64,000 nt of DNA from an uncultured Schlesneria sp. GTDB lineage: Bacteria > Planctomycetota > Planctomycetia > Planctomycetales > Planctomycetaceae. The notes beneath the pieces were generated by a model. The model worked only from the letters and a program-made list of their open reading frames with translations. It did no database searches and was not told the DNA's origin. A program made the position numbers and the translations under genes. This document shows, one piece after another, positions 1 through 64,000 of the stretch. The DNA lies in NCBI GenBank assembly GCA_903904835.1, contig CAIVEI010000088.1, forward strand, positions 1 through 64,000, in the 5' to 3' direction. Numbering within the stretch: position 1 is the first letter of the stretch; every line of letters begins with the position of its first letter.

Positions 1-213
1 AACATCAATTTGACCGCCATAGGAAATGCTCATGCAAACAGTTTGCATGGTCTTGGCAAAATGCGCAAGCCTAATTTGATGAGTATTTTAAAGGGTGCGG
101 AAAATGGGGTTAAACGAAGAATCCGCATCGTCGAAGACTCCGATGCATTGTCACGTCAGTTCGGTCGGGTTTTGAAACTCCTTCATGCAATTGGCCAGAC
201 GTGAAGCGCCGGA
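1..213. other. Left-edge non-coding stretch with a short palindrome
   Basis: No convincing gene is visible downstream of the sulfatase stop. The only structure seen is a 9-bp palindrome with a one-base loop at 31-49 (CATGCAAAC and GTTTGCATG). Whether it is an operator or chance cannot be told from the window. Confidence 0.35.
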
Positions 214-1695
214 TCACTCATATTCCCATTTTGATAACCAGGGGTCGTCCGTTTCCTTTTGGAATTTACGGAGTTTTTCCTGAAGCAACTTGAGCGTGGC
301 AGCGTGCTCACCTGATGACGCCAGATTTGTTCGCTCGCCAGGGTCAGCTTCAAGATCGTAAAGCTCAAACTCTGGCCGCTGCAAAAATGATTTGACGCTG
401 CGAACGCCGTACAGTTCGTCAGGCGCATTCCGGTTAAGCGTTTCTTGCCAGACTGCTGACTGGTACAGGTCCTGGGCAAACGGGAAAGGGAGTTGATGAG
501 CAATGTTCCAGATCAACTTATAGCGGCCACTTCGGACGGCTCGCATCGGATAATACATTGTCACTTCATGGAAGGTATGAGAGAAAAACACATCGCGTGA
601 ATTTTCAGGATGCTCTTCCGCAAGATCTTTCAGAAACGAGCGACCGTGAAATGGATATGTCGTTTTTGCTTTCGTCGCCTTGGCTGATTCGCGCCCCTGG
701 TTTTCCACCGCTTGTACCGTGACGCCAGACGGAGCGGGGATTTGACACATTTCCAGAATCGTCGGAACGAGATCGGCCCAAGTGATCAATGCATCGCAGG
801 TGCCGTGCCGAGTAAGTTCCGGGTTGCGGACGATCAACGGCAAATGGATACCAGGTTCATACAGCGTCGTCTTTGCACCAGGAATTGGCGGGCCGTTGTC
901 ACTGAGCAACAAGATGACCGTATCATCCCAATGGTTCGTTTCGTGTAATGACTGAATCAAAGCTCCGATGCCGGCGTCGAAACGTGAGATCGATTGGTAG
1001 TACTCCGCCAGATCGCGTCTGACTTCCGGTCGATCAGGCAGCCATTCGGGGACACGGATTTTGGCCGGATCATATTTTTCGGCAGTCACCCCGGCATAGA
1101 AATCGGGCTGCTCGTTATGGTTCGCGTAATCGACAGGGCCGGGGCCGCGATGAGGATCGGTCGGACAGAAATACAAAAAGAACGGCCGAGAATCTTTTTC
1201 TTCGATCCATTCCTTCGCGTTCCTGGCCATCTGAATCGGGTTTCGAGCACCCTGGATTCCAATGTCTCGGGCAAATTCGAATTTGGCAACGTACTCAGGA
1301 GCGACGTGCAACTTCCCAATCCGGCAGGTCCGATATCCTGCGGCCGTCATCAACAGTGGTAGCGAACGAACAGACTCGTAACCGGCAAAATGATGGACGT
1401 TGTGAGCCAATCCCAATTGGCCGTTGGCATGATTGTGCAACCCGCTGAGGATTACTGATCGGCTTGGACTGCAACTGGCCGTTGTGCAATAGGCTCTGGT
1501 ACACCGAATTCCCTCAGCAGCGAGTCGATCGATGTTCGGCGTCTTAACGACCGGATCTCCATAACAACCAAGCTGCCGACCCAGGTCGTCAGCGACGATC
1601 ATGACGACGTTTTTCTTGTCAGCTCCCTCCATCATCTGAGTGATGAATCCGCAACACAAAAACACAAGTATTTTCGCCATGCACCGTGACATCAT
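214..1695 (-). CDS. Exported sulfatase, N-sulfoglucosamine sulfohydrolase-like
   Basis: Type I (alkaline-phosphatase fold) sulfatase expected to remove sulfate esters or N-sulfate from sulfated polysaccharides after export. Using the start at 1695 it is 493 residues, usual for the family. Met1-Met2 are followed by a hydrophobic signal-like segment (AKILVFLCCGF). The metal-binding Asp pair lies in VADDLG (about residues 35-38), and the signature CSPSR has its formylglycine Cys at about residue 75. A later SDNGPPIPG supplies further metal ligands. The open frame runs upstream to 1872, but an AGAGG ribosome site sits just before the ATG at 1695 and the extra 59 residues are basic and unlike a signal peptide. 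The HNHANGQLGLAH stretch after the Cys resembles heparan N-sulfatases, so the substrate assignment is inference. Activity needs a formylglycine-generating enzyme; the SUMF1-like protein at 7638-8639 does not look like the maturase. Confidence 0.9.
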   Translation of the reverse strand: MMSRCMAKILVFLCCGFITQMMEGADKKNVVMIVADDLGRQLGCYGDPVVKTPNIDRLAAEGIRCTRAYCTTASCSPSRSVILSGLHNHANGQLGLAHNVHHFAGYESVRSLPLLMTAAGYRTCRIGKLHVAPEYVAKFEFARDIGIQGARNPIQMARNAKEWIEEKDSRPFFLYFCPTDPHRGPGPVDYANHNEQPDFYAGVTAEKYDPAKIRVPEWLPDRPEVRRDLAEYYQSISRFDAGIGALIQSLHETNHWDDTVILLLSDNGPPIPGAKTTLYEPGIHLPLIVRNPELTRHGTCDALITWADLVPTILEMCQIPAPSGVTVQAVENQGRESAKATKAKTTYPFHGRSFLKDLAEEHPENSRDVFFSHTFHEVTMYYPMRAVRSGRYKLIWNIAHQLPFPFAQDLYQSAVWQETLNRNAPDELYGVRSVKSFLQRPEFELYDLEADPGERTNLASSGEHAATLKLLQEKLRKFQKETDDPWLSKWEYE

Positions 1696-2203
1696 CAATG
1701 GCCTCTCGTTATTAGGAACTGGTTCGCATCCCACAATACGAGCAGTCGCAGCCCGATTCAACATTCGGACGGTTGAACGCGGTGCCGACCGGCGAACCCG
1801 GTACACACACAGATCAGCTCGCTCGGACTTCGCCCGCTTATTGCTACATCTTCGCTGCACCCGAAGGGACAAAAGATCAAAACAGTAGTCTTCACCAATC
1901 TCCGCTGATGAGAAAACTCATAATTCAGAAACTCTGCCGAAGAACATTTTGATATCTTTGGACACGTCAAATTCGCACAAACGGGGAAGCGAAATGAGCC
2001 GAGTGGCGTAAGCCCTGCCGATTGGAACTACTGGACCTTTGGTCTGGTAGACTGGAACATGGAAATTGATGTAAACGAATTGATGACAAGTGAACCTCGA
2101 TTTGCCAATATTTTTCGAATCGTATCCAAAGGTGATTGTCCTGCGGCGTCGACTCGTTTTCATTCCATTAAAGAAAACCAATTTGATTCAAGGATATCGC
2201 TGA
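1696..2203. other. Divergent intergenic region
   Basis: About 500 bases between the minus-strand sulfatase and the plus-strand gene at 2204. It probably holds both promoters, but no convincing -35/-10 pair, hairpin or small gene was recognised. Short open frames here overlap each other and lack ribosome sites. Confidence 0.4.
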
Positions 2204-2605
2204 ATGAAAAGGGACGTGCCGTATCGGCGACGAACTCGGATTGCCGTGGGAGTACTTTTACTGCTCGCCTTGGCGAGCATCGCCTATTTTCTTTCATGGG
2301 AATCACGGACGGCGATCCTCAGTTGTGCTGACTGTGGAAATATCCGGGTGATTCATGTGCAGACTCGGTGGTGGCGGATCGAGTCTGCCGGTGTGGCTGA
2401 CGGGAATAAATTTGTCATTCCTCCGGATCACGAGCATCGCTGGTGGCAATATGACAGTCGAAGATGGGATGCGCTTCGAACGACAGGATGGTCCCGCAGG
2501 AAATATGAAGACGGGCAGATCGAATGGTCGGGTAAAATCGATCACGACAACTCCGAACCGAGGTCAGAGCAGCGGGTTGAGGAATGGCTTCGCAAGCACG
2601 AGTAA
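2204..2605 (+). CDS. Small single-pass membrane protein of unknown function
   Basis: 133 residues. A basic N-terminus (KRDVPYRRRTR) is followed by one hydrophobic helix at about residues 13-30 (VGVLLLLALASIAYFL), so the rest should lie outside the cytoplasm. The exported part has a CADC pair, several Trp residues (TRWWR, HRWWQ) and a charged C-terminus. AAGGA at 2190-2194 gives a good ribosome site for this ATG. No family was recognised. It stands alone between the sulfatase and a repeat-rich intergenic region. Confidence 0.6.
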   Translation: MKRDVPYRRRTRIAVGVLLLLALASIAYFLSWESRTAILSCADCGNIRVIHVQTRWWRIESAGVADGNKFVIPPDHEHRWWQYDSRRWDALRTTGWSRRKYEDGQIEWSGKIDHDNSEPRSEQRVEEWLRKHE

Positions 2606-2630
2606 ATACGGGGAATGTCTGTTTATCGTA

Positions 2631-2651
2631 GTGTCGGCTTCCAACCGACAC
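2631..2651. repeat. Short perfect hairpin
   Basis: GTGTCGG and CCGACAC form a 7-bp stem with a 7-base loop shortly after the stop at 2605. It has no T-run, so it is more likely a REP-like repeat than an intrinsic terminator. Confidence 0.4.
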
Positions 2652-2760
2652 TTGTCGCTCCACGACACGGGCAGAAGCGCGTACTAGGTGTTGTTGCTCG
2701 GAGTAAGCTACGTCTTTGGCAGATAAAAAAAGTGCGTTTGAGAAAGAAAGCCAGGACCAC

Positions 2761-2862
2761 GGGTGCCACGGTGTTACCGTCTTCGGTAAGGCCGTGCTCT
2801 TCGAAGACGTTATCAAACCATGAAGACACGGCCTTGTCGAAGACTCCAAAATCGTGGCACCC
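2761..2862. repeat. 102-bp nested imperfect palindrome, MITE/REP-like
   Basis: Outer arms GGGTGCCACG (2761-2770) and CGTGGCACCC (2853-2862) are perfect complements. Inside, AAGGCCGTG (2788-2796) pairs with CACGGCCTT (2827-2835), and TACCG-TCTT-CGGTA forms another small stem. The nested layout without an ORF is typical of a dispersed non-autonomous element. Copy number elsewhere in the genome is unknown. Confidence 0.6.
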
Positions 2863-2976
2863 AGATGCTACTCCGACTTATGGTTCAGTGGGCCTCGGCA
2901 TTTTCAACGCGATTTATCGACGAGCGCGCGGTTGAATCTTCTACCAAACCGCGAAGTAGGTGAGCCTATCGAAGAG

Positions 2977-3073
2977 GGGGTCGGGCGTTCAACTTTCACA
3001 ATTGGCCATTGCGATTTCTTCACATCAACAAATCGAGCGTTTGACCAATTTTGAAACTTGAACACCCGACCCC
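2977..3073. repeat. 97-bp inverted repeat, MITE-like
   Basis: Two 29-base arms (2977-3005 and 3045-3073) are complementary with three mismatches. The outer ends read GGGGTCGGGCGTTCAA and TTGAACACCCGACCCC. The centre is only about 39 bases and cannot code. A similar-sized element, also with GGGGAC/GTCCCC ends, is at 55321-55413. Confidence 0.6.
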
Positions 3074-3210
3074 AGAACATATCGCTTTCGCGACTGCGAG
3101 AAATAGGGGCTTGTTTGCTGATTCAAACAATTGTCTAATTCCTGCTGCCTCCATTTCCTCGCTGCGTTCGTTTGCTCAGTTCTTGAAGACCCAAATTCAG
3201 GGAGACAGAC

Positions 3211-5043
3211 ATGCCCCTTCTCAGTGGCGATTCCACGTACAGTCGATCCTTCTTCTTTGGCCCGCTCGTCCCGATGGCCGTCATGGCATCGATCATCGTC
3301 GGACCCACCACCCTACCCTGCCTGGCTGCGGGACGAGCGTCCGCCATCGTTCAATCGGCATTGCGCACCGAGATTAATGCGGATCTTGATGAACGAGCCC
3401 GTCTGCTCGACGAGGCGATTCAGCTTGATCCAAAATCGCCTGAAGCTCATTGGGCACGGGGTGAAGTTCTTGTCCGAGGTCATTGGGTGTCGCTGGAAAA
3501 TGCGGCGTCGGAAGCGAATGACCGGACCAGTCTGGAAAGATATCGCGAGCAGCGCAGCCACGAAGACGCAACGATTCAGGGGCAAGTGCGAATGGCCGAG
3601 TACTGCCATCACCATCGGCTACCGGCACAGGAACGAGCCCATTGGCTGGCGGTCGTGGCCCTGGCGCCCAATCATCCCGTCGCACGGCAGCGGCTCGGTC
3701 AAACCAACATCGACGGTGCATGGATTGACGCCAGGCAGCTCGACGAATATCGCAAAGCGGATCAAGCGACATCGAAGTACATGCAGAAGCATGGCAAAGA
3801 CTTGTTCAGAATTTCGAAGGGTCTGGAATCGAAAACGCTGTCGTCCGAGCAAGTGGTTAATCAACTGAGCGAATTCCGCAGCCCGCTGGTCATCCCCGGA
3901 TTGGAGTACTTTTTCTCCAGCCGGGGTGAGGAAGGTGGATTGTGTACCGTGGAAACACTGACATCACTTTCGGCGCCAGAAGCGTCGTTGTCATTGGTCA
4001 GGCATGCACTCGATTTTCCGGTTGAATCCGTCCGACTGGCAGCGACGACATCGCTCAAACAACGTGACGAGCACAGTTTCATTCCTGCATTGTTGGGGGC
4101 GCTGCAGACTCCCGTGCAGAAGCAGGATCAATTTTCGTTGGCACCAGGAAACCTGTTGATCTGGAGACGGTCGATATCTGTTGAAAATCAGGAGACAAAA
4201 AAGATTGCAACTCTTGACCGAATCATACCACTGAATGAAGCCTTTCCGACCAGCGAGGGAAGCACCGCCAACTGGACTCGGCGTGCAATGGCGGCTGGTG
4301 ATCTGCAACTGGTGGAACTGAATCGGCAGATCGATGTCAAGAATGATCAATTGATGGATCTTCTGGAAGCCGTCACGAAAGGTAACTCCACGCCGAACGA
4401 CAGATCGACAAAGTCCGCCGCAACAAAGACATCTCCCGAAGACTGGTGGAACTGGTGGAACGATCGGATTGAAAGCTATCCATCAGACCAGAAACAGGTT
4501 CAAATTCGATATGAAATGGCGTACGTCCCGCCGAGCGTAACAGAGACTCAATCGAGGCCACGCCATGAGTGCCTCGCTGCCGGTACGCCGATCTGGACGG
4601 AAATGGGTCCTGTCGCGGTCGATCAGATCCACACGGGGGACCTTGTCCTGACCCAGAACCTGCGAAGCGGAGAATTGAAATTCGCGCCGGTGCTGTCCAC
4701 ATCGAACCGACCTCCGGAGTTACTTCTTCGGCTCCGTTTCGGGCGGGAAATCATTCGCGCCACGGGGGGGCATCCGTTCTGGGTTTCCGGTAAAGGATGG
4801 GTGAAAGCTCGATCGCTCGAACCTGGGATGGCGCTGCATACCGCCCATGGGATCGTAGAACTTGATTCCATTGACGAAGAAAAAGAGGTGGCCAAAGCGT
4901 ACAATCTGATCGTCGACGAATGCCACTCGTACTTCGTCGGCGAGAAGCTGATTCTGAGTCACGACAATTCCACGCGCGAGCCAGTGGCGAACCCCGTACC
5001 TGGTTTGCAGGATGAGATTGAAATGACACGCAGCCGTAATTGA
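3211..5043 (+). CDS. Exported TPR/HEAT-like protein with C-terminal Hint domain
   Basis: 610 residues, with a GGGAGA ribosome site about ten bases before the ATG. The N-terminus has a hydrophobic segment (FGPLVPMAVMASIIVG) ending near CLAAG, suggesting export. TPR-like helices follow (about 50-180; DEAIQLDPKSPEAHWARGE), then helical repeats resembling HEAT (about 210-330). The C-terminus is a Hint (hedgehog/intein) domain: Cys454 starts it (CLAAGTPIWTEMGPVAVDQI), His521 lies in TGGHPFWV (block B), and His584-Asp585-Asn586 in LILSHDN closes it. Hint domains self-cleave or rearrange the peptide bond before their first Cys. Only 24 residues follow the Asn, so no toxin or intein extein lies downstream. 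The role is unknown; the family resembles the HINT of polymorphic-toxin-type proteins. Confidence 0.8.
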   Translation: MPLLSGDSTYSRSFFFGPLVPMAVMASIIVGPTTLPCLAAGRASAIVQSALRTEINADLDERARLLDEAIQLDPKSPEAHWARGEVLVRGHWVSLENAASEANDRTSLERYREQRSHEDATIQGQVRMAEYCHHHRLPAQERAHWLAVVALAPNHPVARQRLGQTNIDGAWIDARQLDEYRKADQATSKYMQKHGKDLFRISKGLESKTLSSEQVVNQLSEFRSPLVIPGLEYFFSSRGEEGGLCTVETLTSLSAPEASLSLVRHALDFPVESVRLAATTSLKQRDEHSFIPALLGALQTPVQKQDQFSLAPGNLLIWRRSISVENQETKKIATLDRIIPLNEAFPTSEGSTANWTRRAMAAGDLQLVELNRQIDVKNDQLMDLLEAVTKGNSTPNDRSTKSAATKTSPEDWWNWWNDRIESYPSDQKQVQIRYEMAYVPPSVTETQSRPRHECLAAGTPIWTEMGPVAVDQIHTGDLVLTQNLRSGELKFAPVLSTSNRPPELLLRLRFGREIIRATGGHPFWVSGKGWVKARSLEPGMALHTAHGIVELDSIDEEKEVAKAYNLIVDECHSYFVGEKLILSHDNSTREPVANPVPGLQDEIEMTRSRN

Positions 5044-5079
5044 CGCAAGATGTTGAATTTTAGAAAGCCAATGCTCTAA

Positions 5080-5565
5080 ATGTTTGAAAGTGAAATTGCC
5101 GTCAACGAAAACTTGTTAGTCCAGTTTGGGAAGATTCTGGCTGACATCCCCGAAGAAACACTGTTCACGCCGTCGGCTGGTCACGGACATTCACCCGTCT
5201 GGCTGCTCGGTCATCTGGCGATCGTTGGAGAAGCGGGCCAGCGGATGGCAGGGGGCAAGATCACTCACACCGAATGGTTGCGATTGTTTGGCCCAGGCTC
5301 TTTGGACAATATTTCGTTCAACGCCGATTTGACAAAATCAATGTTGGTTACGGCGGTCACGGAAGCCTACGCTCAATTGAGAAGCCTGGCCCTGGTGACC
5401 GATGAAGCGAATGTCTCTCGCCCGCACGGAGTTACCGTCCTGACGGGAACCCCGATTGTCACGGTGAAACATTGCATCACCCACCTGCTGACAAGTCATT
5501 TCGCGTTTCACCTCGCGCAATTATCCAGTTGTCGACGAGCGGCTGGATTTCCTGCGTTGTTCTGA
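5080..5565 (+). CDS. DinB-like four-helix metal-binding protein
   Basis: 161 residues, usual for the DinB/YfiT superfamily. Three histidines fit the metal triad: His45 in WLLGHLA, and His140 and His144 in HLLTSHFAFHLAQL. Members bind a divalent metal and many act as thiol S-transferases or stress proteins; the substrate cannot be read from sequence. It starts 36 bases after the Hint-domain gene, so the two may be co-transcribed. A hairpin terminator follows at 5644-5670. Confidence 0.75.
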   Translation: MFESEIAVNENLLVQFGKILADIPEETLFTPSAGHGHSPVWLLGHLAIVGEAGQRMAGGKITHTEWLRLFGPGSLDNISFNADLTKSMLVTAVTEAYAQLRSLALVTDEANVSRPHGVTVLTGTPIVTVKHCITHLLTSHFAFHLAQLSSCRRAAGFPALF

Positions 5566-5643
5566 TTCACGCGGCTTGCCGGTGTTAAACAGGGGCAAGC
5601 AACGGGCATTCGTCCGCAAACAGATCCGTACGTATCGAGAGAT

Positions 5644-5670
5644 GTCGAGTGGGCTGAATGCCCACTCGAC
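5644..5670. terminator. Bidirectional hairpin between convergent genes
   Basis: A perfect 11-bp stem (GTCGAGTGGGC / GCCCACTCGAC) with a 5-base loop separates the plus gene ending at 5565 from the minus gene ending at 5704. An AAATTTTT stretch lies about 15 bases downstream rather than directly after the stem. Confidence 0.65.
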
Positions 5671-5703
5671 GCTTATCCCGGATTAAATTTTTCGTTAGCC
5701 CGA

Positions 5704-7335
5704 CTATGACTGCAAGTCATTGCTGGTTAAGACACGATAGAACATGGTCTGATTAAGTGCGGTGACCGCCGAGTTGAGCTTGTTCTCCCTGTTGCCGTTC
5801 TGATTCAACTGCACCAGAACTCCGTTGTGCCAGACGACGGGAAACGGTGCATGGGACATCACATTGTCGTCAAAGAAGTCAGCGATGGCTTTACCATGGT
5901 TATTGAGACCGCCACCGATGTAAAGAGTCGTCTGGTCAACATTGTTTTGGAAATGATTGGTGTAGCCCGCGTATCGCGGCGCTGGCGGATTGTTCAACCC
6001 ATGCCCCTGGACGGCAAGTTCTTCCAGCGAAGCATTGCCTTGCACGGTCGCCTCCATGCTCAAGTAGCTTTGGTTTGTGAATGGACCAGCTGTATGATTG
6101 ATCTGCATCGCGGCCCAGACTGCGTCAAACTCGCGTTGAGCATCTTCGCGATCAACTTCCAGTTGAGTAGCGCTGAGTTTGCTGAGCCCCGTGTTCTCAA
6201 AGACTGCCTCGGCATTCCCTTCCCAGCGTTGCAGCAGAGTCAAGCTGCCAAAGTTGCCGGAAAGCATGATCTGATAGTTCGCCTTCCATTCCACCGACAG
6301 GTCGATCGAATTCCCATTGCTGTCCACAGGATGGAACAGACCATTCGCATCCGCGACCCAGGTGTGTGCCAACGGTATGTTGTCGACACTGCTTAACGTC
6401 GTCGGTACCAGCCCCCATGCCGTAACAATCTGACCATTCGCAGGGGCATGATTGACCTGGATCTCGGTCCCCTCCACATATTTCGGGGCTGGCGAGCTGT
6501 AGTGTGCTTTCGACACCGCCGTCTGCGAGAACATCGCGCTGGTGTAAACTCGATAGTACATGGTGTCATCGAGTTCGGTCACGGCAGTCTCAAGGCTATT
6601 CTCGATATTGCCGTTTTGATTAAGTTGGACAAGACCTCCGTTATGCCAGACCACCGAGAAGGGAGCGTGCGACATGATGTCGTCATCGAAGAAATCAGTC
6701 AGCGCATTATTGTTAGTGTTATGTCCACCACCAATATAGAGAGTCGTGCCATCGACGTTATTCTGGAAATCGTTAGTATAGCCGGCGTAACGTGAGGCTG
6801 GCGGGTCATTTAAGCCGTGTCCCTGAACTGCCAACTCAAGCAAAATCGAATTATTCTGCAACGCTGCCTCCATAGACAGGTATGTCTGTTCTGTCAATGG
6901 AGTATTTACATCGATATTAAGCGTGCTCTTATTTGTGAGCATTGCTGCCCAGACGGCGTCGAACTCGCGTTGTGCATCTTCGCGATAAATCTGCTGAGTT
7001 AGCGGAGTAAGCGTATTGATCGTCGTATTTTCGAAAACTGCCTCGGCATTACCCTCCCAACGCTGTAGGGGCGAAAGTGCAGCGAGAGTTTGTGGACTTT
7101 GCATCGCTTGATAATCGGCCTGCCACTCAGACGCAAGATTCGATGTGTGATACTTGCCCGTGTTATCGGCGGTCCATGTATGTGCCGTGAAGTCGATCGT
7201 CGGGACCACGGCGGCGTAGGGATTTACGACAGCCGGCACACGTCGATGCTCGAGCGTCTCAATAGTCATTGAGAACGATTTGCGAGCCCTGAACGACTTG
7301 TCGAAACAATGCCGAAAGAAATGGCTGAACAACAT
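5704..7335 (-). CDS. Exported protein with two tandem copies of a ~215-residue domain
   Basis: 543 residues from the ATG at 7335, which has a strong AAGGAGAGG ribosome site; the frame extends 13 codons further without one. The N-terminus is basic and carries ETLEHRRVPAV (about residues 26-36), a variant of the planctomycete LEPR-like motif found at the start of giant surface proteins. The rest is an internal duplication: about 51-265 and 323-538 both contain AHTW.AD, LQRWEGNAEAVFENT, REDAQREFDAVWAAM, LAVQGHGL, RYAGYTN.FQNNVD.TTLYIGGG and MSHAPF.VVWHNG. The duplicated domain is not one I recognise. Conserved His, Trp and Asp residues could mark an enzyme or binding site. Location is probably the cell surface. 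Confidence 0.75.
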   Translation of the reverse strand: MLFSHFFRHCFDKSFRARKSFSMTIETLEHRRVPAVVNPYAAVVPTIDFTAHTWTADNTGKYHTSNLASEWQADYQAMQSPQTLAALSPLQRWEGNAEAVFENTTINTLTPLTQQIYREDAQREFDAVWAAMLTNKSTLNIDVNTPLTEQTYLSMEAALQNNSILLELAVQGHGLNDPPASRYAGYTNDFQNNVDGTTLYIGGGHNTNNNALTDFFDDDIMSHAPFSVVWHNGGLVQLNQNGNIENSLETAVTELDDTMYYRVYTSAMFSQTAVSKAHYSSPAPKYVEGTEIQVNHAPANGQIVTAWGLVPTTLSSVDNIPLAHTWVADANGLFHPVDSNGNSIDLSVEWKANYQIMLSGNFGSLTLLQRWEGNAEAVFENTGLSKLSATQLEVDREDAQREFDAVWAAMQINHTAGPFTNQSYLSMEATVQGNASLEELAVQGHGLNNPPAPRYAGYTNHFQNNVDQTTLYIGGGLNNHGKAIADFFDDNVMSHAPFPVVWHNGVLVQLNQNGNRENKLNSAVTALNQTMFYRVLTSNDLQS

Positions 7336-7637
7336 GAATCCTCTCCTTGCGTGATGTGAAAGTAGACCAGTCAAAACAAAAAATGACTCATGCGTGGAAA
7401 TAGGCGCAAGAGATTTTTCGAGTTCGAATGGCCCGCAGAGAATTCGTGCAAGTATGACGGCTATTGCGTTCGTCAGTTACACATTGGCCCGAAGAGGTGC
7501 GGCGGGAAGTATAGAATGCCGCAATTGAAATCGTCAAGAAGCTGACGAAAAGATTACGTGGATCTACATCAAGAGCGTCGAAACGACCGACTTTTCTTAT
7601 AACATAGCGGGAACGTCCCTGCACGCTCTTCAGTGAA
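7336..7637. other. Intergenic region, nothing recognised
   Basis: About 300 bases between two minus-strand genes. The first bases upstream of 7335 hold the ribosome site of the duplicated surface protein. No hairpin with a T-run was seen. Confidence 0.4.
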
Positions 7638-8639
7638 TTAAAGGTCTCGCACGACGCGAAACCCACCAACCTTGTGGCGGTGAGCATGCCAGTAAGCGAA
7701 ACGGTATGCGCATCGCATTGTGACCGGTGACGTGCCACAACCGCCGCCCCGAAGAACTCGACTTGAGCCACCGCTTGGCCCCGTCGGATTGTTGACAGGT
7801 GAATTCTTGTAGTAATCAGGATCGTACCAATCCGAACACATTTCCGCAGCGTTGCCATGCATGTCGTGCAAACCGAATGCGTTTGGCCTAAATTTTCCGA
7901 CCGGTGCCGTCAACGGATAACCGTCCGGCTGGCTTAAAAATGGAAAGGAAATAAAATGAGCGGTCTTATTTCCATTGGTATCGAAAGTCGCAAGCACCTC
8001 TGAAGTGGGCCAGTGGGACTTTGAATCTGCTGCAGTACCATTGCCAAATTGAACCAGTTGTTCGGGATCATCGCCGAACGAATATCGGTGCTTCGACCCC
8101 GCACGACAGGCATACTCCCATTCTGCTTCGGTCGGGAGTCGATAATTCTTCCCTTCCTTTTTACTCAACCAGTTGCAAAACCCTTCCGCCTCGTTCCATG
8201 TCGCAAACACGACCGGGTGATCCAGCAGCTCGGACGGTTGAAATCGACTTGAACCGGTGAACTGGCTGTTCTCTTGTGCCCAGCTTGGAATACCAGTGCG
8301 GAACTCGTCAGCTTTGTATCTCATATCATTAGCGTACTTATGATATTCTCGAAGTGTGACCTCGTATTTTCCCATATAGAAGGGTCTTGTAATTCGGACC
8401 CGGTGTCGAGGCAGTTCACCATCAAGGGACGTCGGTTCGCAATATGGGTATTTCTCTAACGTCGATGTGCGACTTTCTTCCGATCCCATCATGAATTCCC
8501 CGGCGGGAATTTTAACAAGTTTCATACCAATCGAATTCGTGATCACATTCGGATCAGCGCCCCGTGTCACGGGGCATCGGGCAAGGTTTAGAGACAAGAC
8601 AACTGCTGCGAACATCACCGACCGGAACGATGAAAGCAT
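7638..8639 (-). CDS. Exported SUMF1/FGE-superfamily protein
   Basis: 333 residues with a signal peptide (about 1-28, ending near TRGA) followed by the formylglycine-generating-enzyme fold: NSIGMKLVKIPAGEFMMGS, PRHRVRITRPFYMGKYEVT, HPVVFATWNEAEGFCNWLS, YRLPTEAEWEYACRAG, GLHDMHGNAAEMCSDWYD and the closing RVLRGGGCG...RCAYR...GGFRVV. True FGEs need a Cys pair (CxxxxC) after KGGS; here the stretch GGGCGTSPVTMRCAYR lacks that spacing. It is therefore probably a non-maturase member (structural, binding or other enzymatic use), common in planctomycetes. A GAGGA lies about ten bases upstream of the ATG. Confidence 0.8.
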   Translation of the reverse strand: MLSSFRSVMFAAVVLSLNLARCPVTRGADPNVITNSIGMKLVKIPAGEFMMGSEESRTSTLEKYPYCEPTSLDGELPRHRVRITRPFYMGKYEVTLREYHKYANDMRYKADEFRTGIPSWAQENSQFTGSSRFQPSELLDHPVVFATWNEAEGFCNWLSKKEGKNYRLPTEAEWEYACRAGSKHRYSFGDDPEQLVQFGNGTAADSKSHWPTSEVLATFDTNGNKTAHFISFPFLSQPDGYPLTAPVGKFRPNAFGLHDMHGNAAEMCSDWYDPDYYKNSPVNNPTGPSGGSSRVLRGGGCGTSPVTMRCAYRFAYWHAHRHKVGGFRVVRDL

Positions 8640-9084
8640 TTTCGCAAATCCTCAATAGACTTGGGGCCGGATGTTGGTCGCCAACACCGATTCACAATTC
8701 TCGTGGCTTTTTTGAGTGGATACGGACTTTTATCCAAGACAACCGATTTAAGGCAATCGCAGTTTTTCGCCTTCGAACAAATGATCGGTTATTAAGAAAT
8801 CGAATCGGCAAAGTCGCGGAAACAATCGCGACTTGGGCTTTCAATAATGACACGAAGACGAGCCAAATATGACAAAACCGTTAGGTTTGGCTGATTTAAA
8901 TAAGCCATTTGTAATGTTGCTCGTCAGGAAACGGAACCAACTTGATCAAATCGCAACAGACACAAGCCGCGACCCTGAAATCGAGCTGAAATTGAGGGAT
9001 ATTCGCTGTCGAGCCGCAACGCTTGCGATTATTGTCGGGGCCGGTTTGGAACCAACGGATGCCCGAGAAGAAAGTAATGGAAGC
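8640..9084. other. Divergent intergenic region
   Basis: About 445 bases between the SUMF1-like gene and the response regulator. The frame of the regulator stays open back to 8869, but the receiver domain begins exactly at the Met at 9085 and the preceding 72 residues match nothing. The region most likely carries the two divergent promoters. Confidence 0.45.
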
Positions 9085-9741
9085 ATGCAAATATTGCTTA
9101 TTGAAGATGATCCATCATTGAGGCAATCTTTGTCATCGCTCCTTCGGGAAACAGGTTTTGCGGTTGACGTAGCGTTCAATGGCGACGAGGGCCTGGCCAT
9201 GGCGCAGCAGTCGGAATACGACGCAATTATTCTTGAGCTTTCGGAGGCAAACCGTGATGGCGCATCGATCCTGAAAGAACTGCGGCACAGCGACAAGCGA
9301 ACGCCGCTGCTCATGCTGACATCAGAAGATTCCTCGCAAGACTCAGTGAAATGGTTAGATTCTGGCGCAGATGACTGCCTTGCCAAACCAATTGAGACAC
9401 CCGAACTGGAAGCCCGCCTGCGCGCCTTGATCCGTCGCGCGAGTATCAAACCCAATACTATGATCGAACTTGGGCCCGTTGCCGTTGATAAAATAGCGAA
9501 AGCCGTCACTGTTAACGGCATTCGTGTTCCGCTCACGAACAAGGAATATCAGTTGCTGGAATTCCTGGCTGAAAATCGTGGCCATGTTGTCACGAGAACG
9601 AGAATCTATGAGCGTCTATTCAACGAGATTGACAATTCTTTTGCGAATCTGGTCGACGTTTACGTTTCCAATATCCGCCGCAAGATGGGCCACCCCCTGA
9701 TTAAAACCATGCGCGGCCGTGGTTATCTCATTGAAAAGTAA
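9085..9741 (+). CDS. OmpR/PhoB-family regulator with Glu at the phospho-acceptor site
   Basis: 218 residues from the ATG at 9085. Residues 1-115 are a receiver domain: acidic pocket E7-D8-D9, conserved Thr in LMLTSED and Lys in LAKPIE. Residues about 125-218 are the winged helix that binds DNA (LTNKEYQLLEFLAENRGHVV, VDVYVSNIRRKM, MRGRGYLIEK). At the phospho-acceptor position the usual LDL reads LEL: Glu51, codon GAG at 9235-9237. Asp-to-Glu there often mimics the phosphorylated state, so the protein may be active without a kinase (inference). No histidine kinase gene is adjacent, which fits an orphan regulator. Confidence 0.85.
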   Translation: MQILLIEDDPSLRQSLSSLLRETGFAVDVAFNGDEGLAMAQQSEYDAIILELSEANRDGASILKELRHSDKRTPLLMLTSEDSSQDSVKWLDSGADDCLAKPIETPELEARLRALIRRASIKPNTMIELGPVAVDKIAKAVTVNGIRVPLTNKEYQLLEFLAENRGHVVTRTRIYERLFNEIDNSFANLVDVYVSNIRRKMGHPLIKTMRGRGYLIEK

Positions 9742-10082
9742 AACTTGCGCGAACAATTCTAACGCAACAAGGGCCAGAACGTAGCAGCGGCTTCTCTAAC
9801 CGATGATCTCGAACGACAGGGGTTTTCACCCCGAGCTTCTTGGATGTGTCCGTATTAATGTTGACTCAAATTCGGATCGAAGTTAACCTCGGAATGTCTG
9901 TACACTTTTGCTCGACTTCTCGTTCGAACCAGCCACAATAACGCGACTCTTGTGGCCTCTCCTGATTGTCTGATCCGAGCCGTTTCTGTCGCACAGTGTG
10001 CACTCGCAGCGGATTTCTCATTTTCGACGGCGATACATTTTCCGGACCCGGCGCTCAAACCCGTTCATAATGGAACCCGACG
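9742..10082. other. Intergenic region, nothing recognised
   Basis: 340 bases between the response regulator and the long surface-protein gene. No terminator with a clear T-run and no small gene with a ribosome site was found. Confidence 0.4.
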
Positions 10083-13025
10083 ATGCTGAATATTTTTCGA
10101 GCCTGGCTGAATTCGTTTCGAGTTTTGGCACCAGGTCGTCGAGTTCAATCTCGGCGTCGATCTGCATTCTCGTTCGTGGCAGATATTCAGGTTTTGGAAC
10201 CGCGCGCCCTGTTGTCAGCGTCGTTCCCGCAGTTCGTCGATCCACATCCTTCGACAGGCGACGGATTCGGGGCTCTCGTTGATCCCTTGAAGAATGGAAA
10301 TGTCATCGTCGTCGCTCCGGGTGATAACGCGGGTGGAACAAATGCAGGCGCCCTTTACCTGTTTAACGGATCAACCGGTGCCTTGATCAGCACCCTGCAT
10401 GGCAGCCATGCTGGTGATTTCAATTATTGCAATATCTACGATGTTGGAAACAACAACTTTATTCTGGTCGATCAAGCATGGAACAACGGCTTTGGTGCCG
10501 TAACATGGGGTAGCGGGACCACGGGAATCAACGGCACAATCAGTGCTTCAAACAGCTTGATTGGAAGCAGCACCAGCGATTACATCGGCGCAGGTGGAAT
10601 CACAGTCCTTCCCAATGGGAATTACCTGATCAACTCGTGCTACTGGGCGAACGGGACGGCAACGGATGCGGGGGCCGTGACGTGGGGAAGCGGGGCCACA
10701 GGCGTCAGCGGTACGATCAGTGCCTCGAACAGCCTGATTGGGACGAGCACCAGCGATTTCGTCGGAATCGGCGGAATCACCGTACTTCCCAATGGGAATT
10801 ACCTTGTCGACTCGTACAACTGGGCTAACGGAACGGCAACCAAAGCGGGTGCCGTGACCTTTGGAAATAGCGCGACCGGCGTGCATGGGGCTGTCAGCGC
10901 ATCGAACAGTCTCGTGGGTAGCTCAATCAACGACAGTGTCGGTGAATCCGGATACATTTTTGGCGGCATTCAACCGGGCATTTCACTCCCGACACCAGTC
11001 GCGGGCTTGCCGACCCCTAATATCGTGATCGGCCCGTGGTTCTACCCCTCAATCACGGTGCTGAAAAATGGCAATTACACCGTCAATAGCGAGAATTGGA
11101 ATCAACAGGCGGGTGCTGTGACATTCGGAAATAGCGCGACAGGAGTCGCGGGAGTTGTCAGCGCATCCAACAGTTTGATTGGTGATGCTAAGGGCGACAG
11201 GATTGGCGGATCAGGGGTCACGCCATTGACAAACGGAAACTACGTTGTCGTCAGTCCGGCATGGGCCAATGGAACTGCGGTCGGCGCAGGAGCGGTGACA
11301 TGGGGAAGCGGAACGACAGGGATTCATGGCTTTGTCAGCGTGACCAACAGCCTGGTGGGCTCGACCAAGGGCGATTCTGTCGGCCACGACGGAATCGTGG
11401 AATTGAAAAACGGTAACTATGTGATTGACAGCTCTGATTGGAACAACGGCGCGGCACTTGGTGCAGGAGCCGTCACGTTCAGCAACGGAAGGCGGGGCAT
11501 CACAGGCGTCGTCAGTTCCGCGAACAGTCTTGTCGGCAGTACAACGAACGATCATGTCGGCGGTCTGATACCATACCCATGGATCCTTACCCCGGCAGTC
11601 ACTTCAAACGCTCAAACCACATCATCCACCACGAACGGAGTGACATACGTCAATGGTTCCGGCATCGCCCTACTGGGTGACGGAAACTATCTTGTGGTCA
11701 GTCAGAGCTGGAATAATGGTGCTGCCACCGAGGCAGGCGCTGTGACCTGGGGGAGCGGTGTGATCGGCGCATCCGACGTCGTCAGTGCGGCGAATAGCCT
11801 GGTCGGCACGACGAAAGGTGATGAAGTTGGCAGCGGCGGAGTCGTCGGGGTTGGCAATGGAAATTTTGTTGTCATCAGTCCGAACTGGTCGAACGGATCA
11901 ATGGTCGATGCGGGAGCGGTGACGTTCGTCCGCGGCGAGCGTGGGTTCAAGGGGATCGTCAGTTCGAGCAACAGCCTTGTGGGAAGCTCGAACGGCGATT
12001 TCGTAGGCACCTCTGGAGTGGTCGTGCTGAGCAACGGCAATTACCTGGTTCGTAGTCCGTCGTGGGGCGCCGGGGCCTTCGAGACAGGTACCGTCTATCC
12101 ATGGACATCACTGGGGCTCGGTGCCGTGACGTGGGGCAGTGGAGCGACAGGGGTTCTCGGCGTATTGAGTGCCAGTAACAGTCTTGTCGGAAGTTCAAAG
12201 GGTGACTGGGTCGGAATTAGCTTTCCCACGATTCTTTCGAACGGAAATTACGTCGTCGAAACGAGTAGCTGGCACACTTACACAGGCGCGTCAACGTGGG
12301 GTGATGGAAGTAAAGGGGTTAGCGGTGTGATCAGCGCCTCAAACAGCCTCGTTGGAAGCTTGCCTGGTGACTCAATCGGCGGATTTTTTGGTTGTATTAG
12401 CTTGAGCAACGGAAACTATGTGTTACTAAGCCCTAATTGGAATCAGGGCGAAGGAGCCGCGACATGGGTTAATGGCAAAACAGGAATCGTTGGGACGATC
12501 AATGCAACCAATAGCCTTGTCGGCAGTTCGAAGGGTGATCAAGTCGGCAGTTGGTACACTCTACTAGCAAACGGAAATTATGTCATTAATAGCCCTTATT
12601 GGAATCGTAATGCAGGCGCAGTGACGTGGAACAGTAGTTCGCATGGTGTCGTGGGTGTGATTAGTGCCGCGAATAGTCTTATTGGAGGCACCGCCGGAGA
12701 TTTTGTCGGCGAATATCCAATTTACGCTCTACCGAACGGGAACTACGTCGTTGATAACCCGGTTTGGTCGAACAATCTGGGTGCCGCGACGTTTGGAAAT
12801 GGTACGAGTGGAGTCCATGGAATCGTCAGTTCGACAAATAGCCTCGTCGGCTCCACTGCCGGCGATTCTGTGGGAAGTAATGGAATCGACGTATTCAGTA
12901 ACAGCAATTACCTGGTCATGAGCCACAATTGGAGCCAGGTGAGCGGAAATCCAAACGGCAGTAGTGTGGTCACTCCCAACGTAGGTGCTGCCACGTTTGG
13001 CAATGGGTCGACGGGCGTCAGTTGA
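10083..13025 (+). CDS. N-terminal part of an interrupted LEPR-motif repeat surface protein
   Basis: 980 codons to the first stop. The N-terminus has a basic leader and VLEPRALLSA (about residues 37-46), the planctomycete surface-protein motif. Then come about fifteen degenerate repeats of 55-75 residues, each with GAVTWGSG.TG, a GTISASNSL.GSS..D..G core and LPNGNYLV..., likely a beta-propeller or beta-solenoid stack. The stop at 13023-13025 (TGA) falls exactly where the repeat expects Gly (GGA). Beyond it the repeat continues in frame (LITNANSFIGTG) to 13091, where a mobile element begins. The missing C-terminus is at 22971-23450. The gene is therefore broken twice: a nonsense codon and an insertion. 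Confidence 0.85.
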   Translation: MLNIFRAWLNSFRVLAPGRRVQSRRRSAFSFVADIQVLEPRALLSASFPQFVDPHPSTGDGFGALVDPLKNGNVIVVAPGDNAGGTNAGALYLFNGSTGALISTLHGSHAGDFNYCNIYDVGNNNFILVDQAWNNGFGAVTWGSGTTGINGTISASNSLIGSSTSDYIGAGGITVLPNGNYLINSCYWANGTATDAGAVTWGSGATGVSGTISASNSLIGTSTSDFVGIGGITVLPNGNYLVDSYNWANGTATKAGAVTFGNSATGVHGAVSASNSLVGSSINDSVGESGYIFGGIQPGISLPTPVAGLPTPNIVIGPWFYPSITVLKNGNYTVNSENWNQQAGAVTFGNSATGVAGVVSASNSLIGDAKGDRIGGSGVTPLTNGNYVVVSPAWANGTAVGAGAVTWGSGTTGIHGFVSVTNSLVGSTKGDSVGHDGIVELKNGNYVIDSSDWNNGAALGAGAVTFSNGRRGITGVVSSANSLVGSTTNDHVGGLIPYPWILTPAVTSNAQTTSSTTNGVTYVNGSGIALLGDGNYLVVSQSWNNGAATEAGAVTWGSGVIGASDVVSAANSLVGTTKGDEVGSGGVVGVGNGNFVVISPNWSNGSMVDAGAVTFVRGERGFKGIVSSSNSLVGSSNGDFVGTSGVVVLSNGNYLVRSPSWGAGAFETGTVYPWTSLGLGAVTWGSGATGVLGVLSASNSLVGSSKGDWVGISFPTILSNGNYVVETSSWHTYTGASTWGDGSKGVSGVISASNSLVGSLPGDSIGGFFGCISLSNGNYVLLSPNWNQGEGAATWVNGKTGIVGTINATNSLVGSSKGDQVGSWYTLLANGNYVINSPYWNRNAGAVTWNSSSHGVVGVISAANSLIGGTAGDFVGEYPIYALPNGNYVVDNPVWSNNLGAATFGNGTSGVHGIVSSTNSLVGSTAGDSVGSNGIDVFSNSNYLVMSHNWSQVSGNPNGSSVVTPNVGAATFGNGSTGVS

Positions 13026-13083
13026 TTGATCACTAACGCAAACAGTTTTATCGGGACAGGTTTACTTACGTACTCCTATTACT

Positions 13084-13091
13084 CACGCGTG
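13084..13091. repeat. Left copy of 8-bp target-site duplication
   Basis: CACGCGTG directly abuts the left inverted repeat and recurs at 22963-22970 directly after the right one. The sequence is itself a palindrome, so it could also be counted as an extension of the inverted repeats. In-frame restoration of the host gene supports the duplication reading. Confidence 0.8.
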
Positions 13092-13116
13092 GGTACTGGG
13101 TGAACTCTGTGTTGAT
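13092..13116 (+). repeat. Left terminal inverted repeat
   Basis: 25 bases starting GGTACTGGGTGAACTC, the perfect reverse complement of 22938-22962 and also of 22209-22233. The following bases are A-rich (GGAAAAAGT), resembling the A-run inside the right end. Confidence 0.85.
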
Positions 13117-13140
13117 GGAAAAAGTGGATACGTCGGCGAA

Positions 13141-13785
13141 TTAAGTGCTGGCTCTCCGTTCTAATTCGTTCTCAATCGCAAGCAGTCGCTCCGGCACAAG
13201 CGTCCATTTGGATTCGTCCATGCCGTGCCTCAGCATGGCTAAGCTTCCTTCGAACTGACTAGCCACCGCAAGAAAAAACTGCGAGGCTCCAGCATCTGGA
13301 TTGGTCGTATGGCGAATCATTGGCGTTTCATGGAACACGATATAATAAAAATCTTCGATCCGATCCAGAAAGCGATCTATATTGTCCGGCAGATGATCCG
13401 AACCCCTAAGCAACGTACACAGCTTGGTGACGTACTGTCTTATTTCCACAATACTCAATTCAGATGGTGGAATACGCGACTTGTATTTCTGGATCTCATT
13501 CAATTGATCGCGATGGACCTCGTACGGAGATTGAATCATGGCCCATCCATGCAATACAAACCACAGGGCTACGAGAATAGCGAGCGACCATACAGTTGCG
13601 ATTGCTCGATATTGATAGAACGTCTCAATCCCAACTCCAAAAACGACAAGCAGAGCGAGAATAAATGTCGCAATCGCTTCTGTGGCGACTTTCGCACGCC
13701 ATTTCCCGCCTTCGAGTTCAATGCCTTTGTTTCTTAGCATTTTGTAATATCCAAAGAGTGTCGGGCATTCATCCATTGGCGGCAT
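13141..13785 (-). CDS. Two-helix membrane protein of unknown function (element cargo)
   Basis: 214 residues from the ATG at 13785; a second in-frame ATG at 13776 has better spacing from AGGGA, and the frame is open to 13821, so the start is uncertain. Two adjacent transmembrane helices (VATEAIATFILALLVVFGVG and AIATVWSLAILVALWFVLHG, about residues 33-82) are followed by a soluble, charged, probably helical cytoplasmic domain. No family was recognised. The leader upstream has the ACTCCC...GTCAACTAGGGA pattern shared with other element genes. Its stop is only 25 bases from the left inverted repeat. Short two-helix proteins with a soluble tail are common effectors in mobile defence modules, but nothing here proves that role. 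Confidence 0.6.
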   Translation of the reverse strand: MPPMDECPTLFGYYKMLRNKGIELEGGKWRAKVATEAIATFILALLVVFGVGIETFYQYRAIATVWSLAILVALWFVLHGWAMIQSPYEVHRDQLNEIQKYKSRIPPSELSIVEIRQYVTKLCTLLRGSDHLPDNIDRFLDRIEDFYYIVFHETPMIRHTTNPDAGASQFFLAVASQFEGSLAMLRHGMDESKWTLVPERLLAIENELERRAST

Positions 13786-13862
13786 TTCCCTAGTTGACGG
13801 CGCACCGGGAGTTGCTACCATACCGATACGAATGGCACTAGGTTAAGGAAGTCACCCATGAA
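13786..13862. promoter_or_regulatory. Chimeric leader shared by two modules
   Basis: Read on the minus strand, the part next to the gene at 13785 matches the 3' half of the type-1 leader (ATGGTAGCAACTCCCGG...GTCAACTAGGGA). Read on the plus strand, the same interval matches the leader at 18082-18135 (GAATGGCACTAGG.TAAGGAA.TCACCCATGAATTA) but leads only to a 7-codon frame that collides with the end of the next gene. It looks like a recombination scar between two leaders. Confidence 0.55.
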
Positions 13863-14462
13863 TTACAGAGTTGTTCTTTGATTGTGAATTGCTGCATTGA
13901 CTGGAGTCGTGGGCGATGTCTGGTGTATTCGAAGGGCAATCAAAAGCAGCGTACCAAGAATGGACGACACATATCCAGCCGCCAGCCAATTTGATTTGGT
14001 GCTCAAGATCGATCTCGCTCCTACAATTGAGCAATGCAAATACGCCGACAATTGAGATCTCTGCTTGTCTTCATTGTAGTCGCATGACTCTAAAGCTTCG
14101 CGCGTAGTTAATGTTCCTGGCCAGTCTGATGGGAACAGCACCATCAGGGATGACATTACAGCCGCTGCAATCAACGCCAAGCTGACATTCAGCCATAGTC
14201 CTTGCGACACATTGGATGCGAGAACAGTTGTGGCAGTCAGCGCGAACACAATAACGCCAGCGGCTTTCTTTTCGAGAATCTCTCGCTGATCCCCAAGTTG
14301 TGAATATTTGTCTCTCGCCATATCGTAAATCGCTTGAGACTTTACGTTTTCATGGGACCGAACTTCATCAAAGAACTTCACAGCCCACTTTTCCGCCTCG
14401 ATGTATGCGGGGTCTGTGTCGTACCTGCGATAAATCAATTGGAACCATTGATCGAATCTCAT
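13863..14462 (-). CDS. Three-helix membrane protein of unknown function (element cargo)
   Basis: 199 residues. A soluble helical N-terminus (about 1-65; YDMARDKYSQLGDQREILEKKAAG) precedes hydrophobic helices at about 67-83 (GVIVFALTATTVLA), 90-112 (WLNVSLALIAAAVMSSLMVLF) and 158-180 (WLAAGYVSSILGTLLLIALRI). A charged amphipathic segment running into the first helix resembles several mobile-defence membrane effectors (SLATT/Pycsar-like), but the similarity is only of layout. Its ATG overlaps the stop of the 36-codon gene upstream (ATGA), so the two are translationally coupled. Confidence 0.6.
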   Translation of the reverse strand: MRFDQWFQLIYRRYDTDPAYIEAEKWAVKFFDEVRSHENVKSQAIYDMARDKYSQLGDQREILEKKAAGVIVFALTATTVLASNVSQGLWLNVSLALIAAAVMSSLMVLFPSDWPGTLTTREALESCDYNEDKQRSQLSAYLHCSIVGARSILSTKSNWLAAGYVSSILGTLLLIALRIHQTSPTTPVNAAIHNQRTTL

Positions 14463-14569
14463 TTGTCATCCCTTTTCGAATATCGATCTCTTGCGTCGGC
14501 CTTTTTCGGGGCCTGTTTCTTAGCGATAACTTTTTTCGTTTGCGGTGCAGTAGTTTTCTTTTTTGGCAT
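14459..14569 (-). CDS. 36-residue Lys/Arg-rich peptide, coupled to the membrane gene
   Basis: A small basic protein beginning MPKKKTTAPQTKKVIAKK and ending SKRDDK; 14 of 36 residues are Lys or Arg. Its ATG lies seven bases after GGGAGTT of a complete type-1 leader and its TGA overlaps the ATG of the next gene. Position, ribosome site and coupling make it a real gene. It resembles nucleic-acid-binding histone-like tails in composition only. It could be the regulated leader cistron for the membrane protein. Confidence 0.6.
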   Translation of the reverse strand: MPKKKTTAPQTKKVIAKKQAPKKADARDRYSKRDDK

Positions 14570-14707
14570 CACAGTAACTCCCAATTGACTACGAACCGGG
14601 AGTCGTTACCATACTGTCAGCACGACTGTATGGTTCTCTCCCGAGACCAAAGAAACAAAAGAACGCCAGCAATTTCCGTTGCTGGCGTTTCTATTTTCCA
14701 CGATTCA
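14570..14707 (-). promoter_or_regulatory. Type-1 leader module, copy A
   Basis: On the minus strand: a bidirectional hairpin (ACGCCAGCAA/TTGCTGGCGT, with T-rich flanks), then GGGAG (14638-14642) and ACCATAC paired with GTATGGT and CTCCC, then AGTCAATTGGGAGT and the ATG at 14569. The 3' arm ACTCCC (plus strand 14598-14603) can pair either with the upstream GGGAG or with the ribosome site GGGAGT (plus strand 14577-14582). That makes two exclusive folds, one exposing and one hiding the ribosome site. Copies C and D share the same layout. Confidence 0.65.
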
Positions 14708-14731
14708 GGTTTAACTGCAATGCGAGTGTGA

Positions 14732-16117
14732 TCACACTTTCGTTTTTGCCGTTTTTGCGTTCAGTTTTCGGCGGTAAGAATTCCGTGGCTTGGTCATCAT
14801 TTCTCGCCAGCCTGAACGACGCTTCTTGAGTCGAGGCTCAACCCGTCCAGGACGATTGGCAACGCGATGAGTTGAAACGGTAATCAACATCGCGTCGTAC
14901 AGCACATCGCCAACATCCGTGACCATCATTGCGGGTGTGAAGGATTCGATCGCTTGCATGGCACCTTTGACACTCAACTGTCGTGGCATGAGTCCAGTCC
15001 TCTTCGCCGATTCAGTCATCGTTCCACGCAACAGATTGTAGGCAAGCAGATGAGCGAAGATTTCCTTTCTCGCCATGTCGGGCGTCTTAGCACGAAGAAC
15101 ATCCAGATGCATGCTTTGCTTGATCGACCGAATATCCAGTTCGCAATTCCACCTTCTCCAATAAAGTTCAGAGATTTCGTTTTGCGGAACGGTTGGATCG
15201 GTGATCGTGGTAACGACGATGGCTTGTTCCGTGCCTCCCTCACGACTTTCAATATCTATTACGAACTCCCGTACCTGGATCGTGTCGGGGAATGCTCGGA
15301 ATTCTTCGTCACTGATCCCCGGTGGCCGTGTTGGTTTCTGCCACTCGACGATATGGTCCATTTCGCCAAGCTGAATACCCTCGCTGAAATCGATTTTGCG
15401 TGAAGCATTGCTGATTGAAACCAGTTGAACACCATGAGGAATCAATGCCGACAGTGTTCGGTAGCTGGGGTAGTACCGATCGGCAACAAGGATGTCCCCG
15501 TGATTCATCGTGTCGAGCATTCCGCGAAGCAAAGCACCTTCGCCAGTTCCCTTTCCTTCGTATGGGCCACATTTGAAATCGACAACCGAGCCAGTTGAAA
15601 GAGAGATCAACGCGACTGCCCGCATGATTGGAAACCCAAGTCCGGGGGCGACAGTTTTGATCTGAGGAAACTCCAATTGATTTTCAGGTGTGTCGGGCAT
15701 TGAAAGAGTGGTTCCGTCCGCAAGGAAGACTTCGTGTTCTCGCCAGTGCCAGGAATCAGAAGCATTATTGTGAACGTTTCTTCCGATTTCCTTTGCAAGT
15801 CGAGACAACACCGGCAAAGGAAACCTTATACGGGCGTCGGAATAGCTTGCGGATGATGCAGAGCAAGCTGGAAGCCCGCTCGCCACACGGAAGGCTAAGA
15901 TTCGCGATACTGCCTCATTAAGTGACTTATCTTGGCTCAATGACTGACTCAGCCATGCCCACAACGTGACCAGTGGGCAGAAGACTCGTTGACGGTACTT
16001 GTGTCCTTCGTCTTCAAGAACGCCCAATACATGGTCGCGGGTCAGGATTCGACCGAATGGAAGACCGCTGTCGTTCGCAAAGGTATCTCTAACGACGTCA
16101 AAGTTTTTTCTTGGCAT
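14732..16117 (-). CDS. IS4-family transposase
   Basis: 461 residues, full length for the family. The DDE residues are visible: first Asp in FLADGTTLSMPD, second in ILVADRYYPSY, and Glu in the YREK signature YWRRWNCELDIRSIKQ (Y-x2-R-x3-E-x6-K). The N-terminus has the usual helical domain and the C-terminus is strongly basic (RKLNAKTAKTKV). AAAAGGGTGA is the ribosome site. No IS-type inverted repeats hug this gene; instead it has the same upstream module as the IS1-type gene at 18959. It therefore looks like cargo placed in a standard cassette rather than an independent insertion sequence. It may still be active. Confidence 0.9.
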   Translation of the reverse strand: MPRKNFDVVRDTFANDSGLPFGRILTRDHVLGVLEDEGHKYRQRVFCPLVTLWAWLSQSLSQDKSLNEAVSRILAFRVASGLPACSASSASYSDARIRFPLPVLSRLAKEIGRNVHNNASDSWHWREHEVFLADGTTLSMPDTPENQLEFPQIKTVAPGLGFPIMRAVALISLSTGSVVDFKCGPYEGKGTGEGALLRGMLDTMNHGDILVADRYYPSYRTLSALIPHGVQLVSISNASRKIDFSEGIQLGEMDHIVEWQKPTRPPGISDEEFRAFPDTIQVREFVIDIESREGGTEQAIVVTTITDPTVPQNEISELYWRRWNCELDIRSIKQSMHLDVLRAKTPDMARKEIFAHLLAYNLLRGTMTESAKRTGLMPRQLSVKGAMQAIESFTPAMMVTDVGDVLYDAMLITVSTHRVANRPGRVEPRLKKRRSGWREMMTKPRNSYRRKLNAKTAKTKV

Positions 16118-16408
16118 GAATTCACCCTTTTGATTTGGGCGAATCGCGGTAGAATGTTGTTGCGATACAGGGCATTCTGGCGACTCGCTGGACTGAACTG
16201 GGCCTCGATTGGGTTAGCGTCTGGTCGAGGCTTTTTCGTTTCGTCAGGATTAGCGTCCCGACACAGTTTTAAACGGATTTAATCCTTGTCGGATCATGAT
16301 TTATGCATAAATTTATGGATATTTACTCAAATCGATGACGACAAATCTCCTGTCATTCGACGACCAGTAAAGCATACGAAGTGAGATTGATTCTCGACTT
16401 GCTTCGCC
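16118..16408 (-). promoter_or_regulatory. Type-2 leader module before the IS4-type transposase
   Basis: On the minus strand this 290-base block aligns throughout with 18671-18958, which precedes the IS1-type transposase. It contains GTCGGGACG, a stem at 16203-16230 (CCTCGA/TCGAGG followed on the plus strand by CTTTTT), then AGAATG paired with CATTCT. The final GATTCGCCC can pair with GGGTGAATTC, which holds the ribosome site. The plus-strand terminator would stop transcription leaving the transposase region. Confidence 0.65.
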
Positions 16409-16507
16409 CTAAGATATGCCGTCGATCAGCAGTCCGGTCATCGACCGAAACTGCCGACGCGAAAGCCACTGAAAGAACCAATAGACGTACTTCGATCCGT
16501 AGAGCAT
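16409..16507 (-). CDS. 32-residue conserved peptide upstream of transposase, copy 1
   Basis: The peptide begins MLYGSKYVYWFFQ and ends GLLIDGIS. A second copy at 18572-18670 is identical at 26 of 32 positions although the surrounding DNA has diverged. Both have GAAGGG ribosome sites 6-7 bases before the ATG. An aromatic N-terminal half followed by SRRQFRSMTG suggests a membrane-interacting basic peptide. Each copy lies about 290 bases upstream of a different transposase. Confidence 0.6.
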   Translation of the reverse strand: MLYGSKYVYWFFQWLSRRQFRSMTGLLIDGIS

Positions 16508-16589
16508 TATCTGCCCTTCATGTTGTGCTTAACGTGTGACGTAACTTCCAGGAAACACACACGAAAGCGGGTTTAGGGGCTTTTAATTG

Positions 16590-16631
16590 AACCAGCCATC
16601 AGCCCCGTGTTGATGACTGGTTCTTCTTTTT
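16590..16631 (+). terminator. Intrinsic terminator
   Basis: Stem AACCAG.CATCA with TGATG.CTGGTT, followed by TTCTTCTTTTT. Confidence 0.65.
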
Positions 16632-16653
16632 GATGAACTCCAAAGACGAAAAA

Positions 16654-16686
16654 AGCCGACTCACCACGATTGGCGGTCGGCTCGTT
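16654..16686. terminator. Bidirectional terminator
   Basis: AGCCGAC/GTCGGCT stem; followed by CGTTTTC on the plus strand and by TTTTTTCGTC on the minus strand. On the minus strand it can end transcripts of the gene at 16882-17397. Confidence 0.65.
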
Positions 16687-16881
16687 TTCACGTTACCGGA
16701 ATGTCAACGAAAAAGCCGTCCAAAAGCTACCACACTCTCAGGACGGCTCATTTCGCAAACCTTGCGGTTCATGTTCTCAATTTGAGTGAGAGTGTGGTGC
16801 GAGAACGTTACGAGCTTTCAAAATCACAGTCAATGCGGTTTTCGTATCGCGATTACATTTTTCGTCAACCGCAACAGGTAA

Positions 16882-17397
16882 TCAACCAACAAGCCTTTTG
16901 CTAATGACAAACCCAACTAACCCAAAAATCGGCCCGAGCAGAGCCATATGACCGGGGACAAGGTTGTACCGAGCCTCGCTGTATGGTCGGCCAAGTAGCA
17001 TCAAGCCACCAAACAATGCGAAATGATGGGCGGCATAAAATCCGACGCAACATCCGGCTGCGATCCCAAGCAATGTCGAAAGCACAACAATCGACCGTCG
17101 CGTTTCATCATTTTTCGCTGGCGGCTTGTTAACCATCTTCGGGATGTCTTCCGAAATGATTGGCGTAAAAACAAGATTTTCGTCGGCTTGCGGTTCTGCC
17201 TCTTCCTTGCTGACAATCGGCTTTTCGTCGTCAAATAAGCCTGGTACTCGGGATGCTTGAAACCAAATCGAGTTCGCTGATCGGCGAATGCCGGTCGATC
17301 GAGTGATGCGACCAGAAACGGCGAGTTTCTTGAGAGTGGCATCATCAATGTTTGCGTGAATCTTTCCGTTGTGGTTCACTTCCCAATTGTTGCTCAT
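16882..17397 (-). CDS. GYF_2 (DUF4339)-type membrane protein (element cargo)
   Basis: 171 residues. Residues 1-55 form a GYF_2-type module: NWEVNHNGKIHANIDDATLK, then KLAVSGRIT, IWFQASRVPGLF. These modules usually precede membrane domains and bind partners. An acidic linker follows, then two hydrophobic helices (IVVLSTLLGIAAGCCVGFYA, about 107-126; MALLGPIFGLVGFVISKRL, about 150-168). The second GYF_2 membrane protein of the element is at 20705-21388. Function is unknown. Confidence 0.65.
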   Translation of the reverse strand: MSNNWEVNHNGKIHANIDDATLKKLAVSGRITRSTGIRRSANSIWFQASRVPGLFDDEKPIVSKEEAEPQADENLVFTPIISEDIPKMVNKPPAKNDETRRSIVVLSTLLGIAAGCCVGFYAAHHFALFGGLMLLGRPYSEARYNLVPGHMALLGPIFGLVGFVISKRLVG

Positions 17398-17526
17398 TTG
17401 ATTGGTCTTCAGCCTGCGGAAGAAAGTCGAAACACTCCGATCGATTATTTACGAACGTATGCTTAAGTGCCACTGTTGGGCGAATAACTGATCCATGATT
17501 GCAGTTTTGTGATTGCGTCGGACAAT

Positions 17527-17563
17527 GACAAACGCCATGAACTGGCTGTTCATGGCGTTTGTC
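17527..17563. repeat. Perfect 16-bp inverted repeat upstream of the Cas2/SinR-like gene
   Basis: GACAAACGCCATGAAC (17527-17542) and its exact complement at 17548-17563 with a 5-base loop TGGCT. It lies 39 bases before the ATG at 17603. It may be a protein or RNA-processing target, or part of a leader. No T-run follows, so it is not a simple terminator. Confidence 0.6.
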
Positions 17564-17602
17564 GAGAATCGGTCATTATTCTTGCTGATGAAGGAACTTC
17601 TG

Positions 17603-17878
17603 ATGACTGCCTACCTGATTGACATCGATATGGCTCGTGCCACAAATCCGGAACTCGTTTTGGATATTATCAGACGACTTCCAACCAGCTTTCCTGGACC
17701 AAAATCAACATGGATTGTCGAGACAGATCAATCAGCACAGCAGGTGTTCGATACTCTTTCGCCTTACTTTGCGGAAAATTCCGGTTTGCTCATCTGTGAG
17801 ATTTGCGGGAGCTTGGTTTGGGACGCATCTGATGAGTCCATCAAGCGATGGCTTTCGGCCCGAATAATCGGCGGGTAA
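17603..17878 (+). CDS. Cas2/SinR-like ferredoxin-fold protein (element cargo)
   Basis: 91 residues from the ATG at 17603, which follows GAAGGA by eight bases; the frame extends to 17513 but runs through the inverted repeat. It starts TAYLIDIDMA and contains STWIVETDQSAQQVFDTL and SGLLICEICGSLVWD, the pattern of small SinR/Cas2-like proteins (first strand with Asp, then STWIV.T..SA). Such proteins are small nucleases or nuclease-related toxins, but catalysis cannot be judged here. No cas genes or repeats accompany it. Confidence 0.55.
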   Translation: MTAYLIDIDMARATNPELVLDIIRRLPTSFPGPKSTWIVETDQSAQQVFDTLSPYFAENSGLLICEICGSLVWDASDESIKRWLSARIIGG

Positions 17879-17988
17879 TAGCGGTTCGACTTAAACGGTG
17901 TACTGCCTTCGATCACGGTGTCGTTGACAAGCTCGTAGGGGATTTCCTGAATATACACGACTGTTCCGGCTGGCGCGGTCTGTTGCAT
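17764..17988 (-). CDS. Possible small protein overlapping the Cas2-like gene
   Basis: 74 codons with an AAAGGA ribosome site eight bases before the ATG. The first half (QQTAPAGTVVYIQEIPYELV) lies outside the overlap and looks protein-like, but the last 115 bases are antisense to the gene ending at 17878. It lies downstream of the leader at 18082-18209. It may be real and shortened by convergence. Confidence 0.3.
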   Translation of the reverse strand: MQQTAPAGTVVYIQEIPYELVNDTVIEGSTPFKSNRYYPPIIRAESHRLMDSSDASQTKLPQISQMSKPEFSAK

Positions 17989-18015
17989 GACATCAATCCT
18001 TTGATAAATCCGTAA

Positions 18016-18081
18016 TCAAAAACGACAGATTATCACCGGATTCAATTTTGGAAACAATCCCTGTTTTTGCCTATAATTCAT
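18016..18081 (-). CDS. 21-codon leader ORF
   Basis: Starts MNYRQKQGLF after AAGGAATTCACCC. The same start context (CACCCATGAATTA) occurs at 13852-13864 with a 7-codon frame. It could be a leader peptide controlling the frame at 17988, or the remains of a lost gene. Confidence 0.35.
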   Translation of the reverse strand: MNYRQKQGLFPKLNPVIICRF

Positions 18082-18209
18082 GGGTGAATTCCTTATCCTA
18101 GTGCCATTCCCATACCGATACCACTCCGTATGGTTCTCCCAGCGAGAACATGAAACAAAAGAACGCCCGCCATGATCTGACGGGCGTTTTCTATTTTCCA
18201 TGATTCACA
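18082..18209 (-). promoter_or_regulatory. Leader module, copy F
   Basis: On the minus strand: AACGCCCG/CGGGCGTT hairpin with T-rich flank, TTCTTTTGTTTC, GTTCTC, then GGGAGAACCATAC with a downstream GTATGG, AAGGAATTCACCC and ATG. The first 80 bases match copies A and C closely; the end next to the ATG matches 13815-13862 instead. It is a hybrid of the two patterns. Confidence 0.55.
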
Positions 18210-18320
18210 AAAAAACACAATGGAAACGTATTGACTGTGATTTTGAAAGACCTTAATGTTCCGCCACTACGTCCTGGAAACTAATTGACGATCCAATAAG
18301 CCGCAAGACTTGCGAACGAA

Positions 18321-18361
18321 AGCCGTCCTCCAGGCGTAGTAACTTTAGGGACGGCTTTTTT
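18321..18361 (+). terminator. Intrinsic terminator
   Basis: AGCCGTCC (18321-18328) pairs with GGACGGCT (18349-18356), followed by a T-run. Confidence 0.7.
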
Positions 18362-18390
18362 CGTCTCTATATTTTGGCAACGTGAAAACG

Positions 18391-18423
18391 AGCCGCACGC
18401 CCGATGGGTGATGCGGCTTTTTT
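18391..18423 (+). terminator. Intrinsic terminator
   Basis: AGCCGCA (18391-18397) pairs with TGCGGCT (18412-18418), running into TTTTTT. Confidence 0.7.
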
Positions 18424-18571
18424 CGTCTTTGGAGTTCAGCAAAAGAAAAAACTCGCACCGACACGGGGCCGATGCGAGTTCTCATTGTTAGCCCCGAAAT
18501 TAACTCAAGCAAGGGATCAAAAGTTCTTGGCAGGACTTCCCAAGCAAGAGCACAAAAAGGAAGGGCATAAA

Positions 18572-18670
18572 ATGCCTGAAGGATCGCGGTACGTCTATTG
18601 GTTCTTTCAGTCTCTATCTCGTCGGCAGTTTCGGTCGATGACCGGACTGCTTGTCGACTGCATATCCTAA
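18572..18670 (+). CDS. 32-residue conserved peptide upstream of transposase, copy 2
   Basis: Starts MPEGSRYVYWFFQ and ends GLLVDCIS; 26 of 32 residues match the copy at 16409-16507. GGAAGGG lies six bases before the ATG. In the leader CTTCC can pair with GGAAG of the ribosome site. Conservation of the frame between two otherwise drifting copies argues for translation. Confidence 0.6.
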   Translation: MPEGSRYVYWFFQSLSRRQFRSMTGLLVDCIS

Positions 18671-18958
18671 TGCCAAGTCGACCCTGAAGCAATCTCGTTT
18701 CCCATTCTTCACGGATCACCGCATAGCGGGCTGTTTTGTCGTTAACGATTTATGGAAATAGCCATAATTTTACGGCAAAACCATGATCTAATAACGCTGG
18801 CGTGCGTTTACATATATGTCGGGACGCCAATCCTGACAAAACAAAAAACCTCAGTCAGACGCCAATCCAACTGAGGCCCAGAACATCTGGCGAACCAGAA
18901 TGCACCGTGTAGCAACGTCATTCTAGCTCGGTTCGCCAAAGAAAAAAGGCGATTCGAA
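18671..18958 (+). promoter_or_regulatory. Type-2 leader module before the IS1-type transposase
   Basis: Inverted counterpart of 16118-16408. CCTCAG (18849-18854) pairs with CTGAGG (18871-18876), giving a terminator with T6 on the minus strand. Then TGGCGAACC-AGAATG (18888-18902) pairs with CATTCT (18919-18924) and GGTTCGCCA (18930-18938). TCGCC of that arm can alternatively pair with GGCGA (18948-18952) at the ribosome site of the transposase. Confidence 0.65.
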
Positions 18959-19924
18959 ATGAAATGCGTTCATTGTGGAAATGGCGGCGCGGCGAAGTTT
19001 GGAAAAGATCGTAATGGCCAACAGCGGTTTCGCTGCCTGTCCTGCAAAAAGACTTTCGTCGAACCTCATGCTTTGGCCGGAAAGCAAACCGATATGAAAG
19101 TTGCCGTCCAGGCGTTGAACATGCTGCTGGAAGGGATGTCAGTGCGGTCAACATCACGATTGACCGGACTGGACAAGAACACGATCCTCGGCCTGATGGT
19201 TCAGGCTGGCGAATCCTGCCAGCGGTTTATGGAACGGGCGATTCAGGGCCGAACTGTGAACGCCATCGAATGCGACGAACAATGGGCGTTTGTGGGATGC
19301 AAACGAAAGACTCAGGAGTTGCTTGAGCTTGATCCAGAGTTGCAGGGAGATCGATACGTCTTCACGGCCATCGACCGTGATTCGAAGTTGCTGCTCTGCT
19401 GGCACAGTGGCCAGCGTTCGCCAGAAAGCACTTGGAAGTTTGCCGACAAGTTGCGGGCGTCGGTTGCTGGTTGCCCAACGATCAACACTGACGGGTTCAA
19501 CAGCTATACCTTCATCATTCCCTTCACTTTCGACAACCAGTGCAACTACGCTCAAGTCATCAAGCATTTCCAGAACTCAAGCGGTCGATCTGCTGCAACT
19601 CGCTATTCCCCAGGATCTATAATATCTGCCGAAAAACGGATCATCTGCGGTGATGTCGCGATTGCGGAAATCGGAACATCACGGATGGAGAGATTCAACT
19701 TAACAACTCGAATGCAGGTTCGCCGATTCACCAGATTGACGAACGCTCATTCGAAGAAGACTCGGAACCATGACGCGATGCTTGGCCTGTACTTCGCTTG
19801 GTACAACTGGTGCCGACATCACTCGACCATCAAGACCACCCCAGCAGTCGAGGCTGGATTGGCGACTGAGAAATGGTCGATCGAAAGACTGCTGGATGAA
19901 GCCGCGAAAGTCACTGCGACATAA
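18959..19924 (+). CDS. IS1-family transposase, single-frame type
   Basis: 321 residues. The N-terminal zinc finger (Cys3, Cys6 and Cys25, Cys28 in MKCVHCG and FRCLSCKKTF) precedes a helix-turn-helix (GMSVRSTSRLTGLDKNTI) and an IS1-type DDE domain: Asp in AIECDEQWAFVGCK, Asp in NTDGFNSYTF and Glu in SRMERFNLTTRM. Classical IS1 needs a frameshift between two ORFs; here it is one frame, as in many planctomycete and archaeal relatives. The GGT-starting ends and 8-bp duplication of the whole element fit this family. Directly followed by a strong terminator at 19937-19979. Confidence 0.88.
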   Translation: MKCVHCGNGGAAKFGKDRNGQQRFRCLSCKKTFVEPHALAGKQTDMKVAVQALNMLLEGMSVRSTSRLTGLDKNTILGLMVQAGESCQRFMERAIQGRTVNAIECDEQWAFVGCKRKTQELLELDPELQGDRYVFTAIDRDSKLLLCWHSGQRSPESTWKFADKLRASVAGCPTINTDGFNSYTFIIPFTFDNQCNYAQVIKHFQNSSGRSAATRYSPGSIISAEKRIICGDVAIAEIGTSRMERFNLTTRMQVRRFTRLTNAHSKKTRNHDAMLGLYFAWYNWCRHHSTIKTTPAVEAGLATEKWSIERLLDEAAKVTAT

Positions 19925-19936
19925 ATAGAGAAAAGC

Positions 19937-19979
19937 CCACAAGCCCGAATGCATATTGCATTCGGGCTTTTTTTGTGGT
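19937..19979. terminator. Strong intrinsic terminator
   Basis: AAGCCCGAATGCA (19941-19953) pairs with TGCATTCGGGCTT (19957-19969), three-base loop, then T7. Outer CCACA/TGTGG extends the stem. Confidence 0.85.
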
Positions 19980-20020
19980 AACCAAAGAGAGTCCAGGCGG
20001 TTTAGAAGGTTAATATTGAA

Positions 20021-20224
20021 ATGAACGCGAATCTTTCCGCAAGCAGTGTCAACGGGGACTCACGCTTAGCGACCGGCGGGAAGGCGCTTAAAGTCAAAAC
20101 TATCGACTATCATTTGTCAGCCGACAAAAAGACGTTCAAGGCGAATTGGGTTTATGACGTCGTGGATCAACCTTGTCCAGAAAGCTCTGATGGCAAATCA
20201 CCAATCTCGCATGTACATACATGA
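20021..20224 (+). CDS. Possible 67-residue protein
   Basis: Starts after GAAGG (short spacing). Sequence such as KALKVKTIDYHLSADKKTFK looks protein-like and hydrophilic. The last 58 bases overlap the opposite-strand frame ending at 20167, so at most one of the two is certain. No family recognised. Confidence 0.3.
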   Translation: MNANLSASSVNGDSRLATGGKALKVKTIDYHLSADKKTFKANWVYDVVDQPCPESSDGKSPISHVHT

Positions 20225-20442
20225 AGCTTAGTGCCTTCCGATGAGTTTCCGCTCTTGTGGGCCTGTTGTTGAGCCGCCATCATGCCAAGGGCGGCCTGAA
20301 ACGCAGATAGTGTTGAGTCTTTTTCTTCCGGTTGCTCGTGGCAAATCCACGTCCTCTCTTTTGCGTCTGTAACGAAAAACGATCCGTCTTCCGTCAGTGC
20401 GACATTGTCAACATCTCCGCGATAGCAACGGAACATAGGCAT
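20167..20442 (-). CDS. 91-residue hypothetical protein (element cargo)
   Basis: Begins MPMFRCYRGDVDNVALTEDG with a strong GAAGGAAG ribosome site. It contains FFVTDAKERTWICHE, a Gln/Ala-rich helix (ALGMMAAQQQAHKSG) and CTCEIGD. No family is recognised. A terminator-like hairpin (ACCGCCC...GGGCGGT then T7) stands between the probable promoter and the gene, so attenuation is possible. Confidence 0.5.
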   Translation of the reverse strand: MPMFRCYRGDVDNVALTEDGSFFVTDAKERTWICHEQPEEKDSTLSAFQAALGMMAAQQQAHKSGNSSEGTKLHVCTCEIGDLPSELSGQG

Positions 20443-20704
20443 AACCGCTTCCTTCTTTTTTTGCGATCCGCCATAAAACGAAAAAAACCGCCCCGTTCGT
20501 TGTCCAGACGAAAACGTAGGGCGGTCTCTTCGCCAACGGCGAATAAGCGAATTGTACGGCTGTCGTTCGTCTGGACAAGACCGTTCTACCGTTCAACTTT
20601 ACCGGCGACAAGTTACGTCACTCACTTGAACAGGTGAGAGTCACTTCGGTAGTCTTTTGGTCTTCTCGTGTGATTGTCTCTTTTCTAGGCCGAAAGACAT
20701 TCCA
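20443..20704. promoter_or_regulatory. Divergent leader region with nested hairpins
   Basis: TGTCCAGACGAA (20501-20512) and TTCGTCTGGACA (20566-20577) form a 12-bp arm around TTCGCCAACGGCGAA. Overlapping ACCGCCCC...AGGGCGGT is a terminator on the minus strand. Towards 20705, CTACCG...CGGTAG encloses CTCAC-TTGAACAG-GTGAG. These serve the genes starting at 20442 (minus) and 20705 (plus). Confidence 0.5.
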
Positions 20705-21388
20705 ATGGCGACTGAATGGTTCTATTCCAATGATGGAAAGCAATTCGGTCCAGTTTCTTCGACTGAGTTGAAGCAGTTGTCCGCAACTGGAGAAATAAAC
20801 GCCGATACGTTGGTCTGGAAAGAGGGGCTGAAGAACTGGGCGCGTGCGGCAGCAGTGAAGGGGTTGTGTTCCGCGTCCCCTCCACCATTGCCCATCAGAC
20901 GCCAAACTCAGCAACTTCTTGAGAACCTTTTCGGACGACCCAAAAGCCATGCTGCCGATGAAGAAAAAGACAACGCGACGGAACAGCACGAAATTGTAAT
21001 TCCAGCGAGGCGGATTCGTTCTGAGGAAGAAGAAATTCGAATCGCTAACGTCTATCGGAGCGCGGCAAACTGTAATCGATCAACTGGCAAGTTCCTGTAC
21101 ACGATATCGTTCTTTTGTGTTTTTATATTACTGATTTTCTTTGTAGTTCTGATTAAAAACAAAGACTTACCAATTTCTGAACAATTGGCGAACTTCGGAA
21201 GGACGTTCGCTTTTCTGCTGATCATGGCCGTGATTACGATGGCCTATTGTCTGCCGACAATAATCGCCGCATTCAAGCTTAGGTCATGGAAGATGATTTT
21301 TGCGTTGAATATCGCAGCCGCATGGACGGGATTTGGATGGCTGGCCTTAATGGGGTATGTGGTGTTTGTTCCTGGTGATACAGAGTAA
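20705..21388 (+). CDS. GYF_2 plus superinfection-immunity-like membrane protein (element cargo)
   Basis: 227 residues from the ATG at 20705. Residues 1-55 are a GYF_2 domain (EWFYSNDGKQFGPVSSTELK, QLSATGEIN, LVWKEGLKNW). A charged linker follows, then three hydrophobic helices, the last two reading MAYCLPTIIAAFKLRSW and IFALNIAAAWTGFGWLALMG. The LPTIIA...LN...WTG.GW pattern is that of the Imm_superinfect family, named for the phage T4 Imm protein that blocks DNA entry of a second phage. In bacteria the domain is often just a small membrane module, so an antiphage role is plausible but unproven. A type-1 leader module for the next gene begins soon after its stop. Confidence 0.65.
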   Translation: MATEWFYSNDGKQFGPVSSTELKQLSATGEINADTLVWKEGLKNWARAAAVKGLCSASPPPLPIRRQTQQLLENLFGRPKSHAADEEKDNATEQHEIVIPARRIRSEEEEIRIANVYRSAANCNRSTGKFLYTISFFCVFILLIFFVVLIKNKDLPISEQLANFGRTFAFLLIMAVITMAYCLPTIIAAFKLRSWKMIFALNIAAAWTGFGWLALMGYVVFVPGDTE

Positions 21389-21419
21389 TCCTTGTCAGCA
21401 CGCAATTGCAGTGTGGCAG

Positions 21420-21557
21420 TGAATCGCAGAAAATAGAAATCGCCAGCAACGGAAATTGCTGGCGATTCTTCGTTTTGTGTTCTCATGGGGAGAACCATGC
21501 CGCTATGGTAACAGCATGGTAACGCCTCCCCATTCACAGTCAATTGGGAGTTGCGAT
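21420..21557 (+). promoter_or_regulatory. Type-1 leader module, copy C
   Basis: Same order as copy A: GAAAATAGAAA, hairpin ATCGCCAGCAA/TTGCTGGCGAT, T-rich spacer, GTTCTC, ATGGGGAG (21485-21492) pairing with CTCCCCAT (21526-21533), inner ACCATGC/GCATGGT, and AGTCAATTGGGAGT (21538-21551). CTCCC (21526-21530) can instead pair with the ribosome site GGGAG (21546-21550). Confidence 0.7.
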
Positions 21558-21749
21558 ATGACGGACAGAGCCGAAAGAGAAGCAGAGCTTTTACAAATGG
21601 CAAAAAGCGAACAGGGGAAGCACACAATAATAGCGACTCGCCGCGAAATTAAGTTAAACAACCAAAGCATGCGGGAAACGAAGGGGATGCAATTGGGGGA
21701 AATGATCGTCGAAATTTTGAATCACGAGTTTCCACCTGCTGGCAAGTGA
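21558..21749 (+). CDS. 63-residue small charged protein (element cargo)
   Basis: Begins MTDRAEREAELLQMAKSE and ends NHEFPPAGK; mostly helical and charged, no membrane segment. Translated from the GGGAG site of leader copy C. The last 28 bases overlap the convergent gene ending at 21722. No family recognised; size and composition suit an antitoxin or regulatory peptide, but that is speculation. Confidence 0.55.
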   Translation: MTDRAEREAELLQMAKSEQGKHTIIATRREIKLNNQSMRETKGMQLGEMIVEILNHEFPPAGK

Positions 21750-22015
21750 GGGAGCGTCTTTTCCTCTTCCATTATCACTCGGACGCCCAGTTTGGCGGTT
21801 GGGTCTTGGATCGCGAAGAAATTGTAATATTGATCGCTATCTAGAAAACACACCGTCTCAATCCATACTCGCTCACCTTTCGGAACTGGAGTTCCGAACT
21901 CATCATAGTGAGTCGCCCACTTGACCTGTCCTTGAGCTTCTCGACGAGAAGGAAAACCTGACAACAATGAAAATGGAAGCAACAATAAAGACTTCAGAAA
22001 TTCGATTCGTGACAT
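21722..22015 (-). CDS. 97-residue exported protein (element cargo)
   Basis: MSRIEFLKSLLLLPFSLLSG is a clear signal peptide or anchor, followed by a small soluble domain (WATHYDEFGTPVPKGERVW, YNFFAIQDPTAKLGVRV). AAGGGA stands eight bases before the ATG. A terminator-like hairpin at 22041-22067 lies in its leader. Unknown function. Confidence 0.55.
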   Translation of the reverse strand: MSRIEFLKSLLLLPFSLLSGFPSRREAQGQVKWATHYDEFGTPVPKGERVWIETVCFLDSDQYYNFFAIQDPTAKLGVRVIMEEEKTLPHLPAGGNS

Positions 22016-22040
22016 GTTTCAGCGTCCCTTAAAACGAAAA

Positions 22041-22072
22041 AGCCCGGTCTGACATCTGCCAGACCGGACTTT
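22041..22072. terminator. Hairpin terminator or attenuator
   Basis: CCGGTCTG (22044-22051) pairs with CAGACCGG (22060-22067). On the minus strand it is followed by TTTTTCGTTTT and then by the ribosome site of the gene at 22015, so it could attenuate that gene. Confidence 0.6.
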
Positions 22073-22154
22073 GCATCACTCAGAGTTCTCACACACCAAG
22101 CCATGCAAATGTACGGTTCTTCTGCGATGGGTGTGTGAGTCGGGAGATTGTGCG

Positions 22155-22208
22155 ATGCTCGATTTCAGAAGTCAATATGAGTCCGTACAATCAAAGCGAG
22201 TTCATGGC
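22155..22208 (+). pseudogene. Gene start cut off by the internal terminal-repeat copy
   Basis: ATG at 22155 follows CGGGAG by about 8 bases and a leader stem (CTCACACACC...GGGTGTGTGAG, 22089-22136). After 18 codons the frame runs into the repeat copy at 22209-22233 and stops at 22271. The original gene has been lost. Confidence 0.45.
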
Positions 22209-22233
22209 ATCAACACAGAGTTCACCCAGTACC
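22209..22233 (-). repeat. Internal third copy of the terminal repeat
   Basis: A perfect 25-base match to the right end (22938-22962), same orientation. The type-1 leader D starts at the very next base and lacks its upstream hairpin, so the repeat marks a junction. It may be an older right end of the element. Confidence 0.85.
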
Positions 22234-22308
22234 TGGGAGCGAACCATGCAGCGTCAATGTCAGCATGGTAACGACTCCCGGTTCTTAGTCAATTGGGAGT
22301 CTTCAATA
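22234..22308 (+). promoter_or_regulatory. Type-1 leader module, copy D (5'-truncated)
   Basis: GGGAG (22235-22239) pairs with CTCCC (22275-22279), inner ACCATGC (22243-22249) with GCATGGT (22263-22269). GACTCCC (22273-22279) alternatively forms a perfect 7-bp stem with GGGAGTC (22295-22301), which contains the ribosome site of the gene at 22309. Best example of the two-fold design. Confidence 0.7.
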
Positions 22309-22620
22309 ATGAAGTACGAATTTCCGTGGCCGATGTGGATTATTTTTTACAAGGAACAGCAAGGAACGCGATTCGTCTTTCTAGAAGAGAAAGGCAAAGG
22401 CACGTTGGGAATCGCACTGTTCAAAGAGAAACTACTCGCCGAGAGATACAGGGATGGATGTCATCCGAAAGCGTCTATAGGGCCGATTACTGACATCGAA
22501 ATGCTGAGGCGCAATGTCGTTATTTTCAAGCAATATACGGAGGCAACGCACGTCGCGATTGATCATGAAGAATCAAAACCACAAACAGTTGCAATCTGGG
22601 TCCGACTCGAAGATATTTAG
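22309..22620 (+). CDS. 103-residue hypothetical protein (element cargo)
   Basis: Begins MKYEFPWPMWIIFYKEQQG, followed by FVFLEEKGKGTLGIALFKEK and a charged second half ending IWVRLEDI. Looks like a small soluble alpha/beta protein; no family recognised. The ATG is placed by the type-1 leader D (GGGAG). Upstream in-frame codons run through the leader and repeat and are not coding. Confidence 0.6.
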   Translation: MKYEFPWPMWIIFYKEQQGTRFVFLEEKGKGTLGIALFKEKLLAERYRDGCHPKASIGPITDIEMLRRNVVIFKQYTEATHVAIDHEESKPQTVAIWVRLEDI

Positions 22621-22937
22621 CGATGCGTACGAAGCCATAGCAATCAGCACTGGCAGAACAGCCTTTTGCCCGGTTGACATAACTTTCGCCACGCTGGAAA
22701 CATCGGACAATTCGTGTTCATCCACAACTTCATTGACGCCCTTTAAGCCGATAGTTGTACCATGCCAGTGGATCGAGGGTCCGCTGGAGGTTATTCCACA
22801 GACGAATCACGCCGATGGCCATAACCGGATCGGCTTGTCAAGCGGCGTGTCGATTATCGACGAGCATGATCTGCACAACTCGCCACCGGGTCCAATCGGT
22901 GGCGAGCAGCTTTCAATCACATAGGTCGAGTTTTTTT
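22621..22937. other. Non-coding tail of the element
   Basis: No convincing gene. A 10-bp hairpin with an 8-base loop at 22879-22906 (CTCGCCACCG/CGGTGGCGAG) is the only clear structure; it may end transcripts before the right inverted repeat. Confidence 0.45.
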
Positions 22938-22962
22938 ATCAACACAGAGTTCACCCAGTACC
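22938..22962 (-). repeat. Right terminal inverted repeat
   Basis: 25 bases ending CCCAGTACC, perfect complement of 13092-13116, preceded by a T7 run and followed by the CACGCGTG duplication. Confidence 0.85.
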
Positions 22963-22970
22963 CACGCGTG
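22963..22970. repeat. Right copy of 8-bp target-site duplication
   Basis: CACGCGTG, identical to 13084-13091. Host coding resumes in frame at 22971. Confidence 0.8.
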
Positions 22971-23450
22971 ACAATTGATAACGCAGCTCAAACCTTTGCT
23001 GTGGCATTTGGAGAACAGGGACCAATCTTTGTTGGTTCGCAAATCACGGGAATTCCTGCACCAAAATTGACGCTCTTCGCTGTTGATCCTTCCTCGCTGA
23101 AGTACACCAGAAGCAGCGGTGCAACCGCGGTCGCTCCCACAATCCAAATCGCGAATAACTCGGGGAACTTGCTGTCTGCCAAGATCCAGATCTCGGGCAA
23201 CTATCAGAACGGTCAGGACCTGCTGGCATTTACGGATACCTCAACGATCAAAGGGAGTTGGAACGCATTGACGGGGACCCTGACTTTGACCGGTCAGGGA
23301 ACTGCGGCTGACTACGCCGCTGCAATGGCGTCGGTGACCTACCAAAATCTCAGTAAGACTCCAAATCGGTTGACTCGTACGGTGACCTTCTCAACCACGG
23401 ACGGCCAGAATGTCAGTAATACTGTTACACGAATGATGTCATTCAGTTGA
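22971..23450 (+). pseudogene. Severed C-terminus of the repeat surface protein
   Basis: 159 codons beginning TIDNAAQTFAVAFGEQG, without its own start. The sequence (LTLTGQGTAADYAAAMASVT followed by RTVTFSTTDGQN) is the beta-sandwich end module typical of planctomycete giant surface proteins. Read directly after 13091 it continues the frame of the gene at 10083, giving a parent of about 1160 residues if the TGA at 13023 is read as Gly. Confidence 0.85.
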
Positions 23451-23527
23451 ACTTAGGCCGCCTCAGTCTTCGCTCGGTTGATCCAATCGAGATTGAGGCT
23501 TGATCGCATCAAGTAGGCATACTCGAC

Positions 23528-23725
23528 ATGAAGAATGCGGACGATTCCGATGAACCTGCGACAGACCGAACAGACGCCATAAACATTGCGGCGTGGGTTG
23601 CTGGACTGACCGCCTTCGGCGCGATTGGTGCCGTTTCCAACAACCCGACGTGGCCGGTCGCCGTTGTTGCGTCGGTGGCGATGTTGATGGTCGCGGTTGT
23701 ATGCTATTTCATCCTGCGAAAATAG
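23528..23725 (+). CDS. Small two-helix membrane protein
   Basis: 65 residues: acidic N-terminus (MKNADDSDEPATD), then two hydrophobic helices (INIAAWVAGLTAFGAIGAVS and WPVAVVASVAMLMVAVVCYF). The ribosome site is weak (AAGTAGG). No family recognised. Confidence 0.5.
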   Translation: MKNADDSDEPATDRTDAINIAAWVAGLTAFGAIGAVSNNPTWPVAVVASVAMLMVAVVCYFILRK

Positions 23726-23768
23726 CTTGCTGAATCAGCAGCGTCATCAAAAAAGGGGGGGGGAAGAG

Positions 23769-24455
23769 ATGAATTGGACGATCTGTCGGATCGTACGAGG
23801 AAGTCTGTCGGTCTGGACAGGTCTCGTGACGTTGTGGCTTGGTTCATTAACGGCGCAGGCCGAGCAATTTGTTGTCTTCGATGCGACCTTTACCTTCACG
23901 AAAGAGGACGCGGATAATTCCAAGCCGAGCCCTTCCCATTACTACGTTCGCGACAAGCTGATGAATTCAGAGCGCCCCAAGGATTGGACAAGCCCCGTCG
24001 ACTACCGAAACGGGACCGCACACGTTCGCCTGGAAGTGCTTGAGAAGCCGGCTGGGGGCGAAGCGACCACCTGGTCCGTGTGTTACATCCCCAACAAGGG
24101 CCGCGACAAGGGTTATGGCTGCTTTAACACGCCGGTTTATAAGGATGTCGGCATTTTCGAGCAGGATATTCCGATGACGAAATTCTGGCAGAACGAATCG
24201 ATTGTCTGGGACCAGGGGATCAAAGAGATGCATCTCGTCATCAAGGACAACAGTGGTGGCAGTGGGCACGCCCACAAGCGCCAGGATCACGAAAAGTTCT
24301 TTCCAACCAAGGTTCGCATGACGGTGATCCAGGTATCTGCCGGCTCAAAATACGACGCCAATCTTGTGCCCAACCTTCCGCCAGCCAAGGGTAACAGTCT
24401 TAACTCAGCGAAAGATGAGAAGCCGGGCCAGCCCAACGAGAAATCAAAAAAGTAA
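23769..24455 (+). CDS. Exported protein of unknown function
   Basis: 228 residues from the ATG at 23769, preceded by GGAAGAG and an unusual run of ten G. A signal peptide (about 1-31, ending TAQAE) leads to a mature domain starting FVVFDATFTFTKEDADNSKP. The domain has SHYYVRDKLMNS, WSVCYIPNKG, YGCFNTPVY and a His-rich GGSGHAHKRQDHEKFF, and ends in a Lys/Pro tail. Probably periplasmic. Family not recognised. Confidence 0.65.
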   Translation: MNWTICRIVRGSLSVWTGLVTLWLGSLTAQAEQFVVFDATFTFTKEDADNSKPSPSHYYVRDKLMNSERPKDWTSPVDYRNGTAHVRLEVLEKPAGGEATTWSVCYIPNKGRDKGYGCFNTPVYKDVGIFEQDIPMTKFWQNESIVWDQGIKEMHLVIKDNSGGSGHAHKRQDHEKFFPTKVRMTVIQVSAGSKYDANLVPNLPPAKGNSLNSAKDEKPGQPNEKSKK

Positions 24456-24573
24456 AACTGAACTTGTTTTTGATTGCGACACGACGCGAGTCCGCTTGCC
24501 GTTCGATCCGGTGGTCTGTCTAATACATCCCATGATCGTTGTCAAAAACCGGTTTCACTCAAAAGGGTTCAAT

Positions 24574-25833
24574 GTGTCTCGCAAATTAATTTCTCTGTGC
24601 TTATTGCTTGCCGTCAGTGGGTGCAGTGATGCGACCAAAAAAGGACCGGTAACCGGGACCGGAGAATCAAGTCCAAGTACAGCCGCTGTCGTTGCACACG
24701 AGGCTCCAGTCGTTAAGCAAGAAGCGACTGAACCGCCCGCAGTCAAACCGATGGAAAGTAAACCTCCGACGCATGTCGCGGCAGATGTTAAGCCAGAAGA
24801 AACGCCACAACCGAAAGACACGCCTGAAAAAGGCTTGACCAAGGATGAAGCGTTCGCACAAGCACAAAAGTTATTTCAGAGTAACGACCTTGAAGGAGTC
24901 GTTCAGGTCCTGGAGAAGGCCCTACCAGGAGATCCTGACGACATTAACCTGTTGCTGTCGCTGGCGCAGTTGACGACGCGTCTTGCATCATCTGATCGCT
25001 CCAATCCCGATTTTGAAAAGTATCTGAAAGCAGGCAAATACGTCCACCAGGCTCTTCGGGCTCATCCTGAGATTGCGGGCAACCCGGCGGTGCGTAATCT
25101 GGCCAGCGGTGTCCTTTACAACGAAGCATGCGCACTTTCCGTGGACAATCAGACGGACCAGGCGATGAAAAGTCTCGAAGAAGCCGTGGCGTTCGGATAC
25201 AAAGATTTGACTGAAATGGATCAAAATAAGGATCTGGCGTCCGTTCGAGCTCTGCCTGCTTATGCCGAATTCAAAACGAAGGCTGAAGAAATGCTTCGCG
25301 AGCAGGCTGAGCTTGCCCGAATCCAAATTGCAAAAGAGGTCGATGAATTACTGTCGGACAATAAGCCGTTTGATTTCAACTTTGAACTGACAGACACCGA
25401 TGCCAAGCCAATCACCAAAGCGGATTTCGCTGGAAAGGTATTAATCGTCGACGTCTGGGGAACATGGTGCCCACCTTGTCGGGCGGAAATCCCGCACTTC
25501 GTGAAATTGCAGAAGACTTATGGCGAAGAGGGCCTGGTCATTGTAGGGCTTAATCAGGAAAACGCCGCCGATGACGAGGCCGCTGTGAAGCTCGTTCAAG
25601 ATTTTCGTGAGAAAAATGAAATGAATTATCGCTGCGCGTTAATCGGCGATGACACGCTTCAGCAGATTCCAGAGTTCAGCGGGTTCCCTACCACGATGTT
25701 CATTGATCGAACTGGCAAGGTCCGCGCTAAAGTCGTCGGATTGCATGACTATGAATTTCTTGAAGCGATCGTGCGCAAGTTGCTCGCGGAAAAAATTGAC
25801 GGAGCGGAAGCTGGAAGCAATTCCGATAAGTGA
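24574..25833 (+). CDS. TlpA/ResA-like thioredoxin lipoprotein with TPR region
   Basis: About 419 residues from the GTG at 24574, chosen because AAAAGGG is six bases upstream and the lipobox follows at once (LLLAVSGC, Cys17). The frame is open further upstream to 24364. A Pro/Lys/Glu-rich linker leads to TPR-like helices (about 90-235), then a thioredoxin domain: VDVWGTWCPPCRAEIPHFVK with the redox pair Cys299-Pro-Pro-Cys302, LVIVGLNQENA and the cis-Pro loop FSGFPTTMFID. Membrane-anchored thiol-disulfide oxidoreductase outside the cytoplasm, as in cytochrome c maturation or redox sensing. Transcription ends at the hairpin at 25861-25905. Confidence 0.85.
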   Translation: MSRKLISLCLLLAVSGCSDATKKGPVTGTGESSPSTAAVVAHEAPVVKQEATEPPAVKPMESKPPTHVAADVKPEETPQPKDTPEKGLTKDEAFAQAQKLFQSNDLEGVVQVLEKALPGDPDDINLLLSLAQLTTRLASSDRSNPDFEKYLKAGKYVHQALRAHPEIAGNPAVRNLASGVLYNEACALSVDNQTDQAMKSLEEAVAFGYKDLTEMDQNKDLASVRALPAYAEFKTKAEEMLREQAELARIQIAKEVDELLSDNKPFDFNFELTDTDAKPITKADFAGKVLIVDVWGTWCPPCRAEIPHFVKLQKTYGEEGLVIVGLNQENAADDEAAVKLVQDFREKNEMNYRCALIGDDTLQQIPEFSGFPTTMFIDRTGKVRAKVVGLHDYEFLEAIVRKLLAEKIDGAEAGSNSDK

Positions 25834-25860
25834 CCACTCGTGGATTAAACGTTGGATTTG

Positions 25861-25906
25861 AAAAAGTGTCCTCTGTCAGGTCCGTCCGAACAGAGGACAC
25901 TTTTTT
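25861..25906. terminator. Strong bidirectional terminator
   Basis: AAAAAGTGTCCTCTGT (25861-25876) pairs perfectly with ACAGAGGACACTTTTT (25890-25905) between two convergent genes. Confidence 0.9.
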
Positions 25907-25917
25907 ATTTGCGAACA

Positions 25918-27276
25918 CTATTTGACCATGACTTCTCGGCACACTCGGAGGATATTTTCGCCGAGAATCTTGCGGATTTGTTCATCTGTGTATCCGCGCT
26001 GAACCAATCCGACGGTGAAAAGAGGCCAATTGGTCCAACCCAGACTCGCCGCCTGAGGCCATTGTCCCCCTAACGCATTGGGCGGCCACAAGGCCTCAAA
26101 ACGGTCTCGGCGTTTGCCCCTGCTGGGAAACTTGGCACCCGGAGCGGAAGCATTTTGCGAAGTATGCGACACATCCGTACCGATCGCGACGTGATCGATT
26201 CCGAACCGCGCGACGACGTAGTCCACGTGATCAAGCAAGGCTGCGATATCTCCCCCGCGCCCGAGGAAGTTTGGAATGCAACAGATCCCGACCAGACCAC
26301 CTGTATCACAGATCGCACGGATGACTTCGTCGGGTTTCGCCCTGATGTGATGATTAATCGCATCACACGCGGTATGGCTGGCAACCATCGGCTTTTTGGA
26401 GACCTGAGCGGCCTCAAGGCTTGTGCGCCAGCCACTGTGTGCCACGTCAACGATCACCCCCACTCGATTCATCTCATTAATCGCCGCGCGACCAAAATCG
26501 CTAAGACCTCCGTTGGCGATTTCGGCACATCCGTCGCCAAGCATATTCCGGCGATTGTACGTGACGTGCATCATGCGAATGCCGAGTTGGAAAAATAATC
26601 GGATGTAAGTCAGTTCGTCTTCGATGGTATTCCATTGTTGAGCCAGCGGTACTCCATTGCCCGTCAGATACAGGCAATGCTTCCCCGTTTTGCAAGCCGA
26701 TTCGATATCGTCCGGAGTTGTGGCTCGAACGAGCACTTCGCGCAGCATGTCGCCCAGGTAGGTGAAGCGGGCCAGGCGTTTCAACAACCGTTCGGGACTT
26801 TGTCCTTCTTCGCCAGCGTTTTGAAAGATGCAGGTGACGCCCGAACAACGCATGGCCTCTTCGAATTCTGCTCGTTCCGCGAGATCCGTCACGGCGCGAA
26901 TCATCCCCATTTCTTCACGCAGATCTTGCAACTCGGCATCGGTCGCGCCGGCCGCATCAGCAGCGGTGAGTGCAGCGCCATCTGGCGCTGCTCGCGGAGC
27001 AAAACCGTAGGAATCGAAAACCAGACTCTGCCGGTGAAGTTCCAGGCCGTGTTCTAGATCCGCACGGCTGGGTTTCAGGATTGCCAGAGCCGGGTTACGA
27101 GCCTGAACGATCACTGGGTTCTCTGAAATCAATAACGGATCTTTTCCCGCATGCGTATCAGCGGTTGAATCGGCAGCATCGGCCCGCCGCATCGTACCGG
27201 CCGCAGCCGCCGCAGCCGCCGCTTGAAGGAAACTTCGCCGATCAATCGCGACACCACCGTCTGATACATTTCCCAT
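25918..27276 (-). CDS. Exported membrane-dipeptidase (M19) homologue with altered metal site
   Basis: 452 residues. A twin-arginine signal (DRRSFLQAAAAAAAAGT) indicates Tat export of a folded, probably metal-bound enzyme. The M19 fold is recognisable: LFFQLGIRMMHVTYNRRN, VDVAHSGWRTSLEAAQVSKK, MVASHTACDAINHHIRAKPD and GTDVSHT. However, the usual first motif DGHND reads FDSYGFAP and the usual EGG bridging Glu reads TGNG. Two ligands of the classical binuclear zinc site are therefore missing, so it may bind one metal or use another substrate. Planctomycetes carry many such divergent members. Confidence 0.82.
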   Translation of the reverse strand: MGNVSDGGVAIDRRSFLQAAAAAAAAGTMRRADAADSTADTHAGKDPLLISENPVIVQARNPALAILKPSRADLEHGLELHRQSLVFDSYGFAPRAAPDGAALTAADAAGATDAELQDLREEMGMIRAVTDLAERAEFEEAMRCSGVTCIFQNAGEEGQSPERLLKRLARFTYLGDMLREVLVRATTPDDIESACKTGKHCLYLTGNGVPLAQQWNTIEDELTYIRLFFQLGIRMMHVTYNRRNMLGDGCAEIANGGLSDFGRAAINEMNRVGVIVDVAHSGWRTSLEAAQVSKKPMVASHTACDAINHHIRAKPDEVIRAICDTGGLVGICCIPNFLGRGGDIAALLDHVDYVVARFGIDHVAIGTDVSHTSQNASAPGAKFPSRGKRRDRFEALWPPNALGGQWPQAASLGWTNWPLFTVGLVQRGYTDEQIRKILGENILRVCREVMVK

Positions 27277-27358
27277 TTTCGTCGTTGTTTCCTTTAGAGG
27301 AGGAATGATTTTTTCCTGTTGTTCTCGACGAGGATAAATGTCACGTCGTCAACTTGTT

Positions 27359-28909
27359 TCATTCCGCTTTCTTCTTACGATCAGAAACATCTCGCAACCA
27401 TTCTCTGGATTCGTCGGTCCGTTTCGTTTCCAGGAACTTAATGTCAGTGACGTCCCTCGTCACGATCACAGGATTGTCACCAACTGAAGAAATCGCCACA
27501 TGGTCCAGGACCGGCGATTGAACATCGTCGAAGACGAATGCCGCTCGGTAGTCGGGTTTGACCGTGTTGATTTTTACGTTTTCAAAAGTGACGTTTGTGG
27601 CATGTCGCACATAGAATCCCCACGCGGGTAGTTCTCCAAACATCGAGAATTCTGGATATTTATCCTCCTTTTCTGGAATCCCTTTCAAGCGCGTCAGCGG
27701 AACTTCGGCCACCTCGCGCCGCCCGCCCCCGGCGATCAGTAACGTGATGTTTTTGAGCGATACATTGCTGATTGAGTGGCCGGGAATCCCCACAATCGAT
27801 GACGGGAAGATATTATGCGGTTCCTTCACTGCTGGGCCCGCCATCGGGTAGCCTGCATCGGGAACCGTATCCGGGATTTGAACCGTCATATCGTGAATTC
27901 GGATGTTATTGATACTTCCCGGCTTGTCCTTTTTGTCGCGATGCCCCAATCGAATACTGATGGCATTGCCCGTGTTTTTTGCCTCGATATCTCCAATATC
28001 GACGTCATCGATGATCGCACCATCGACGCTTTGAATTGCCACGGCTGAACGTAGAGTGTCATGTATCCGCAGGCCGCGTACGACGATTTGTTTGAAACCA
28101 CCGTGCGATGTCGTTCCGAATTTGAATGCACTGGCACTGGATCGAATCTTGCAATTCTCGACCCGCACATCGACGCACGAACGTTCTTTATAACTCTTCA
28201 GGCAAATCCCATCGTCGGCACTGTCGACATCGCAGTCTTTGACGAGCACATGATGTCCATCGACGATGTCGATTCCATCGTTGTTCCAGAACGCGGTACT
28301 TCGAACCGTGACGTTTTCGAGCGTTAGATTGTCACAACTGACATAGGTCTGCACCCAGCAGGACGAATCTTTCAGGGTGATGTTACTGACCGTCACACGT
28401 TTGCAGTTCTGAAACTCGATGATTTGTGGACGGTTTTTTTCACCAGGCCGTTTGCTGTCAGGTGGATCATTCAATTGACCGGCCTTCATCAGCCGGGTCA
28501 CATCGGCGGCCAGTTTGGCTCCTTGACCATCGATGACGCCGCCACCCGTGACGCTGATGTCGTTGACATCTTTTGCTTCCAGTAAGGCTAACCATCGACC
28601 GGCTCGTTCGTAGTCCGCATGTTCTGCACTTCCAAGAAGCGTTGCACCAGGATCAATCTGCAGCGTGACACGGCTCTTCAAGTGCAATGTTCCGCTGAGG
28701 AAGGCTCCACGATCCAGCACCACTGTCCCTCCGTTTTTTGCGGCAGCATCAATCGCCTGCTGGATTGCCTTCGTGTCCTTGGTTTTCCCGTCACCTTTGG
28801 CTCCCATCGTTCGTGGATTGATCTGAGGCGCGGCCAACAATGTTTGGTTAAACATCAACGAGGCGAATAAGACGAGGCAGTGAAATCTGTCGAATCGGAA
28901 GATCTGCAT
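27359..28909 (-). CDS. Exported glycoside hydrolase, GH28 (polygalacturonase-like)
   Basis: 516 residues from the ATG at 28909 (TGAGGAAA ribosome site); an upstream in-frame ATG at 28975 lacks one. Signal peptide ends near LLAAP. Right-handed beta-helix begins with INPRTMGAKGDGKTKDTKAI. Catalytic-like blocks are WNNDGIDIVDG and SADDGICLK (the Asp triad of the family), followed by TTSHGG and ISIRLGH in place of the canonical GHG and RIK. Expected to hydrolyse pectin- or rhamnogalacturonan-type glycans outside the cell. Together with the sulfatase it points to polysaccharide use. Confidence 0.85.
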   Translation of the reverse strand: MQIFRFDRFHCLVLFASLMFNQTLLAAPQINPRTMGAKGDGKTKDTKAIQQAIDAAAKNGGTVVLDRGAFLSGTLHLKSRVTLQIDPGATLLGSAEHADYERAGRWLALLEAKDVNDISVTGGGVIDGQGAKLAADVTRLMKAGQLNDPPDSKRPGEKNRPQIIEFQNCKRVTVSNITLKDSSCWVQTYVSCDNLTLENVTVRSTAFWNNDGIDIVDGHHVLVKDCDVDSADDGICLKSYKERSCVDVRVENCKIRSSASAFKFGTTSHGGFKQIVVRGLRIHDTLRSAVAIQSVDGAIIDDVDIGDIEAKNTGNAISIRLGHRDKKDKPGSINNIRIHDMTVQIPDTVPDAGYPMAGPAVKEPHNIFPSSIVGIPGHSISNVSLKNITLLIAGGGRREVAEVPLTRLKGIPEKEDKYPEFSMFGELPAWGFYVRHATNVTFENVKINTVKPDYRAAFVFDDVQSPVLDHVAISSVGDNPVIVTRDVTDIKFLETKRTDESREWLRDVSDRKKKAE

Positions 28910-29125
28910 GACAGTGGTTTCCTCAGTTGGAGCGATGCAACGAGTGGCTCTGAAACATCCCGTAAATGGGATCATGTGTCATTCATTGTTCAATCATGCC
29001 CGACAATGGCGATAAATCAATGTCGGATACTCCCAGTAGCCTTTTATTTGTTTCGCAATAAAGCCCGATTGAATGGCCGGATGCCGGTTGTTAGTCTTGA
29101 GCTATCCTCCTCAAGGAGTTCTGAC
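28910..29125. promoter_or_regulatory. Divergent promoter region
   Basis: 216 bases between the GH28 gene and the PDZ gene. AAGGAG at its right edge is the ribosome site for 29126. No operator-like repeat was recognised. Confidence 0.4.
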
Positions 29126-30856
29126 ATGGGACTGAGAGCCTTCTCAAGACTTGGTTTTTTTCTCCTCTCATTGGCATGCGGATTATCGGCAACCCGATGT
29201 CTGTATGCCGATGAGGCACCGGTCACTTCGTGGGATCAAAAAGAAGAAGCATTCGGCTCTGCTGCCGATCAAGGTCGCCTGGCCTGGGCCATACTGGAGG
29301 CCATTGAGCAACACAATATTTCACCACCGCCTCGCAAAGACCTGATTCGAGCCATCACTCGGGGGCTCTTCCGGGTACCAAAGGACGCTGCGAAAGATTT
29401 TCCTTACCGGAAATTACTCGAACGCGTCGATGCGGAATTCCTCGAATGTCAAAACGCGGATGAAATGGCCCATGCTGTCGAACGAAACGAGCGCTTTAAT
29501 CTTGATTTCGACCGAGTGGTCGCCGACCTGAGATCTGGTTTCGGGGAAAATTTGGGTGAATTCCGTTTGATCCGTTCAAAAGACCATGATGTCGAAGAGC
29601 AGTTCCACGGTAATCGTTATGTGGGATTGGGAATCAACGTGTTCCCCAATGATCCAAGCCACCTTCCGGTGATCATGAAGATTCGACCGGGAGGACCTGC
29701 AGACAGTGGCGGATTGAAGCCCAAGACGTACATTCATGAGATTGATGGCCGCCCGACGGAAAATGTTCCACAGGGGAAAATTCTCGACTGGATTCGCGGA
29801 CCAATCGGGACTGACGTCACTCTCAAGGTCTCGACTGAAATGTCAAAAGAGCAACGACTCGTTACTCTGACACGCGGCCTGGTTCGCGTTGAGTCGTTGA
29901 AGGATCGGAATCGCGAACCAATCAGCCGCGATGGACTTCGATACGATCGACGGGAACCGATCGGGTGGATTTCGGTTGAGACGATCAATGGCAGCACGCT
30001 CCACGAACTGCGCGTCGTCGAAAATCAGGCCCGGGAAGACGGAATCCAAGTCCTCGTGCTCGATTTTCGGGGATTTGGGCAGCCTGACGATTTTCACCAA
30101 TCGCTGCTGGTTGCAGACAGTTTTTTGGACGGCAGTCCGATCTGGACACGCACTGAAGCCTCGACCGAACCTCGCGTCGAATATGCGGATCGAGACTGCT
30201 TGTTCCGAGACATACTGCTCGTTGTTGTGGTTGATCGGACGACGCGTCCGTCCCTTTCTGCAATCGCAGCGGCGCTACAGGATGCGGGGCGAGCCACACT
30301 TGTGGGAGAATCACCCTATTTCATGGGAGTGATCTCCAGTACGGTAAGGCTCAATGGGGTTCCATTTTCACTGGCAATGGCTACCGCCAGGCTCGATCGC
30401 GCGCGACGAGATCGACAGTGGCCCCTGGAACCGGATTACTCAGTCGTTGAAAATATGGCGGCATCGGCGAATCAGCCCCCTATTCCCAAGGGCTTTCGGA
30501 TCGGTGATCGGATGATCCTTGAAAGTGATCTCAATTCGAAATCACCAGACACCAGAAAGATGCGCACTTCGATTGAATCGACCAAATCTGCTGATCCCGC
30601 CGAATCGGTGCAAGATTCTCAAAGGCGTTCGAATACGTCCAATGTCGTTGCTCGGGAAAGTTCCCCAGATCGACAGGTGCCGATACAAAAACAAAACGAC
30701 GTCGTTCCCATTCGCCTGATACCACCCACGAGGAAACTGCCGATCGAGGATGCTGCGATTCTTGTCGCGATGGAATTGCAACGCAGTGTCCCGCCCAAAT
30801 CAGCAAAAGCCGTTTCCAATGCTCGAAACGAGCAAAACAAAGAATCAACACGATGA
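29126..30856 (+). CDS. Exported PDZ/S41-peptidase-like protein, probably without protease activity
   Basis: 576 residues from the ATG at 29126, with AAGGAG at 29116. A signal peptide ends near CLYADEA. After a helical region a PDZ domain (about 165-250; IMKIRPGGPADSGGLKPKT) is followed by an S41-like core (GWISVETINGSTLHELR, VLVLDFRGFGQPDD, LLVVVVDRTTRPSLSAIAAA). In active tail-specific proteases a Ser in NxxTASASE and a Lys in G.TTGKG are required; here the first reads TTRPSLSA and the second GESPYFMGV, so the Lys is gone. The C-terminus is disordered. Its TGA overlaps the ATG of the cytochrome gene, forming an operon. Confidence 0.75.
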   Translation: MGLRAFSRLGFFLLSLACGLSATRCLYADEAPVTSWDQKEEAFGSAADQGRLAWAILEAIEQHNISPPPRKDLIRAITRGLFRVPKDAAKDFPYRKLLERVDAEFLECQNADEMAHAVERNERFNLDFDRVVADLRSGFGENLGEFRLIRSKDHDVEEQFHGNRYVGLGINVFPNDPSHLPVIMKIRPGGPADSGGLKPKTYIHEIDGRPTENVPQGKILDWIRGPIGTDVTLKVSTEMSKEQRLVTLTRGLVRVESLKDRNREPISRDGLRYDRREPIGWISVETINGSTLHELRVVENQAREDGIQVLVLDFRGFGQPDDFHQSLLVADSFLDGSPIWTRTEASTEPRVEYADRDCLFRDILLVVVVDRTTRPSLSAIAAALQDAGRATLVGESPYFMGVISSTVRLNGVPFSLAMATARLDRARRDRQWPLEPDYSVVENMAASANQPPIPKGFRIGDRMILESDLNSKSPDTRKMRTSIESTKSADPAESVQDSQRRSNTSNVVARESSPDRQVPIQKQNDVVPIRLIPPTRKLPIEDAAILVAMELQRSVPPKSAKAVSNARNEQNKESTR

Positions 30857-32652
30857 AGTTGAAGCGATCCTGCAAAATCCTGATTTGGCTGGTCGTGATC
30901 GGCCTTGGCATGATCATAGGTAGCTCTGCCGAAGAGAGTCTTGCCGTCCACTTTCGTCGCCCGGTGGCAATTGTTGTCTCGCCCGATGGGACCCGACTTG
31001 CGATCGCGAATCAACGTAGCGGAACAATCTCCCTGGTGGACCTGCACAAAAAGAAGGTCATTCTGGAAACAGCGATTGGAAAACGACTTTCCGATTTGAT
31101 CGTTACCCGCGACACTCGGCGACTTCTGGTGACCGATGAAGAGGCTCATCAGTTGATCGCGGTTTCGTTCTCGCCCGCTGGTTACGAAGTCGAGAAGCGG
31201 CTGACGGTTAGTCCTTATCCCGCGAGTGTTCGGATCAATGACGAGGGAACATACGCATTTGTCGCTTCGCTATGGTCCAGAACGGTCACGATCGTTAACT
31301 TGAATGCATGGCTCGACGAGGGAGACAAACAAGTCTCTACGATGAAACATCAGATCCGTTTGCCATTCGCGCCTCGTGAAATGCTCGTCCTGAATGTTGC
31401 TGATCAAAAAACGAAAATCCCCTCGCTGGAAATTCCTCGCTTAAAGCTTCTGGTTGCTGATGCTTTTGGGTCTCGATTAGCTGTGATTGATCCGGAATCG
31501 GGACAAGTCGATTCCCTGCGTGAGATCCCGGCGCACGCCATTCGCGGCCTGCGACTGCACTCGACAAAATCACAATTGGTGATCTCGCACCAGGTCCTGA
31601 GCCGACTAGCTCAGTCGACTTTTGACGACGTTCACTGGGGCAGTCTGATGACCAATGTCATGCGAACCCTCGAATTGTCAGACGTGCTTGATCCCAAAGC
31701 CGATCTTCTGACGCACAGTGTTTTGCAATATCTGGGTGGCCCCGATCGCGGGGCTGGCGACCCCGCAGGATTCGTTATGAATCCCAATGGTCTGACGGGA
31801 CTTGCACTCAGCGGAACCGACGAATTGATGCTGCTTGACGAGAACAACGTCTACGGCGGCCGGGTCAAGACCGAGCAGTATCCGACCGCAGTCGCCATGG
31901 GAACGGACGGAGTCTATGCATACGTTCTGAATACGCTCAGCGATTCTGTATCCGTTGTTCAACTTGCAGGGCCGCTTCTTGCGGGAACAATTTCGCTCGG
32001 ACCTCAGCCTGATTTCACACCCGCCGATCGCGGAGAACGGCTGTTTCACAATGCGAAGCTGTCGCACGACGCCTGGTTCAGTTGCTCCAGTTGCCATGTG
32101 CAAGGCCATACCAACGGGCTGCTGAACGACAATATGACCGACGGAACATTCGGAACGGCAAAACGAGTGCTAACACTTCGCGGCGTCGCCGAGACGGCCC
32201 CTTATTCGTGGACTGGACGTTTCAAAACATTGAGCGATCAGATTGCACACTCGGTGAAATCGACGATGCAGGGAAATCCACTGACCGAGGAAGAAACAAG
32301 CGACCTGGAAGCCTACATGAAGACTCTGCCCCCACCCCCTGCCTTGGGAACCGAGGACAAACTCGCTGTGGAACGCGGTGCTGCAGTTTTTGAAGCTCAG
32401 AATTGTCGGAACTGCCACACTCAACCTCTTTTCACATCGGCAAAGATCTTGGACGTCGGACTAAAGGATGAACGGGGCACGTCGAAGTTCAACCCCCCGT
32501 CACTGCGTGGAGTCAGCCAGAACGCTCCGTACTTTCACGACGGCCGCGCCAGAAATCTGGAAGCCGTCTTCACACAGTTCCGTCACCAATTGAACGGTGA
32601 ACTATCCAGTGAAGAGCTTACCGATCTGGTCGCCTTTTTGAATGATCTTTAG
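30853..32652 (+). CDS. Beta-propeller dihaem cytochrome c protein
   Basis: 599 residues, translationally coupled (ATGA) to the gene before it. A signal anchor (ILIWLVVIGLGMIIGSSA) is followed by YVTN/NHL-type propeller blades (about 30-385; VSPDGTRLAIANQRSGTISL, and ADAFGSRLAVIDPESG). The C-terminus is a cytochrome domain with two c-haem sites, Cys411-x-x-Cys414-His415 and Cys518-x-x-Cys521-His522, and the MauG/di-haem-peroxidase-like NPPSLRGV..APYFHDGRA. Periplasmic electron transfer or peroxidase-type chemistry is likely. Substrate unknown. Confidence 0.85.
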   Translation: MKLKRSCKILIWLVVIGLGMIIGSSAEESLAVHFRRPVAIVVSPDGTRLAIANQRSGTISLVDLHKKKVILETAIGKRLSDLIVTRDTRRLLVTDEEAHQLIAVSFSPAGYEVEKRLTVSPYPASVRINDEGTYAFVASLWSRTVTIVNLNAWLDEGDKQVSTMKHQIRLPFAPREMLVLNVADQKTKIPSLEIPRLKLLVADAFGSRLAVIDPESGQVDSLREIPAHAIRGLRLHSTKSQLVISHQVLSRLAQSTFDDVHWGSLMTNVMRTLELSDVLDPKADLLTHSVLQYLGGPDRGAGDPAGFVMNPNGLTGLALSGTDELMLLDENNVYGGRVKTEQYPTAVAMGTDGVYAYVLNTLSDSVSVVQLAGPLLAGTISLGPQPDFTPADRGERLFHNAKLSHDAWFSCSSCHVQGHTNGLLNDNMTDGTFGTAKRVLTLRGVAETAPYSWTGRFKTLSDQIAHSVKSTMQGNPLTEEETSDLEAYMKTLPPPPALGTEDKLAVERGAAVFEAQNCRNCHTQPLFTSAKILDVGLKDERGTSKFNPPSLRGVSQNAPYFHDGRARNLEAVFTQFRHQLNGELSSEELTDLVAFLNDL

Positions 32653-32836
32653 CAGGAAAAGGACTTCGGACACAGGCGGGTTCATGCGCGGCTAACGGGT
32701 TTAGATTCAATTAATCATTCTGAACTCATCACGGAATAACGCACGAGGCACTCGGCAGGGCTGAAAACTCTGCCTGTTTTTCGAAAACCAGGAACACGTC
32801 GTCCCGCATCGGCAGTTATTTCTTATTGAGCGTTAA

Positions 32837-33538
32837 ATGAACAATCGAGATCTGACCGTCGTAAAAGGGGCCGTCAAGCAGTGTGAAAGTTACACCTGTC
32901 TGTTGACCGACCGACCGTGTGGACTGGTCCCGGTAACGCTGCGGCGAATGATGATCATTCCACCGATTCTCTGGATCGGTTGGCGCGAAGTTGTGGTTCT
33001 GCCTTTACTAAAGGTACCGGCACTGGCCTTGTGGCAATATCTTCGGTTGTTGCGACCGTTTATCGTATTCTTTCTACCTATCTACGGCAGAGTGGTTTTT
33101 CAGGAGTTGCTCGGCGTAAACCCAGAAAGTCCACTCGCCCGCGCACTGGTGTATGTCTCTCTCGGCGTTGCGATTGCTCTCTGGTTCGTTCTTGGCCATC
33201 TGCTCAAGAAATTCGAATTCGTCCGGTTGCTGGAATACGGCGATGCGAATCGGACGGTCACACTCCGATTTTCGTCCGAAGAAATGGCCCAGCGTGCGCT
33301 GCAGGTTATGGTCCTTCCCGAAAAGGTTGATTTGGATGAAGCATTAGAGCCCGAGCAAATGCCATCGCCAAGCAAGCGTCCGATCTTTCGCTACCTGGCC
33401 GGTGCTGTCGCGGTGGTGTTTGCGATCGCCGCCCTGGGAATCTGGTTCGGAATTCCCGAACCAGACGCATGGCAAGGCGCACTGGGATGCTTGGGAATCG
33501 CTGTATTTATGGCGGTGATTGCGGTTCGAAAGACCTAA
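32837..33538 (+). CDS. Membrane protein of unknown function
   Basis: 233 residues with hydrophobic helices at about 58-90 (VLPLLKVPALALWQY, PFIVFFLPIYG), 105-122 (ALVYVSLGVAIALWFVLGHL) and two near the C-terminus (YLAGAVAVVFAIAALGIWFG; GALGCLGIAVFMAVIAV). A cytoplasmic stretch between them (about 130-180) has an acidic EPEQM segment. No clear ribosome site; an internal ATG at about 32950 is an alternative. Family not recognised. Confidence 0.55.
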   Translation: MNNRDLTVVKGAVKQCESYTCLLTDRPCGLVPVTLRRMMIIPPILWIGWREVVVLPLLKVPALALWQYLRLLRPFIVFFLPIYGRVVFQELLGVNPESPLARALVYVSLGVAIALWFVLGHLLKKFEFVRLLEYGDANRTVTLRFSSEEMAQRALQVMVLPEKVDLDEALEPEQMPSPSKRPIFRYLAGAVAVVFAIAALGIWFGIPEPDAWQGALGCLGIAVFMAVIAVRKT

Positions 33539-33569
33539 GATCTTAATACGACTTCAGCAAAGTCGTCCT

Positions 33570-34415
33570 TCAATCCACGGGCATCGGCGACGGAGCTGGT
33601 GTATCCGAGGCCGGGGCCGGTGGTGCTGGTATTGAAGGTAGTGATGCAGGGGGGGCGGGAGATTCAGGATTCTCCTTGGTCGTGTACAAATTCATCACGC
33701 TACCGTATTGCGAGAACTTGTAACGACCGGCAGACAAGTTGTATTTGACGGATTGGCCATTGACGTTCGTTTCGATCGTCCAGACTCGATCGTTAGAGAA
33801 CTTCTGAAGTGTGCCAGGCTTCATTGTGTACGTCGCGCTGTTGAGTGCGTATTGGACGTCCCTGGTGTTGGTCGGTGGGCTGAAGATCACGATCTCGCCA
33901 TTGTCGTATGTCGCTTGCGGAGGTGCCGGATTCACCTTGGGAGCCACTGCGATCTGGATGCGTTTGATATCGCTTAAATTCGAGTCAACCTGTTGTCGAT
34001 TGAGGGACGGGACATAGATTGGCTGGTTAATGACCGGTGGAACATAGATCGACGGATCGTAAAGTCGAGTCGAATAGATCGGTTGTCGGAAGTACGAGTA
34101 ATTCGGTTGATTGTACGTCGAATAAATCGGTTGAGCGAAATTATAGGGGCTAAGGCCACCGTAGAATCCGTAAGGGTTTCCGAAGCCGCCGCCAAACCCA
34201 CCGCCAAACCCGTTCGAATATCCAATTCCGTATCCATAATTACCGAATCCGCCAACCGGATTCCCGCCGAAAACTCCGTTAATTGGGGTGAACCCGTTAC
34301 CTGGAACATAACCCCCGTTCCAGCCACCGATTTGACCATTCGCGTCACTGCCAGTCAGTCCGCCAATGACGCACGCGAAGGTTAAAACCCATTTTGGCGA
34401 CACTAATTGAAACAT
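33570..34415 (-). CDS. Exported Gly/Tyr/Asn-rich protein
   Basis: 281 residues from the ATG at 34415, which has an excellent GGAGGAGG ribosome site. After a signal peptide the N-terminal half is low-complexity (FGGGFGGGFGNPYGFYGGLS) with IYSTYNQPNYSYFRQPIYS repeats. A small folded domain (about 135-235) and a Pro/Ala/Ser tail follow. Probably a surface or envelope structural protein; many planctomycetes have such proteins. No enzyme motif. Confidence 0.7.
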   Translation of the reverse strand: MFQLVSPKWVLTFACVIGGLTGSDANGQIGGWNGGYVPGNGFTPINGVFGGNPVGGFGNYGYGIGYSNGFGGGFGGGFGNPYGFYGGLSPYNFAQPIYSTYNQPNYSYFRQPIYSTRLYDPSIYVPPVINQPIYVPSLNRQQVDSNLSDIKRIQIAVAPKVNPAPPQATYDNGEIVIFSPPTNTRDVQYALNSATYTMKPGTLQKFSNDRVWTIETNVNGQSVKYNLSAGRYKFSQYGSVMNLYTTKENPESPAPPASLPSIPAPPAPASDTPAPSPMPVD

Positions 34416-34921
34416 CACTAAACCTCCTCCGCATTCGTCGCCGCCAGCAGTTCCGTAGCAATTCACATTCTTGACTTGGGTCCGTCACGCTCGCTGATTT
34501 GCATCGACCGGAAAGAATCGAGAATTCCCGCAATCACTTTAAGGCTGTCGCTCGGGCGACCGCAAGGTTGTAAATTGTTTTCATTGCAGAATATCAAGTA
34601 TCGCATCAACGCGTTGGGTTGCGAAAGCTGCTTGACCCGACACGGATCGACGATTCGGCATTGTCAAATTCGCTGTATCACTTCGCTCATGACTTGACGA
34701 AACGCGATGAGTGATCGATCAACACGACAAAGCGACACGTAATGATTGTAACGGATGTAGATCATAGGAAACATTGTCTCTGTATGGGCGACGCTATTGA
34801 CTCGGATGAATGTTGTCGTAGGTTTTAAATAGGTTCCGATCCGACGTTTGTACCGTTTCCGGCGGAAACATGGGACGAGTTTTGCTCTGAGTACAAATCG
34901 AGAAGTGTCGCAGTTTTTCTG
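34416..34921. other. Divergent intergenic region
   Basis: About 500 bases between the Gly-rich protein and the P-type ATPase. No gene, terminator or obvious operator was seen. The metal-ATPase promoter should be here, and a metal-sensor site might be sought. Confidence 0.4.
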
Positions 34922-37576
34922 ATGCGGCTTGGCTGTTTGATATCAGCGAATCAAACGTTCGCTCAGTTCGTTTGTTCAATGGACCCGAAAATGGCCGATC
35001 TTTCTGTTGCCATGTCAGATGCCAGACGCATGCAGATTCGCAGCCAGTCACTGGTTGCAGAATCGATGAACGATCTGGCCGCGAAATGGATTGCGATTGT
35101 CTCAAGTCATATCGTGGCGGCGATTCGAGAGAATTCGACCGAAATCGCCACTAGAACCGGTGCAGCCGCGATGTCACCGAACAATCGACTCGGCTCCAAT
35201 TCCCGAAATTCACCGACAAGAAACTTTGCTCGCCACTCGGTCAACCCCGTTCTGCCGTTTGTTGAAGAACCAGTGTCGAGTAAACCGCGTCAAACGCAAC
35301 ATGGTGCGGCTTTCGTCGTATCCAGGCTTGAAGACGCAACGCAAAGCGAAAATCAAGCAGCGAAACATCGTTTTTTCACAGACAAGTGGGAGGTCGTTCA
35401 CGAACTACCGGGAAGATTGCGTGTTAAACACAAGGCCCTTTTTCGTCGCAAAGAAGTCTGCCAACTCGTCGAGCGGGACTTGATGAGCGTGCTGGGGGTG
35501 GACAATTATAAAACTCGCTCAACGACCGGGACGGTGCTGATTCAATTTGATCAAAGTAAGCTCCGTAAGGATCAGATCCTGCGAATTCTGGATCGTGCAA
35601 TTTCCGGGGCAGATCTGACGCCACAACTTGACATGCCGGATGTCGACTTTCCGTTGGCCATAGCTTCGGTCCCGGTCGCCGCAGTCGCGCAATTTGCAGT
35701 TCCGGCACTATTGCCGGTTGCAGGTTTGATGTTTGTCTGCACGTCAGTCACTACCTTCAAGCAGGCCCACAAAGTACTTTTTATCGAACGCCGCCTGGGC
35801 GTCGACTTTCTGGATGCGATCGTTGTCGCGGGATGTCTCGGAACGGGACAAATCTTTGCCGGATCAGTACTAAGTCTTTGTCTGAGTTTTGGAAGATCCC
35901 TTGTGAAAAAAACTCAGGACGATTCGAAGCGGCTGATCGTTCAGGCGTTCGGCAAGCAAGTCCAATTCGTCCGCCTGTATCGTGACGGCGAGGAAATCGA
36001 AACCCCATTGGAGAACGTCAAGAAAGGAGACATCATTGTCGTTCACACCGGCGATGCCGTTCCCGTGGATGGTGTGGTCAAGGAAGGGATGGCAATGTTG
36101 GATCAGCATGCGTTGACCGGCGAATCGTCGCCGTCCGAGAAATCCCCTGGTGATCACGTGTTTGCCTCAACTCTTGTCCTGGCTGGCAAAATGTTCGTCG
36201 AGGTGGAAACGGCGGGGTCAGAAACTGCATCCGCCAAGATTGCCCAGATTCTGAATGACTCGACGGGACATAAATTGTCCAGTCAGCACAAGGGCGAGCG
36301 AATGGCCGACAAGGCCGTGATTCCCACGTTGTGTATTTCGAGTGCGGCATATGCCACGATGGGACCCCAGGGTGCCGTCGCGGTACTCAACAGCGATTTC
36401 GGAACGGGAATCCGCATGGCAGCACCGCTGGGAATGCTGTCATCACTGGCGCTCTGTGCTCATAAGGGAATTCTCGTCAAAGATGGGCGAGCACTGGAGA
36501 TGATGAACGAGATCGACACAGTCCTGTTCGACAAGACGGGAACGTTGACCGAGGAACGACCCACTCTCGGGAGAATCATCCCGTACAATGGACACCAATC
36601 GAACCGTCTGCTGCAACTCGTCGCCGCCGCCGAACAGAGATTTGCTCATCCCATTGCCAAAGCCATTCTGTCAGAATTCGAAAAAACGGGCTTGCGGCTG
36701 CTGCCAATTGACGAATCGAAATATCAGGTTGGATATGGGATTGATGCCGGGATCGATGGTCATAAAGTGATGGTCGGCAGCATTCGCTATCTCAAGATGG
36801 AAGGAATCGAGATTCCTGAGGAAGTCGCGAGCGTGGTCGAGATGGCTCACACCGAGGGCCACACACTGATCATGGTCGCTTTGGATCGTCATTTTGCCGG
36901 GGTGATCGAGTTGCGAGCTTCGCAACGGCCTGAAGTCCTGAGCATGATCAAAGGACTGCGCGATCGGGGAATCAAGCATATCGCCATTATTTCCGGTGAT
37001 CACGAGGCCCCGACTCGCAAACTCGCTAAGCACCTGGGGATGGACGAGTACTTCGCAGGTGTTCTGCCCGGCGACAAAGCCGACTACGTGGAACGTCTAC
37101 AAAAACAAGGCCGGAAAGTCTGCTTTGTCGGCGACGGAATCAACGATTCCATTGCGCTTAAAAAGGCTGACGTTTCAATCTCATTACGGGGCGCTTCGTC
37201 GATTGCCACCGATACGGCGCAGATCGTCTTTATGGAGGAAAGTTTGCATCGGCTGTGCGAATTGCGAGACATCGCACGCGCTCTGGACCAAAACGTCCGC
37301 AACAGTTGGTATTTGATCCTGGCTCCAAATGCGCTTTGTATTCTTGGTGCGTTCACGATGGGGTTCGGCATTATGGCTTCTGTTTTGATCAACAACGTCT
37401 CGTCGTTGGCAGCTCTCGCCAACGGAATGCTGCCATTGAAGCGAATTACAGACGCAAAGTCGAAAAGACTGATGTCGCATGAAATTCCAGAGACAAACCC
37501 GCCTTCGATTCTGGTCCCTCATACCAAATCGGAAAACGGCGAGTTTTGCACCGACGTCCGAATGCAGCCCGTATAA
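34922..37576 (+). CDS. P1B-type (heavy-metal-like) ATPase lacking the CPC motif
   Basis: 884 residues; the true start may be one of several Met in the first 50 codons. After a 130-residue tail an HMA_2-like domain (DKWEVVHELPGRLRVKHKAL) precedes the pump: actuator (TGESSPSEK), phosphorylation Asp537 in DKTGTLTEE, HP motif in RFAHPIAKAIL and hinge VGDGINDS. In P1B pumps the membrane site usually reads CPC; here the aligned stretch is SDFGTGIRMAAP (about 491-502) with no Cys. The transported ion is therefore unclear (Mn, Mg or another non-soft metal, or none). No metal-sensor gene is adjacent. Confidence 0.8.
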   Translation: MRLGCLISANQTFAQFVCSMDPKMADLSVAMSDARRMQIRSQSLVAESMNDLAAKWIAIVSSHIVAAIRENSTEIATRTGAAAMSPNNRLGSNSRNSPTRNFARHSVNPVLPFVEEPVSSKPRQTQHGAAFVVSRLEDATQSENQAAKHRFFTDKWEVVHELPGRLRVKHKALFRRKEVCQLVERDLMSVLGVDNYKTRSTTGTVLIQFDQSKLRKDQILRILDRAISGADLTPQLDMPDVDFPLAIASVPVAAVAQFAVPALLPVAGLMFVCTSVTTFKQAHKVLFIERRLGVDFLDAIVVAGCLGTGQIFAGSVLSLCLSFGRSLVKKTQDDSKRLIVQAFGKQVQFVRLYRDGEEIETPLENVKKGDIIVVHTGDAVPVDGVVKEGMAMLDQHALTGESSPSEKSPGDHVFASTLVLAGKMFVEVETAGSETASAKIAQILNDSTGHKLSSQHKGERMADKAVIPTLCISSAAYATMGPQGAVAVLNSDFGTGIRMAAPLGMLSSLALCAHKGILVKDGRALEMMNEIDTVLFDKTGTLTEERPTLGRIIPYNGHQSNRLLQLVAAAEQRFAHPIAKAILSEFEKTGLRLLPIDESKYQVGYGIDAGIDGHKVMVGSIRYLKMEGIEIPEEVASVVEMAHTEGHTLIMVALDRHFAGVIELRASQRPEVLSMIKGLRDRGIKHIAIISGDHEAPTRKLAKHLGMDEYFAGVLPGDKADYVERLQKQGRKVCFVGDGINDSIALKKADVSISLRGASSIATDTAQIVFMEESLHRLCELRDIARALDQNVRNSWYLILAPNALCILGAFTMGFGIMASVLINNVSSLAALANGMLPLKRITDAKSKRLMSHEIPETNPPSILVPHTKSENGEFCTDVRMQPV

Positions 37577-37642
37577 ACAAGGATCGATTTGAAGAAGAAA
37601 TCAGGAAGGGGAAAACGAAGAGGGTTTTAACACGAGTTTTGG

Positions 37643-38032
37643 CTAAGGAAGATCGGAACAAAATTGACACAAAACTTGATTCTGCGATTTCTGCCCTTTT
37701 CGATCGGTATCAGGATGGGAAGGATTATCGCTTGATCGAGGTTTGCCTCGTCTGTTCTGATCTGATTGGCACTTATTCCTAATCCGTTGACGTTGCGGTC
37801 GATCCTCACCGTCCGACTTCGGTGGTGGATCATTACGTGGATCAAGTGGACCTCCCGCCCAGATGTTCACACCGAAAAACCCGGATACTGCACTTGCTAC
37901 CAGAAAAAATCCCACGTAATAAGTTGGCACGACATGGCTGAAGGTCCAACCCTGAAACCCGAGGTAAATCAGAAGACCGGCGAATCCGAACAAAAAAACA
38001 TACATTCCACTTCGTAATTGCCGCCTGGTCAT
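37643..38032 (-). CDS. Small two-helix membrane protein
   Basis: 129 residues with an AGGAGGG ribosome site. Two helices (GMYVFLFGFAGLLIYLGFQG and VPTYYVGFFLVASAVSGFFGV) are followed by a hydrophilic, Asp/Pro/Arg-rich, probably disordered tail. Unknown function; divergently placed near a globin gene and convergent with the ATPase. Confidence 0.6.
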   Translation of the reverse strand: MTRRQLRSGMYVFLFGFAGLLIYLGFQGWTFSHVVPTYYVGFFLVASAVSGFFGVNIWAGGPLDPRNDPPPKSDGEDRPQRQRIRNKCQSDQNRRGKPRSSDNPSHPDTDRKGQKSQNQVLCQFCSDLP

Positions 38033-38083
38033 TCGTCCCTCCTGCGTTATTCGTTATGGCCGTCCACGCTGATACGAAAGGTT

Positions 38084-38530
38084 TCATACTGGCCCGTCCC
38101 AAGACCAACGCGCAAAAGCGAGCCCGTCCGGGATCTGGTCTGACTTTCCTGGATTGGATGACATGGTCTGATTTGCCCAGTGAAAGTAGGCAATCAGTGT
38201 CGATCGCAAGCGTGGGTCACCCGAGAGGCCAGTGTCATCGAGTGCCTGAGCGAAGCAGGCTTCCGCTCGTTCGTCCATCTCCCGATGCTCGCCGTTTCCC
38301 GAATGCATTCGAACGACAATGGACTCGTTCCCCATTGACTGCGTGTATTCCGCTGGTCCGCCGAGTGCCTCGGCCCAGTAGGCAGCGAGTCGCTCCGTGT
38401 GCTGAGGATGGAATCCGTGCGAGAACGCGTGGCTGACAATCGGATCGGCCAGACATCGAATGTGCCAGGCATGCGCCAGATCGAGAATCGCTTGTCGCCC
38501 TCCTGCCGCTTCGTAAATTGTTTGCTTCAT
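38084..38530 (-). CDS. Truncated haemoglobin, group II-like
   Basis: 148 residues, usual length. YEAAGGRQAILDLAHAWH starts the globin, and HGFHPQHTERLAAYWAEALGGP contains the likely proximal haem His (about residue 44) and the GGP turn. WANQT and the Trp-rich tail (FARWSWDG) suit the subgroup. Such proteins bind O2 or NO and help with nitrosative or oxygen stress. Cytoplasmic. Confidence 0.85.
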   Translation of the reverse strand: MKQTIYEAAGGRQAILDLAHAWHIRCLADPIVSHAFSHGFHPQHTERLAAYWAEALGGPAEYTQSMGNESIVVRMHSGNGEHREMDERAEACFAQALDDTGLSGDPRLRSTLIAYFHWANQTMSSNPGKSDQIPDGLAFARWSWDGPV

Positions 38531-38846
38531 GAGATTTCCGTTGACGCATAATGGTGGGGATCGTCGACAGGATTTGACGAGTTAAACAGTAACACCTTTG
38601 ACGAATGAGCCTTGCGAACTGATTCCGCTTCATTTTACGACGCACGATCGACGATCTCATCTCAGAAACAGAAAAACCCCCGACTGAGACCACGTTACAC
38701 TGAAACCATTGTTGATGGGTCACTTGGCATCAATACGAACGCCGCTCTCGAAAACAAGACGGTAAAATCTCGATGATTGAGCCACCGCGAATGCCCCGCA
38801 CGACGAGTTTTCTGTTTTTGGACTAAAATGAGGACGGAGCGGGTCT
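38531..38846. other. Intergenic region, nothing recognised
   Basis: 316 bases between divergent genes, probably with both promoters. No structure with a T-run other than weak stems. Confidence 0.35.
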
Positions 38847-40106
38847 ATGCGGCGATCGCATTTTAATTTGCATAAGCCGACTCGATCCCTGCGATGCGAC
38901 CAAATATCGTCTGGCGGCGCCAGATCAGCGTTGTATTGGTCACTCTTATTGTTCGCGATGGGACTGATCACCGATTCTCGGATCGCAGAGGCACAGACGG
39001 GTGACATTCACCCCAGCCTGTTCAACATTCAAGTCCAGAATTCAACAACCTGGATGCAGATGTTAAGCGATCGGATGGTGTTCAGCAATAATTCACCTGC
39101 CAACAGTATCCGTTGCACGCCCAGCTCAATTTATTTCCAGTCCCCGATAATCACCATTCCAGCGACAGTGAGCTCCGCATCGACCTCCACCACGCAATTG
39201 GTCTCATTTCAAGAGCCTTGCATTCCCGGGGCTGAGGAGGGCTCTGATGGTAAATCGAAGGTGGACTCGACGAAGGGGTGGAGTATTTGGGCCTCAGGCT
39301 ACAGCCTTGGTGGCAACGTATCGGGTTACAACACCGCTGGTGGCCTCGATTATCGCATGGGTGGAACGATGTTCGGCATAGATCGCCGACTGTACGACAA
39401 CCTGTTTATCGGAGCCTTCGGCGGATACACGAGTTCGAATGTCGGAAATCGTGGATACGGTTCGGACGCCAGCATCAACGATTATCAAGGGGGCTTCTAC
39501 GAACTGTGGACATTCGATTCAATTTACGTTTCACACGTGACGTCATTCAGCGGCAGCACTTACAACGTGAATCGCCCTTCCCTGTTAGATAATCAAGTAG
39601 GGCCGGCGGCATCGAGTACGCCGGGAAATCAGTTTACGCAATACATCGAAACCGGTCGAGCGTTTAACTATGGCGGATCCCTTCTGCAACCGTTTGTCGG
39701 CTTTCAATACATCGGACTTGACCGCAGTAACCTGGTGGAAACAGGAGCGGGCGATACGAATTTGACCAGTGGCATGCAAACAGCGAAAAGTCTGCGCGGT
39801 TCGATCGGCGTGAGGTTTGCAAAAGATTTCGTTTGGAATGGATTTGTGATAACCCCGACAGCAACGGCGAGGTACCTGCAGGAAATGGGGGATGGTCAAC
39901 CGGTATTCACCATGGCTTATGCCAGTTCACCAGGAAACACGTTTTCAACCCCCGGCACTTTTCTCGGCCGTAACTTTGGATATTTTACGCTCGGGGGAGC
40001 AATCAGATGCAGCAGCCGGGTTTCCATTTACGGCAACGCCGGAGCTCAGGTTTCGCCGTACTATTCAGCAGTCACCGGTTCTGGTGGATTGCAAATCGAG
40101 TGGTGA
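38847..40106 (+). CDS. Autotransporter-type outer-membrane beta-barrel protein
   Basis: 419 residues. A signal peptide (SALYWSLLLFAMGLI) is followed by a short exported segment with Ser/Thr-rich stretches. Residues about 130-419 form the barrel: GWSIWASGYSLGGNVSGYNT, GGTMFGIDRRLYDNLFIGAF, FGYFTLGGAIRC. The terminal residue is Trp preceded by QIE, typical for barrel insertion. The passenger is very short (about 100 residues). This supports a gram-negative-type outer membrane. Confidence 0.75.
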   Translation: MRRSHFNLHKPTRSLRCDQISSGGARSALYWSLLLFAMGLITDSRIAEAQTGDIHPSLFNIQVQNSTTWMQMLSDRMVFSNNSPANSIRCTPSSIYFQSPIITIPATVSSASTSTTQLVSFQEPCIPGAEEGSDGKSKVDSTKGWSIWASGYSLGGNVSGYNTAGGLDYRMGGTMFGIDRRLYDNLFIGAFGGYTSSNVGNRGYGSDASINDYQGGFYELWTFDSIYVSHVTSFSGSTYNVNRPSLLDNQVGPAASSTPGNQFTQYIETGRAFNYGGSLLQPFVGFQYIGLDRSNLVETGAGDTNLTSGMQTAKSLRGSIGVRFAKDFVWNGFVITPTATARYLQEMGDGQPVFTMAYASSPGNTFSTPGTFLGRNFGYFTLGGAIRCSSRVSIYGNAGAQVSPYYSAVTGSGGLQIEW

Positions 40107-40576
40107 ACAAAACTTCGCGATAACGCTATTGTTTGATGCAGATCACGATACCCTTTCGAATCGAAGGCTAAGTCCGGCACCTCTCTCGTTCACTTGAGAA
40201 ATCCGAAATTGGAACCAGTCAAGGCACGTTCCTGTGACTGTGCTTCGCCAATGGACCAAAGCCGTGCCGCTGCGAACAAATACGCTTCAATTTGCGAGTA
40301 AACAATTTCGCTTCATGGCATTATGACAGAAGCACCATCCTCAGGCATTGTCGTAGCCACTTTTTTTAAAATCTTTACCAAAGCAGCAGCATTTTGTGCG
40401 TGCAACAACTTGGTATCCGTGCTTAGATTACGACTTCCTTTGTCACTGAATTGTCGAACAAAACGCACGAGGTTCAGCGACACAGCGCAGCAAGAAAAAG
40501 AATATTTTCGCGAGGCCAAGACTTCGTCTATTCGTTGTTGGCGCGTTGAAAATCGGTTCTGAGGAGTTAGCAACGA
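40107..40576. other. Intergenic region, nothing recognised
   Basis: 470 bases before the giant surface gene. GAGGAG at its end is the ribosome site for 40577. Short frames on both strands overlap the next gene and have no signals. Confidence 0.4.
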
Positions 40577-43500
40577 ATGGTAATTTCTTCCTGGATTCGT
40601 AATCTGTGTTTGCGCTTGGCGTCTCGACCGATTCGGCAGACCCCGCGAAGAAGAAATGGTCGTCAAGTTCCCATCGAGGCGCTCGAACGCCGGGTCATGT
40701 TGAGCAGCTTTCCGCTTCAAGTCACCACAACGGCTGACACGCCGGCCAACGATCCAAATATCTTCGGCGCAACCGTCTCGTTGCGTGAGGCCATCAATTT
40801 TGCCGACAATAACCCTGGCGTTTATTTTGCGGTTTCGTTTGCACCGAGCCTGATTTCATCAGGTCCCGCCAGGATCAAGCTGACACAGGGAGAATTGCTA
40901 ATATCGAGTTCAATGACGATCACGGGTTTAGGAGCTGGTCAACTGACGATTGACGGCAACAATGCCTCGCGGATCTTTGATCTCAATGGACAGGCAAATA
41001 ACGCCGTGACAATCACCGGCCTGACACTAACTGGGGGGGCTGTCACGGGTAATTATGGTGGTGCAATTTTCAATAATGAAACACTCATTCTCAGCAACGA
41101 CACGATTGACAACAACAAGGCCACCGGCGTCTTTGGCGGCTACGGCTACGGTGGCGGCATCTATAACACTGGTACGCTCACAAGCACAAATGACACGATT
41201 GACAACAACTCGGCCGTCGCTGGCAACTACGGCTACTTCAGCTACGGTGGCGGCATCTATAACGCTGGCAAGCTGACAAGCACAAATGACACGATCGACA
41301 ACAACTCGGCCTTCTTAGGCGGCGGCATCGATAACTATACTAGCAGCGCGCTGACAAGCACAAATGACACGCTTTATCAAAACTCGGCATCCTATGGTGG
41401 TGGTGTTTGGAACGATGCCACGACCTGGAATTCCCTGAACACGATCGTCGCTGGTAGTACGACGGGAGGCGATGTTTACACCAGTAAACCGACGATCAAT
41501 TCTAGGGCGACGTTGATCGGTGACAGCAGCCTGACTGGAATGGCAGGAATCATCAACGCCACTGGAGGGGCGGCGACGATCTTCGGAACGAATACGCTTT
41601 CGAACATCGGCGGGTCGACTCAGACGGTCGCGTTGGCTTCGCCAACGTTAACAAATCCAGCCATCGGAGCTGCGCAGTCCCTGGCGAACGTCACCGCAGA
41701 TAACGCAGGGACGTCGCTGACCGTCGATAACGCCACGTTCATCGCTGCAGGCGACTATCTGCAGATCGGTCCAGAAATCGTTTTGGTCCAGAAAGTGACA
41801 GCGGGAGTCTTGACGGTCGCGCGTGCCCAGTATGGAACCACGCAAACGTCGCTTGTTGGCAATCCGGTTTACCTTGCGACGGACGCAACGGGGGCGGTTC
41901 GAAACAGTCAAGATCTTGGCGCGCGCGCCTCACAACATTTGCTGACGGTAAACACGAATGCCGATCCAGGTTCGACCGCATCGATCCCGCCACAGGGAAC
42001 AATGACGTTGCGGAACGCGATCACGACAGCCAACGCCGATGTCTTCCCCGCCGGAGCGATGACGGGCGACACAATCAATTTCGACGCTGGCCTTGCTGGC
42101 AATGCGATTACGTTAAACGGATCGGAATTGCTCATTTCGAACTCGATGACGATTTCGGGTATAGGAGCCGCTCAACTGACGATTGACGGCAACAATGTCT
42201 CGCGGATCTTTGATCTCAACAACGGCCTAGCTGGTACCACCGTGACGATCACAGGCCTGACACTGCAACATGGAAATGGAAATGGGAATTCCCAATCTGG
42301 AAGCGGCGGTGCGATTTTCAATAATGAGACGCTCATTCTCAGCAACGACATAATCGACAACAACAACTCGGCCTTCCAATCCGGCTTAGGCGTTTTCGGC
42401 TACGGTGGCGGCATCTTTAACGCGGGCACGCTGACAAGCACAAATGACTCAATCGACAACAACAACTCGGCCGTCTACGGCGGCGGCGTCTTAAACACTG
42501 GCACGCTGTCAAGCACAAATGACACGATTGACAACAACACGTCTACCAACTACGGCGGAGGCATCTACAACAATTCCAGGTTGACGACCACGAACGACTT
42601 AATCGTTAACAACACTGCGATGTCGGGCGGTGGTGTCTACAACGTGAACTCCTACACGAGTAACTTTGATACGGTCGATTACAACTCAGCAAGCGGTAAC
42701 GGCGGCGCTATCGGCAACGGCGGAACGTTGACGATCGCCGGTTCAACTGTCGATTACAACACGGCTACCCAGAGTGGCGGCGGCCTCTATAGTTCCGGCA
42801 CAGTGGCTAGCACTGGGAACACGATTGCCAATAACTCGACAGCCTCCTCGGGAGGTGGCGTTTTTGTTTCTGGAATAATGACGAGCACCAACGACACGAT
42901 CGCGAAGAATACTGCCGCAAAGTACGGCGGCGGAATCGACAATGCCGGTACGCTGACCACCGATAATGTCACGATCTATGGCAATTCGGCGGCGGGTGGG
43001 GGCGGCGTTTATAACTATGGTGGCACAAATGTCGCCGTGTGGAATTCGCTGAACACGATCGTCGCAGACAGTCTTTCAGGCAACGATGTCTTTCAATTCG
43101 GAACGATTCATGCCACGGCCATGTTGATCGACGACAGCCTTTTGCGAGCGCCCGGGATTACCAACGTTTCTGGAGGGCCTACGTCAATCTTCGGCAGCAA
43201 TACGCTCGCCGACAATGGTGGGCCAACCCAGACGGTGAAGCTGGCTGTCGGAAGTCCGGCGATCGGAGCGGCGAAAGCACTGGGAAACGTGATCGCGAAT
43301 GGTGATCTGGGAACGACATTGAAAGTCGATACCACCACATTCCTCGCGCCGGGCGATGAACTGAAGATAGGGACTGAGATCGTTCTGGTCCAGAAGGTGA
43401 CATCCGGAGTGTTGACGGTCGTGCGTGCTCAAGCGGGAACCACACAGACGTCGCTTAACGGTCAGCCAATCATCCTGGCTTACGATCAGCGCGGTATCGC

Positions 43501-46078
43501 TCGCTCGGTCAACGATATCGGCGCCGTCGAAATGGTAACCCCGACGATTACGATCACTCAAAACTATGTTTACACAGGGACGCCAATTCTGGCGGTCGCG
43601 ACGGTGACTGCGAACGGTGTCCCGGTCAGTGACATCACTCCAACGATTACCTACTACATGCCGGGCCTGTCAGTGCCACTTTCATCAGCGCCCACGCGGG
43701 CCGGCACATACACGGTCGTCGCAACGTTTGCGGGAAATGACGTTTACACAAGTCAATCCACGTCGACAACAATCATCATCGGCAAGGCAACGCCAGTGGT
43801 GTCGGTAACAGATCCCGGAGGTACGTATAACGGATCGCCATTCCCGGCGACGGCCCTGGTTCAAGGCGTTTTAGGCTCTTCCAACGCCAGCCTCGAGAAC
43901 GTCACACCGACATTGGCGTATTACGTCGGGGCCACAGCGATCGGTACCCCATCCGCGACTGCACCGACCTCAGCAGGCACATACACAGTCGTCGCGACGT
44001 TCGCCGGAAGCTGGGATTACATCACGGCGCAGTCCACTCCGGCGACATTCACCATTAACAAGGCCACTCCGGTGGTGTCGGTGACAGACGCTGGTGGAAC
44101 GTTTAACGGGTTACCCTTTCCGGCGACAGCCTTGGTTCAGGGTGTTGCAGGCTCGCCCAACACCAGTTTAGAGAACGTCACACCGACATTGGTATATTAC
44201 GTTGGTAACACAGCAACCGGTACATCATCCACGTCAGCACCAATCGCTGCCGGCACCTACACCGTCGTCGCAACGTTCGCTGGAAGCACAGATTACACGG
44301 TACAATCCGCTTGGGCGACGTTCACGATCGGCACGGCCACGCCGGCAGTATCGGTGACGGATGCGGGAGGCACTTACAACGGTCTACCATTTTCTGCGAC
44401 CGGGTCTGTGACAGGGGTTGCCAATACTGTTCTTGGGACTCCAAGCTTCAAATATTATCTTTCGACCGACCTGTATTTCAGCAGTCCGCTCAGCGGCGCT
44501 CCAACGAATGTCGGCAGTTATGTTGTCGTTGCGTCGTTCGCAGCAAGCGGCAATTACTCCGGCGCGTCACAGACGGCCGGATTCTCAATTACGGCAGCTC
44601 CGGTGACGTTGCAGATCGGCAACGTCACTGAAATCGCCGGAACCGCCGAGAATCTGGCAACAGATCTGGGAACAACCGTCAGTACCGGTGTGAACAACGA
44701 AAAGTTCAACATTCAATACAGCAGTACTGGCGACGTCACAACCGCATTGATTGGTACATACCCGATCACAGGTCAACTGTCGGACGGAACCGCGAAGCAA
44801 TCGAATTACACCGTCACTTTGTTACCTGGCACGCTGACTGTTATCCGTAAAACCATCACCGTCAACTCGACCAGTGATGCGGCAGTGGCAGGCAAAGTGA
44901 CGTTGCGTCAGGCAATCGTCCAGGCGAACGGTGATTTAAACGCCGATCAGATCGTGTTTGACCCAAGTTTGAGTGGATCGATCGTGCTGACGCAGGGAGA
45001 ATTGGCGATCACTCATTCGATGTTGATCGTCGGGCCTGGTGCCAACAAACTGACGATTTCGGGCAACAAGGTGTCTCGAATCTTCGATATCAACGGGCCA
45101 AGCATGACGGCCAATTCGCTGCTTTGCGTCACGGTCAGCGGTCTGACACTGACTGGGGGTAACGGTGCTGCGAGCACAAACAACGGAAACGGCGGGGCGA
45201 TCTACAACCATGGCCAATTAACATTAACAAGCGACACGATCACGGCCAACACCTCCAGTGGCTATGGTGGTGGACTGTACAATGTCGGCGCCGTCAACAG
45301 CAGCGGTAACACCTTTTCGAGCAACATTTCCAGCTTCGGTGGCGGTCTGGATAACGACGCTGGAGGCGTTGTCCGAAGTACCAATGACACGTTCTGGGGA
45401 AATACGGCCTATTACGGCGGAGCGATCAAGAATGTCGGCCTGATCACGACGACAGACGATACAATTGCCGCGAACAACGCTCTGAATTATGGCGGCGGCC
45501 TGTTTGTCGACGGAACGTGGAGTTCGATGAACTCGATCGTAGCCGGAAACTCGGTCAGCAGTCGTTCTCCGTCAGAAATCTATGTCGATTCCAGCACCGT
45601 CAGCAACAAAGGTCAGGTGATTGCCTGCGACACTTTGATCGGCGACGCTTCATCTTCGGGCGGGATCAAGAATGGAGTCAACGGCAACATCGTTGGTAAG
45701 ACGACAAAATCAATCTTCGTAACAGACGCAACGGGTAAACCTCTGCTCGCCAATAACGGCGGCTCGACGTTGACAGTGGCTCTGGCGGCAAATAGCCCTG
45801 CAATCGGAACGAGCGCTGCGCTGACAACTGTTGTCACTGTGCCAGCAACACCCAACGGAACCAGTTTTACAGTTTCGAATCCGACCTACCTGGCGGTCGG
45901 CGATCTGCTCAAAGTCGGCACCGAAATCGTGAAGGTGACCAGCATCAGCGGGTACACAATTACGGTCTTGAGGAACCAGGGAGGAACCGCGAACACTATC
46001 GCATCCACAACACCGATCACACTCGCCACGAATCAATTGGGACAGACAAGGCTGACGAATAACCTGGGCGCGCTATAG
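40577..46078 (+). CDS. 1833-residue LEPR-motif surface protein with CSLREA/beta-helix modules and MBG-like repeats
   Basis: N-terminus: basic leader and ALERRVMLSS (about 35-44), the planctomycete surface-protein motif. Three copies of a CSLREA-like module followed by right-handed beta-helix follow: first at about 48 (VSLREAINFAD), second at about 455 (TMTLRNAITTANAD), third at about 1428 (VTLRQAIVQANGD). The helices have NDTIDNN-type ladders with Gly-rich turns (GYGGGIYNTGTLTSTNDTID). Between them (about 990-1420) lie MBG/Ig-like repeats with ATPVVSVTD.GGTYNG and AGTYTVVATFAGS. No clear anchor at the end. Likely a surface adhesin or carbohydrate-binding wall component. Its internal repeats should vary between strains. 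Confidence 0.85.
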   Translation: MVISSWIRNLCLRLASRPIRQTPRRRNGRQVPIEALERRVMLSSFPLQVTTTADTPANDPNIFGATVSLREAINFADNNPGVYFAVSFAPSLISSGPARIKLTQGELLISSSMTITGLGAGQLTIDGNNASRIFDLNGQANNAVTITGLTLTGGAVTGNYGGAIFNNETLILSNDTIDNNKATGVFGGYGYGGGIYNTGTLTSTNDTIDNNSAVAGNYGYFSYGGGIYNAGKLTSTNDTIDNNSAFLGGGIDNYTSSALTSTNDTLYQNSASYGGGVWNDATTWNSLNTIVAGSTTGGDVYTSKPTINSRATLIGDSSLTGMAGIINATGGAATIFGTNTLSNIGGSTQTVALASPTLTNPAIGAAQSLANVTADNAGTSLTVDNATFIAAGDYLQIGPEIVLVQKVTAGVLTVARAQYGTTQTSLVGNPVYLATDATGAVRNSQDLGARASQHLLTVNTNADPGSTASIPPQGTMTLRNAITTANADVFPAGAMTGDTINFDAGLAGNAITLNGSELLISNSMTISGIGAAQLTIDGNNVSRIFDLNNGLAGTTVTITGLTLQHGNGNGNSQSGSGGAIFNNETLILSNDIIDNNNSAFQSGLGVFGYGGGIFNAGTLTSTNDSIDNNNSAVYGGGVLNTGTLSSTNDTIDNNTSTNYGGGIYNNSRLTTTNDLIVNNTAMSGGGVYNVNSYTSNFDTVDYNSASGNGGAIGNGGTLTIAGSTVDYNTATQSGGGLYSSGTVASTGNTIANNSTASSGGGVFVSGIMTSTNDTIAKNTAAKYGGGIDNAGTLTTDNVTIYGNSAAGGGGVYNYGGTNVAVWNSLNTIVADSLSGNDVFQFGTIHATAMLIDDSLLRAPGITNVSGGPTSIFGSNTLADNGGPTQTVKLAVGSPAIGAAKALGNVIANGDLGTTLKVDTTTFLAPGDELKIGTEIVLVQKVTSGVLTVVRAQAGTTQTSLNGQPIILAYDQRGIARSVNDIGAVEMVTPTITITQNYVYTGTPILAVATVTANGVPVSDITPTITYYMPGLSVPLSSAPTRAGTYTVVATFAGNDVYTSQSTSTTIIIGKATPVVSVTDPGGTYNGSPFPATALVQGVLGSSNASLENVTPTLAYYVGATAIGTPSATAPTSAGTYTVVATFAGSWDYITAQSTPATFTINKATPVVSVTDAGGTFNGLPFPATALVQGVAGSPNTSLENVTPTLVYYVGNTATGTSSTSAPIAAGTYTVVATFAGSTDYTVQSAWATFTIGTATPAVSVTDAGGTYNGLPFSATGSVTGVANTVLGTPSFKYYLSTDLYFSSPLSGAPTNVGSYVVVASFAASGNYSGASQTAGFSITAAPVTLQIGNVTEIAGTAENLATDLGTTVSTGVNNEKFNIQYSSTGDVTTALIGTYPITGQLSDGTAKQSNYTVTLLPGTLTVIRKTITVNSTSDAAVAGKVTLRQAIVQANGDLNADQIVFDPSLSGSIVLTQGELAITHSMLIVGPGANKLTISGNKVSRIFDINGPSMTANSLLCVTVSGLTLTGGNGAASTNNGNGGAIYNHGQLTLTSDTITANTSSGYGGGLYNVGAVNSSGNTFSSNISSFGGGLDNDAGGVVRSTNDTFWGNTAYYGGAIKNVGLITTTDDTIAANNALNYGGGLFVDGTWSSMNSIVAGNSVSSRSPSEIYVDSSTVSNKGQVIACDTLIGDASSSGGIKNGVNGNIVGKTTKSIFVTDATGKPLLANNGGSTLTVALAANSPAIGTSAALTTVVTVPATPNGTSFTVSNPTYLAVGDLLKVGTEIVKVTSISGYTITVLRNQGGTANTIASTTPITLATNQLGQTRLTNNLGAL

Positions 46079-46367
46079 ATACGGTTCTCCGGTTCAAAGG
46101 CGAAATTGACTGTGACATGGCTCTCCCGTTATCTCTAATCCTTGCTTTCGAATGGGCAGCAGATTCGCGAGACAACGTATTCGCATCGCGCAAGGTTGAA
46201 GTTATCAGTGGCAATTACGATTTCGCCACAAGGAACAACGGTAGCGTCAGCATAAGGAATGGTGCTGACCGAACGTCATCGCCGGTTGCTGTGTCTTTCA
46301 CGAGATTTTCTTCCCTGGATTGATTATTCTAAGAGTGAAACTCCGGGCAATTGAGCAGGGCTTGGTC
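46079..46367. other. Intergenic region, nothing recognised
   Basis: Between the surface protein and the kinase. GCAGGG just before 46368 is the ribosome site. No terminator recognised. Confidence 0.35.
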
Positions 46368-49300
46368 ATGGCAGAAAATGAATTGTCGTCCCAAAATGAC
46401 CGTGTGATTGCGGTCATTGCAGACTACATCCAGGCAGTGGAACGGGGCGAGCCACGCGACCGCAAAGCCCTTTTGCGACAGCACCCGGACATCGCCAGGG
46501 ATCTACAATCGTTTTTTGATAACGAGGCCTTTTTCCATAAGTTCACTGACGACGTCGCTTCTGGTGCCGTCTCTCTTGAGTCTGAGCCCTTTCGATCGTT
46601 GCCAAATCCTGATGTCGCTCCAGATTTGCCGACGGTTTCAGCTACGCTTAAAGTAGCTTTGCGTCTGATCCATTCCGAAATGCCGACAAAAATCGGACGT
46701 TATCGTGTTGAAGCGATCTTGGGCCAGGGTGCTTTCGGCCTGGTGTATCGGGGCTACGACGATGATTTGTTACGGCGGGTTGCGATCAAGGTTCCACATC
46801 CGAAACTGGTAATACAACCCGAAGATGCTGAAGCCTATCTGACCGAAGCCCGCACGGTCGCCAATCTCGAACATTCGCATATCGTTCAAGTCTATGACGT
46901 CGGCAGCACCGAGGACTTTCCAGTTTTCATTGTTTCGAAATATGTCGAAGGATGCGATCTGGCAACAAGACTCAGGCAGTCACGACTTTCACTCTCGGAA
47001 TCCGTGGAATTGGTGGCGAACGTTGCAGACGCCTTGCACTACGCTCACACGCAAGGTCTGGTCCATCGGGATATCAAGCCGGGAAACATTCTGCTCGATA
47101 CAAGCGGAAAAGTATTTGTAGTGGATTTCGGGTTGGCGTTGCGTGAGCAGGATCTCGGAAAAGGACCACGGTTTGCCGGGACTCCTGCTTACATGAGTCC
47201 CGAGCAAGCGCGCGGCGAGGGGCACCGGGTCGATGGACGAAGCGATATCTTCAGCCTCGGTGTTGTCTTATACGAACTTTTGACGGGCCGTAGACCCTTC
47301 AAAGCCGATTCTCAAGCTCGGTTACTGGAGATGATCATCAATGTTGAAGCCCGTCCGCTCCGGCAAGTCGATGACTCCATCCCCAAAGAACTGGAACGGA
47401 TCTGCTTGAAAGCGCTTTCAAAACGAGCTTCTGAACGATATTTGACGGCGAGCGATTTCGCCGAAGATTTGCAACATTTCCTTGCTCAACAGCGTCTGCC
47501 CGTTATTGCTGGCACCGATACTCCACTGACCGGATCTGCCGTTCAACCTCCTTCGACAGCGGGAGGTTCCGGTCAATCCGACACACCACTCATACCGTCG
47601 TCAGGCAGTCAGCCAATCAGGATTGTTCCGAAGGGATTGCGGTCATTCGATGCCCATGACTCAGACTTCTTTCTCGAACTTCTGCCAGGCCCTCGTGACA
47701 GAAACGGGTTGCCCGAAAGTATTCGGTTCTGGAAAACCCGCATTGAAGCGACGGATGCGGATGACGCTTTTATGGTGGGTCTGATCTATGGACCATCAGG
47801 CTGCGGCAAAACGTCGCTGGTCAAGGCTGGGTTGTTGCCTCGGCTTTCCGACGACGTCATCGTCGTTTACGTCGAAGCGACCGCCAGCGAAACAGAAACT
47901 CGACTGTTGAACGGTCTTACTAGGCGCATTCCTGCTTTGTCCTCGAATTTGACTCTCAAAGACAAAATTGCGGCATTGCGGCGTGGCCAGGGAATCCCAG
48001 CGGGCAAAAAAGTGTTGATCGTGCTCGACCAGTTCGAACAATGGCTGCACGCCAAGAAAGATGAACAAAACACAGAACTGGTGCAAGCGCTGCGGCAATG
48101 TGACGGTGGCCATGTCCAGTGCATCATCATGGTCAGAGACGATTTCTGGCTGGCGGTCAGCCGGTTCTTGCAGGAACTGGAGATTCGACTGCTGGAAGGT
48201 CAGAACAGTGCGATGGTCGATCTTTTCGACCTGGACCATGCACGAAAGATCCTGGCCGCTTTTGGCCGAGCGTTCGGCAAACTTCCTGAGAACCCCGGTA
48301 AGACCACCAGAGACCAGAAGGAATTTCTAAATAAAGTCGTGTCCGGCCTTGCGACAGAAGGTAAGGTGATCTGCGTGCGCCTGGCACTGTTTGCCGAAAT
48401 GATGAAGGGAAAGGAGTGGACGCCGGCCTCGCTGAAAGCGGTCGGTGGCACCGAGGGGATTGGCGTCACCTTTCTGAAAGAGACGTTCAGTTCGGCAACG
48501 GCTCCCCCGGAATACCGATACCATCAGCAAGCGGCCAAAGCAGATCTGAAAGCCCTGTTGCCGGAAACGGGCAGCGATATCAAGGGACACATGCGGTCTT
48601 ATGCCGAATTGCTGGAAGCATCGGGCTACGGAAAACGCCCGAAGGATTTCGATGACCTGCTGCGCATCCTCAGCAATGAAATCCGCCTCATCACGCCAAC
48701 CGACCCCGGAGGTGTAGAGAGTGATGGGTCGAGTGTAGAACGTGAGAAAAACGACTCATCAGCGTTTGATCCCTCCACCGATCACGCACCACCCACCACC
48801 CGTTACTACCAACTGACCCATGACTATCTGGTTCACTCTCTACGAGAATGGTTGACTCTCGAACAGAAGGGAACTCGCCGAGGTCGAGCCGAACTTCTCT
48901 TAGCAGATCATGCGGCAGGTTGGAATTCACGCCCTGAGAATCGCCAACTCCCCTCGTACAATCAATACATGCAGATTCGCTGGTGGACGAAAAGAGAAAA
49001 CTGGACGATACCTCAACGGAAGCTGATGCAACGGGCGGGCAGGTATTACGCAGTCCAAAGTGCGGCATTCTCTGTGCTGGTCGCTTTCGCGCTGATTGTT
49101 GCCGTGATGTTTGGCACCAGTCTGACAATTGCCTCCAATGCTGAATTGGACCAAGCAGCACGTAAGAACGAAACCTATGATGAAATTTTCCTTCTTAGAA
49201 GTCAGAAGACAAACCTTGAACGACAACTCCAAAATCCACTTCTCGCTTCGTCCATTTTTCTTAACGAATTGAGTTGGAATGTTGTGCGTCAGCCCAACAA

Positions 49301-49661
49301 AGATCGTGCCGAACTTGAGCGAGCGCACGAACACGCGGAGTTAGCGTGTCGGCTGATGCCCGAGAATGGCGATCTGCTTAATACTTTGGGCGTCGCGCAG
49401 TATCGCTTGGGGCAATTCGAGCAAGCGGAAGGCACTCTGATACATTCCGCCGAACTCCACGCGGAAAAAAACGGGCAACCAGATCCGGTCGATTTGGCAT
49501 TCTTGGCGATGACGCAACACCACCTCAATCATCCCGATGCTTCGCGAGATACGCTAACGCGCCTCCGTATACAAATGAAAGACATTGCGGTTGACAACAA
49601 ACCGGAATTCAGGGCGTTTTTACATGAGGCAGAGACACTGCTTAGAGCAAACAAAGAATAG
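46368..49661 (+). CDS. Ser/Thr kinase fused to STAND-like P-loop ATPase and TPR
   Basis: 1097 residues from the ATG at 46368. Acidic N-terminal helices precede a full eukaryotic-type kinase: GQGAFGLVYRGYDD (Gly loop), RVAIKVPHP, HRDIKPGN with catalytic Asp235, DFG Asp253, and SPEQARG. A linker of Pro/Ser leads to a STAND-type NTPase with Walker A GPSGCGKTS (475-483) and Walker B VLIVLDQFEQW; the arrangement WD40/TPR-free in its middle is of the nSTAND kind. A transmembrane helix at about 898-920 (FSVLVAFALIVAVMFGTSL) is followed by TPRs (ELACRLMPENGDLLNTLGVA). Likely a signalling hub anchored to the membrane; targets are unknown. Confidence 0.87.
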   Translation: MAENELSSQNDRVIAVIADYIQAVERGEPRDRKALLRQHPDIARDLQSFFDNEAFFHKFTDDVASGAVSLESEPFRSLPNPDVAPDLPTVSATLKVALRLIHSEMPTKIGRYRVEAILGQGAFGLVYRGYDDDLLRRVAIKVPHPKLVIQPEDAEAYLTEARTVANLEHSHIVQVYDVGSTEDFPVFIVSKYVEGCDLATRLRQSRLSLSESVELVANVADALHYAHTQGLVHRDIKPGNILLDTSGKVFVVDFGLALREQDLGKGPRFAGTPAYMSPEQARGEGHRVDGRSDIFSLGVVLYELLTGRRPFKADSQARLLEMIINVEARPLRQVDDSIPKELERICLKALSKRASERYLTASDFAEDLQHFLAQQRLPVIAGTDTPLTGSAVQPPSTAGGSGQSDTPLIPSSGSQPIRIVPKGLRSFDAHDSDFFLELLPGPRDRNGLPESIRFWKTRIEATDADDAFMVGLIYGPSGCGKTSLVKAGLLPRLSDDVIVVYVEATASETETRLLNGLTRRIPALSSNLTLKDKIAALRRGQGIPAGKKVLIVLDQFEQWLHAKKDEQNTELVQALRQCDGGHVQCIIMVRDDFWLAVSRFLQELEIRLLEGQNSAMVDLFDLDHARKILAAFGRAFGKLPENPGKTTRDQKEFLNKVVSGLATEGKVICVRLALFAEMMKGKEWTPASLKAVGGTEGIGVTFLKETFSSATAPPEYRYHQQAAKADLKALLPETGSDIKGHMRSYAELLEASGYGKRPKDFDDLLRILSNEIRLITPTDPGGVESDGSSVEREKNDSSAFDPSTDHAPPTTRYYQLTHDYLVHSLREWLTLEQKGTRRGRAELLLADHAAGWNSRPENRQLPSYNQYMQIRWWTKRENWTIPQRKLMQRAGRYYAVQSAAFSVLVAFALIVAVMFGTSLTIASNAELDQAARKNETYDEIFLLRSQKTNLERQLQNPLLASSIFLNELSWNVVRQPNKDRAELERAHEHAELACRLMPENGDLLNTLGVAQYRLGQFEQAEGTLIHSAELHAEKNGQPDPVDLAFLAMTQHHLNHPDASRDTLTRLRIQMKDIAVDNKPEFRAFLHEAETLLRANKE

Positions 49662-49781
49662 ATCAGTAGTGCTTAACGCTGCCATTTTCACTGATACCAG
49701 AATCCCTGGTTACGGTATTGGAACAAGGCACCACATCCGAATTGAAGTAAGGCGACATTCAAAAACTTCCGACAGTCACGT

Positions 49782-50051
49782 TTGTTGCACATCCACGCAT
49801 ATCGCACGGGGTATAAGCGTCTGCTAGCTCGGTTTGGCGACTCAGAAGTCCAAAACGTTTTTCTTATCTTAAGGAGGATCTTGATCCTCAGTCCAAATTC
49901 AATCCCGGGCTCAGCACCACTGGTTCGGCTGGCTGAAATGACTTTCGAGAAGGCTCCCAAGGATTGGTGATCTTATCACGTACTAGCCCGTTCACATTTT
50001 CGTGACGGCCAGTTCGAAGCCGCGCTGAAGATGCTCGTTGCCAGCACCTGA
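49782..50051 (+). pseudogene. Decayed C-terminal TPR fragment
   Basis: One frame reads LVRLAEMTFEKAPKDW, a TGA at 49968-49970, then SYHVLARSHFRDGQFEAAL to the stop at 50049-50051. Ignoring the TGA this is a typical TPR C-terminus like those ending kinase-TPR proteins. No start or upstream part remains. Probably a relic of a duplicated kinase-type gene. Confidence 0.5.
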
Positions 50052-50054
50052 AAA

Positions 50055-50095
50055 AACGACCCGGTTAGCGATTTGCTGGCCGGGTTAATTTTTTT
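50055..50095 (+). terminator. Intrinsic terminator
   Basis: ACCCGG and CCGGGT with inner AGC/GCT and small mismatches, followed by TAATTTTTTT. Confidence 0.65.
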
Positions 50096-50175
50096 CATTT
50101 TGCGCGCCTAGACGGCCTGTAGTTCGCGATTAAGTCGTTGGGGCTACGAACATCTTTCCAAATGGAGCATCTGAA

Positions 50176-50937
50176 ATGTCTTTCTCTTTGTCGAAATTCC
50201 TGTTGGCATTGGGCGTCGCTGGTTGGATTGGTAACAATGGTGTTGCTTACGGCGGCCAGATCATCGCCACTCCGACCGGTCTTCAAGCAGGTGAACAGTT
50301 CCGGATCGTGTTTGTTACAGATCAGCTGACAGACGCGACGCATACCGACATCCAATACTATGACAACTTCGTCATGACGGCGGCGAACTCGGTCGGGGGA
50401 TTCAGCTATCAGGGACAGGCATTGACATGGGAAGCAATCGTGTCGACGGCGTCGATGAGTGCAATCAGCCGTCTTAACGATTCGGCACCTTTGTACATGA
50501 TTAACGGATTGCAGGTGGCGCCGACCAGTGGAACGACTGACTTTTGGGACGCCCTCTATGACCCGCACACGCGTCCGATCAGCGAAAGTGAGAGCGGTGT
50601 CGTGTCAGGTTCGATTTCTCCAATCGTCTGGACCGGAACGTACTACACCGGCCTGAACTCTGAAAACTATTTTGGAACGATCCTTAGCAACCCATTAGGT
50701 ACCGCAACGCCTTTATATGGGCGTTCAACATCCGGCAACTACGCATGGGACTCTGCTGGAACGATTTCCGATTCCACATTAGGGGCGGTTTACGCATTCT
50801 CTGACATTCTTACGGTTGGAACGGCCAGTCCCGTCCCCGAACCCTCTACCTTTGCTCTGTTGGGCCTCGGTGGAATCGTATTAGCCATCGGCACGTACCG
50901 ACGGCGACGTTCAGTTCGGGCTTATCAGCAACGTTGA
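50176..50937 (+). CDS. PEP-CTERM exported protein
   Basis: 253 residues. Signal peptide FLLALGVAGWIGNNGVAYGG, then a soluble domain (IIATPTGLQAGEQFRIVFVT, ALTWEAIVSTASMSA, WDALYDPHTRP). The C-terminus is a PEP-CTERM sorting signal: PVPEPSTFALLGLGG, hydrophobic helix and YRRRR. An exosortase would cleave it, linking it to exopolysaccharide-associated surface sorting. Domain content otherwise unknown. Confidence 0.85.
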   Translation: MSFSLSKFLLALGVAGWIGNNGVAYGGQIIATPTGLQAGEQFRIVFVTDQLTDATHTDIQYYDNFVMTAANSVGGFSYQGQALTWEAIVSTASMSAISRLNDSAPLYMINGLQVAPTSGTTDFWDALYDPHTRPISESESGVVSGSISPIVWTGTYYTGLNSENYFGTILSNPLGTATPLYGRSTSGNYAWDSAGTISDSTLGAVYAFSDILTVGTASPVPEPSTFALLGLGGIVLAIGTYRRRRSVRAYQQR

Positions 50938-51365
50938 TCCTTTGTAGCGGACTCGGTGAAACGTTCGCCCGACGCGCAAGCGAGGGAGAACAAAGCAAGA
51001 CCCTCGCTTGCGAGACGGACGGTTGAATGATCCGGGTTAGTGGTCTGCTACGTTCGATCACAAGCCGCGTCGAAATCACGTTTTTTCTGAAAATTAAAAA
51101 TGTCGAAGAAATTGCGCGCCCTGATCTTTATGAGTCCTCGCTTACTCCATAAGGGCGAGAAATCTGTCGCGATGTTCTGCATGGACGCCAGTCGCAAGGT
51201 AACGGAGTTTGTCATCCCAGCCATTTCGAGCGGCGAAAAGCCAAAGAATCGGAATCGGCTAATTCAAAGTCCGTCGTTCAACCCTGTTTGCAATGATTTT
51301 GACGAATCGTCTGCCGGTTATCTGATTTCAGTGCCATATTGAAAAAATCTCATAGTGAGGTTGCC
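50938..51365. other. Intergenic region with a REP pair
   Basis: Contains a REP-like inverted pair at 50963-51020. A possible 80-codon frame at 51100-51342 has no convincing ribosome site and is not counted as a gene. Confidence 0.45.
50963..51020. repeat. REP inverted pair (BIME-like)
   Basis: CGCCCGACGCGCAAGCGAGG and, 20 bases later, CCCTCGCTTGCGAGACGG on the other strand. The same REP core recurs near the RAYT at 63.2-63.7 kb. Confidence 0.6.
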
Positions 51366-52988
51366 ATGCGAATCCCTGTCAGTTGTGACTCCTGCTCGAA
51401 CGAGTTTTCCGTGAGCGAGAATTTCGCGGGCAGACGGATTAAATGCCCTGTTTGTGATGAGGGCGTTCGCGTCCCAAAGTCAGCGGATGTTATCTCGGAA
51501 TTGCCTCGGCGTACTTCCGGGAACAAAAAGAAATCAAAACGCTCAACAGGCAATTCGGGTGGTTTATCGCCGCTATTGGTCGGACTGGTCGCTGGGGGGG
51601 GCGTCGCGCTGCTGGGGTTGCTGTTGATGATGAACAGAACGGGGACGTACAGCCTGCCTGCGCCTCCGGTACGTACGGTTCAAACGCCAATTCACCCGGT
51701 CGTAACGATTCCCAATGCACAACTCAAAACGGCAGAAGCGGGCCAATCGTTCGGTCAAAACCTCGGCGGCGGGCCCGTACCTCCGCCGATTGCCGCTCCT
51801 GATCCCGTCGTGGTAGCGAAAGTCCCGTTAGCACCAGAACTACTCCCGGCCATGACGATGCCGGATCTGATCGCAAAAGTTGAAAAATCGACTGCTCGCA
51901 TCATCGTCAGGAGCCTACAAGGTGCCAGCGTCGGCAGTGGCTTTGTCATTGATTCGGACGGCAGCATCATGACCAATTACCACGTGATTGAAGGAGCCTC
52001 TTCGGCAGTGGTTGAGTTCGACACGGGTGAAAAAGCGGATGTCATTGGATTTACGAAGGTGGATAAGGTCCGGGATCTGGCGATCATCAAGATCCCTCAA
52101 GATCCGAAACGACTTCAACAATTGCCTGTCGCGGCTGCACTTCCCGAGAAAGGGGAAAAGGTGGCTGCGTTTGGTGCTCCGCGAGGCCTGCCCTTTACCG
52201 CATCAGACGGGATCATTTCTGCAATTCGGCAATCGCCAGAGTTCAACCTGAGAAAGGAAGGAACGTATCTCCAGACGACGACGCCGATCTCGCCGGGCAA
52301 CAGTGGCGGACCGCTGGTCAACTTGCGCGGCGAGGTAATCGGAATCAACAGCTTTAAGGTCGATGGCGAGAATCTGAACTTCGCCGCATCCGCCACGGAT
52401 ATCCGTGCCGTGCTGGCGGAACCAGAAACGGCGTTAACACCACTGTCACCTGCGGCACTCGAACGGGTGTTTACGCGAAAGAATCCGTTCTTAAGGGCTG
52501 AGAATATCGCGAGGACCCAGCGTGGCGACATGCTGCTTGGCAAAATCTCTGAAGCGGGGATTATGATCCTTCCGTTCGCCTTCGATCCAACGGGCAAAAT
52601 CATCAGTTTTGTTGATCGAGAAATCTCAAAAAACCTGATCAAAAAAGCAAGATGGACTGAGGTTGACCCTCGATACCAGGTCAAGAAGAGTACGGCGTTT
52701 GTCGTCGTCCTGATCTACTTTACCGATGACCCCAAGAAGAACCCCTACGCCCTCGAATTAATGTGCAGCGTTCAGATCGTCGCTCGGGATGTCGATAAAG
52801 ACGGCTTTGACTACACGGCCATTGTTTATGACGAACACAAGTCTCTCGGGAAAATCCATATTAATTCACTGGAAATCGGCAATATTCCCAACGGGATGAA
52901 AAAGGAGATTCCCGAGTTTTTTGGAAATATCGTGAAAGAGCTCCGCAAGGCCCAGCGTGCGAACGAGAGTCAAAATGAGACAATGTAA
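51366..52988 (+). CDS. Membrane-anchored HtrA-like serine protease with N-terminal zinc ribbon
   Basis: 540 residues from the ATG at 51366. Residues 1-35 are a MJ0042-type zinc ribbon (SCDSCSNEFSVSENFAG, KCPVCDEGVRVP). A transmembrane helix follows (LLVGLVAGGGVALLGLLLMM, about 70-92), then a linker and a trypsin-like domain with catalytic His206 (TNYHV), Asp237 (RDLAI) and Ser313 (PGNSGGP). The last 180 residues contain no PDZ and are unrecognised. The ribbon is cytoplasmic and the protease outside. Likely envelope quality control. Confidence 0.85.
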   Translation: MRIPVSCDSCSNEFSVSENFAGRRIKCPVCDEGVRVPKSADVISELPRRTSGNKKKSKRSTGNSGGLSPLLVGLVAGGGVALLGLLLMMNRTGTYSLPAPPVRTVQTPIHPVVTIPNAQLKTAEAGQSFGQNLGGGPVPPPIAAPDPVVVAKVPLAPELLPAMTMPDLIAKVEKSTARIIVRSLQGASVGSGFVIDSDGSIMTNYHVIEGASSAVVEFDTGEKADVIGFTKVDKVRDLAIIKIPQDPKRLQQLPVAAALPEKGEKVAAFGAPRGLPFTASDGIISAIRQSPEFNLRKEGTYLQTTTPISPGNSGGPLVNLRGEVIGINSFKVDGENLNFAASATDIRAVLAEPETALTPLSPAALERVFTRKNPFLRAENIARTQRGDMLLGKISEAGIMILPFAFDPTGKIISFVDREISKNLIKKARWTEVDPRYQVKKSTAFVVVLIYFTDDPKKNPYALELMCSVQIVARDVDKDGFDYTAIVYDEHKSLGKIHINSLEIGNIPNGMKKEIPEFFGNIVKELRKAQRANESQNETM

Positions 52989-53178
52989 ACGGAACCTCAG
53001 GCAACACGTGGCGAGTGAGATCGTCTCCATTGTGCTATCAGGGAAGCGAACAGAGACAATTCGCCAGTGGAATTGTTTAATATAGATCTCGCAATACCTG
53101 AATTGTGAATTTGTTTGCGTCGCCGCCATGACTTCAAACAACCGTAGATTGAGTAAGTGCCTGAGGGAGCCAGAACTT

Positions 53179-53757
53179 ATGGTAGCCATGCACGAAAACG
53201 ACGGGTACAGCTCGTTCGAAAAATACCGCGAGTACTTGTTATTCCTGGCGCATCGGCAGCTCGACCGTCGATTGCAAGCCAAGATCGATTTATCAGGCGT
53301 CGTTCAGCAGACGTTACTGGAGGCTCATCAAGCCTTGCCAGAAATGCGATTCGAGAATTCGGCGGCCCTTATGGCTGCAATACGAAAGATCCTGGCAGGT
53401 AATCTGATCGACGAAATTCGCAAGGCGACGGCAGGCAAGAAAGATGCGTATCGCGAGCAATCTCTTGCTGAAGCTTTGGATCAGTCAACCGCATTGCTTG
53501 AAAACTTAATGGTTGCGGATGTTTCGTCGCCGAGCGACGCGATTCAACGTGCCGAACGAGCATTGCAGTTAACCGACGCACTATCCCGATTGCTGCCTGC
53601 CGAGCGTGAGGCAATCATTCTCAAGAATTGGGAAAACATGTCGCTGGCAGAAATTGGAAACAGGATGGAACGTACACCTGCCGCCGTTGCCGGACTGCTG
53701 AAACGGGGTCTTCACAAGTTACGGGAGGAATTTGCCCGAATTGAGGATTCGCAATAA
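53179..53757 (+). CDS. ECF-type RNA polymerase sigma factor
   Basis: 192 residues from the ATG at 53179; a further Met at 53188 is possible, GAGGGAG lies upstream. Sigma-2: HRQLDRRLQAKIDLSGVVQQ with LLEAHQAL...AAIRKILAGNLIDEIRKAT. Sigma-4: LPAEREAIILKNWENMSLAE and RMERTPAAVAGLLKRGLHKL. This is the planctomycete type usually controlled by Ser/Thr kinases rather than a neighbouring anti-sigma factor. No anti-sigma gene is adjacent; the kinase at 46368 is a candidate partner (inference). Confidence 0.85.
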   Translation: MVAMHENDGYSSFEKYREYLLFLAHRQLDRRLQAKIDLSGVVQQTLLEAHQALPEMRFENSAALMAAIRKILAGNLIDEIRKATAGKKDAYREQSLAEALDQSTALLENLMVADVSSPSDAIQRAERALQLTDALSRLLPAEREAIILKNWENMSLAEIGNRMERTPAAVAGLLKRGLHKLREEFARIEDSQ

Positions 53758-53965
53758 TGACGTCGCCCCGTCCAACCAGCAGAGGGATAAAACTAACGAT
53801 CGAATGAAATCTGCAATTACATCGAAGACCCTCAAGTGTCGTTATCAATCACCACTTAAAGCGGGTTTTCCAAACGCATGATCTAAGGTACAAATCGAAT
53901 ACACAAGTAAGTCCCCGATCGAAATCGGCGAACGATTCCTTGCAGCATTCACCAAGGGTTAGTTG

Positions 53966-55165
53966 ATGTCGGAAGGCTCGATGAAGATTGAAACAGAGTT
54001 TGACCAAGCGGCGGCTGTGAAACTTGTTCTGGAGCTGATGGCGGTTCCGGGGCGAAGCAAACAGGAAGGCCGCGTCGTTGAATTGATTCGCACGAAACTT
54101 CTGGAGGCGGGTGTCGCGCCGTCGAACATCACCATCGACAAGTCGACTCACGAGATTCCTGGCGGCGGCGAGGTTGGAAACCTGATCGTCAATCTTCCGG
54201 GAACAAAAAAGGGGCCGCGCCGACTGCTGATGGCGCATCTCGATACCGTACCGATCTGCGTGGGATGCCAGCCGAAACTCGATGGGGATGTCATTCGATC
54301 TACTGATCAATCAACGGGACTGGGTGGTGACAATCGAGCGGGGGTCGCGGTGGTTCTGACTGCGGCGCTCGAACTTCTTCGGCAGAAGAGACCACATCCA
54401 CCCATCACGCTCTTTTTTCCCGTACAGGAAGAAATCGGCCTTTACGGTGCGAGGTATGTTACGGCGAACAAATTGCGCTCACCCGAACTCTGCTTCAATT
54501 GGGACGGTGGAGACCCAGGGAATGTGATCATCGGTGCCACAGGTGACTACGCGATTGAAATTGAAATCGAGGGACTTGCCAGTCACGCGGGTGTTCATCC
54601 CGAACGAGGAATCAATGCGATCGTCATCGCCTCTTTGGCCATTTCGGACCTCACACAAAACGGTTGGCATGGCCTTATCGAAAAGGGGAAGCACCGAGGA
54701 ACAAGCAACGTTGGCATAGTGAATGCCGGCGAAGCAACAAATGTGGTCACACCGAAACTTTCGTTAAAAGCCGAGGCTCGCAGTCACGATCCCGCCTTCC
54801 GCAAGAAGATCGTGGAGGCTTATCGAAAGGCTTTCGTGAAGGCTGCAAAATCACTGAAGTCCGCGGACGGAAAATCCGGGCGAGTCACCTTCAACGCAGA
54901 CCTCAAGTACGAGTCTTTCCGTCTCGATCCCAAAGAATCGGTCGTTTCGATTGCCAGGTCGGCCATCGAACAGGTCGGGTTGACGCCTGAGCTTTGTGTT
55001 GGAAATGGAGGCCTCGACGCGAACTGGATGACAGCTCATGGATTTCCAACGGTGACGCTCGGATGCGGCCAGCGAGACATCCATACGGTGAAAGAGTGGC
55101 TGCACGTGCCGAACTTTCTGCAAGGTTGCCAAATTGGTCTGCTGCTGGCGAGCGGAGAGGTTTGA
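53966..55165 (+). CDS. M20-family metallopeptidase, peptidase T-like
   Basis: 400 residues or slightly less: the ATG at 53966 has CAAGGG, the one at 53981 has GGAAGG; both are possible. Metal ligands and catalysis: His91 and Asp93 in AHLDTVP, Asp122 in GGDNRAG, Glu155-Glu156 in QEEIGLYG. A dimerisation domain (ASHAGVHPERGINAIVIA) lies in the middle, and GCGQRDIHTVKEW gives the C-terminal His. A cytoplasmic exopeptidase releasing amino acids from short peptides; substrate not readable. Confidence 0.88.
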   Translation: MSEGSMKIETEFDQAAAVKLVLELMAVPGRSKQEGRVVELIRTKLLEAGVAPSNITIDKSTHEIPGGGEVGNLIVNLPGTKKGPRRLLMAHLDTVPICVGCQPKLDGDVIRSTDQSTGLGGDNRAGVAVVLTAALELLRQKRPHPPITLFFPVQEEIGLYGARYVTANKLRSPELCFNWDGGDPGNVIIGATGDYAIEIEIEGLASHAGVHPERGINAIVIASLAISDLTQNGWHGLIEKGKHRGTSNVGIVNAGEATNVVTPKLSLKAEARSHDPAFRKKIVEAYRKAFVKAAKSLKSADGKSGRVTFNADLKYESFRLDPKESVVSIARSAIEQVGLTPELCVGNGGLDANWMTAHGFPTVTLGCGQRDIHTVKEWLHVPNFLQGCQIGLLLASGEV

Positions 55166-55504
55166 AGTGACTGGTCCGTAGAAGCGTGTTTTCCGATCCT
55201 GACGATGCACAAACGGAATGAGCAAATTCAAAACGTATTCGATCGATTTTTAACGGGATCGTTGAAAAAACGTTGAAAGCGAACTTGCTCAACTGTACTG
55301 TGTCCATAACCGCACGGGTCGGGGACTGACGCATTTTCATGGCAAAAAACGGCGAGCCGGATGAGCAAACGACACCCGATTCATCGTTTGCCCATGAAAA
55401 TGGGTCTGTCCCCCTGCATGGCCCGTGAACGGTGACACGGTTGTCCTCGTGATCGCGTTCGCCGATTTTAAGTCATCAGAAATTTGATTGGCGGAAAAGA
55501 TCCC
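55166..55504. other. Intergenic region with a MITE-like palindrome
   Basis: Contains the 93-bp palindrome at 55321-55413 and the ribosome site of the next gene. No gene is seen. Confidence 0.45.
55321..55413. repeat. 93-bp inverted repeat, MITE-like
   Basis: Arms 55321-55347 (GGGGACTGACGCATTTTCAT...) and 55386-55413 (...ATGAAAATGGGTCTGTCCCC) are complementary with a few mismatches. Similar in size to 2977-3073. Confidence 0.6.
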
Positions 55505-58300
55505 ATGGAACTTCCGAACGAGTCGACCAATACGACAAATGACTCCGAGCATCGTCATATTGCGCCGATGCTGTCGGCGGAATCTTTGCCAGAACCAAAC
55601 TCGGACGACGTCGATCAGGCACGGTTGAACGAAGAGCCATCGGCCACAATTGTCGAAAGTACCGAGCACGCAGTTGTCGAAAGTAACGACGACTCTTCTC
55701 CTATGCATGAATTGACGACTGACGTTTTTTTACCGCCAAAGTTTGAATTCACGCCTGCGGTTCGTCCCAATTACCGTTTATATTCCGCATTGAGTGTCGC
55801 CTCGGCTGGATTCTGGGGAGGGATTCTCGGCGCTTCGCTGGTCTTGGCAATCAACTACTGGGTGCTTCGGCGCCGCGTGGCAGCGACATCTGTGATGTTG
55901 ATTGGTGCCATGGCACTACTTTTTTTTGTGAAAGCTACGGACGGGTTTCTCGACTATTGGTTAGCGTGGTCACTTGTCATCTCGGTCGTCACGGGTGCTG
56001 TAGCCAGGTTATTACAGGGACATCTCGTACGTCACCATAAAACGGAAGGGGGAGAGTTAGGGTCAGGACTCAGTTCCTTCGGTTTGGGAGTTCTCGGAAG
56101 CCTGATGGCGGCTGGACTACTGGGGGGGGTTGTCGGAATCGAATCGTTGCCCCGGAGCGCGCGGGAAAACCGGATCGCATTCGGACAGAAGGGCGAGATT
56201 TATTATGCGAATGGCGCGACCAGGGATGAAGCCCAAAGACTTGGGGAACACCTCAAGAATGACAAATGGTTTGAAGGAGATACGAGTCAAAGTGTCATTC
56301 TCGCAAAGAGTGGCACCGACTTTTTAATCTCGGTTTTTTATGAACACGGCGTCTGGGATGACCAGGAATTATTGAAATTCTATGAAGGCTACGCCTCGGA
56401 ACTGTCGGGCGATGTGTTCGATGGCAAACCAGTTCAGTTCTTGTTCCGAAAAGCGAGCAACGGTCAAATCATGCATCGCCTGACTGCAAAGACAGGCGTC
56501 TCGCGGAGCGAGTTGCGAAAGCATCTGAACGCCGCAGATTTGGCGATTCAGTCACAGAATTACGCAGAGACCGAACGCCATTATCGTGCCGCAGTGGAAG
56601 AATCGGAAAAACATGAACCTCTACGAGCCGATCTGGTCAGGAGCCTTAATAATGTGGGCCACTATCGATTAGTTCAGCAGTTCACCGACGACGTTGATAC
56701 CTGGTTCAATCGCGCCGTTGAAATTGGCAATGTCGCATGTGGGCCAAATTCCTATGAAGTTGGATATGCGCTCGACGGACTTGGTGACTGGGAAGTATTA
56801 CGCGGCAATCTGTCGAAGGCCGAGGAATTTTACCGACGTGCATTGTCGATCCGCAAAACGCTCGGTGTTGATCGCAGGGATGACCATCATCGAACGCTCG
56901 AGTCGCTGATCAACGTATTGATTTCGCAAGAGAAAATCGTACCAGCCGAAGTGTTGCAGAAGCATCTGGTCACTCTTGCCGAGGAGACCTCAGGAGTTGG
57001 TTCTGCACAAGTCGCATCGTGCATGAGCCGACTCGGCTGGCTGCAATGCAGGGCAGGGAAACTTGCCGAAGCAAAAGAGACGCTGACCGAATCGCTAAAA
57101 ATGATTGAGAAGCTACCTCAAAAGAATGACTATGATCATTGGATGTGCCTGTGGCGACTGGGACTGATTAGCAATGTCGTTGGCGAAAATGTGAACGCAG
57201 AAAAACACTTGCGCCGCGGAATTGAATTGCTGCAGGATTCAGACAAGGCCAGCAAACTTCTTAAAGTGAGTTTCAGTTCGTTGCTGGCAGACGTCCTGGA
57301 GAAACAGGCTCGGTATGACGAATCTGAACAGCTCTTTCGCCAGGTTCTGGAAATCCGGGAGCAAGAACTTGGACTCGAACACGTCGATGTCGCCGATTGC
57401 CTGGGTCACCTGGGGATACTTGCATCAATACGCGGGCAATACGCCGAAGCAGAATCGCAACTGAAACGCGCGATTGATCTGTTTGAGAAATCGGCCGAAC
57501 GGGACCAGCAACGTGAGCGAATCGCCGACTGTCTCTTCGGGCTCGCGCTACTCTATCACACGCAAGGACGATATGCGGACGCCGAACCACTCTATCGGAA
57601 AGTCATCACAATTCGCGAAGACGTGCTCGGCAGTGATCACTACCTCGTTGCGACGGCTCTGGGCGGTTTCAGCAAGTTGTATTCCGATCAGGGCGACTAT
57701 GTCTCTGCCGAACGTCTGGCTCGCCAGTCTCACGAGATCCTGGAAAAGATCCTGGGAACGACAAATCCATTCCTCGTCAGATCGCTTCACCGACTGGCAC
57801 TGGCACAGAACGGTCAGCGGAAACTACGTGATGCCGAAGAAACTCTTCGTCGAGCATTGGAAATTGGTGAAAAGAACCCTGGTTCAGATCAGCTGCAAAT
57901 TGCTGAAGTTCAAAATTCGTTGGCAGCGATCTTGCTGGAACGGGCACGGACAACAGAAGCCGAACCACTTCTTGAACAAGCCATAGCACGTTTTGAGGCG
58001 ATCCATGGGCCAAATCATCCCAGTCTTTCCGGGCCATTGAACAATCTCGGACTCATCTATTCCGATCGTGGCGAATTATTAAAAGCCGAAAAATGTCTGG
58101 CTCGATCTTTGAAATTGGCTGAACTTCAAGTCGGAATGGACCATCCGTATTTACTGTTTGTTCTGTATAACTACGAGTCAGTCCTTCGCCAACTGAACCG
58201 AAACAACGATGCGGACGAAATCGAACGACGCAGGAAAGAGATTCAATCGAAAGGTGTTCCGAGAGAAATCAACGTCGATTCCAAGCCCGTGGTGTTGTGA
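55505..58300 (+). CDS. Membrane-anchored TPR protein
   Basis: 931 residues from the ATG at 55505. An acidic disordered start is followed by about three or four helices at 85-210 (FWGGILGASLVLAINYWVL, ATSVMLIGAMALLFFVKA, WSLVISVVTGAVARLL, LGVLGSLMAAGLLGGVVG). A soluble domain comes next, then at least ten kinesin-light-chain-type TPRs (about 340-900; AEPLYRKVITIREDVLG, AEPLLEQAIARFEAIHGPN). Such proteins organise complexes; partners are unknown. Confidence 0.8.
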   Translation: MELPNESTNTTNDSEHRHIAPMLSAESLPEPNSDDVDQARLNEEPSATIVESTEHAVVESNDDSSPMHELTTDVFLPPKFEFTPAVRPNYRLYSALSVASAGFWGGILGASLVLAINYWVLRRRVAATSVMLIGAMALLFFVKATDGFLDYWLAWSLVISVVTGAVARLLQGHLVRHHKTEGGELGSGLSSFGLGVLGSLMAAGLLGGVVGIESLPRSARENRIAFGQKGEIYYANGATRDEAQRLGEHLKNDKWFEGDTSQSVILAKSGTDFLISVFYEHGVWDDQELLKFYEGYASELSGDVFDGKPVQFLFRKASNGQIMHRLTAKTGVSRSELRKHLNAADLAIQSQNYAETERHYRAAVEESEKHEPLRADLVRSLNNVGHYRLVQQFTDDVDTWFNRAVEIGNVACGPNSYEVGYALDGLGDWEVLRGNLSKAEEFYRRALSIRKTLGVDRRDDHHRTLESLINVLISQEKIVPAEVLQKHLVTLAEETSGVGSAQVASCMSRLGWLQCRAGKLAEAKETLTESLKMIEKLPQKNDYDHWMCLWRLGLISNVVGENVNAEKHLRRGIELLQDSDKASKLLKVSFSSLLADVLEKQARYDESEQLFRQVLEIREQELGLEHVDVADCLGHLGILASIRGQYAEAESQLKRAIDLFEKSAERDQQRERIADCLFGLALLYHTQGRYADAEPLYRKVITIREDVLGSDHYLVATALGGFSKLYSDQGDYVSAERLARQSHEILEKILGTTNPFLVRSLHRLALAQNGQRKLRDAEETLRRALEIGEKNPGSDQLQIAEVQNSLAAILLERARTTEAEPLLEQAIARFEAIHGPNHPSLSGPLNNLGLIYSDRGELLKAEKCLARSLKLAELQVGMDHPYLLFVLYNYESVLRQLNRNNDADEIERRRKEIQSKGVPREINVDSKPVVL

Positions 58301-58403
58301 CTTTTCATTGACGATCTCGATGACGTTTGTCAAAAAGGTTGTCTCTGTATGACCTGAGGCTGACGATCGACAACCGATTTCCAATAAATAAAAAGTGAGA
58401 ACG

Positions 58404-58808
58404 ATGGCTGAATCATTCAATCAGTCGAGAATGAATCGATGTGTTCGCATACAGCAATCGATCCTGGAGAACTGGCAGCGAACGACCGTGTTCGAATACA
58501 CGGTGAAAGCAACAGAACCGATTGATGGATTATCGTTATCAGAATTACGGTTGCAGTACTTTTCCGTCGGAGTGAAAGACGACCTGACCGACCTGCCATT
58601 CACAGACACTCTCGTCGTCTTTTCAATGATCAGCCAGGCAATCGCCGCCTTAAAAGCAAAGGTCGCGGCCAAAGAAAAGGAAGGCCAAATCCGATTTTCG
58701 ATCACGACGGATTTTCCCGACGATGTCGCGACACAAATGCTGTCCCAAATGAAAATCGAAACACCGTTTGACGATTCTCCGTTCTTAAAGATCGAATCAC
58801 TGGAATGA
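58404..58808 (+). CDS. Hypothetical protein, 134 residues
   Basis: Starts with MAESFNQSRMNRC after AAAGTGAG. It has helices (VVFSMISQAIAALKAKVAAK) and strands (FEYTVKATEPIDGLSL), no membrane segment. It lies in the intergenic space downstream of the BrxL gene, which is convergent. Unrecognised. Confidence 0.5.
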   Translation: MAESFNQSRMNRCVRIQQSILENWQRTTVFEYTVKATEPIDGLSLSELRLQYFSVGVKDDLTDLPFTDTLVVFSMISQAIAALKAKVAAKEKEGQIRFSITTDFPDDVATQMLSQMKIETPFDDSPFLKIESLE

Positions 58809-58893
58809 TGCGCGGCTTCTGATGGTAACGGGAATTGAATCTGTATACCGGCAGGAGTACCAGCGAAGGGAACTTCTCTTCAGCGACATAAAC

Positions 58894-58958
58894 GTTAGCC
58901 CGACGCGCAAGCTAGGGATCTTTTGAAGGCAACGTTCGTCCCTCGCTCGCACGTCGGG
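58894..58958. repeat. REP inverted pair
   Basis: GTTAGCCCGACGCGCAAGCT (58894 on) and, on the opposite strand, TCCCTCGCTCGCACGTCGGG at 58939-58958. Same family as the repeats next to the RAYT. It could also terminate the two convergent genes. Confidence 0.6.
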
Positions 58959-58979
58959 ATTGGGTTCCCGTGTCTATAC

Positions 58980-60449
58980 TCAACCGTGACGGCCCAATCT
59001 GTAACGATAATCGACGTGTGAAAACTCGGACGGCATCAGCTTTGCCAGTTGATCTGTCGTCCGTTTTCTCATCTCAACCGCAAATTCCATCAACGGTGCA
59101 ATCTCGACTTCTGTTAATTCCTCCGACGTTCGGTGCGGATGGATCAGTTTCAACATGCCCGCGACCGTTTTCTTAACCGCATCCTGATTACGTCCTGTCA
59201 TCGAACCCATATCAACCCAGGCGTTGACGTGGGTCTGGAAATTACGCCGACGGAGTTCCGCAAATATCTCAGCCAGATAATCCGTCAGAAAACCATAACC
59301 CGTCGCGTAGTTATCGGGACGAATCTTCGGGATTTCCCATCCTGGCAGGTACGCATGGATTCGGTCAAGAAATGCGGCGTCTTGAAGTTCGGGAGGAAGC
59401 GGTTCAAACAGGTGCCGATATCGGGTATCCGGCTGGCGAAGATTCATATCCGTATCGATGTTTCCACCCAGTACAATGGAACATTGCGCCGAGAATTCCT
59501 GATCGCCGCGATTGAATTTGCCCGTTTGCATGTAGTCCTTGAGCATGTTGAGACTCGCCTCGACATCGTCGAAACGAATATGCGAAATCTCGTCGAAAAA
59601 GACGAGATGCTTCAGCCCAATGACGCCCAACTTCCGTGTGTTCCGGTTGTAGAACAGGTTCGCAGGGGTCGCGTTGGCACCGCCGCCGGAAATCACAAAA
59701 CCCCGATTCGATGTGTTACGGAACGTATAAGTCTTTCCGGTCTCACGTGGCCCAAGCTCGATCAGGTTGTAATTAGATTCGACAAACGGCACGAGACGTA
59801 GCAACATCAGCAGCTTGACCCGTCGATCAAGTTTGAGCGGGTTAAATCCAACCGACTGAATCAAAAGATCGATCCATTCGTCCTCAGTAAATTCGGGCCG
59901 CTTTGAAATATAGTCATCGACGTCGAGACGCGTGTATTGCAGCGGCGTGAATGCTCGAACATAGAAGGGAAACTTCTTGCCTTTGATCTCGTATGTGCCG
60001 TCATACTCAATCTCCATCGTCCCCCACGCGCCACTCGTCAGCAGGATATCGCCGTATTCTTCCAGGACTTTCGGCGCGATCCGAACTGTGTTGTCACCTA
60101 ATGCCGGAACATCGGCCCAATAATGATCGCGGCCCTGGTCGAGTCGTGCGCTGAATTGACCAAGCAGCGTATATTGGCCTTTCTCTTTGATTCGGCTTTT
60201 GATCAGTTCCTTTTTGGCGCTCTCGACATAATGTTCGGTCAGTATCCGGTCGATTTTTTCTTGTCCTGCAACCGGGTCCGCCGGGGCGACGTAGCGACTG
60301 ACGAGGTATTCCATCACATACCGAGGGAACTCCTTGTAAGCTTCGTTCCAACGCGTTAACGGTTTGAGAATCACGCGGTCGCTGAGCATCGATTGAATCT
60401 TCAGATTCAATCGATCAAGCGAATCCTGGCCGGTCGTGTTAGTCGTCAT
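58980..60449 (-). CDS. brxL: BrxL-like AAA+ ATPase, short form without Lon domain
   Basis: 489 residues from the ATG at 60449, which has GGAG six bases upstream; a start at 60461 overlapping the pglZ stop is also open. N-terminal DNA-binding region (LNLKIQSMLSDRVILKPLTR), Walker A GPRETGKT (about 233-240), Walker B LVFFDEIS and the signature LFEPLPPELQDAAFLDRIHA with YLPGWEIPK typical of BrxL. Full-length BrxL continues with a Lon-protease domain, absent here. BrxL forms a DNA-binding ring in BREX phage defence. Coupled to pglZ upstream. Confidence 0.88.
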   Translation of the reverse strand: MTTNTTGQDSLDRLNLKIQSMLSDRVILKPLTRWNEAYKEFPRYVMEYLVSRYVAPADPVAGQEKIDRILTEHYVESAKKELIKSRIKEKGQYTLLGQFSARLDQGRDHYWADVPALGDNTVRIAPKVLEEYGDILLTSGAWGTMEIEYDGTYEIKGKKFPFYVRAFTPLQYTRLDVDDYISKRPEFTEDEWIDLLIQSVGFNPLKLDRRVKLLMLLRLVPFVESNYNLIELGPRETGKTYTFRNTSNRGFVISGGGANATPANLFYNRNTRKLGVIGLKHLVFFDEISHIRFDDVEASLNMLKDYMQTGKFNRGDQEFSAQCSIVLGGNIDTDMNLRQPDTRYRHLFEPLPPELQDAAFLDRIHAYLPGWEIPKIRPDNYATGYGFLTDYLAEIFAELRRRNFQTHVNAWVDMGSMTGRNQDAVKKTVAGMLKLIHPHRTSEELTEVEIAPLMEFAVEMRKRTTDQLAKLMPSEFSHVDYRYRLGRHG

Positions 60450-60460
60450 GCCGAACTCCA

Positions 60461-63238
60461 TTAGACTTCATCGAATCCGGACAGCGCATCCGTCACGAGT
60501 TTCGTTTTCTTCGGGTGAACTTTGATCTGAATGTTACTGATTCCATCGACTGCATCACGCCACAAATCCGATTCATCGACATACCGTAATCGAATCGTAA
60601 CCGCCGTCACAGTTCGTTTGATATCGACACCCCCATCAGCCTGCGAGCGATAATCCCCCGAAATACGAAGGGTCATCGGTTGGACTTTGGCAGGCGAGAG
60701 TTTCCCTGAGCTTCTCAGGATTTCACGGTCGAGATTATCCCGGGCAATCACTTCGAATTTTGCTTCTGAAGTACCGTCATTCTTGATCTGGAATGTGGTG
60801 TCGACCACAGAATCCTCGTCGACCGAAATGGAATCGGGCAGACCCTGAAATCTTACAGAAATCCGTTTCTCCGTTGCCGGAATTAATCGAGCCACCGGAA
60901 CGGCCAATTCCGCCAACGAGACGCCGCCGTGCGAATATCGGGTCGACTGACCAACACCTTCGCGCTTTAGCCATGTCCTGCCAACACACAAACAATGCGG
61001 CTCGCTGCCGACTTCAACATCGACAAACGTCGTTAACGAAAGAGGCTTGAATCCCTTTGAGTACCGGTATTTCACTGCGTCATTGATAGCAACATGATTC
61101 TTGGCCGCGTCATTCTCTTGAACAATGATACCCTGACTGGGCGAGAGCTCGATAAAACCATGATCCGATGTCGAAAGGATAATGTCGTCTGTTTTCACCC
61201 GTTTCAGCAGGTCACCTAAAATTCCTCGCACGCCCAAATCTTCATTCCCGAGAATCTCACGGCGGATCTTATCGTTGAACTGCGCCAGATCGCCTCGAAA
61301 CTCATGACATTCATCGGAAATGGGATAAATTAAAACGTTGAACGGCTTGAGCGACGTCTCTTTGAAATTCGATTTTTCGCGGGCTTTGTTCGTATCGGCA
61401 TCAGTAAGCAATCGAACTTTCTCTTTTGCATCAGCTTTCGAGAGGCCGACGTTCTCAGCAAACAAGGTTGTTTCCGCATGGGATTCGGCACGCTTTCCCG
61501 TCAGCCATTCTGACGGCGCCCGGCCTGCCAGAACGCTACGGCGCGCATAAAGCGTATAGCTGGGCAATGTGCAAAACCGGGCCTCGCTGGAAATCATAAA
61601 GCGTTCGCCGAGCAACGGCTGCACGACCGATTCCCATGTGTCGTATCGCATCCCGTCGAAGATCAGTACCCACACACGTTTCTCGGACTCACCCGAGAGG
61701 ATTTTCTGGACTTCGTCACCTAACTCGTCCTTGATGAAATTCACAAAACTTCGAGGACTTTTCAAATACTCGTCCGGTGAGGCAACGATCAATTTCGCCA
61801 GGACTGTATCCAAGTCGTCTAAACGCTGCCCAACGCGATGGGCCAACGATCCTTCGGCTGCGGCATCTTCGTCACCACCGGATAAATAACTAAGAACGAT
61901 GTGTGAGAGACTCTCGTGTTGAATCTCCTCCTGATCGTGCGACGCGTGTGCCGCGTCGAGTTCCAGCAAGTAATGTCCGGAATTGACGTACCACTCAAGC
62001 AGTGAGTCGACATGCTGGAATCGCGGTATTGAAGCGGCCAAGCGATGTTCCATCGATCGAATGCGGGTTGCCAATCGAACCAGCGCAGAACACTGCTTTT
62101 GCCTTTCCGTTTTTTGGATTTCGTCCGAGGCGACAGCCGCGCTGGATTCGACGTCTAAAATCCAGTCGAGGTTTTTCACCGACTTTTCCGATAGCGATTC
62201 CTGAAGGCGTTTCTCCACGTACGGAAGCAACAACGCAGCAGACGACAGTGCGCTGACCGCAGTTCCCTTCAAGTCACCGGAAACCAGGCTTGCCAGCCGG
62301 GAAGCCCGTGACGTGGTGAGGAATTCCTCAGCCCGATGTTCAACCTGTCGCCATGCCTTTGGATCGCTATGCAAGTTGGCAATGACCGACTCGGATAATG
62401 CTTCCAATGTCTCAAGAGGAAATTCCACCGGAAAGATCTGAGTCCCCTGCAACTGTACCAACGGGTTTTGGAGTTTCGTGTCAGCCGCGAATTTGCGAAT
62501 CAGTAGAAATGTCGACAGTTGATCGATCGGTTGATCCAACCAGAATAAATAAGGTTTGACCGCTGGACGGACCGCCTCAGCCAGCATCATCCTCATAATG
62601 GGAATGTCAGGCGACCCGGCAGGAATTGACGACAGGATTCGTAGCGAGTGGGCAATCGCCGGACCGGGTTCAAAATCATCTGGCCAGATTTTACTCAGGA
62701 CCCAGTCTGGATTCCGCAGCATCAAGGCGAACGCTGCGACCTGTCCTCGACCCCAGTCATCAGGTCGTCCCCATTTTTCGATGATCTTCTTCGCCGCCGC
62801 AGGAACCTCGTCCAACCGTTCAAGCAAAACGTCTTTATACCGCATCAATTCAAAGACGGGAAAATTGATCTGAGGACAAATCCGCCGCAGTACAGCGGGG
62901 ACCGAGATATCAAAAGGAGCGCCCGCTTCGTTTGACGCGAGAATATCCGAAATGGTGGAGACGTCAATTCGTTTCTCTGAATCGGAATCGCGAGTAATGA
63001 CAATCAATACTTTTTGTTTTGCTTTCCAAGCCGCGCGATAAGTTTTTCGAAACGAAATATCGTCACCCCGAAACGTGACTAAACGCCATTCACGTCCGAC
63101 TTTGTCAACCAGTTTATCCTTTTCCAGCATGTCACCCACGGCCAGCAATCGATCGCCATCAACGGCAATCGCGGTCCGAACAGCATCAGGTCGCCCAGTA
63201 AGCCAGTCAAAGAACAAATCGGCCGGACGATGCGTCAT
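60461..63238 (-). CDS. pglZ: PglZ-domain protein of a BREX-type system
   Basis: 925 residues from the ATG at 63238, preceded by TAGGAATA. The frame extends 29 codons further, but those bases include a REP repeat (IPRLRVG). The PglZ domain of alkaline-phosphatase fold has VWVLIFDGMRYDTWE (metal Asp) in the middle and STSDHGFIEL; a helical N-terminal part and C-terminal immunoglobulin-like part flank it. PglZ is the hallmark of BREX defence. Its stop overlaps brxL, giving a two-gene operon. No pglX, brxC, brxA or brxB is visible; further genes may lie beyond the right edge. Confidence 0.88.
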   Translation of the reverse strand: MTHRPADLFFDWLTGRPDAVRTAIAVDGDRLLAVGDMLEKDKLVDKVGREWRLVTFRGDDISFRKTYRAAWKAKQKVLIVITRDSDSEKRIDVSTISDILASNEAGAPFDISVPAVLRRICPQINFPVFELMRYKDVLLERLDEVPAAAKKIIEKWGRPDDWGRGQVAAFALMLRNPDWVLSKIWPDDFEPGPAIAHSLRILSSIPAGSPDIPIMRMMLAEAVRPAVKPYLFWLDQPIDQLSTFLLIRKFAADTKLQNPLVQLQGTQIFPVEFPLETLEALSESVIANLHSDPKAWRQVEHRAEEFLTTSRASRLASLVSGDLKGTAVSALSSAALLLPYVEKRLQESLSEKSVKNLDWILDVESSAAVASDEIQKTERQKQCSALVRLATRIRSMEHRLAASIPRFQHVDSLLEWYVNSGHYLLELDAAHASHDQEEIQHESLSHIVLSYLSGGDEDAAAEGSLAHRVGQRLDDLDTVLAKLIVASPDEYLKSPRSFVNFIKDELGDEVQKILSGESEKRVWVLIFDGMRYDTWESVVQPLLGERFMISSEARFCTLPSYTLYARRSVLAGRAPSEWLTGKRAESHAETTLFAENVGLSKADAKEKVRLLTDADTNKAREKSNFKETSLKPFNVLIYPISDECHEFRGDLAQFNDKIRREILGNEDLGVRGILGDLLKRVKTDDIILSTSDHGFIELSPSQGIIVQENDAAKNHVAINDAVKYRYSKGFKPLSLTTFVDVEVGSEPHCLCVGRTWLKREGVGQSTRYSHGGVSLAELAVPVARLIPATEKRISVRFQGLPDSISVDEDSVVDTTFQIKNDGTSEAKFEVIARDNLDREILRSSGKLSPAKVQPMTLRISGDYRSQADGGVDIKRTVTAVTIRLRYVDESDLWRDAVDGISNIQIKVHPKKTKLVTDALSGFDEV

Positions 63239-63263
63239 GTTATTCCTAAAAAACCGTCCCAAC

Positions 63264-63290
63264 GTTAGCCCGACGCGCAAGCGAGGGATC
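63264..63290 (+). repeat. REP copy
   Basis: Core CCGACGCGCAAGCGAGGGAT preceded by GTTAGC. Confidence 0.65.
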
Positions 63291-63313
63291 TTCGCGTTTC
63301 TGTATTTGCATTT

Positions 63314-63335
63314 CCCGACGCGCAAGCGAGGGATC
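63314..63335 (+). repeat. REP copy
   Basis: Same core in the same direction, 23 bases after the first copy. Confidence 0.65.
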
Positions 63336-63459
63336 GTCGTATTTCTGCATTTGCATTTAAAAACAATCGCCTTTCGGCGTTCTTCTCAACGACGCTATTA
63401 CCGTCATAAAACCGAATCAATTCAAATGCAATCGTGCCATCCATGTCGTTTCGTGGTTC

Positions 63460-63484
63460 GATCCCTCGCTAGCGCGTCGGGCTA
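63460..63484 (-). repeat. REP copy, inverted
   Basis: Reads ATCCCTCGCTAGCGCGTCGG, the reverse complement of the core with one change. Confidence 0.65.
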
Positions 63485-63518
63485 GTGTTTGCTGCCTTGA
63501 TTTCATTTTCCAATTACA

Positions 63519-64000
63519 TCACTGACCGTCGCGTACATACCCTATTGCCGCTGCCAGATCCGTTTCGTTGTCGAGCCAACGTCGGCTTCCTCGTTCGGTC
63601 CACCAGTTTTCTCGGATAGGTGGTTGGGATGATGACGACGAAACATTCGAAGACGAAGATAACGACGAAGATCCCTCGCTTGCGCGTCGGGCTAGCGTTT
63701 CATCTCTTCTCTTTCGTTCCAATTCTTTGAGTTTTCTGGTTCCCCATGCTTTGAATTGATCACGCACTTCTTTGGGGTCTCGATCGGATGAGACGACCAC
63801 GTGAACGTGGTTAGTGCGGCAGTTGACGGCGTGTAATTGCCATCTTCGAATCTTGCAATGATCGGCGATCGTTTTTTCGACCAGGCGGCGTTGTTCATCA
63901 TCGAGAATGCAGGCGTCTTCTGTCATGCGAGCCTGTGCCTCCAATTTAATGATCGGGTCCGGGAACTGAAATCCGATCCCATAATCGGACCAGCCCCGCT
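63519..64000 (-). CDS. REP-associated tyrosine transposase (RAYT), partial
   Basis: The frame stays open to the right edge (before the shown Met the protein reads SDYGIGFQFPDPIIKLEAQA), so the start is outside. The Y1/HUH pattern is NCRTNHVHVVVSSDRD (His-x-His) and the tyrosine is in IGYVRDGQ near the end. RAYTs cut and rejoin REP hairpins. Residues about LARRASEG are encoded by a REP copy at 63670-63696, followed by a Ser-rich low-complexity insert, unusual for a conserved enzyme. It may still work. Confidence 0.78.
   Translation of the reverse strand, partial: RGWSDYGIGFQFPDPIIKLEAQARMTEDACILDDEQRRLVEKTIADHCKIRRWQLHAVNCRTNHVHVVVSSDRDPKEVRDQFKAWGTRKLKELERKRRDETLARRASEGSSSLSSSSNVSSSSSQPPIRENWWTERGSRRWLDNETDLAAAIGYVRDGQ
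63670..63696 (-). repeat. REP copy within the RAYT coding sequence
   Basis: ATCCCTCGCTTGCGCGTCGG, complement of the core, in frame as LARRASEG. Confidence 0.7.

What the first reader, a model, noticed from the sequence alone, without database searches (positions are those of the whole stretch)
4561..5043. C-terminal Hint domain with no extein or toxin on a TPR/HEAT protein
Seen: Cys454, His521 and HDN (584-586) fit a Hint fold, with only 24 residues after it. Known: Hint domains cleave before their Cys. Inference: the domain may release the TPR/HEAT part or attach it to a lipid or protein nucleophile, as in hedgehog.
Basis: partly seen in the sequence, partly recalled or inferred. Interest (0 to 1): 0.52.

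Follow-up and report, generated by a model that had tools for sequence, protein, structure and literature searches.

The report
Planctomycete Hint domain with conserved tail
A bacterial protein that is probably exported ends in a domain built like the part of hedgehog and intein proteins that cuts its own chain, and this version belongs to a conserved planctomycete group that carries no toxin, has lost the usual residue for cutting its far end, and keeps a short fixed tail instead.

Summary
Residues 452-585 of ORF 3211-5043 form a Hint domain: Pfam PT-HINT 60.9 bits, and AlphaFold2 model Z 21.7 to the Clostridium thermocellum BIL domain 2lwy and 17.7 to hedgehog 1at0. Cys454 sits at intein residue 1 and Asp585 at the final Asn.

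The domain is not a stray. Among 95 distinct relatives the Asp is kept in 93, Cys1 in 92, and the residue before Cys1 is Ser, Glu or Asp in 86. In 37 other Hints the last figure is 1 of 35, and the final residue is Asn wherever aligned. The '24 residues after' hold a conserved tail, HD-x11-PG, at fixed spacing in 49 of 51. In four close orthologues the Hint has lower dN/dS than the TPR/HEAT part.

Best reading: cleavage or acyl transfer at Cys454 only, the C-terminal reaction being disabled by Asp, with the tail kept and perhaps docking on the TPR/HEAT part. No activity was tested; the acceptor, if any, is unknown.

The parts
3211..5043 (+). whole gene, 610 aa: signal-like N-terminus, TPR/HEAT-like helical part, WWxWW motif, linker, C-terminal Hint, conserved tail
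3211..3330 (+). residues 1-40, hydrophobic signal-like start (Kyte-Doolittle peak 2.53 from residue 19); cleavage site not predicted with a dedicated tool
   Evidence: 40 of 45 full-length family members have a peak of 1.8 or more within their first 70 residues
3268..4101 (+). residues 20-297, helical repeats (TPR/HEAT-like); strands 303-340 and helix 352-390 follow, up to base 4380
4435..4470 (+). residues 409-420 with the conserved WWxWW motif (W412, W413, W416 at 90% or more in 53 rows)
4471..4563 (+). residues 421-451, linker, low model confidence near its end (438-451 pLDDT under 50); length varies in the family
4567..4569 (+). Glu453, the residue before the catalytic Cys; S/E/D in 53 of 53 scan-found rows and 86 of 95 distinct relatives
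4570..4965 (+). Hint domain, Cys454 to Asp585
4570..4572 (+). Cys454 (Cys1, expected nucleophile)
4762..4773 (+). block B T518-x-x-H521 (T or S at 518 in 53 of 53, H521 in 53 of 53)
4960..4965 (+). block G H584-D585; D585 at the place of the intein's terminal Asn
4966..5016 (+). conserved tail, residues 586-602, with P597-G598 (4999-5004)
5017..5040 (+). last 8 residues, not conserved, low model confidence
5080..5565 (+). neighbouring DinB_2-superfamily gene, kept downstream in the window and its three close orthologues only; not thought to be a part

Best explanation
An autoprocessing Hint that works at its N-terminal side only. The precursor is exported and folds; Cys454, helped by T518 and H521, attacks the carbonyl of residue 453 (Glu here; Ser, Glu or Asp in the family) and forms a thioester. 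The thioester is resolved by water, or by an amine or hydroxyl acceptor, which frees the TPR/HEAT part with a Ser/Glu/Asp C-terminus. Because Asp stands where inteins, type A BIL and toxin Hints have Asn, the succinimide reaction that cuts the other side should be off, so the conserved tail stays on the Hint. The tail may pack against the TPR/HEAT part and hold the two pieces together. Shown: fold, residue positions, conservation, constraint. Inferred: every chemical step, export, the docking.
For: Fold and register of Cys1 and the Asn position. In 95 distinct relatives Cys1 92, Asp 93, -1 S/E/D 86; in 37 other Hints Asn 20 of 20 aligned and -1 S/E/D 1 of 35. H521 and T/S518 kept in 53 of 53. 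dN/dS of the Hint 0.033-0.071 against 0.101-0.135 for TPR/HEAT over six pairs of four orthologues. An Asp placed before Cys1 speeds N-terminal cleavage of an intein more than fourfold and Pro slows it 1000-fold (PMC8891592, passage read). Tail residues 591-600 have mean pLDDT 88 in the full-length model but residues 590-599 only 72 when the Hint is modelled alone.
Against: No cleavage has been observed. Five members read have lost Cys1, the block-B His or the Asp (L245, L246, L265, L237, L238) while keeping the TPR/HEAT part, so the domain can persist without the full set. Inteins with a C-terminal Asp are reported to splice (Amitai 2004; title seen in a reference list, content recalled), so Asp does not prove that the C side is dead. 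The pLDDT difference is weak evidence for docking: no coordinates or inter-domain errors were available.
Confidence: 0.55

Rival explanations
1. Hedgehog-like conjugation: the thioester is normally passed to a specific acceptor (lipid, amine or protein), with D585 as base and the tail as a docking or recognition element.
For: C-terminal Hint with no toxin; model also close to hedgehog 1at0 (Z 17.7); the conserved Asp and tail have no known role in plain hydrolysis.
Against: No sterol-recognition region; no general partner: a secreted-looking TPR coiled-coil gene lies near 11 of 55 loci, a vWA-HEAT gene near 8 of 55, and the window copy has neither beside it.
Confidence: 0.2
2. Structural or regulatory use: the Hint fold has become a binding or folding module and hardly cleaves.
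For: Some members lack Cys1, block-B His or Asp but keep TPR/HEAT, and four of the five keep the PG tail.
Against: Cys1 in 92 of 95 and the narrow -1 position fit catalysis better.
Confidence: 0.15
3. Protein splicing: the Hint excises itself and joins the conserved tail to the TPR/HEAT part, through Asp chemistry at the C side.
For: The tail is conserved as an extein would be; type A BIL domains can join fragments without a +1 nucleophile, and Asp-ended inteins are reported (PMC4031507, passages and reference titles).
Against: +1 is N or V in 46 of 53, no nucleophile; no Hint-less relative carrying the tail was seen: 6 of 6 Hint-less hits examined end otherwise.
Confidence: 0.07
4. A decaying polymorphic-toxin gene: a PT-HINT protein that has lost its toxin domain.
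For: Pfam calls it pretoxin HINT, and the same genome has two toxin-type Hints.
Against: Strong purifying selection; a separate group in the tree, 98/82 against planctomycete toxin Hints; fixed tail in dozens of loci.
Confidence: 0.03

Closest known systems
Bacterial intein-like (BIL) domain, type A; C. thermocellum BIL, PDB 2lwy
   Same: closest solved structure: Z 21.7, rmsd 1.5 A, 35% identity over 135 residues; Cys1 position and block-B His; no +1 nucleophile
   Different: type A ends in His-Asn; here His-Asp, with a fixed conserved tail and a restricted -1 residue
PT-HINT (Pfam PF07591) of polymorphic toxins
   Same: best Pfam match; signal-like start, and Sec-exported carriers are among the usual ones of PT-HINT (PMC3482391, passages)
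   Different: no toxin domain follows; Asp for Asn; separate group in the tree
Hedgehog autoprocessing (Hog) domain, PDB 1at0
   Same: fold, Z 17.7; sits at the C-terminus with no ordinary extein to ligate
   Different: 12% identity; no sterol-recognition region; front part has no hedgehog match
Bacterial C-terminal Hint-like proteins of Myxococcus, Photorhabdus and others (PMC2362128, passages)
   Same: signal peptide in some, Hint-like domain at the C-terminus, no toxin named
   Different: [quoted passage not shown] sequences not compared here

Membership tests
Hint superfamily | Hint fold with Cys/Ser at position 1 and block-B His | tested here: met
PT-HINT (polymorphic toxins) | profile score over Pfam's cut-off | tested here: met
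   60.9 bits against 27.7
PT-HINT (polymorphic toxins) | stands just before a C-terminal toxin domain | tested here: not met
   25 residues follow D585; 147-175 residues from Cys1 to the end in the 26 rows, whose pattern was itself limited to short tails
BIL type A | C-terminal His-Asn | tested here: not met
   Asp at that place in the window and in 93 of 95 distinct rows
BIL type B | no intein-like block G | tested here: inconclusive
   His584 is kept, the Asn is not; type B sequences were not compared
Intein | Cys/Ser/Thr at +1 after a terminal Asn (rarely Gln or Asp) | tested here: not met
   +1 is Asn in the window; N 29, V 17, L 2, S 2 among 53
Hedgehog Hog domain | Hint followed by a sterol-recognition region | tested here: not met
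   only 25 residues after D585
Any of these | self-cleavage at Cys1 | not testable with these tools
   needs protein

The most novel reading that the evidence does not exclude
Planctomycetes of one class run a hedgehog-like acyl-transfer system on a secreted TPR/HEAT protein: a Hint whose terminal Asn has become an Asp that activates an outside nucleophile instead of cutting the chain, with a Ser/Glu/Asp junction residue and a PG tail that docks the Hint on its substrate. It would be a fixed, non-toxin, non-selfish use of the Hint fold in bacteria.
Probability: 0.15. Interest if true: 0.8.

Novelty: new variant of a known kind. Interest (0 to 1): 0.5.

Why it matters
Bacterial Hint domains are mostly read as inteins, BILs or pretoxin processors. 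Here a lineage has kept one on a non-toxin protein, with an Asp in the one place that decides between cutting one side or both, a narrow choice of residue at the cut and a fixed tail. Each of these is testable by single mutations in a 610-residue protein, and the label 'pretoxin HINT' would mislead in dozens of genomes.

Tried and rejected
Toxin remnant: rejected on selection and phylogeny. Shared origin of the vWA-HEAT neighbour and the TPR/HEAT part: hhalign gave probability 16.8 over 100 columns, so not claimed; the shared W-x-x-WW motif was seen by eye only. A conserved operon: TPR coiled-coil gene 11 of 55, vWA-HEAT gene 8 of 55, DinB_2 gene 4 of 55 loci (contigs are often short), so no partner is general and the window copy has only the DinB_2 gene. 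Spread beyond the class: 7 of 294 phylum genomes matched at 1e-33, the two outside the class (G321, G370) being toxin type with HN. One origin of all His-Asp Hints: with Streptomyces and an acidobacterial Hint in the tree the PGL set needs 2 changes, and holding all His-Asp rows together is not rejected but not shown (AU p 0.162); with those rows left out the PGL, PFD and toxin groups each stand alone (96/89, 100/98, 98/82). The tree has only 128 columns.

Rows dropped: of 55 loci (window and L070-L123) 52 gave the 53 rows of A4 and A7; L118 is cut off, L120 and L122 escaped my motif search and were not read further. L239 and L241-L244 (5 of 22 HMM-found PGL-set rows) lack the PG, as do L112 and L119. 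In the PFD group the tail reads FD in place of PG in 21 of 21 (19 PFD). Scan caveat: the patterns asked for C-[LF]-x-A-G-T-P or the block-B stretch, so Cys1 and H521 counts among its rows are biased; the 43 rows from the HMM search are not. Papers: no paper with 'Hint domain' and 'Planctomycetota', one with 'planctomycetes', on Neisseria MafA, 22 with 'planctomycet' and 'intein', 20 listed, none on this family by title or start of abstract; the library lacks most subscription papers.

Full report
The gene. ORF 3211-5043 (+) encodes 610 residues. Pfam finds PT-HINT at 463-577 (60.9 bits, cut-off 27.7), part of Hint_2 at 454-483, and sub-threshold TPR and HEAT matches; NCBIfam gives nothing meaningful. 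The start is hydrophobic and signal-like; 40 of 45 full-length relatives have such a peak in their first 70 residues, so export is likely but was not tested with a dedicated predictor.

Fold. AlphaFold2 on 53 aligned rows gave mean pLDDT 86.5 and pTM 0.81: helices over 20-297, strands 303-340, a long helix 352-390, a short helix with the WWxWW motif, a poorly defined linker 438-451, the Hint at about 95, and residues 581-600 at 86-88. Against solved structures the Hint is closest to 2lwy (Z 21.7, rmsd 1.5 A, 135 residues, 35%), then other BIL and intein domains, with hedgehog 1at0 at Z 17.7; the Hint modelled alone agrees. Residues 454..585 align with 1..440 of the Mtu RecA intein, which puts Asp585 on the terminal Asn.

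Family. A scan of genome contigs (84,980 species) gave 78 loci. L070-L123 are planctomycete by title, the nearest (L070-L072, 83-84% over the whole protein) being 'uncultured Schlesneria sp.'. The 53 rows built from 52 of the 55 loci (window included) have Cys454, H521, N565 and D585 in all 53, T or S at 518 in all 53, H584 in 51 (Q in 2), and S 26, E 18, D 9 at position 453. An HMM search over 198 genomes of the class found matches at 1e-15 in 88, many of the weaker ones toxin type. The listed best E-values are 1.4e-33 or lower in 55 of the 198, my own count from that table; matches listed at 2.3e-30 and above mostly end before the tail. Of 60 stretches fetched from these lists, 56 rows scored 40 bits or more with the Hint model.

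Three groups. Distinct rows: 52 scan-found and 22 HMM-found with the PG kind of tail or close to them in the tree ('PGL'), 21 with an FD tail ('PFD', family f2, several genomes with many copies), and 37 others of toxin type. Asp at the Asn position: 52 of 52, 20 of 22, 21 of 21; others Asn in 20 of 20, 17 rows having a gap there, their ends reading HN where listed. Cys1: 52 of 52, 20 of 22, 20 of 21. Position -1 in S/E/D: 52 of 52, 18 of 22, 16 of 21; others 1 of 35. Without the Streptomyces and acidobacterial rows the three groups separate with good support on 128 columns that leave out Cys1 and block G; with them the picture is less clean.

The tail. HD-x11-PG holds in 49 of 51 scan-found rows, and L101 and L110 fit by eye. 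In the HMM-found PGL set 17 of 22 show PG. It was seen only with the TPR/HEAT front part: the toxin-type rows have no N-terminal match. In four close orthologues, six pairs, dN/dS is 0.033-0.071 for the Hint, 0.101-0.135 for TPR/HEAT, 0-0.057 for the tail, and 0.12-2.2 for the last eight residues (short stretches and high dS make the last two rough). Modelled without the front part, residues 590-599 drop to pLDDT 72 from 88 for 591-600, which hints at contact with the front part.

Front part without Hint. A model of the TPR/HEAT-WW part matched 142 of 198 genomes. Six Hint-less hits that I read are HEAT-like proteins of 438-505 residues with other endings, so the front part has Hint-less kin; no homologue with the tail but no Hint was seen.

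Members out of line. L245 and L246 lack Cys1, L265 (G037) has Ser1 and no block-B His (for the latter), L237 and L238 have Gly at 585, L235 has Phe at 584. Some members may be inactive.

Surroundings. Only a subset has neighbours in common: a TPR coiled-coil gene (11 of 55) and a vWA-HEAT gene (8 of 55) flank mainly the paralogue type found on contig C32 of the same genome; the window copy has a DinB_2 gene downstream, shared by its three close orthologues.

Mechanism. Cys1 and the block-B residues serve the N-terminal reaction in inteins, and type A BILs, which end in His-Asn, are proposed to cut their C side by Asn cyclization (PMC4031507, passages). With Asp in place of Asn I expect N-side chemistry only. 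A -1 Asp speeds N-cleavage in an intein (PMC8891592, passage), which fits the S/E/D rule in part. What resolves the thioester is open; water is the simplest. All of this is inference from sequence and model.

Verdict. A real, conserved, distinct Hint class; new variant of a known kind; function inferred, not shown.

Noticed in passing
L237, L238, L245, L246, L265: family members that lost Cys1, the block-B His or the Asp but keep the TPR/HEAT part; four of the five keep the PG tail
   Followed up: partly
L063 400-1782 and 1772-2275: TPR/HEAT and Hint lie in two overlapping frames of one genome, a frameshift or a split gene
   Followed up: no
L084, L228, L057, L059: two or more copies of the gene in tandem
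   Followed up: no
L055 5511-10066: same genome, contig C32: paralogue between a vWA-HEAT gene and a TPR coiled-coil gene, all three close together on one strand
   Followed up: partly
L001 44-2056 and L003 1087-3300: two toxin-type PT-HINT proteins of the window's genome (HN and a further C-terminal domain)
   Followed up: partly
window 10083-13025: long ORF with LEPRALLSA near its start and a repeated G-N-[YF]-x-V pattern
   Followed up: no
window 5704-7374: ORF on the minus strand with two similar halves
   Followed up: no

What the first reader, a model, noticed from the sequence alone, without database searches (positions are those of the whole stretch)
22209..22962. Third perfect copy of the terminal repeat inside the right side
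Seen: 22209-22233 equals the right end exactly, and a leader deprived of its 5' hairpin begins at the next base. A gene starting at 22155 is cut at the same point. Inference: an earlier right end was extended by a unit of 729 bp, possibly by one-ended transposition or recombination at repeats, showing how cassettes are added.
Basis: partly seen in the sequence, partly recalled or inferred. Interest (0 to 1): 0.6.

Follow-up and report, generated by a model that had tools for sequence, protein, structure and literature searches.

The report
Transposon with a third, internal end
A bacterial jumping gene of the IS1 family in a planctomycete carries a perfect extra copy of its own end about 700 bases inside its right border; two relatives stop exactly at that inner copy, so the element appears to have grown by taking on one more gene cassette that came with its own end.

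Summary
Window 22209-22233 is a perfect, same-orientation third copy of the 25-bp terminal repeat of a 9,871-bp IS1-family transposon (13092-22962, 8-bp target duplication CACGCGTG). The inner copy is an older right end. A Schlesneria genome (G144) and a phage-like IMG/VR contig match the window inward from this repeat (84% and 91%), and both leave into unrelated DNA at exactly base 22233. The added unit (22234-22962) is a terminal cassette: a leader fragment, a 103-aa gene, an overlapping 118-aa reading frame, and the repeat. Six other leader copies keep the 5' hairpin lost here, so the junction is derived. One sub-claim fails: no gene starting at 22155 is cut. That stretch is the conserved promoter and leader of the minus-strand gene 21722-22015.

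Best explanation, inferred: two related elements fused, by insertion of one into the other or by an adjacent deletion. The composite then moved using the outer right end, as shown by target duplication and restored host frame. One-ended transposition into ordinary host DNA fits less well. The layout matches Tn1721/Tn1722, an unrelated Tn3-family transposon with three ends. It is a new variant of a known kind, of moderate interest.

The parts
13084..13091 (.). left copy of 8-bp target duplication CACGCGTG
   Evidence: same 8 bp at 22963-22970
13092..13116 (+). left terminal inverted repeat GGTACTGGGTGAACTCTGTGTTGAT
13141..13821 (-). left-end passenger ORF (226 aa; true start probably near 13785, after the leader)
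   Evidence: no Pfam or NCBIfam match
13830..18109 (-). nested IS4-family transposon with 39-nt ends (92% complementary), inserted in the leader of the left cassette
   Evidence: I9; 12-bp duplication CCATACCGATAC at 13818-13829 and 18110-18121
14732..16117 (-). IS4-family transposase
   Evidence: NF033592, E=1e-58
14576..14707 (-). full-length cassette leader inside the IS4 transposon (comparison copy)
18959..19924 (+). IS1-family transposase (321 aa), presumed to move the whole element
   Evidence: NF033558, 101.2 bits vs cut-off 100; PF03400
20705..21388 (+). passenger gene with GYF_2 domain
21420..21552 (+). full-length cassette leader with 5' hairpin, ahead of a 63-aa ORF (21558-21749)
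21722..22015 (-). 97-aa gene at the older right end, conserved in L153
   Evidence: 17 synonymous and 13 nonsynonymous codon changes; changes by codon position 11/4/18
22039..22175 (-). promoter-like TTGACT-17-CACAAT and hairpin leader of the 97-aa gene, conserved between the window, L153 and, as far as its contig reaches, G144
22209..22233 (-). internal third copy of the terminal repeat = older right end
   Evidence: relatives end here
22234..22962 (+). added unit of 729 bp (cassette plus outer repeat)
   Evidence: absent from all relatives searched apart from leader and 103-aa gene homology
22235..22300 (+). cassette leader lacking its 5' hairpin
22309..22620 (+). 103-aa passenger gene
   Evidence: homologues in G146, G141, G142 at 29-36% identity
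22568..22924 (+). overlapping 118-aa ORF ending 13 bp before the outer repeat
   Evidence: open frame only; no homologue in 170 genomes
22938..22962 (-). outer right terminal repeat, the end used in the last transposition
22963..22970 (.). right copy of target duplication CACGCGTG
10083..23450 (+). host gene split by the element; removing 13092-22970 joins the two halves in frame (one TGA remains just upstream of the site)

Best explanation
This is an IS1-family transposon with one left end and two right ends. Shown: an element ending at 22233 existed (two relatives end there), and the copy in the window last moved as 13092-22962, using the outer right end. Shown: the extra unit begins inside a cassette leader whose 5' hairpin is missing and ends with another terminal repeat. 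Inferred: a second, related element (B) carrying the 103-aa cassette next to its own end lay beside or around the first (A). A inserted into B's cassette leader, or a deletion running from A's right end cut into that leader. Transposase then paired A's left repeat with B's outer repeat, so A plus the end cassette of B became one larger transposon. Because all three repeats are identical, either 13092-22233 or 13092-22962 should be able to move.
For: Third perfect repeat, essentially unique to this element in its genome. G144 C93 matches 22082-22233 at 84% and then enters an unrelated gene with a sigma-70 region 4 domain. L153 matches 21747-22233 at 91% and then enters unrelated DNA. In the three-way alignment identity begins at the first base of the repeat. 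Outer ends carry the 8-bp duplication and the host frame is restored. Full leaders precede cassettes elsewhere, including a homologue of the 103-aa gene in G146. The last ORF ends 13 bp before the outer repeat, as expected of a natural element end. Insertion beside or into such elements is seen directly: an IS4 transposon nested here, and in L120 a related element sitting 8 bp from a solo right end.
Against: No B element with this exact cassette next to a matching terminal repeat was found. The two routes (nested insertion and adjacent deletion) cannot be told apart from the product. None of the other intact elements surveyed has a comparable internal end, so the event is rare. A misassembly at a 25-bp repeat cannot be excluded without reads, although it is unlikely.
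Confidence: 0.62

Rival explanations
1. One-ended or read-through transposition: transposase skipped the inner right end and used a chance or resident repeat-like sequence 704 bp downstream in flanking DNA.
For: The inner repeat is intact and was bypassed in the last move.
Against: The downstream DNA is element-type DNA: a leader of the family found only at cassettes (6 sites in 3 of 170 genomes), a passenger gene, and a perfect 25/25 repeat. Chance host flank would not give these.
Confidence: 0.1
2. Homologous or site-specific recombination between 25-bp repeats of two elements, or integration of a circle made of cassette plus repeat, duplicated the repeat around the new unit.
For: The inner and outer repeats are identical over 25 bp, and such recombination leaves a repeat on each side of the gain.
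Against: The leader is truncated exactly at the repeat edge, so a donor already carrying that truncated junction is needed. 25 bp is short for homologous recombination. No recombinase gene is seen in the element.
Confidence: 0.17
3. The inner repeat is an ancient fixed part of the element and G144 and L153 are shorter derivatives that used the inner end.
For: Use of an inner end could give the shorter forms seen.
Against: The truncated leader next to the inner repeat is the derived state (six other copies have the hairpin). No relative has the unit.
Confidence: 0.06
4. Assembly artefact joining two elements at the shared repeat.
For: The G144 contigs break in or near such elements, so they are hard to assemble.
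Against: 25 bp is shorter than usual read or k-mer lengths. The outer duplication and restored frame show that left end and outer right end belong to one insertion.
Confidence: 0.05

Closest known systems
Tn1721/Tn1722 (Tn3 family)
   Same: One left and two right terminal repeats in the same orientation; a basic transposon plus an extension ending in a second right repeat; both lengths can move (PMC5756416, PMC5736529).
   Different: Different transposase family (Tn3; 38-bp repeats, 5-bp duplication). Its extension keeps a partial copy of the transposase gene and carries tet genes; here the extension has no transposase remnant and carries a small unknown cassette.
IS1 family insertion sequences
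   Same: The transposase matches the IS1 models of NCBIfam and Pfam; repeat begins GGT; 8-bp target duplication.
   Different: Classical IS1 is about 0.77 kb with two frameshifted ORFs and no cargo (own knowledge). This group has a single-ORF transposase and carries passenger genes; intact copies found here are 2.2-9.9 kb.
Composite transposons and IS adjacent deletions (for example IS150, PMC11708052)
   Same: Fusion of an IS end to distant DNA at a precise edge.
   Different: Here the fused DNA itself ends in a matching terminal repeat, so the product is a single-unit transposon.

Membership tests
IS1 family | Transposase matches the IS1 family model above cut-off | tested here: met
   NF033558, 101.2 bits vs cut-off 100; PF03400, 33.3 vs 24.1
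IS1 family | Terminal inverted repeats of about 20-35 bp with GG at the tips | tested here: met
   25-bp perfect repeats; intact relatives begin GGTA, GGTG or GGCA
IS1 family | 8-9 bp target duplication | tested here: met
   CACGCGTG here and 8-bp duplications in relatives
IS1 family | Active transposition by the encoded enzyme | not testable with these tools
   needs a mobility assay
Tn1721-type three-ended transposon (works like) | Third repeat in the same orientation as the right end, relatives ending at the inner repeat | tested here: met
Tn1721-type three-ended transposon (works like) | Extension contains a remnant of a second transposase gene | tested here: not met
   no transposase similarity in 22234-22962
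Tn1721 / Tn3 family membership | Tn3-type transposase and resolvase | tested here: not met
   transposase is IS1 type; no Tn3 match among the element's proteins scanned

The most novel reading that the evidence does not exclude
These planctomycete IS1-type elements grow by adding ready-made terminal modules (leader, gene(s), terminal repeat) to either end. At the right the old end survives as the internal repeat. At the left, the DNA that directly follows the repeat in G144 C141 (AAAAAAAC...TATTGACTGTGATTTTG) now lies at 18207-18243, behind a leader-gene-repeat module, and the old repeat is gone.
Probability: 0.25. Interest if true: 0.62.

Novelty: new variant of a known kind. Interest (0 to 1): 0.45.

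Why it matters
How insertion sequences gain and stack passenger genes is usually inferred after the intermediates are gone. Here one intermediate junction is preserved and relatives with the older end exist, so the step can be placed in order and tested. It suggests that IS1-type elements can gain cargo by the route long proposed for Tn1721, and the right end is also found on a phage-like contig that could carry such cassettes between hosts.

Tried and rejected
Twenty TIR-pattern hits in genome contigs included 18 contigs of Candidatus Parabeggiatoa; the six examined are CTCTGTG-type repeats and none of the 20 loci has an IS1-type transposase nearby, so they are unrelated. Rfam found no curated match for the leaders. 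No relative carries the 22234-22962 unit as such; only the leader and a distant 103-aa homologue were found. The 22155 'gene' was rejected. A target-duplication match between the two G144 ends (C141 left, C93 right) was looked for by eye and not found, so they are probably two insertions. Tandem repeat copies in L115 are a 19-bp slip, not a nested end. My first rejoined leader kept 12 bp of IS4 and was corrected.

Full report
Setting. The window lies in a planctomycete genome (G000, 8.18 Mb, 211 contigs). A genome of the same genus, G144, is titled uncultured Schlesneria sp. in public records: contigs of the same lengths with the repeat at the same positions are CAIOKO010000093 and CAIOKO010000141.

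The element. An IS1-family transposon spans 13092-22962 (9,871 bp). Its ends are perfect 25-bp inverted repeats flanked by the 8-bp duplication CACGCGTG. Removing it with one copy of the duplication joins the two halves of ORF 10083-23450 in frame; one TGA remains just upstream of the insertion site. The transposase at 18959-19924 passes the NCBIfam IS1 model narrowly (101.2 against 100 bits) and the Pfam IS1 model. An IS4-family transposon (13830-18109, 12-bp duplication CCATACCGATAC) is nested in the leader of the left cassette.

The observation. 22209-22233 is a third exact copy in the orientation of the right end. Genome-wide only one other site lies within 3 mismatches, at C11:62270-62294, and the reversed control gives none. 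That site is the right end of a damaged second element carrying a DNA methyltransferase gene and a gene with a weak BglII-like endonuclease match.

The inner copy is an older end. Searches of the genus gave G144 contig C93, whose first 141 bases match window 22082-22233 at 84% and then run into a gene with a sigma-70 region 4 domain. A pattern scan of IMG/VR gave one contig (L153 / G170, 103 kb) whose repeat is exact. Going inward it matches window 21747-22233 at 91%; outward it is unrelated. In the three-way alignment the match starts at the first base of the repeat and the flanks differ. The refuting case (all relatives carry the same internal repeat) is not met: none of the other intact related elements with target duplications (2.2-5.1 kb, TIR starting GGTA, GGTG or GGCA) nor the other relatives examined has the unit or a comparable internal end.

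What was cut and what was not. The supposed gene at 22155 is not a gene cut by the repeat. In G144 its start codon is absent and an 11-bp gap breaks the frame. The same bases hold a promoter-like TTGACT-17-CACAAT on the minus strand, conserved in all three sequences, and a terminator-like hairpin present in the window and L153. These precede the 97-aa minus-strand gene 21722-22015. In L153 that gene differs by 17 synonymous and 13 nonsynonymous codons, with changes by codon position 11, 4 and 18, which fits a coding sequence. So the older right end is complete: gene, leader, promoter, repeat.

What was added. Unit 22234-22962 starts in the middle of a cassette leader. Six other leader copies (three in the window, two in G146, one in G144) keep an upstream terminator hairpin and the 5' arm GTTCTC or similar; here only the 3' arm remains. 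Behind it are a 103-aa gene, with homologues in G146, G141 and G142 (29-36% identity; in G146 behind a full leader), and an overlapping 118-aa frame that ends 13 bp before the outer repeat. The leader occurs at only six strong sites in three of 170 family genomes; in the loci examined each precedes a gene, often in or next to a transposon. The unit therefore looks like the end of another such element rather than host DNA. The outer repeat's inner neighbour (ATAAAAAAACTCGA) resembles the left end in G144 C141 (ATAAAAAAACTGGA) more than the inner right end does. This would fit a donor lying in the opposite orientation, but it is short and A-rich and I give it little weight.

Mechanism. I infer fusion of two related elements, by insertion of one into the other's cassette leader or by a deletion from the first element's right end into it, followed by transposition using the outer repeat. 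The last step is shown by the target duplication. Insertions into and beside such elements are directly visible: the nested IS4 element, and L120, where an element sits exactly 8 bp from a solo right end. One-ended transposition is not excluded but does not explain why the captured DNA carries the family's leader and a perfect repeat.

Comparison. Tn1721 has the same plan: a basic transposon Tn1722, then an extension closed by a second right repeat, with both lengths mobile, thought to come from two copies and a deletion (PMC5756416, PMC5736529). The present element works like that but is not a member, because its transposase is of the IS1 type and its extension has no transposase remnant. I found no held paper describing this layout in the IS1 family, but the library is incomplete.

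Noticed in passing
13830-18109: IS4-family transposon nested in the IS1-type element, with a 12-bp target duplication inside a cassette leader; it carries its own cassettes with the same leader type.
   Followed up: partly
16126-16840 and 18224-18949: About 720 bp of homologous leader (71%) precede two unrelated transposases, IS4 type and IS1 type, in opposite orientations. Shared regulatory leaders across transposon families are unusual.
   Followed up: no
21420-21552, 14576-14707, 18122-18215 with 13789-13829, 22235-22300: Conserved structured leader (terminator hairpin, GTTCTC/GAGAAC hairpin, ACCATNC/GNATGGT stem, ACTCCC/GGGAGT stem) ahead of different passenger genes; no Rfam match. Candidate cis-regulatory RNA restricted to this genus among 170 genomes.
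   Followed up: partly
L021:9801-12295 (G000 C11): Second, damaged copy of the element: truncated IS1 transposase, DNA methyltransferase, weak BglII-like endonuclease match, and a right end with 2 mismatches; no left end found.
   Followed up: partly
L153, L159, L160 (IMGVR_UViG_3300010885_050982): Phage-like contig carries the older right end of this element joined to part of the IS1 transposase leader, without a transposase; short pieces of that leader recur elsewhere on the contig.
   Followed up: partly
L120:7596-7641: In another planctomycete a related element sits exactly one 8-bp duplication away from a solo right end of the same family.
   Followed up: partly
L144:11759-16208 (G146 C71): Cassettes homologous to those of the window lie beside a third transposase type (SWIM zinc finger plus DDE_Tnp_1), with a terminator similar to the one after the IS1 transposase.
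   Followed up: no
18202-18243 compared with L076:3788-3860: The sequence directly inside the left repeat of a G144 element lies 5 kb inside the window element, suggesting that a cassette was also added at the left end.
   Followed up: partly
L086-L089, L091-L103, L105: Candidatus Parabeggiatoa genomes contain many CTCTGTG-type repeats that match the TIR pattern; six were inspected, none is near an IS1-type transposase.
   Followed up: partly
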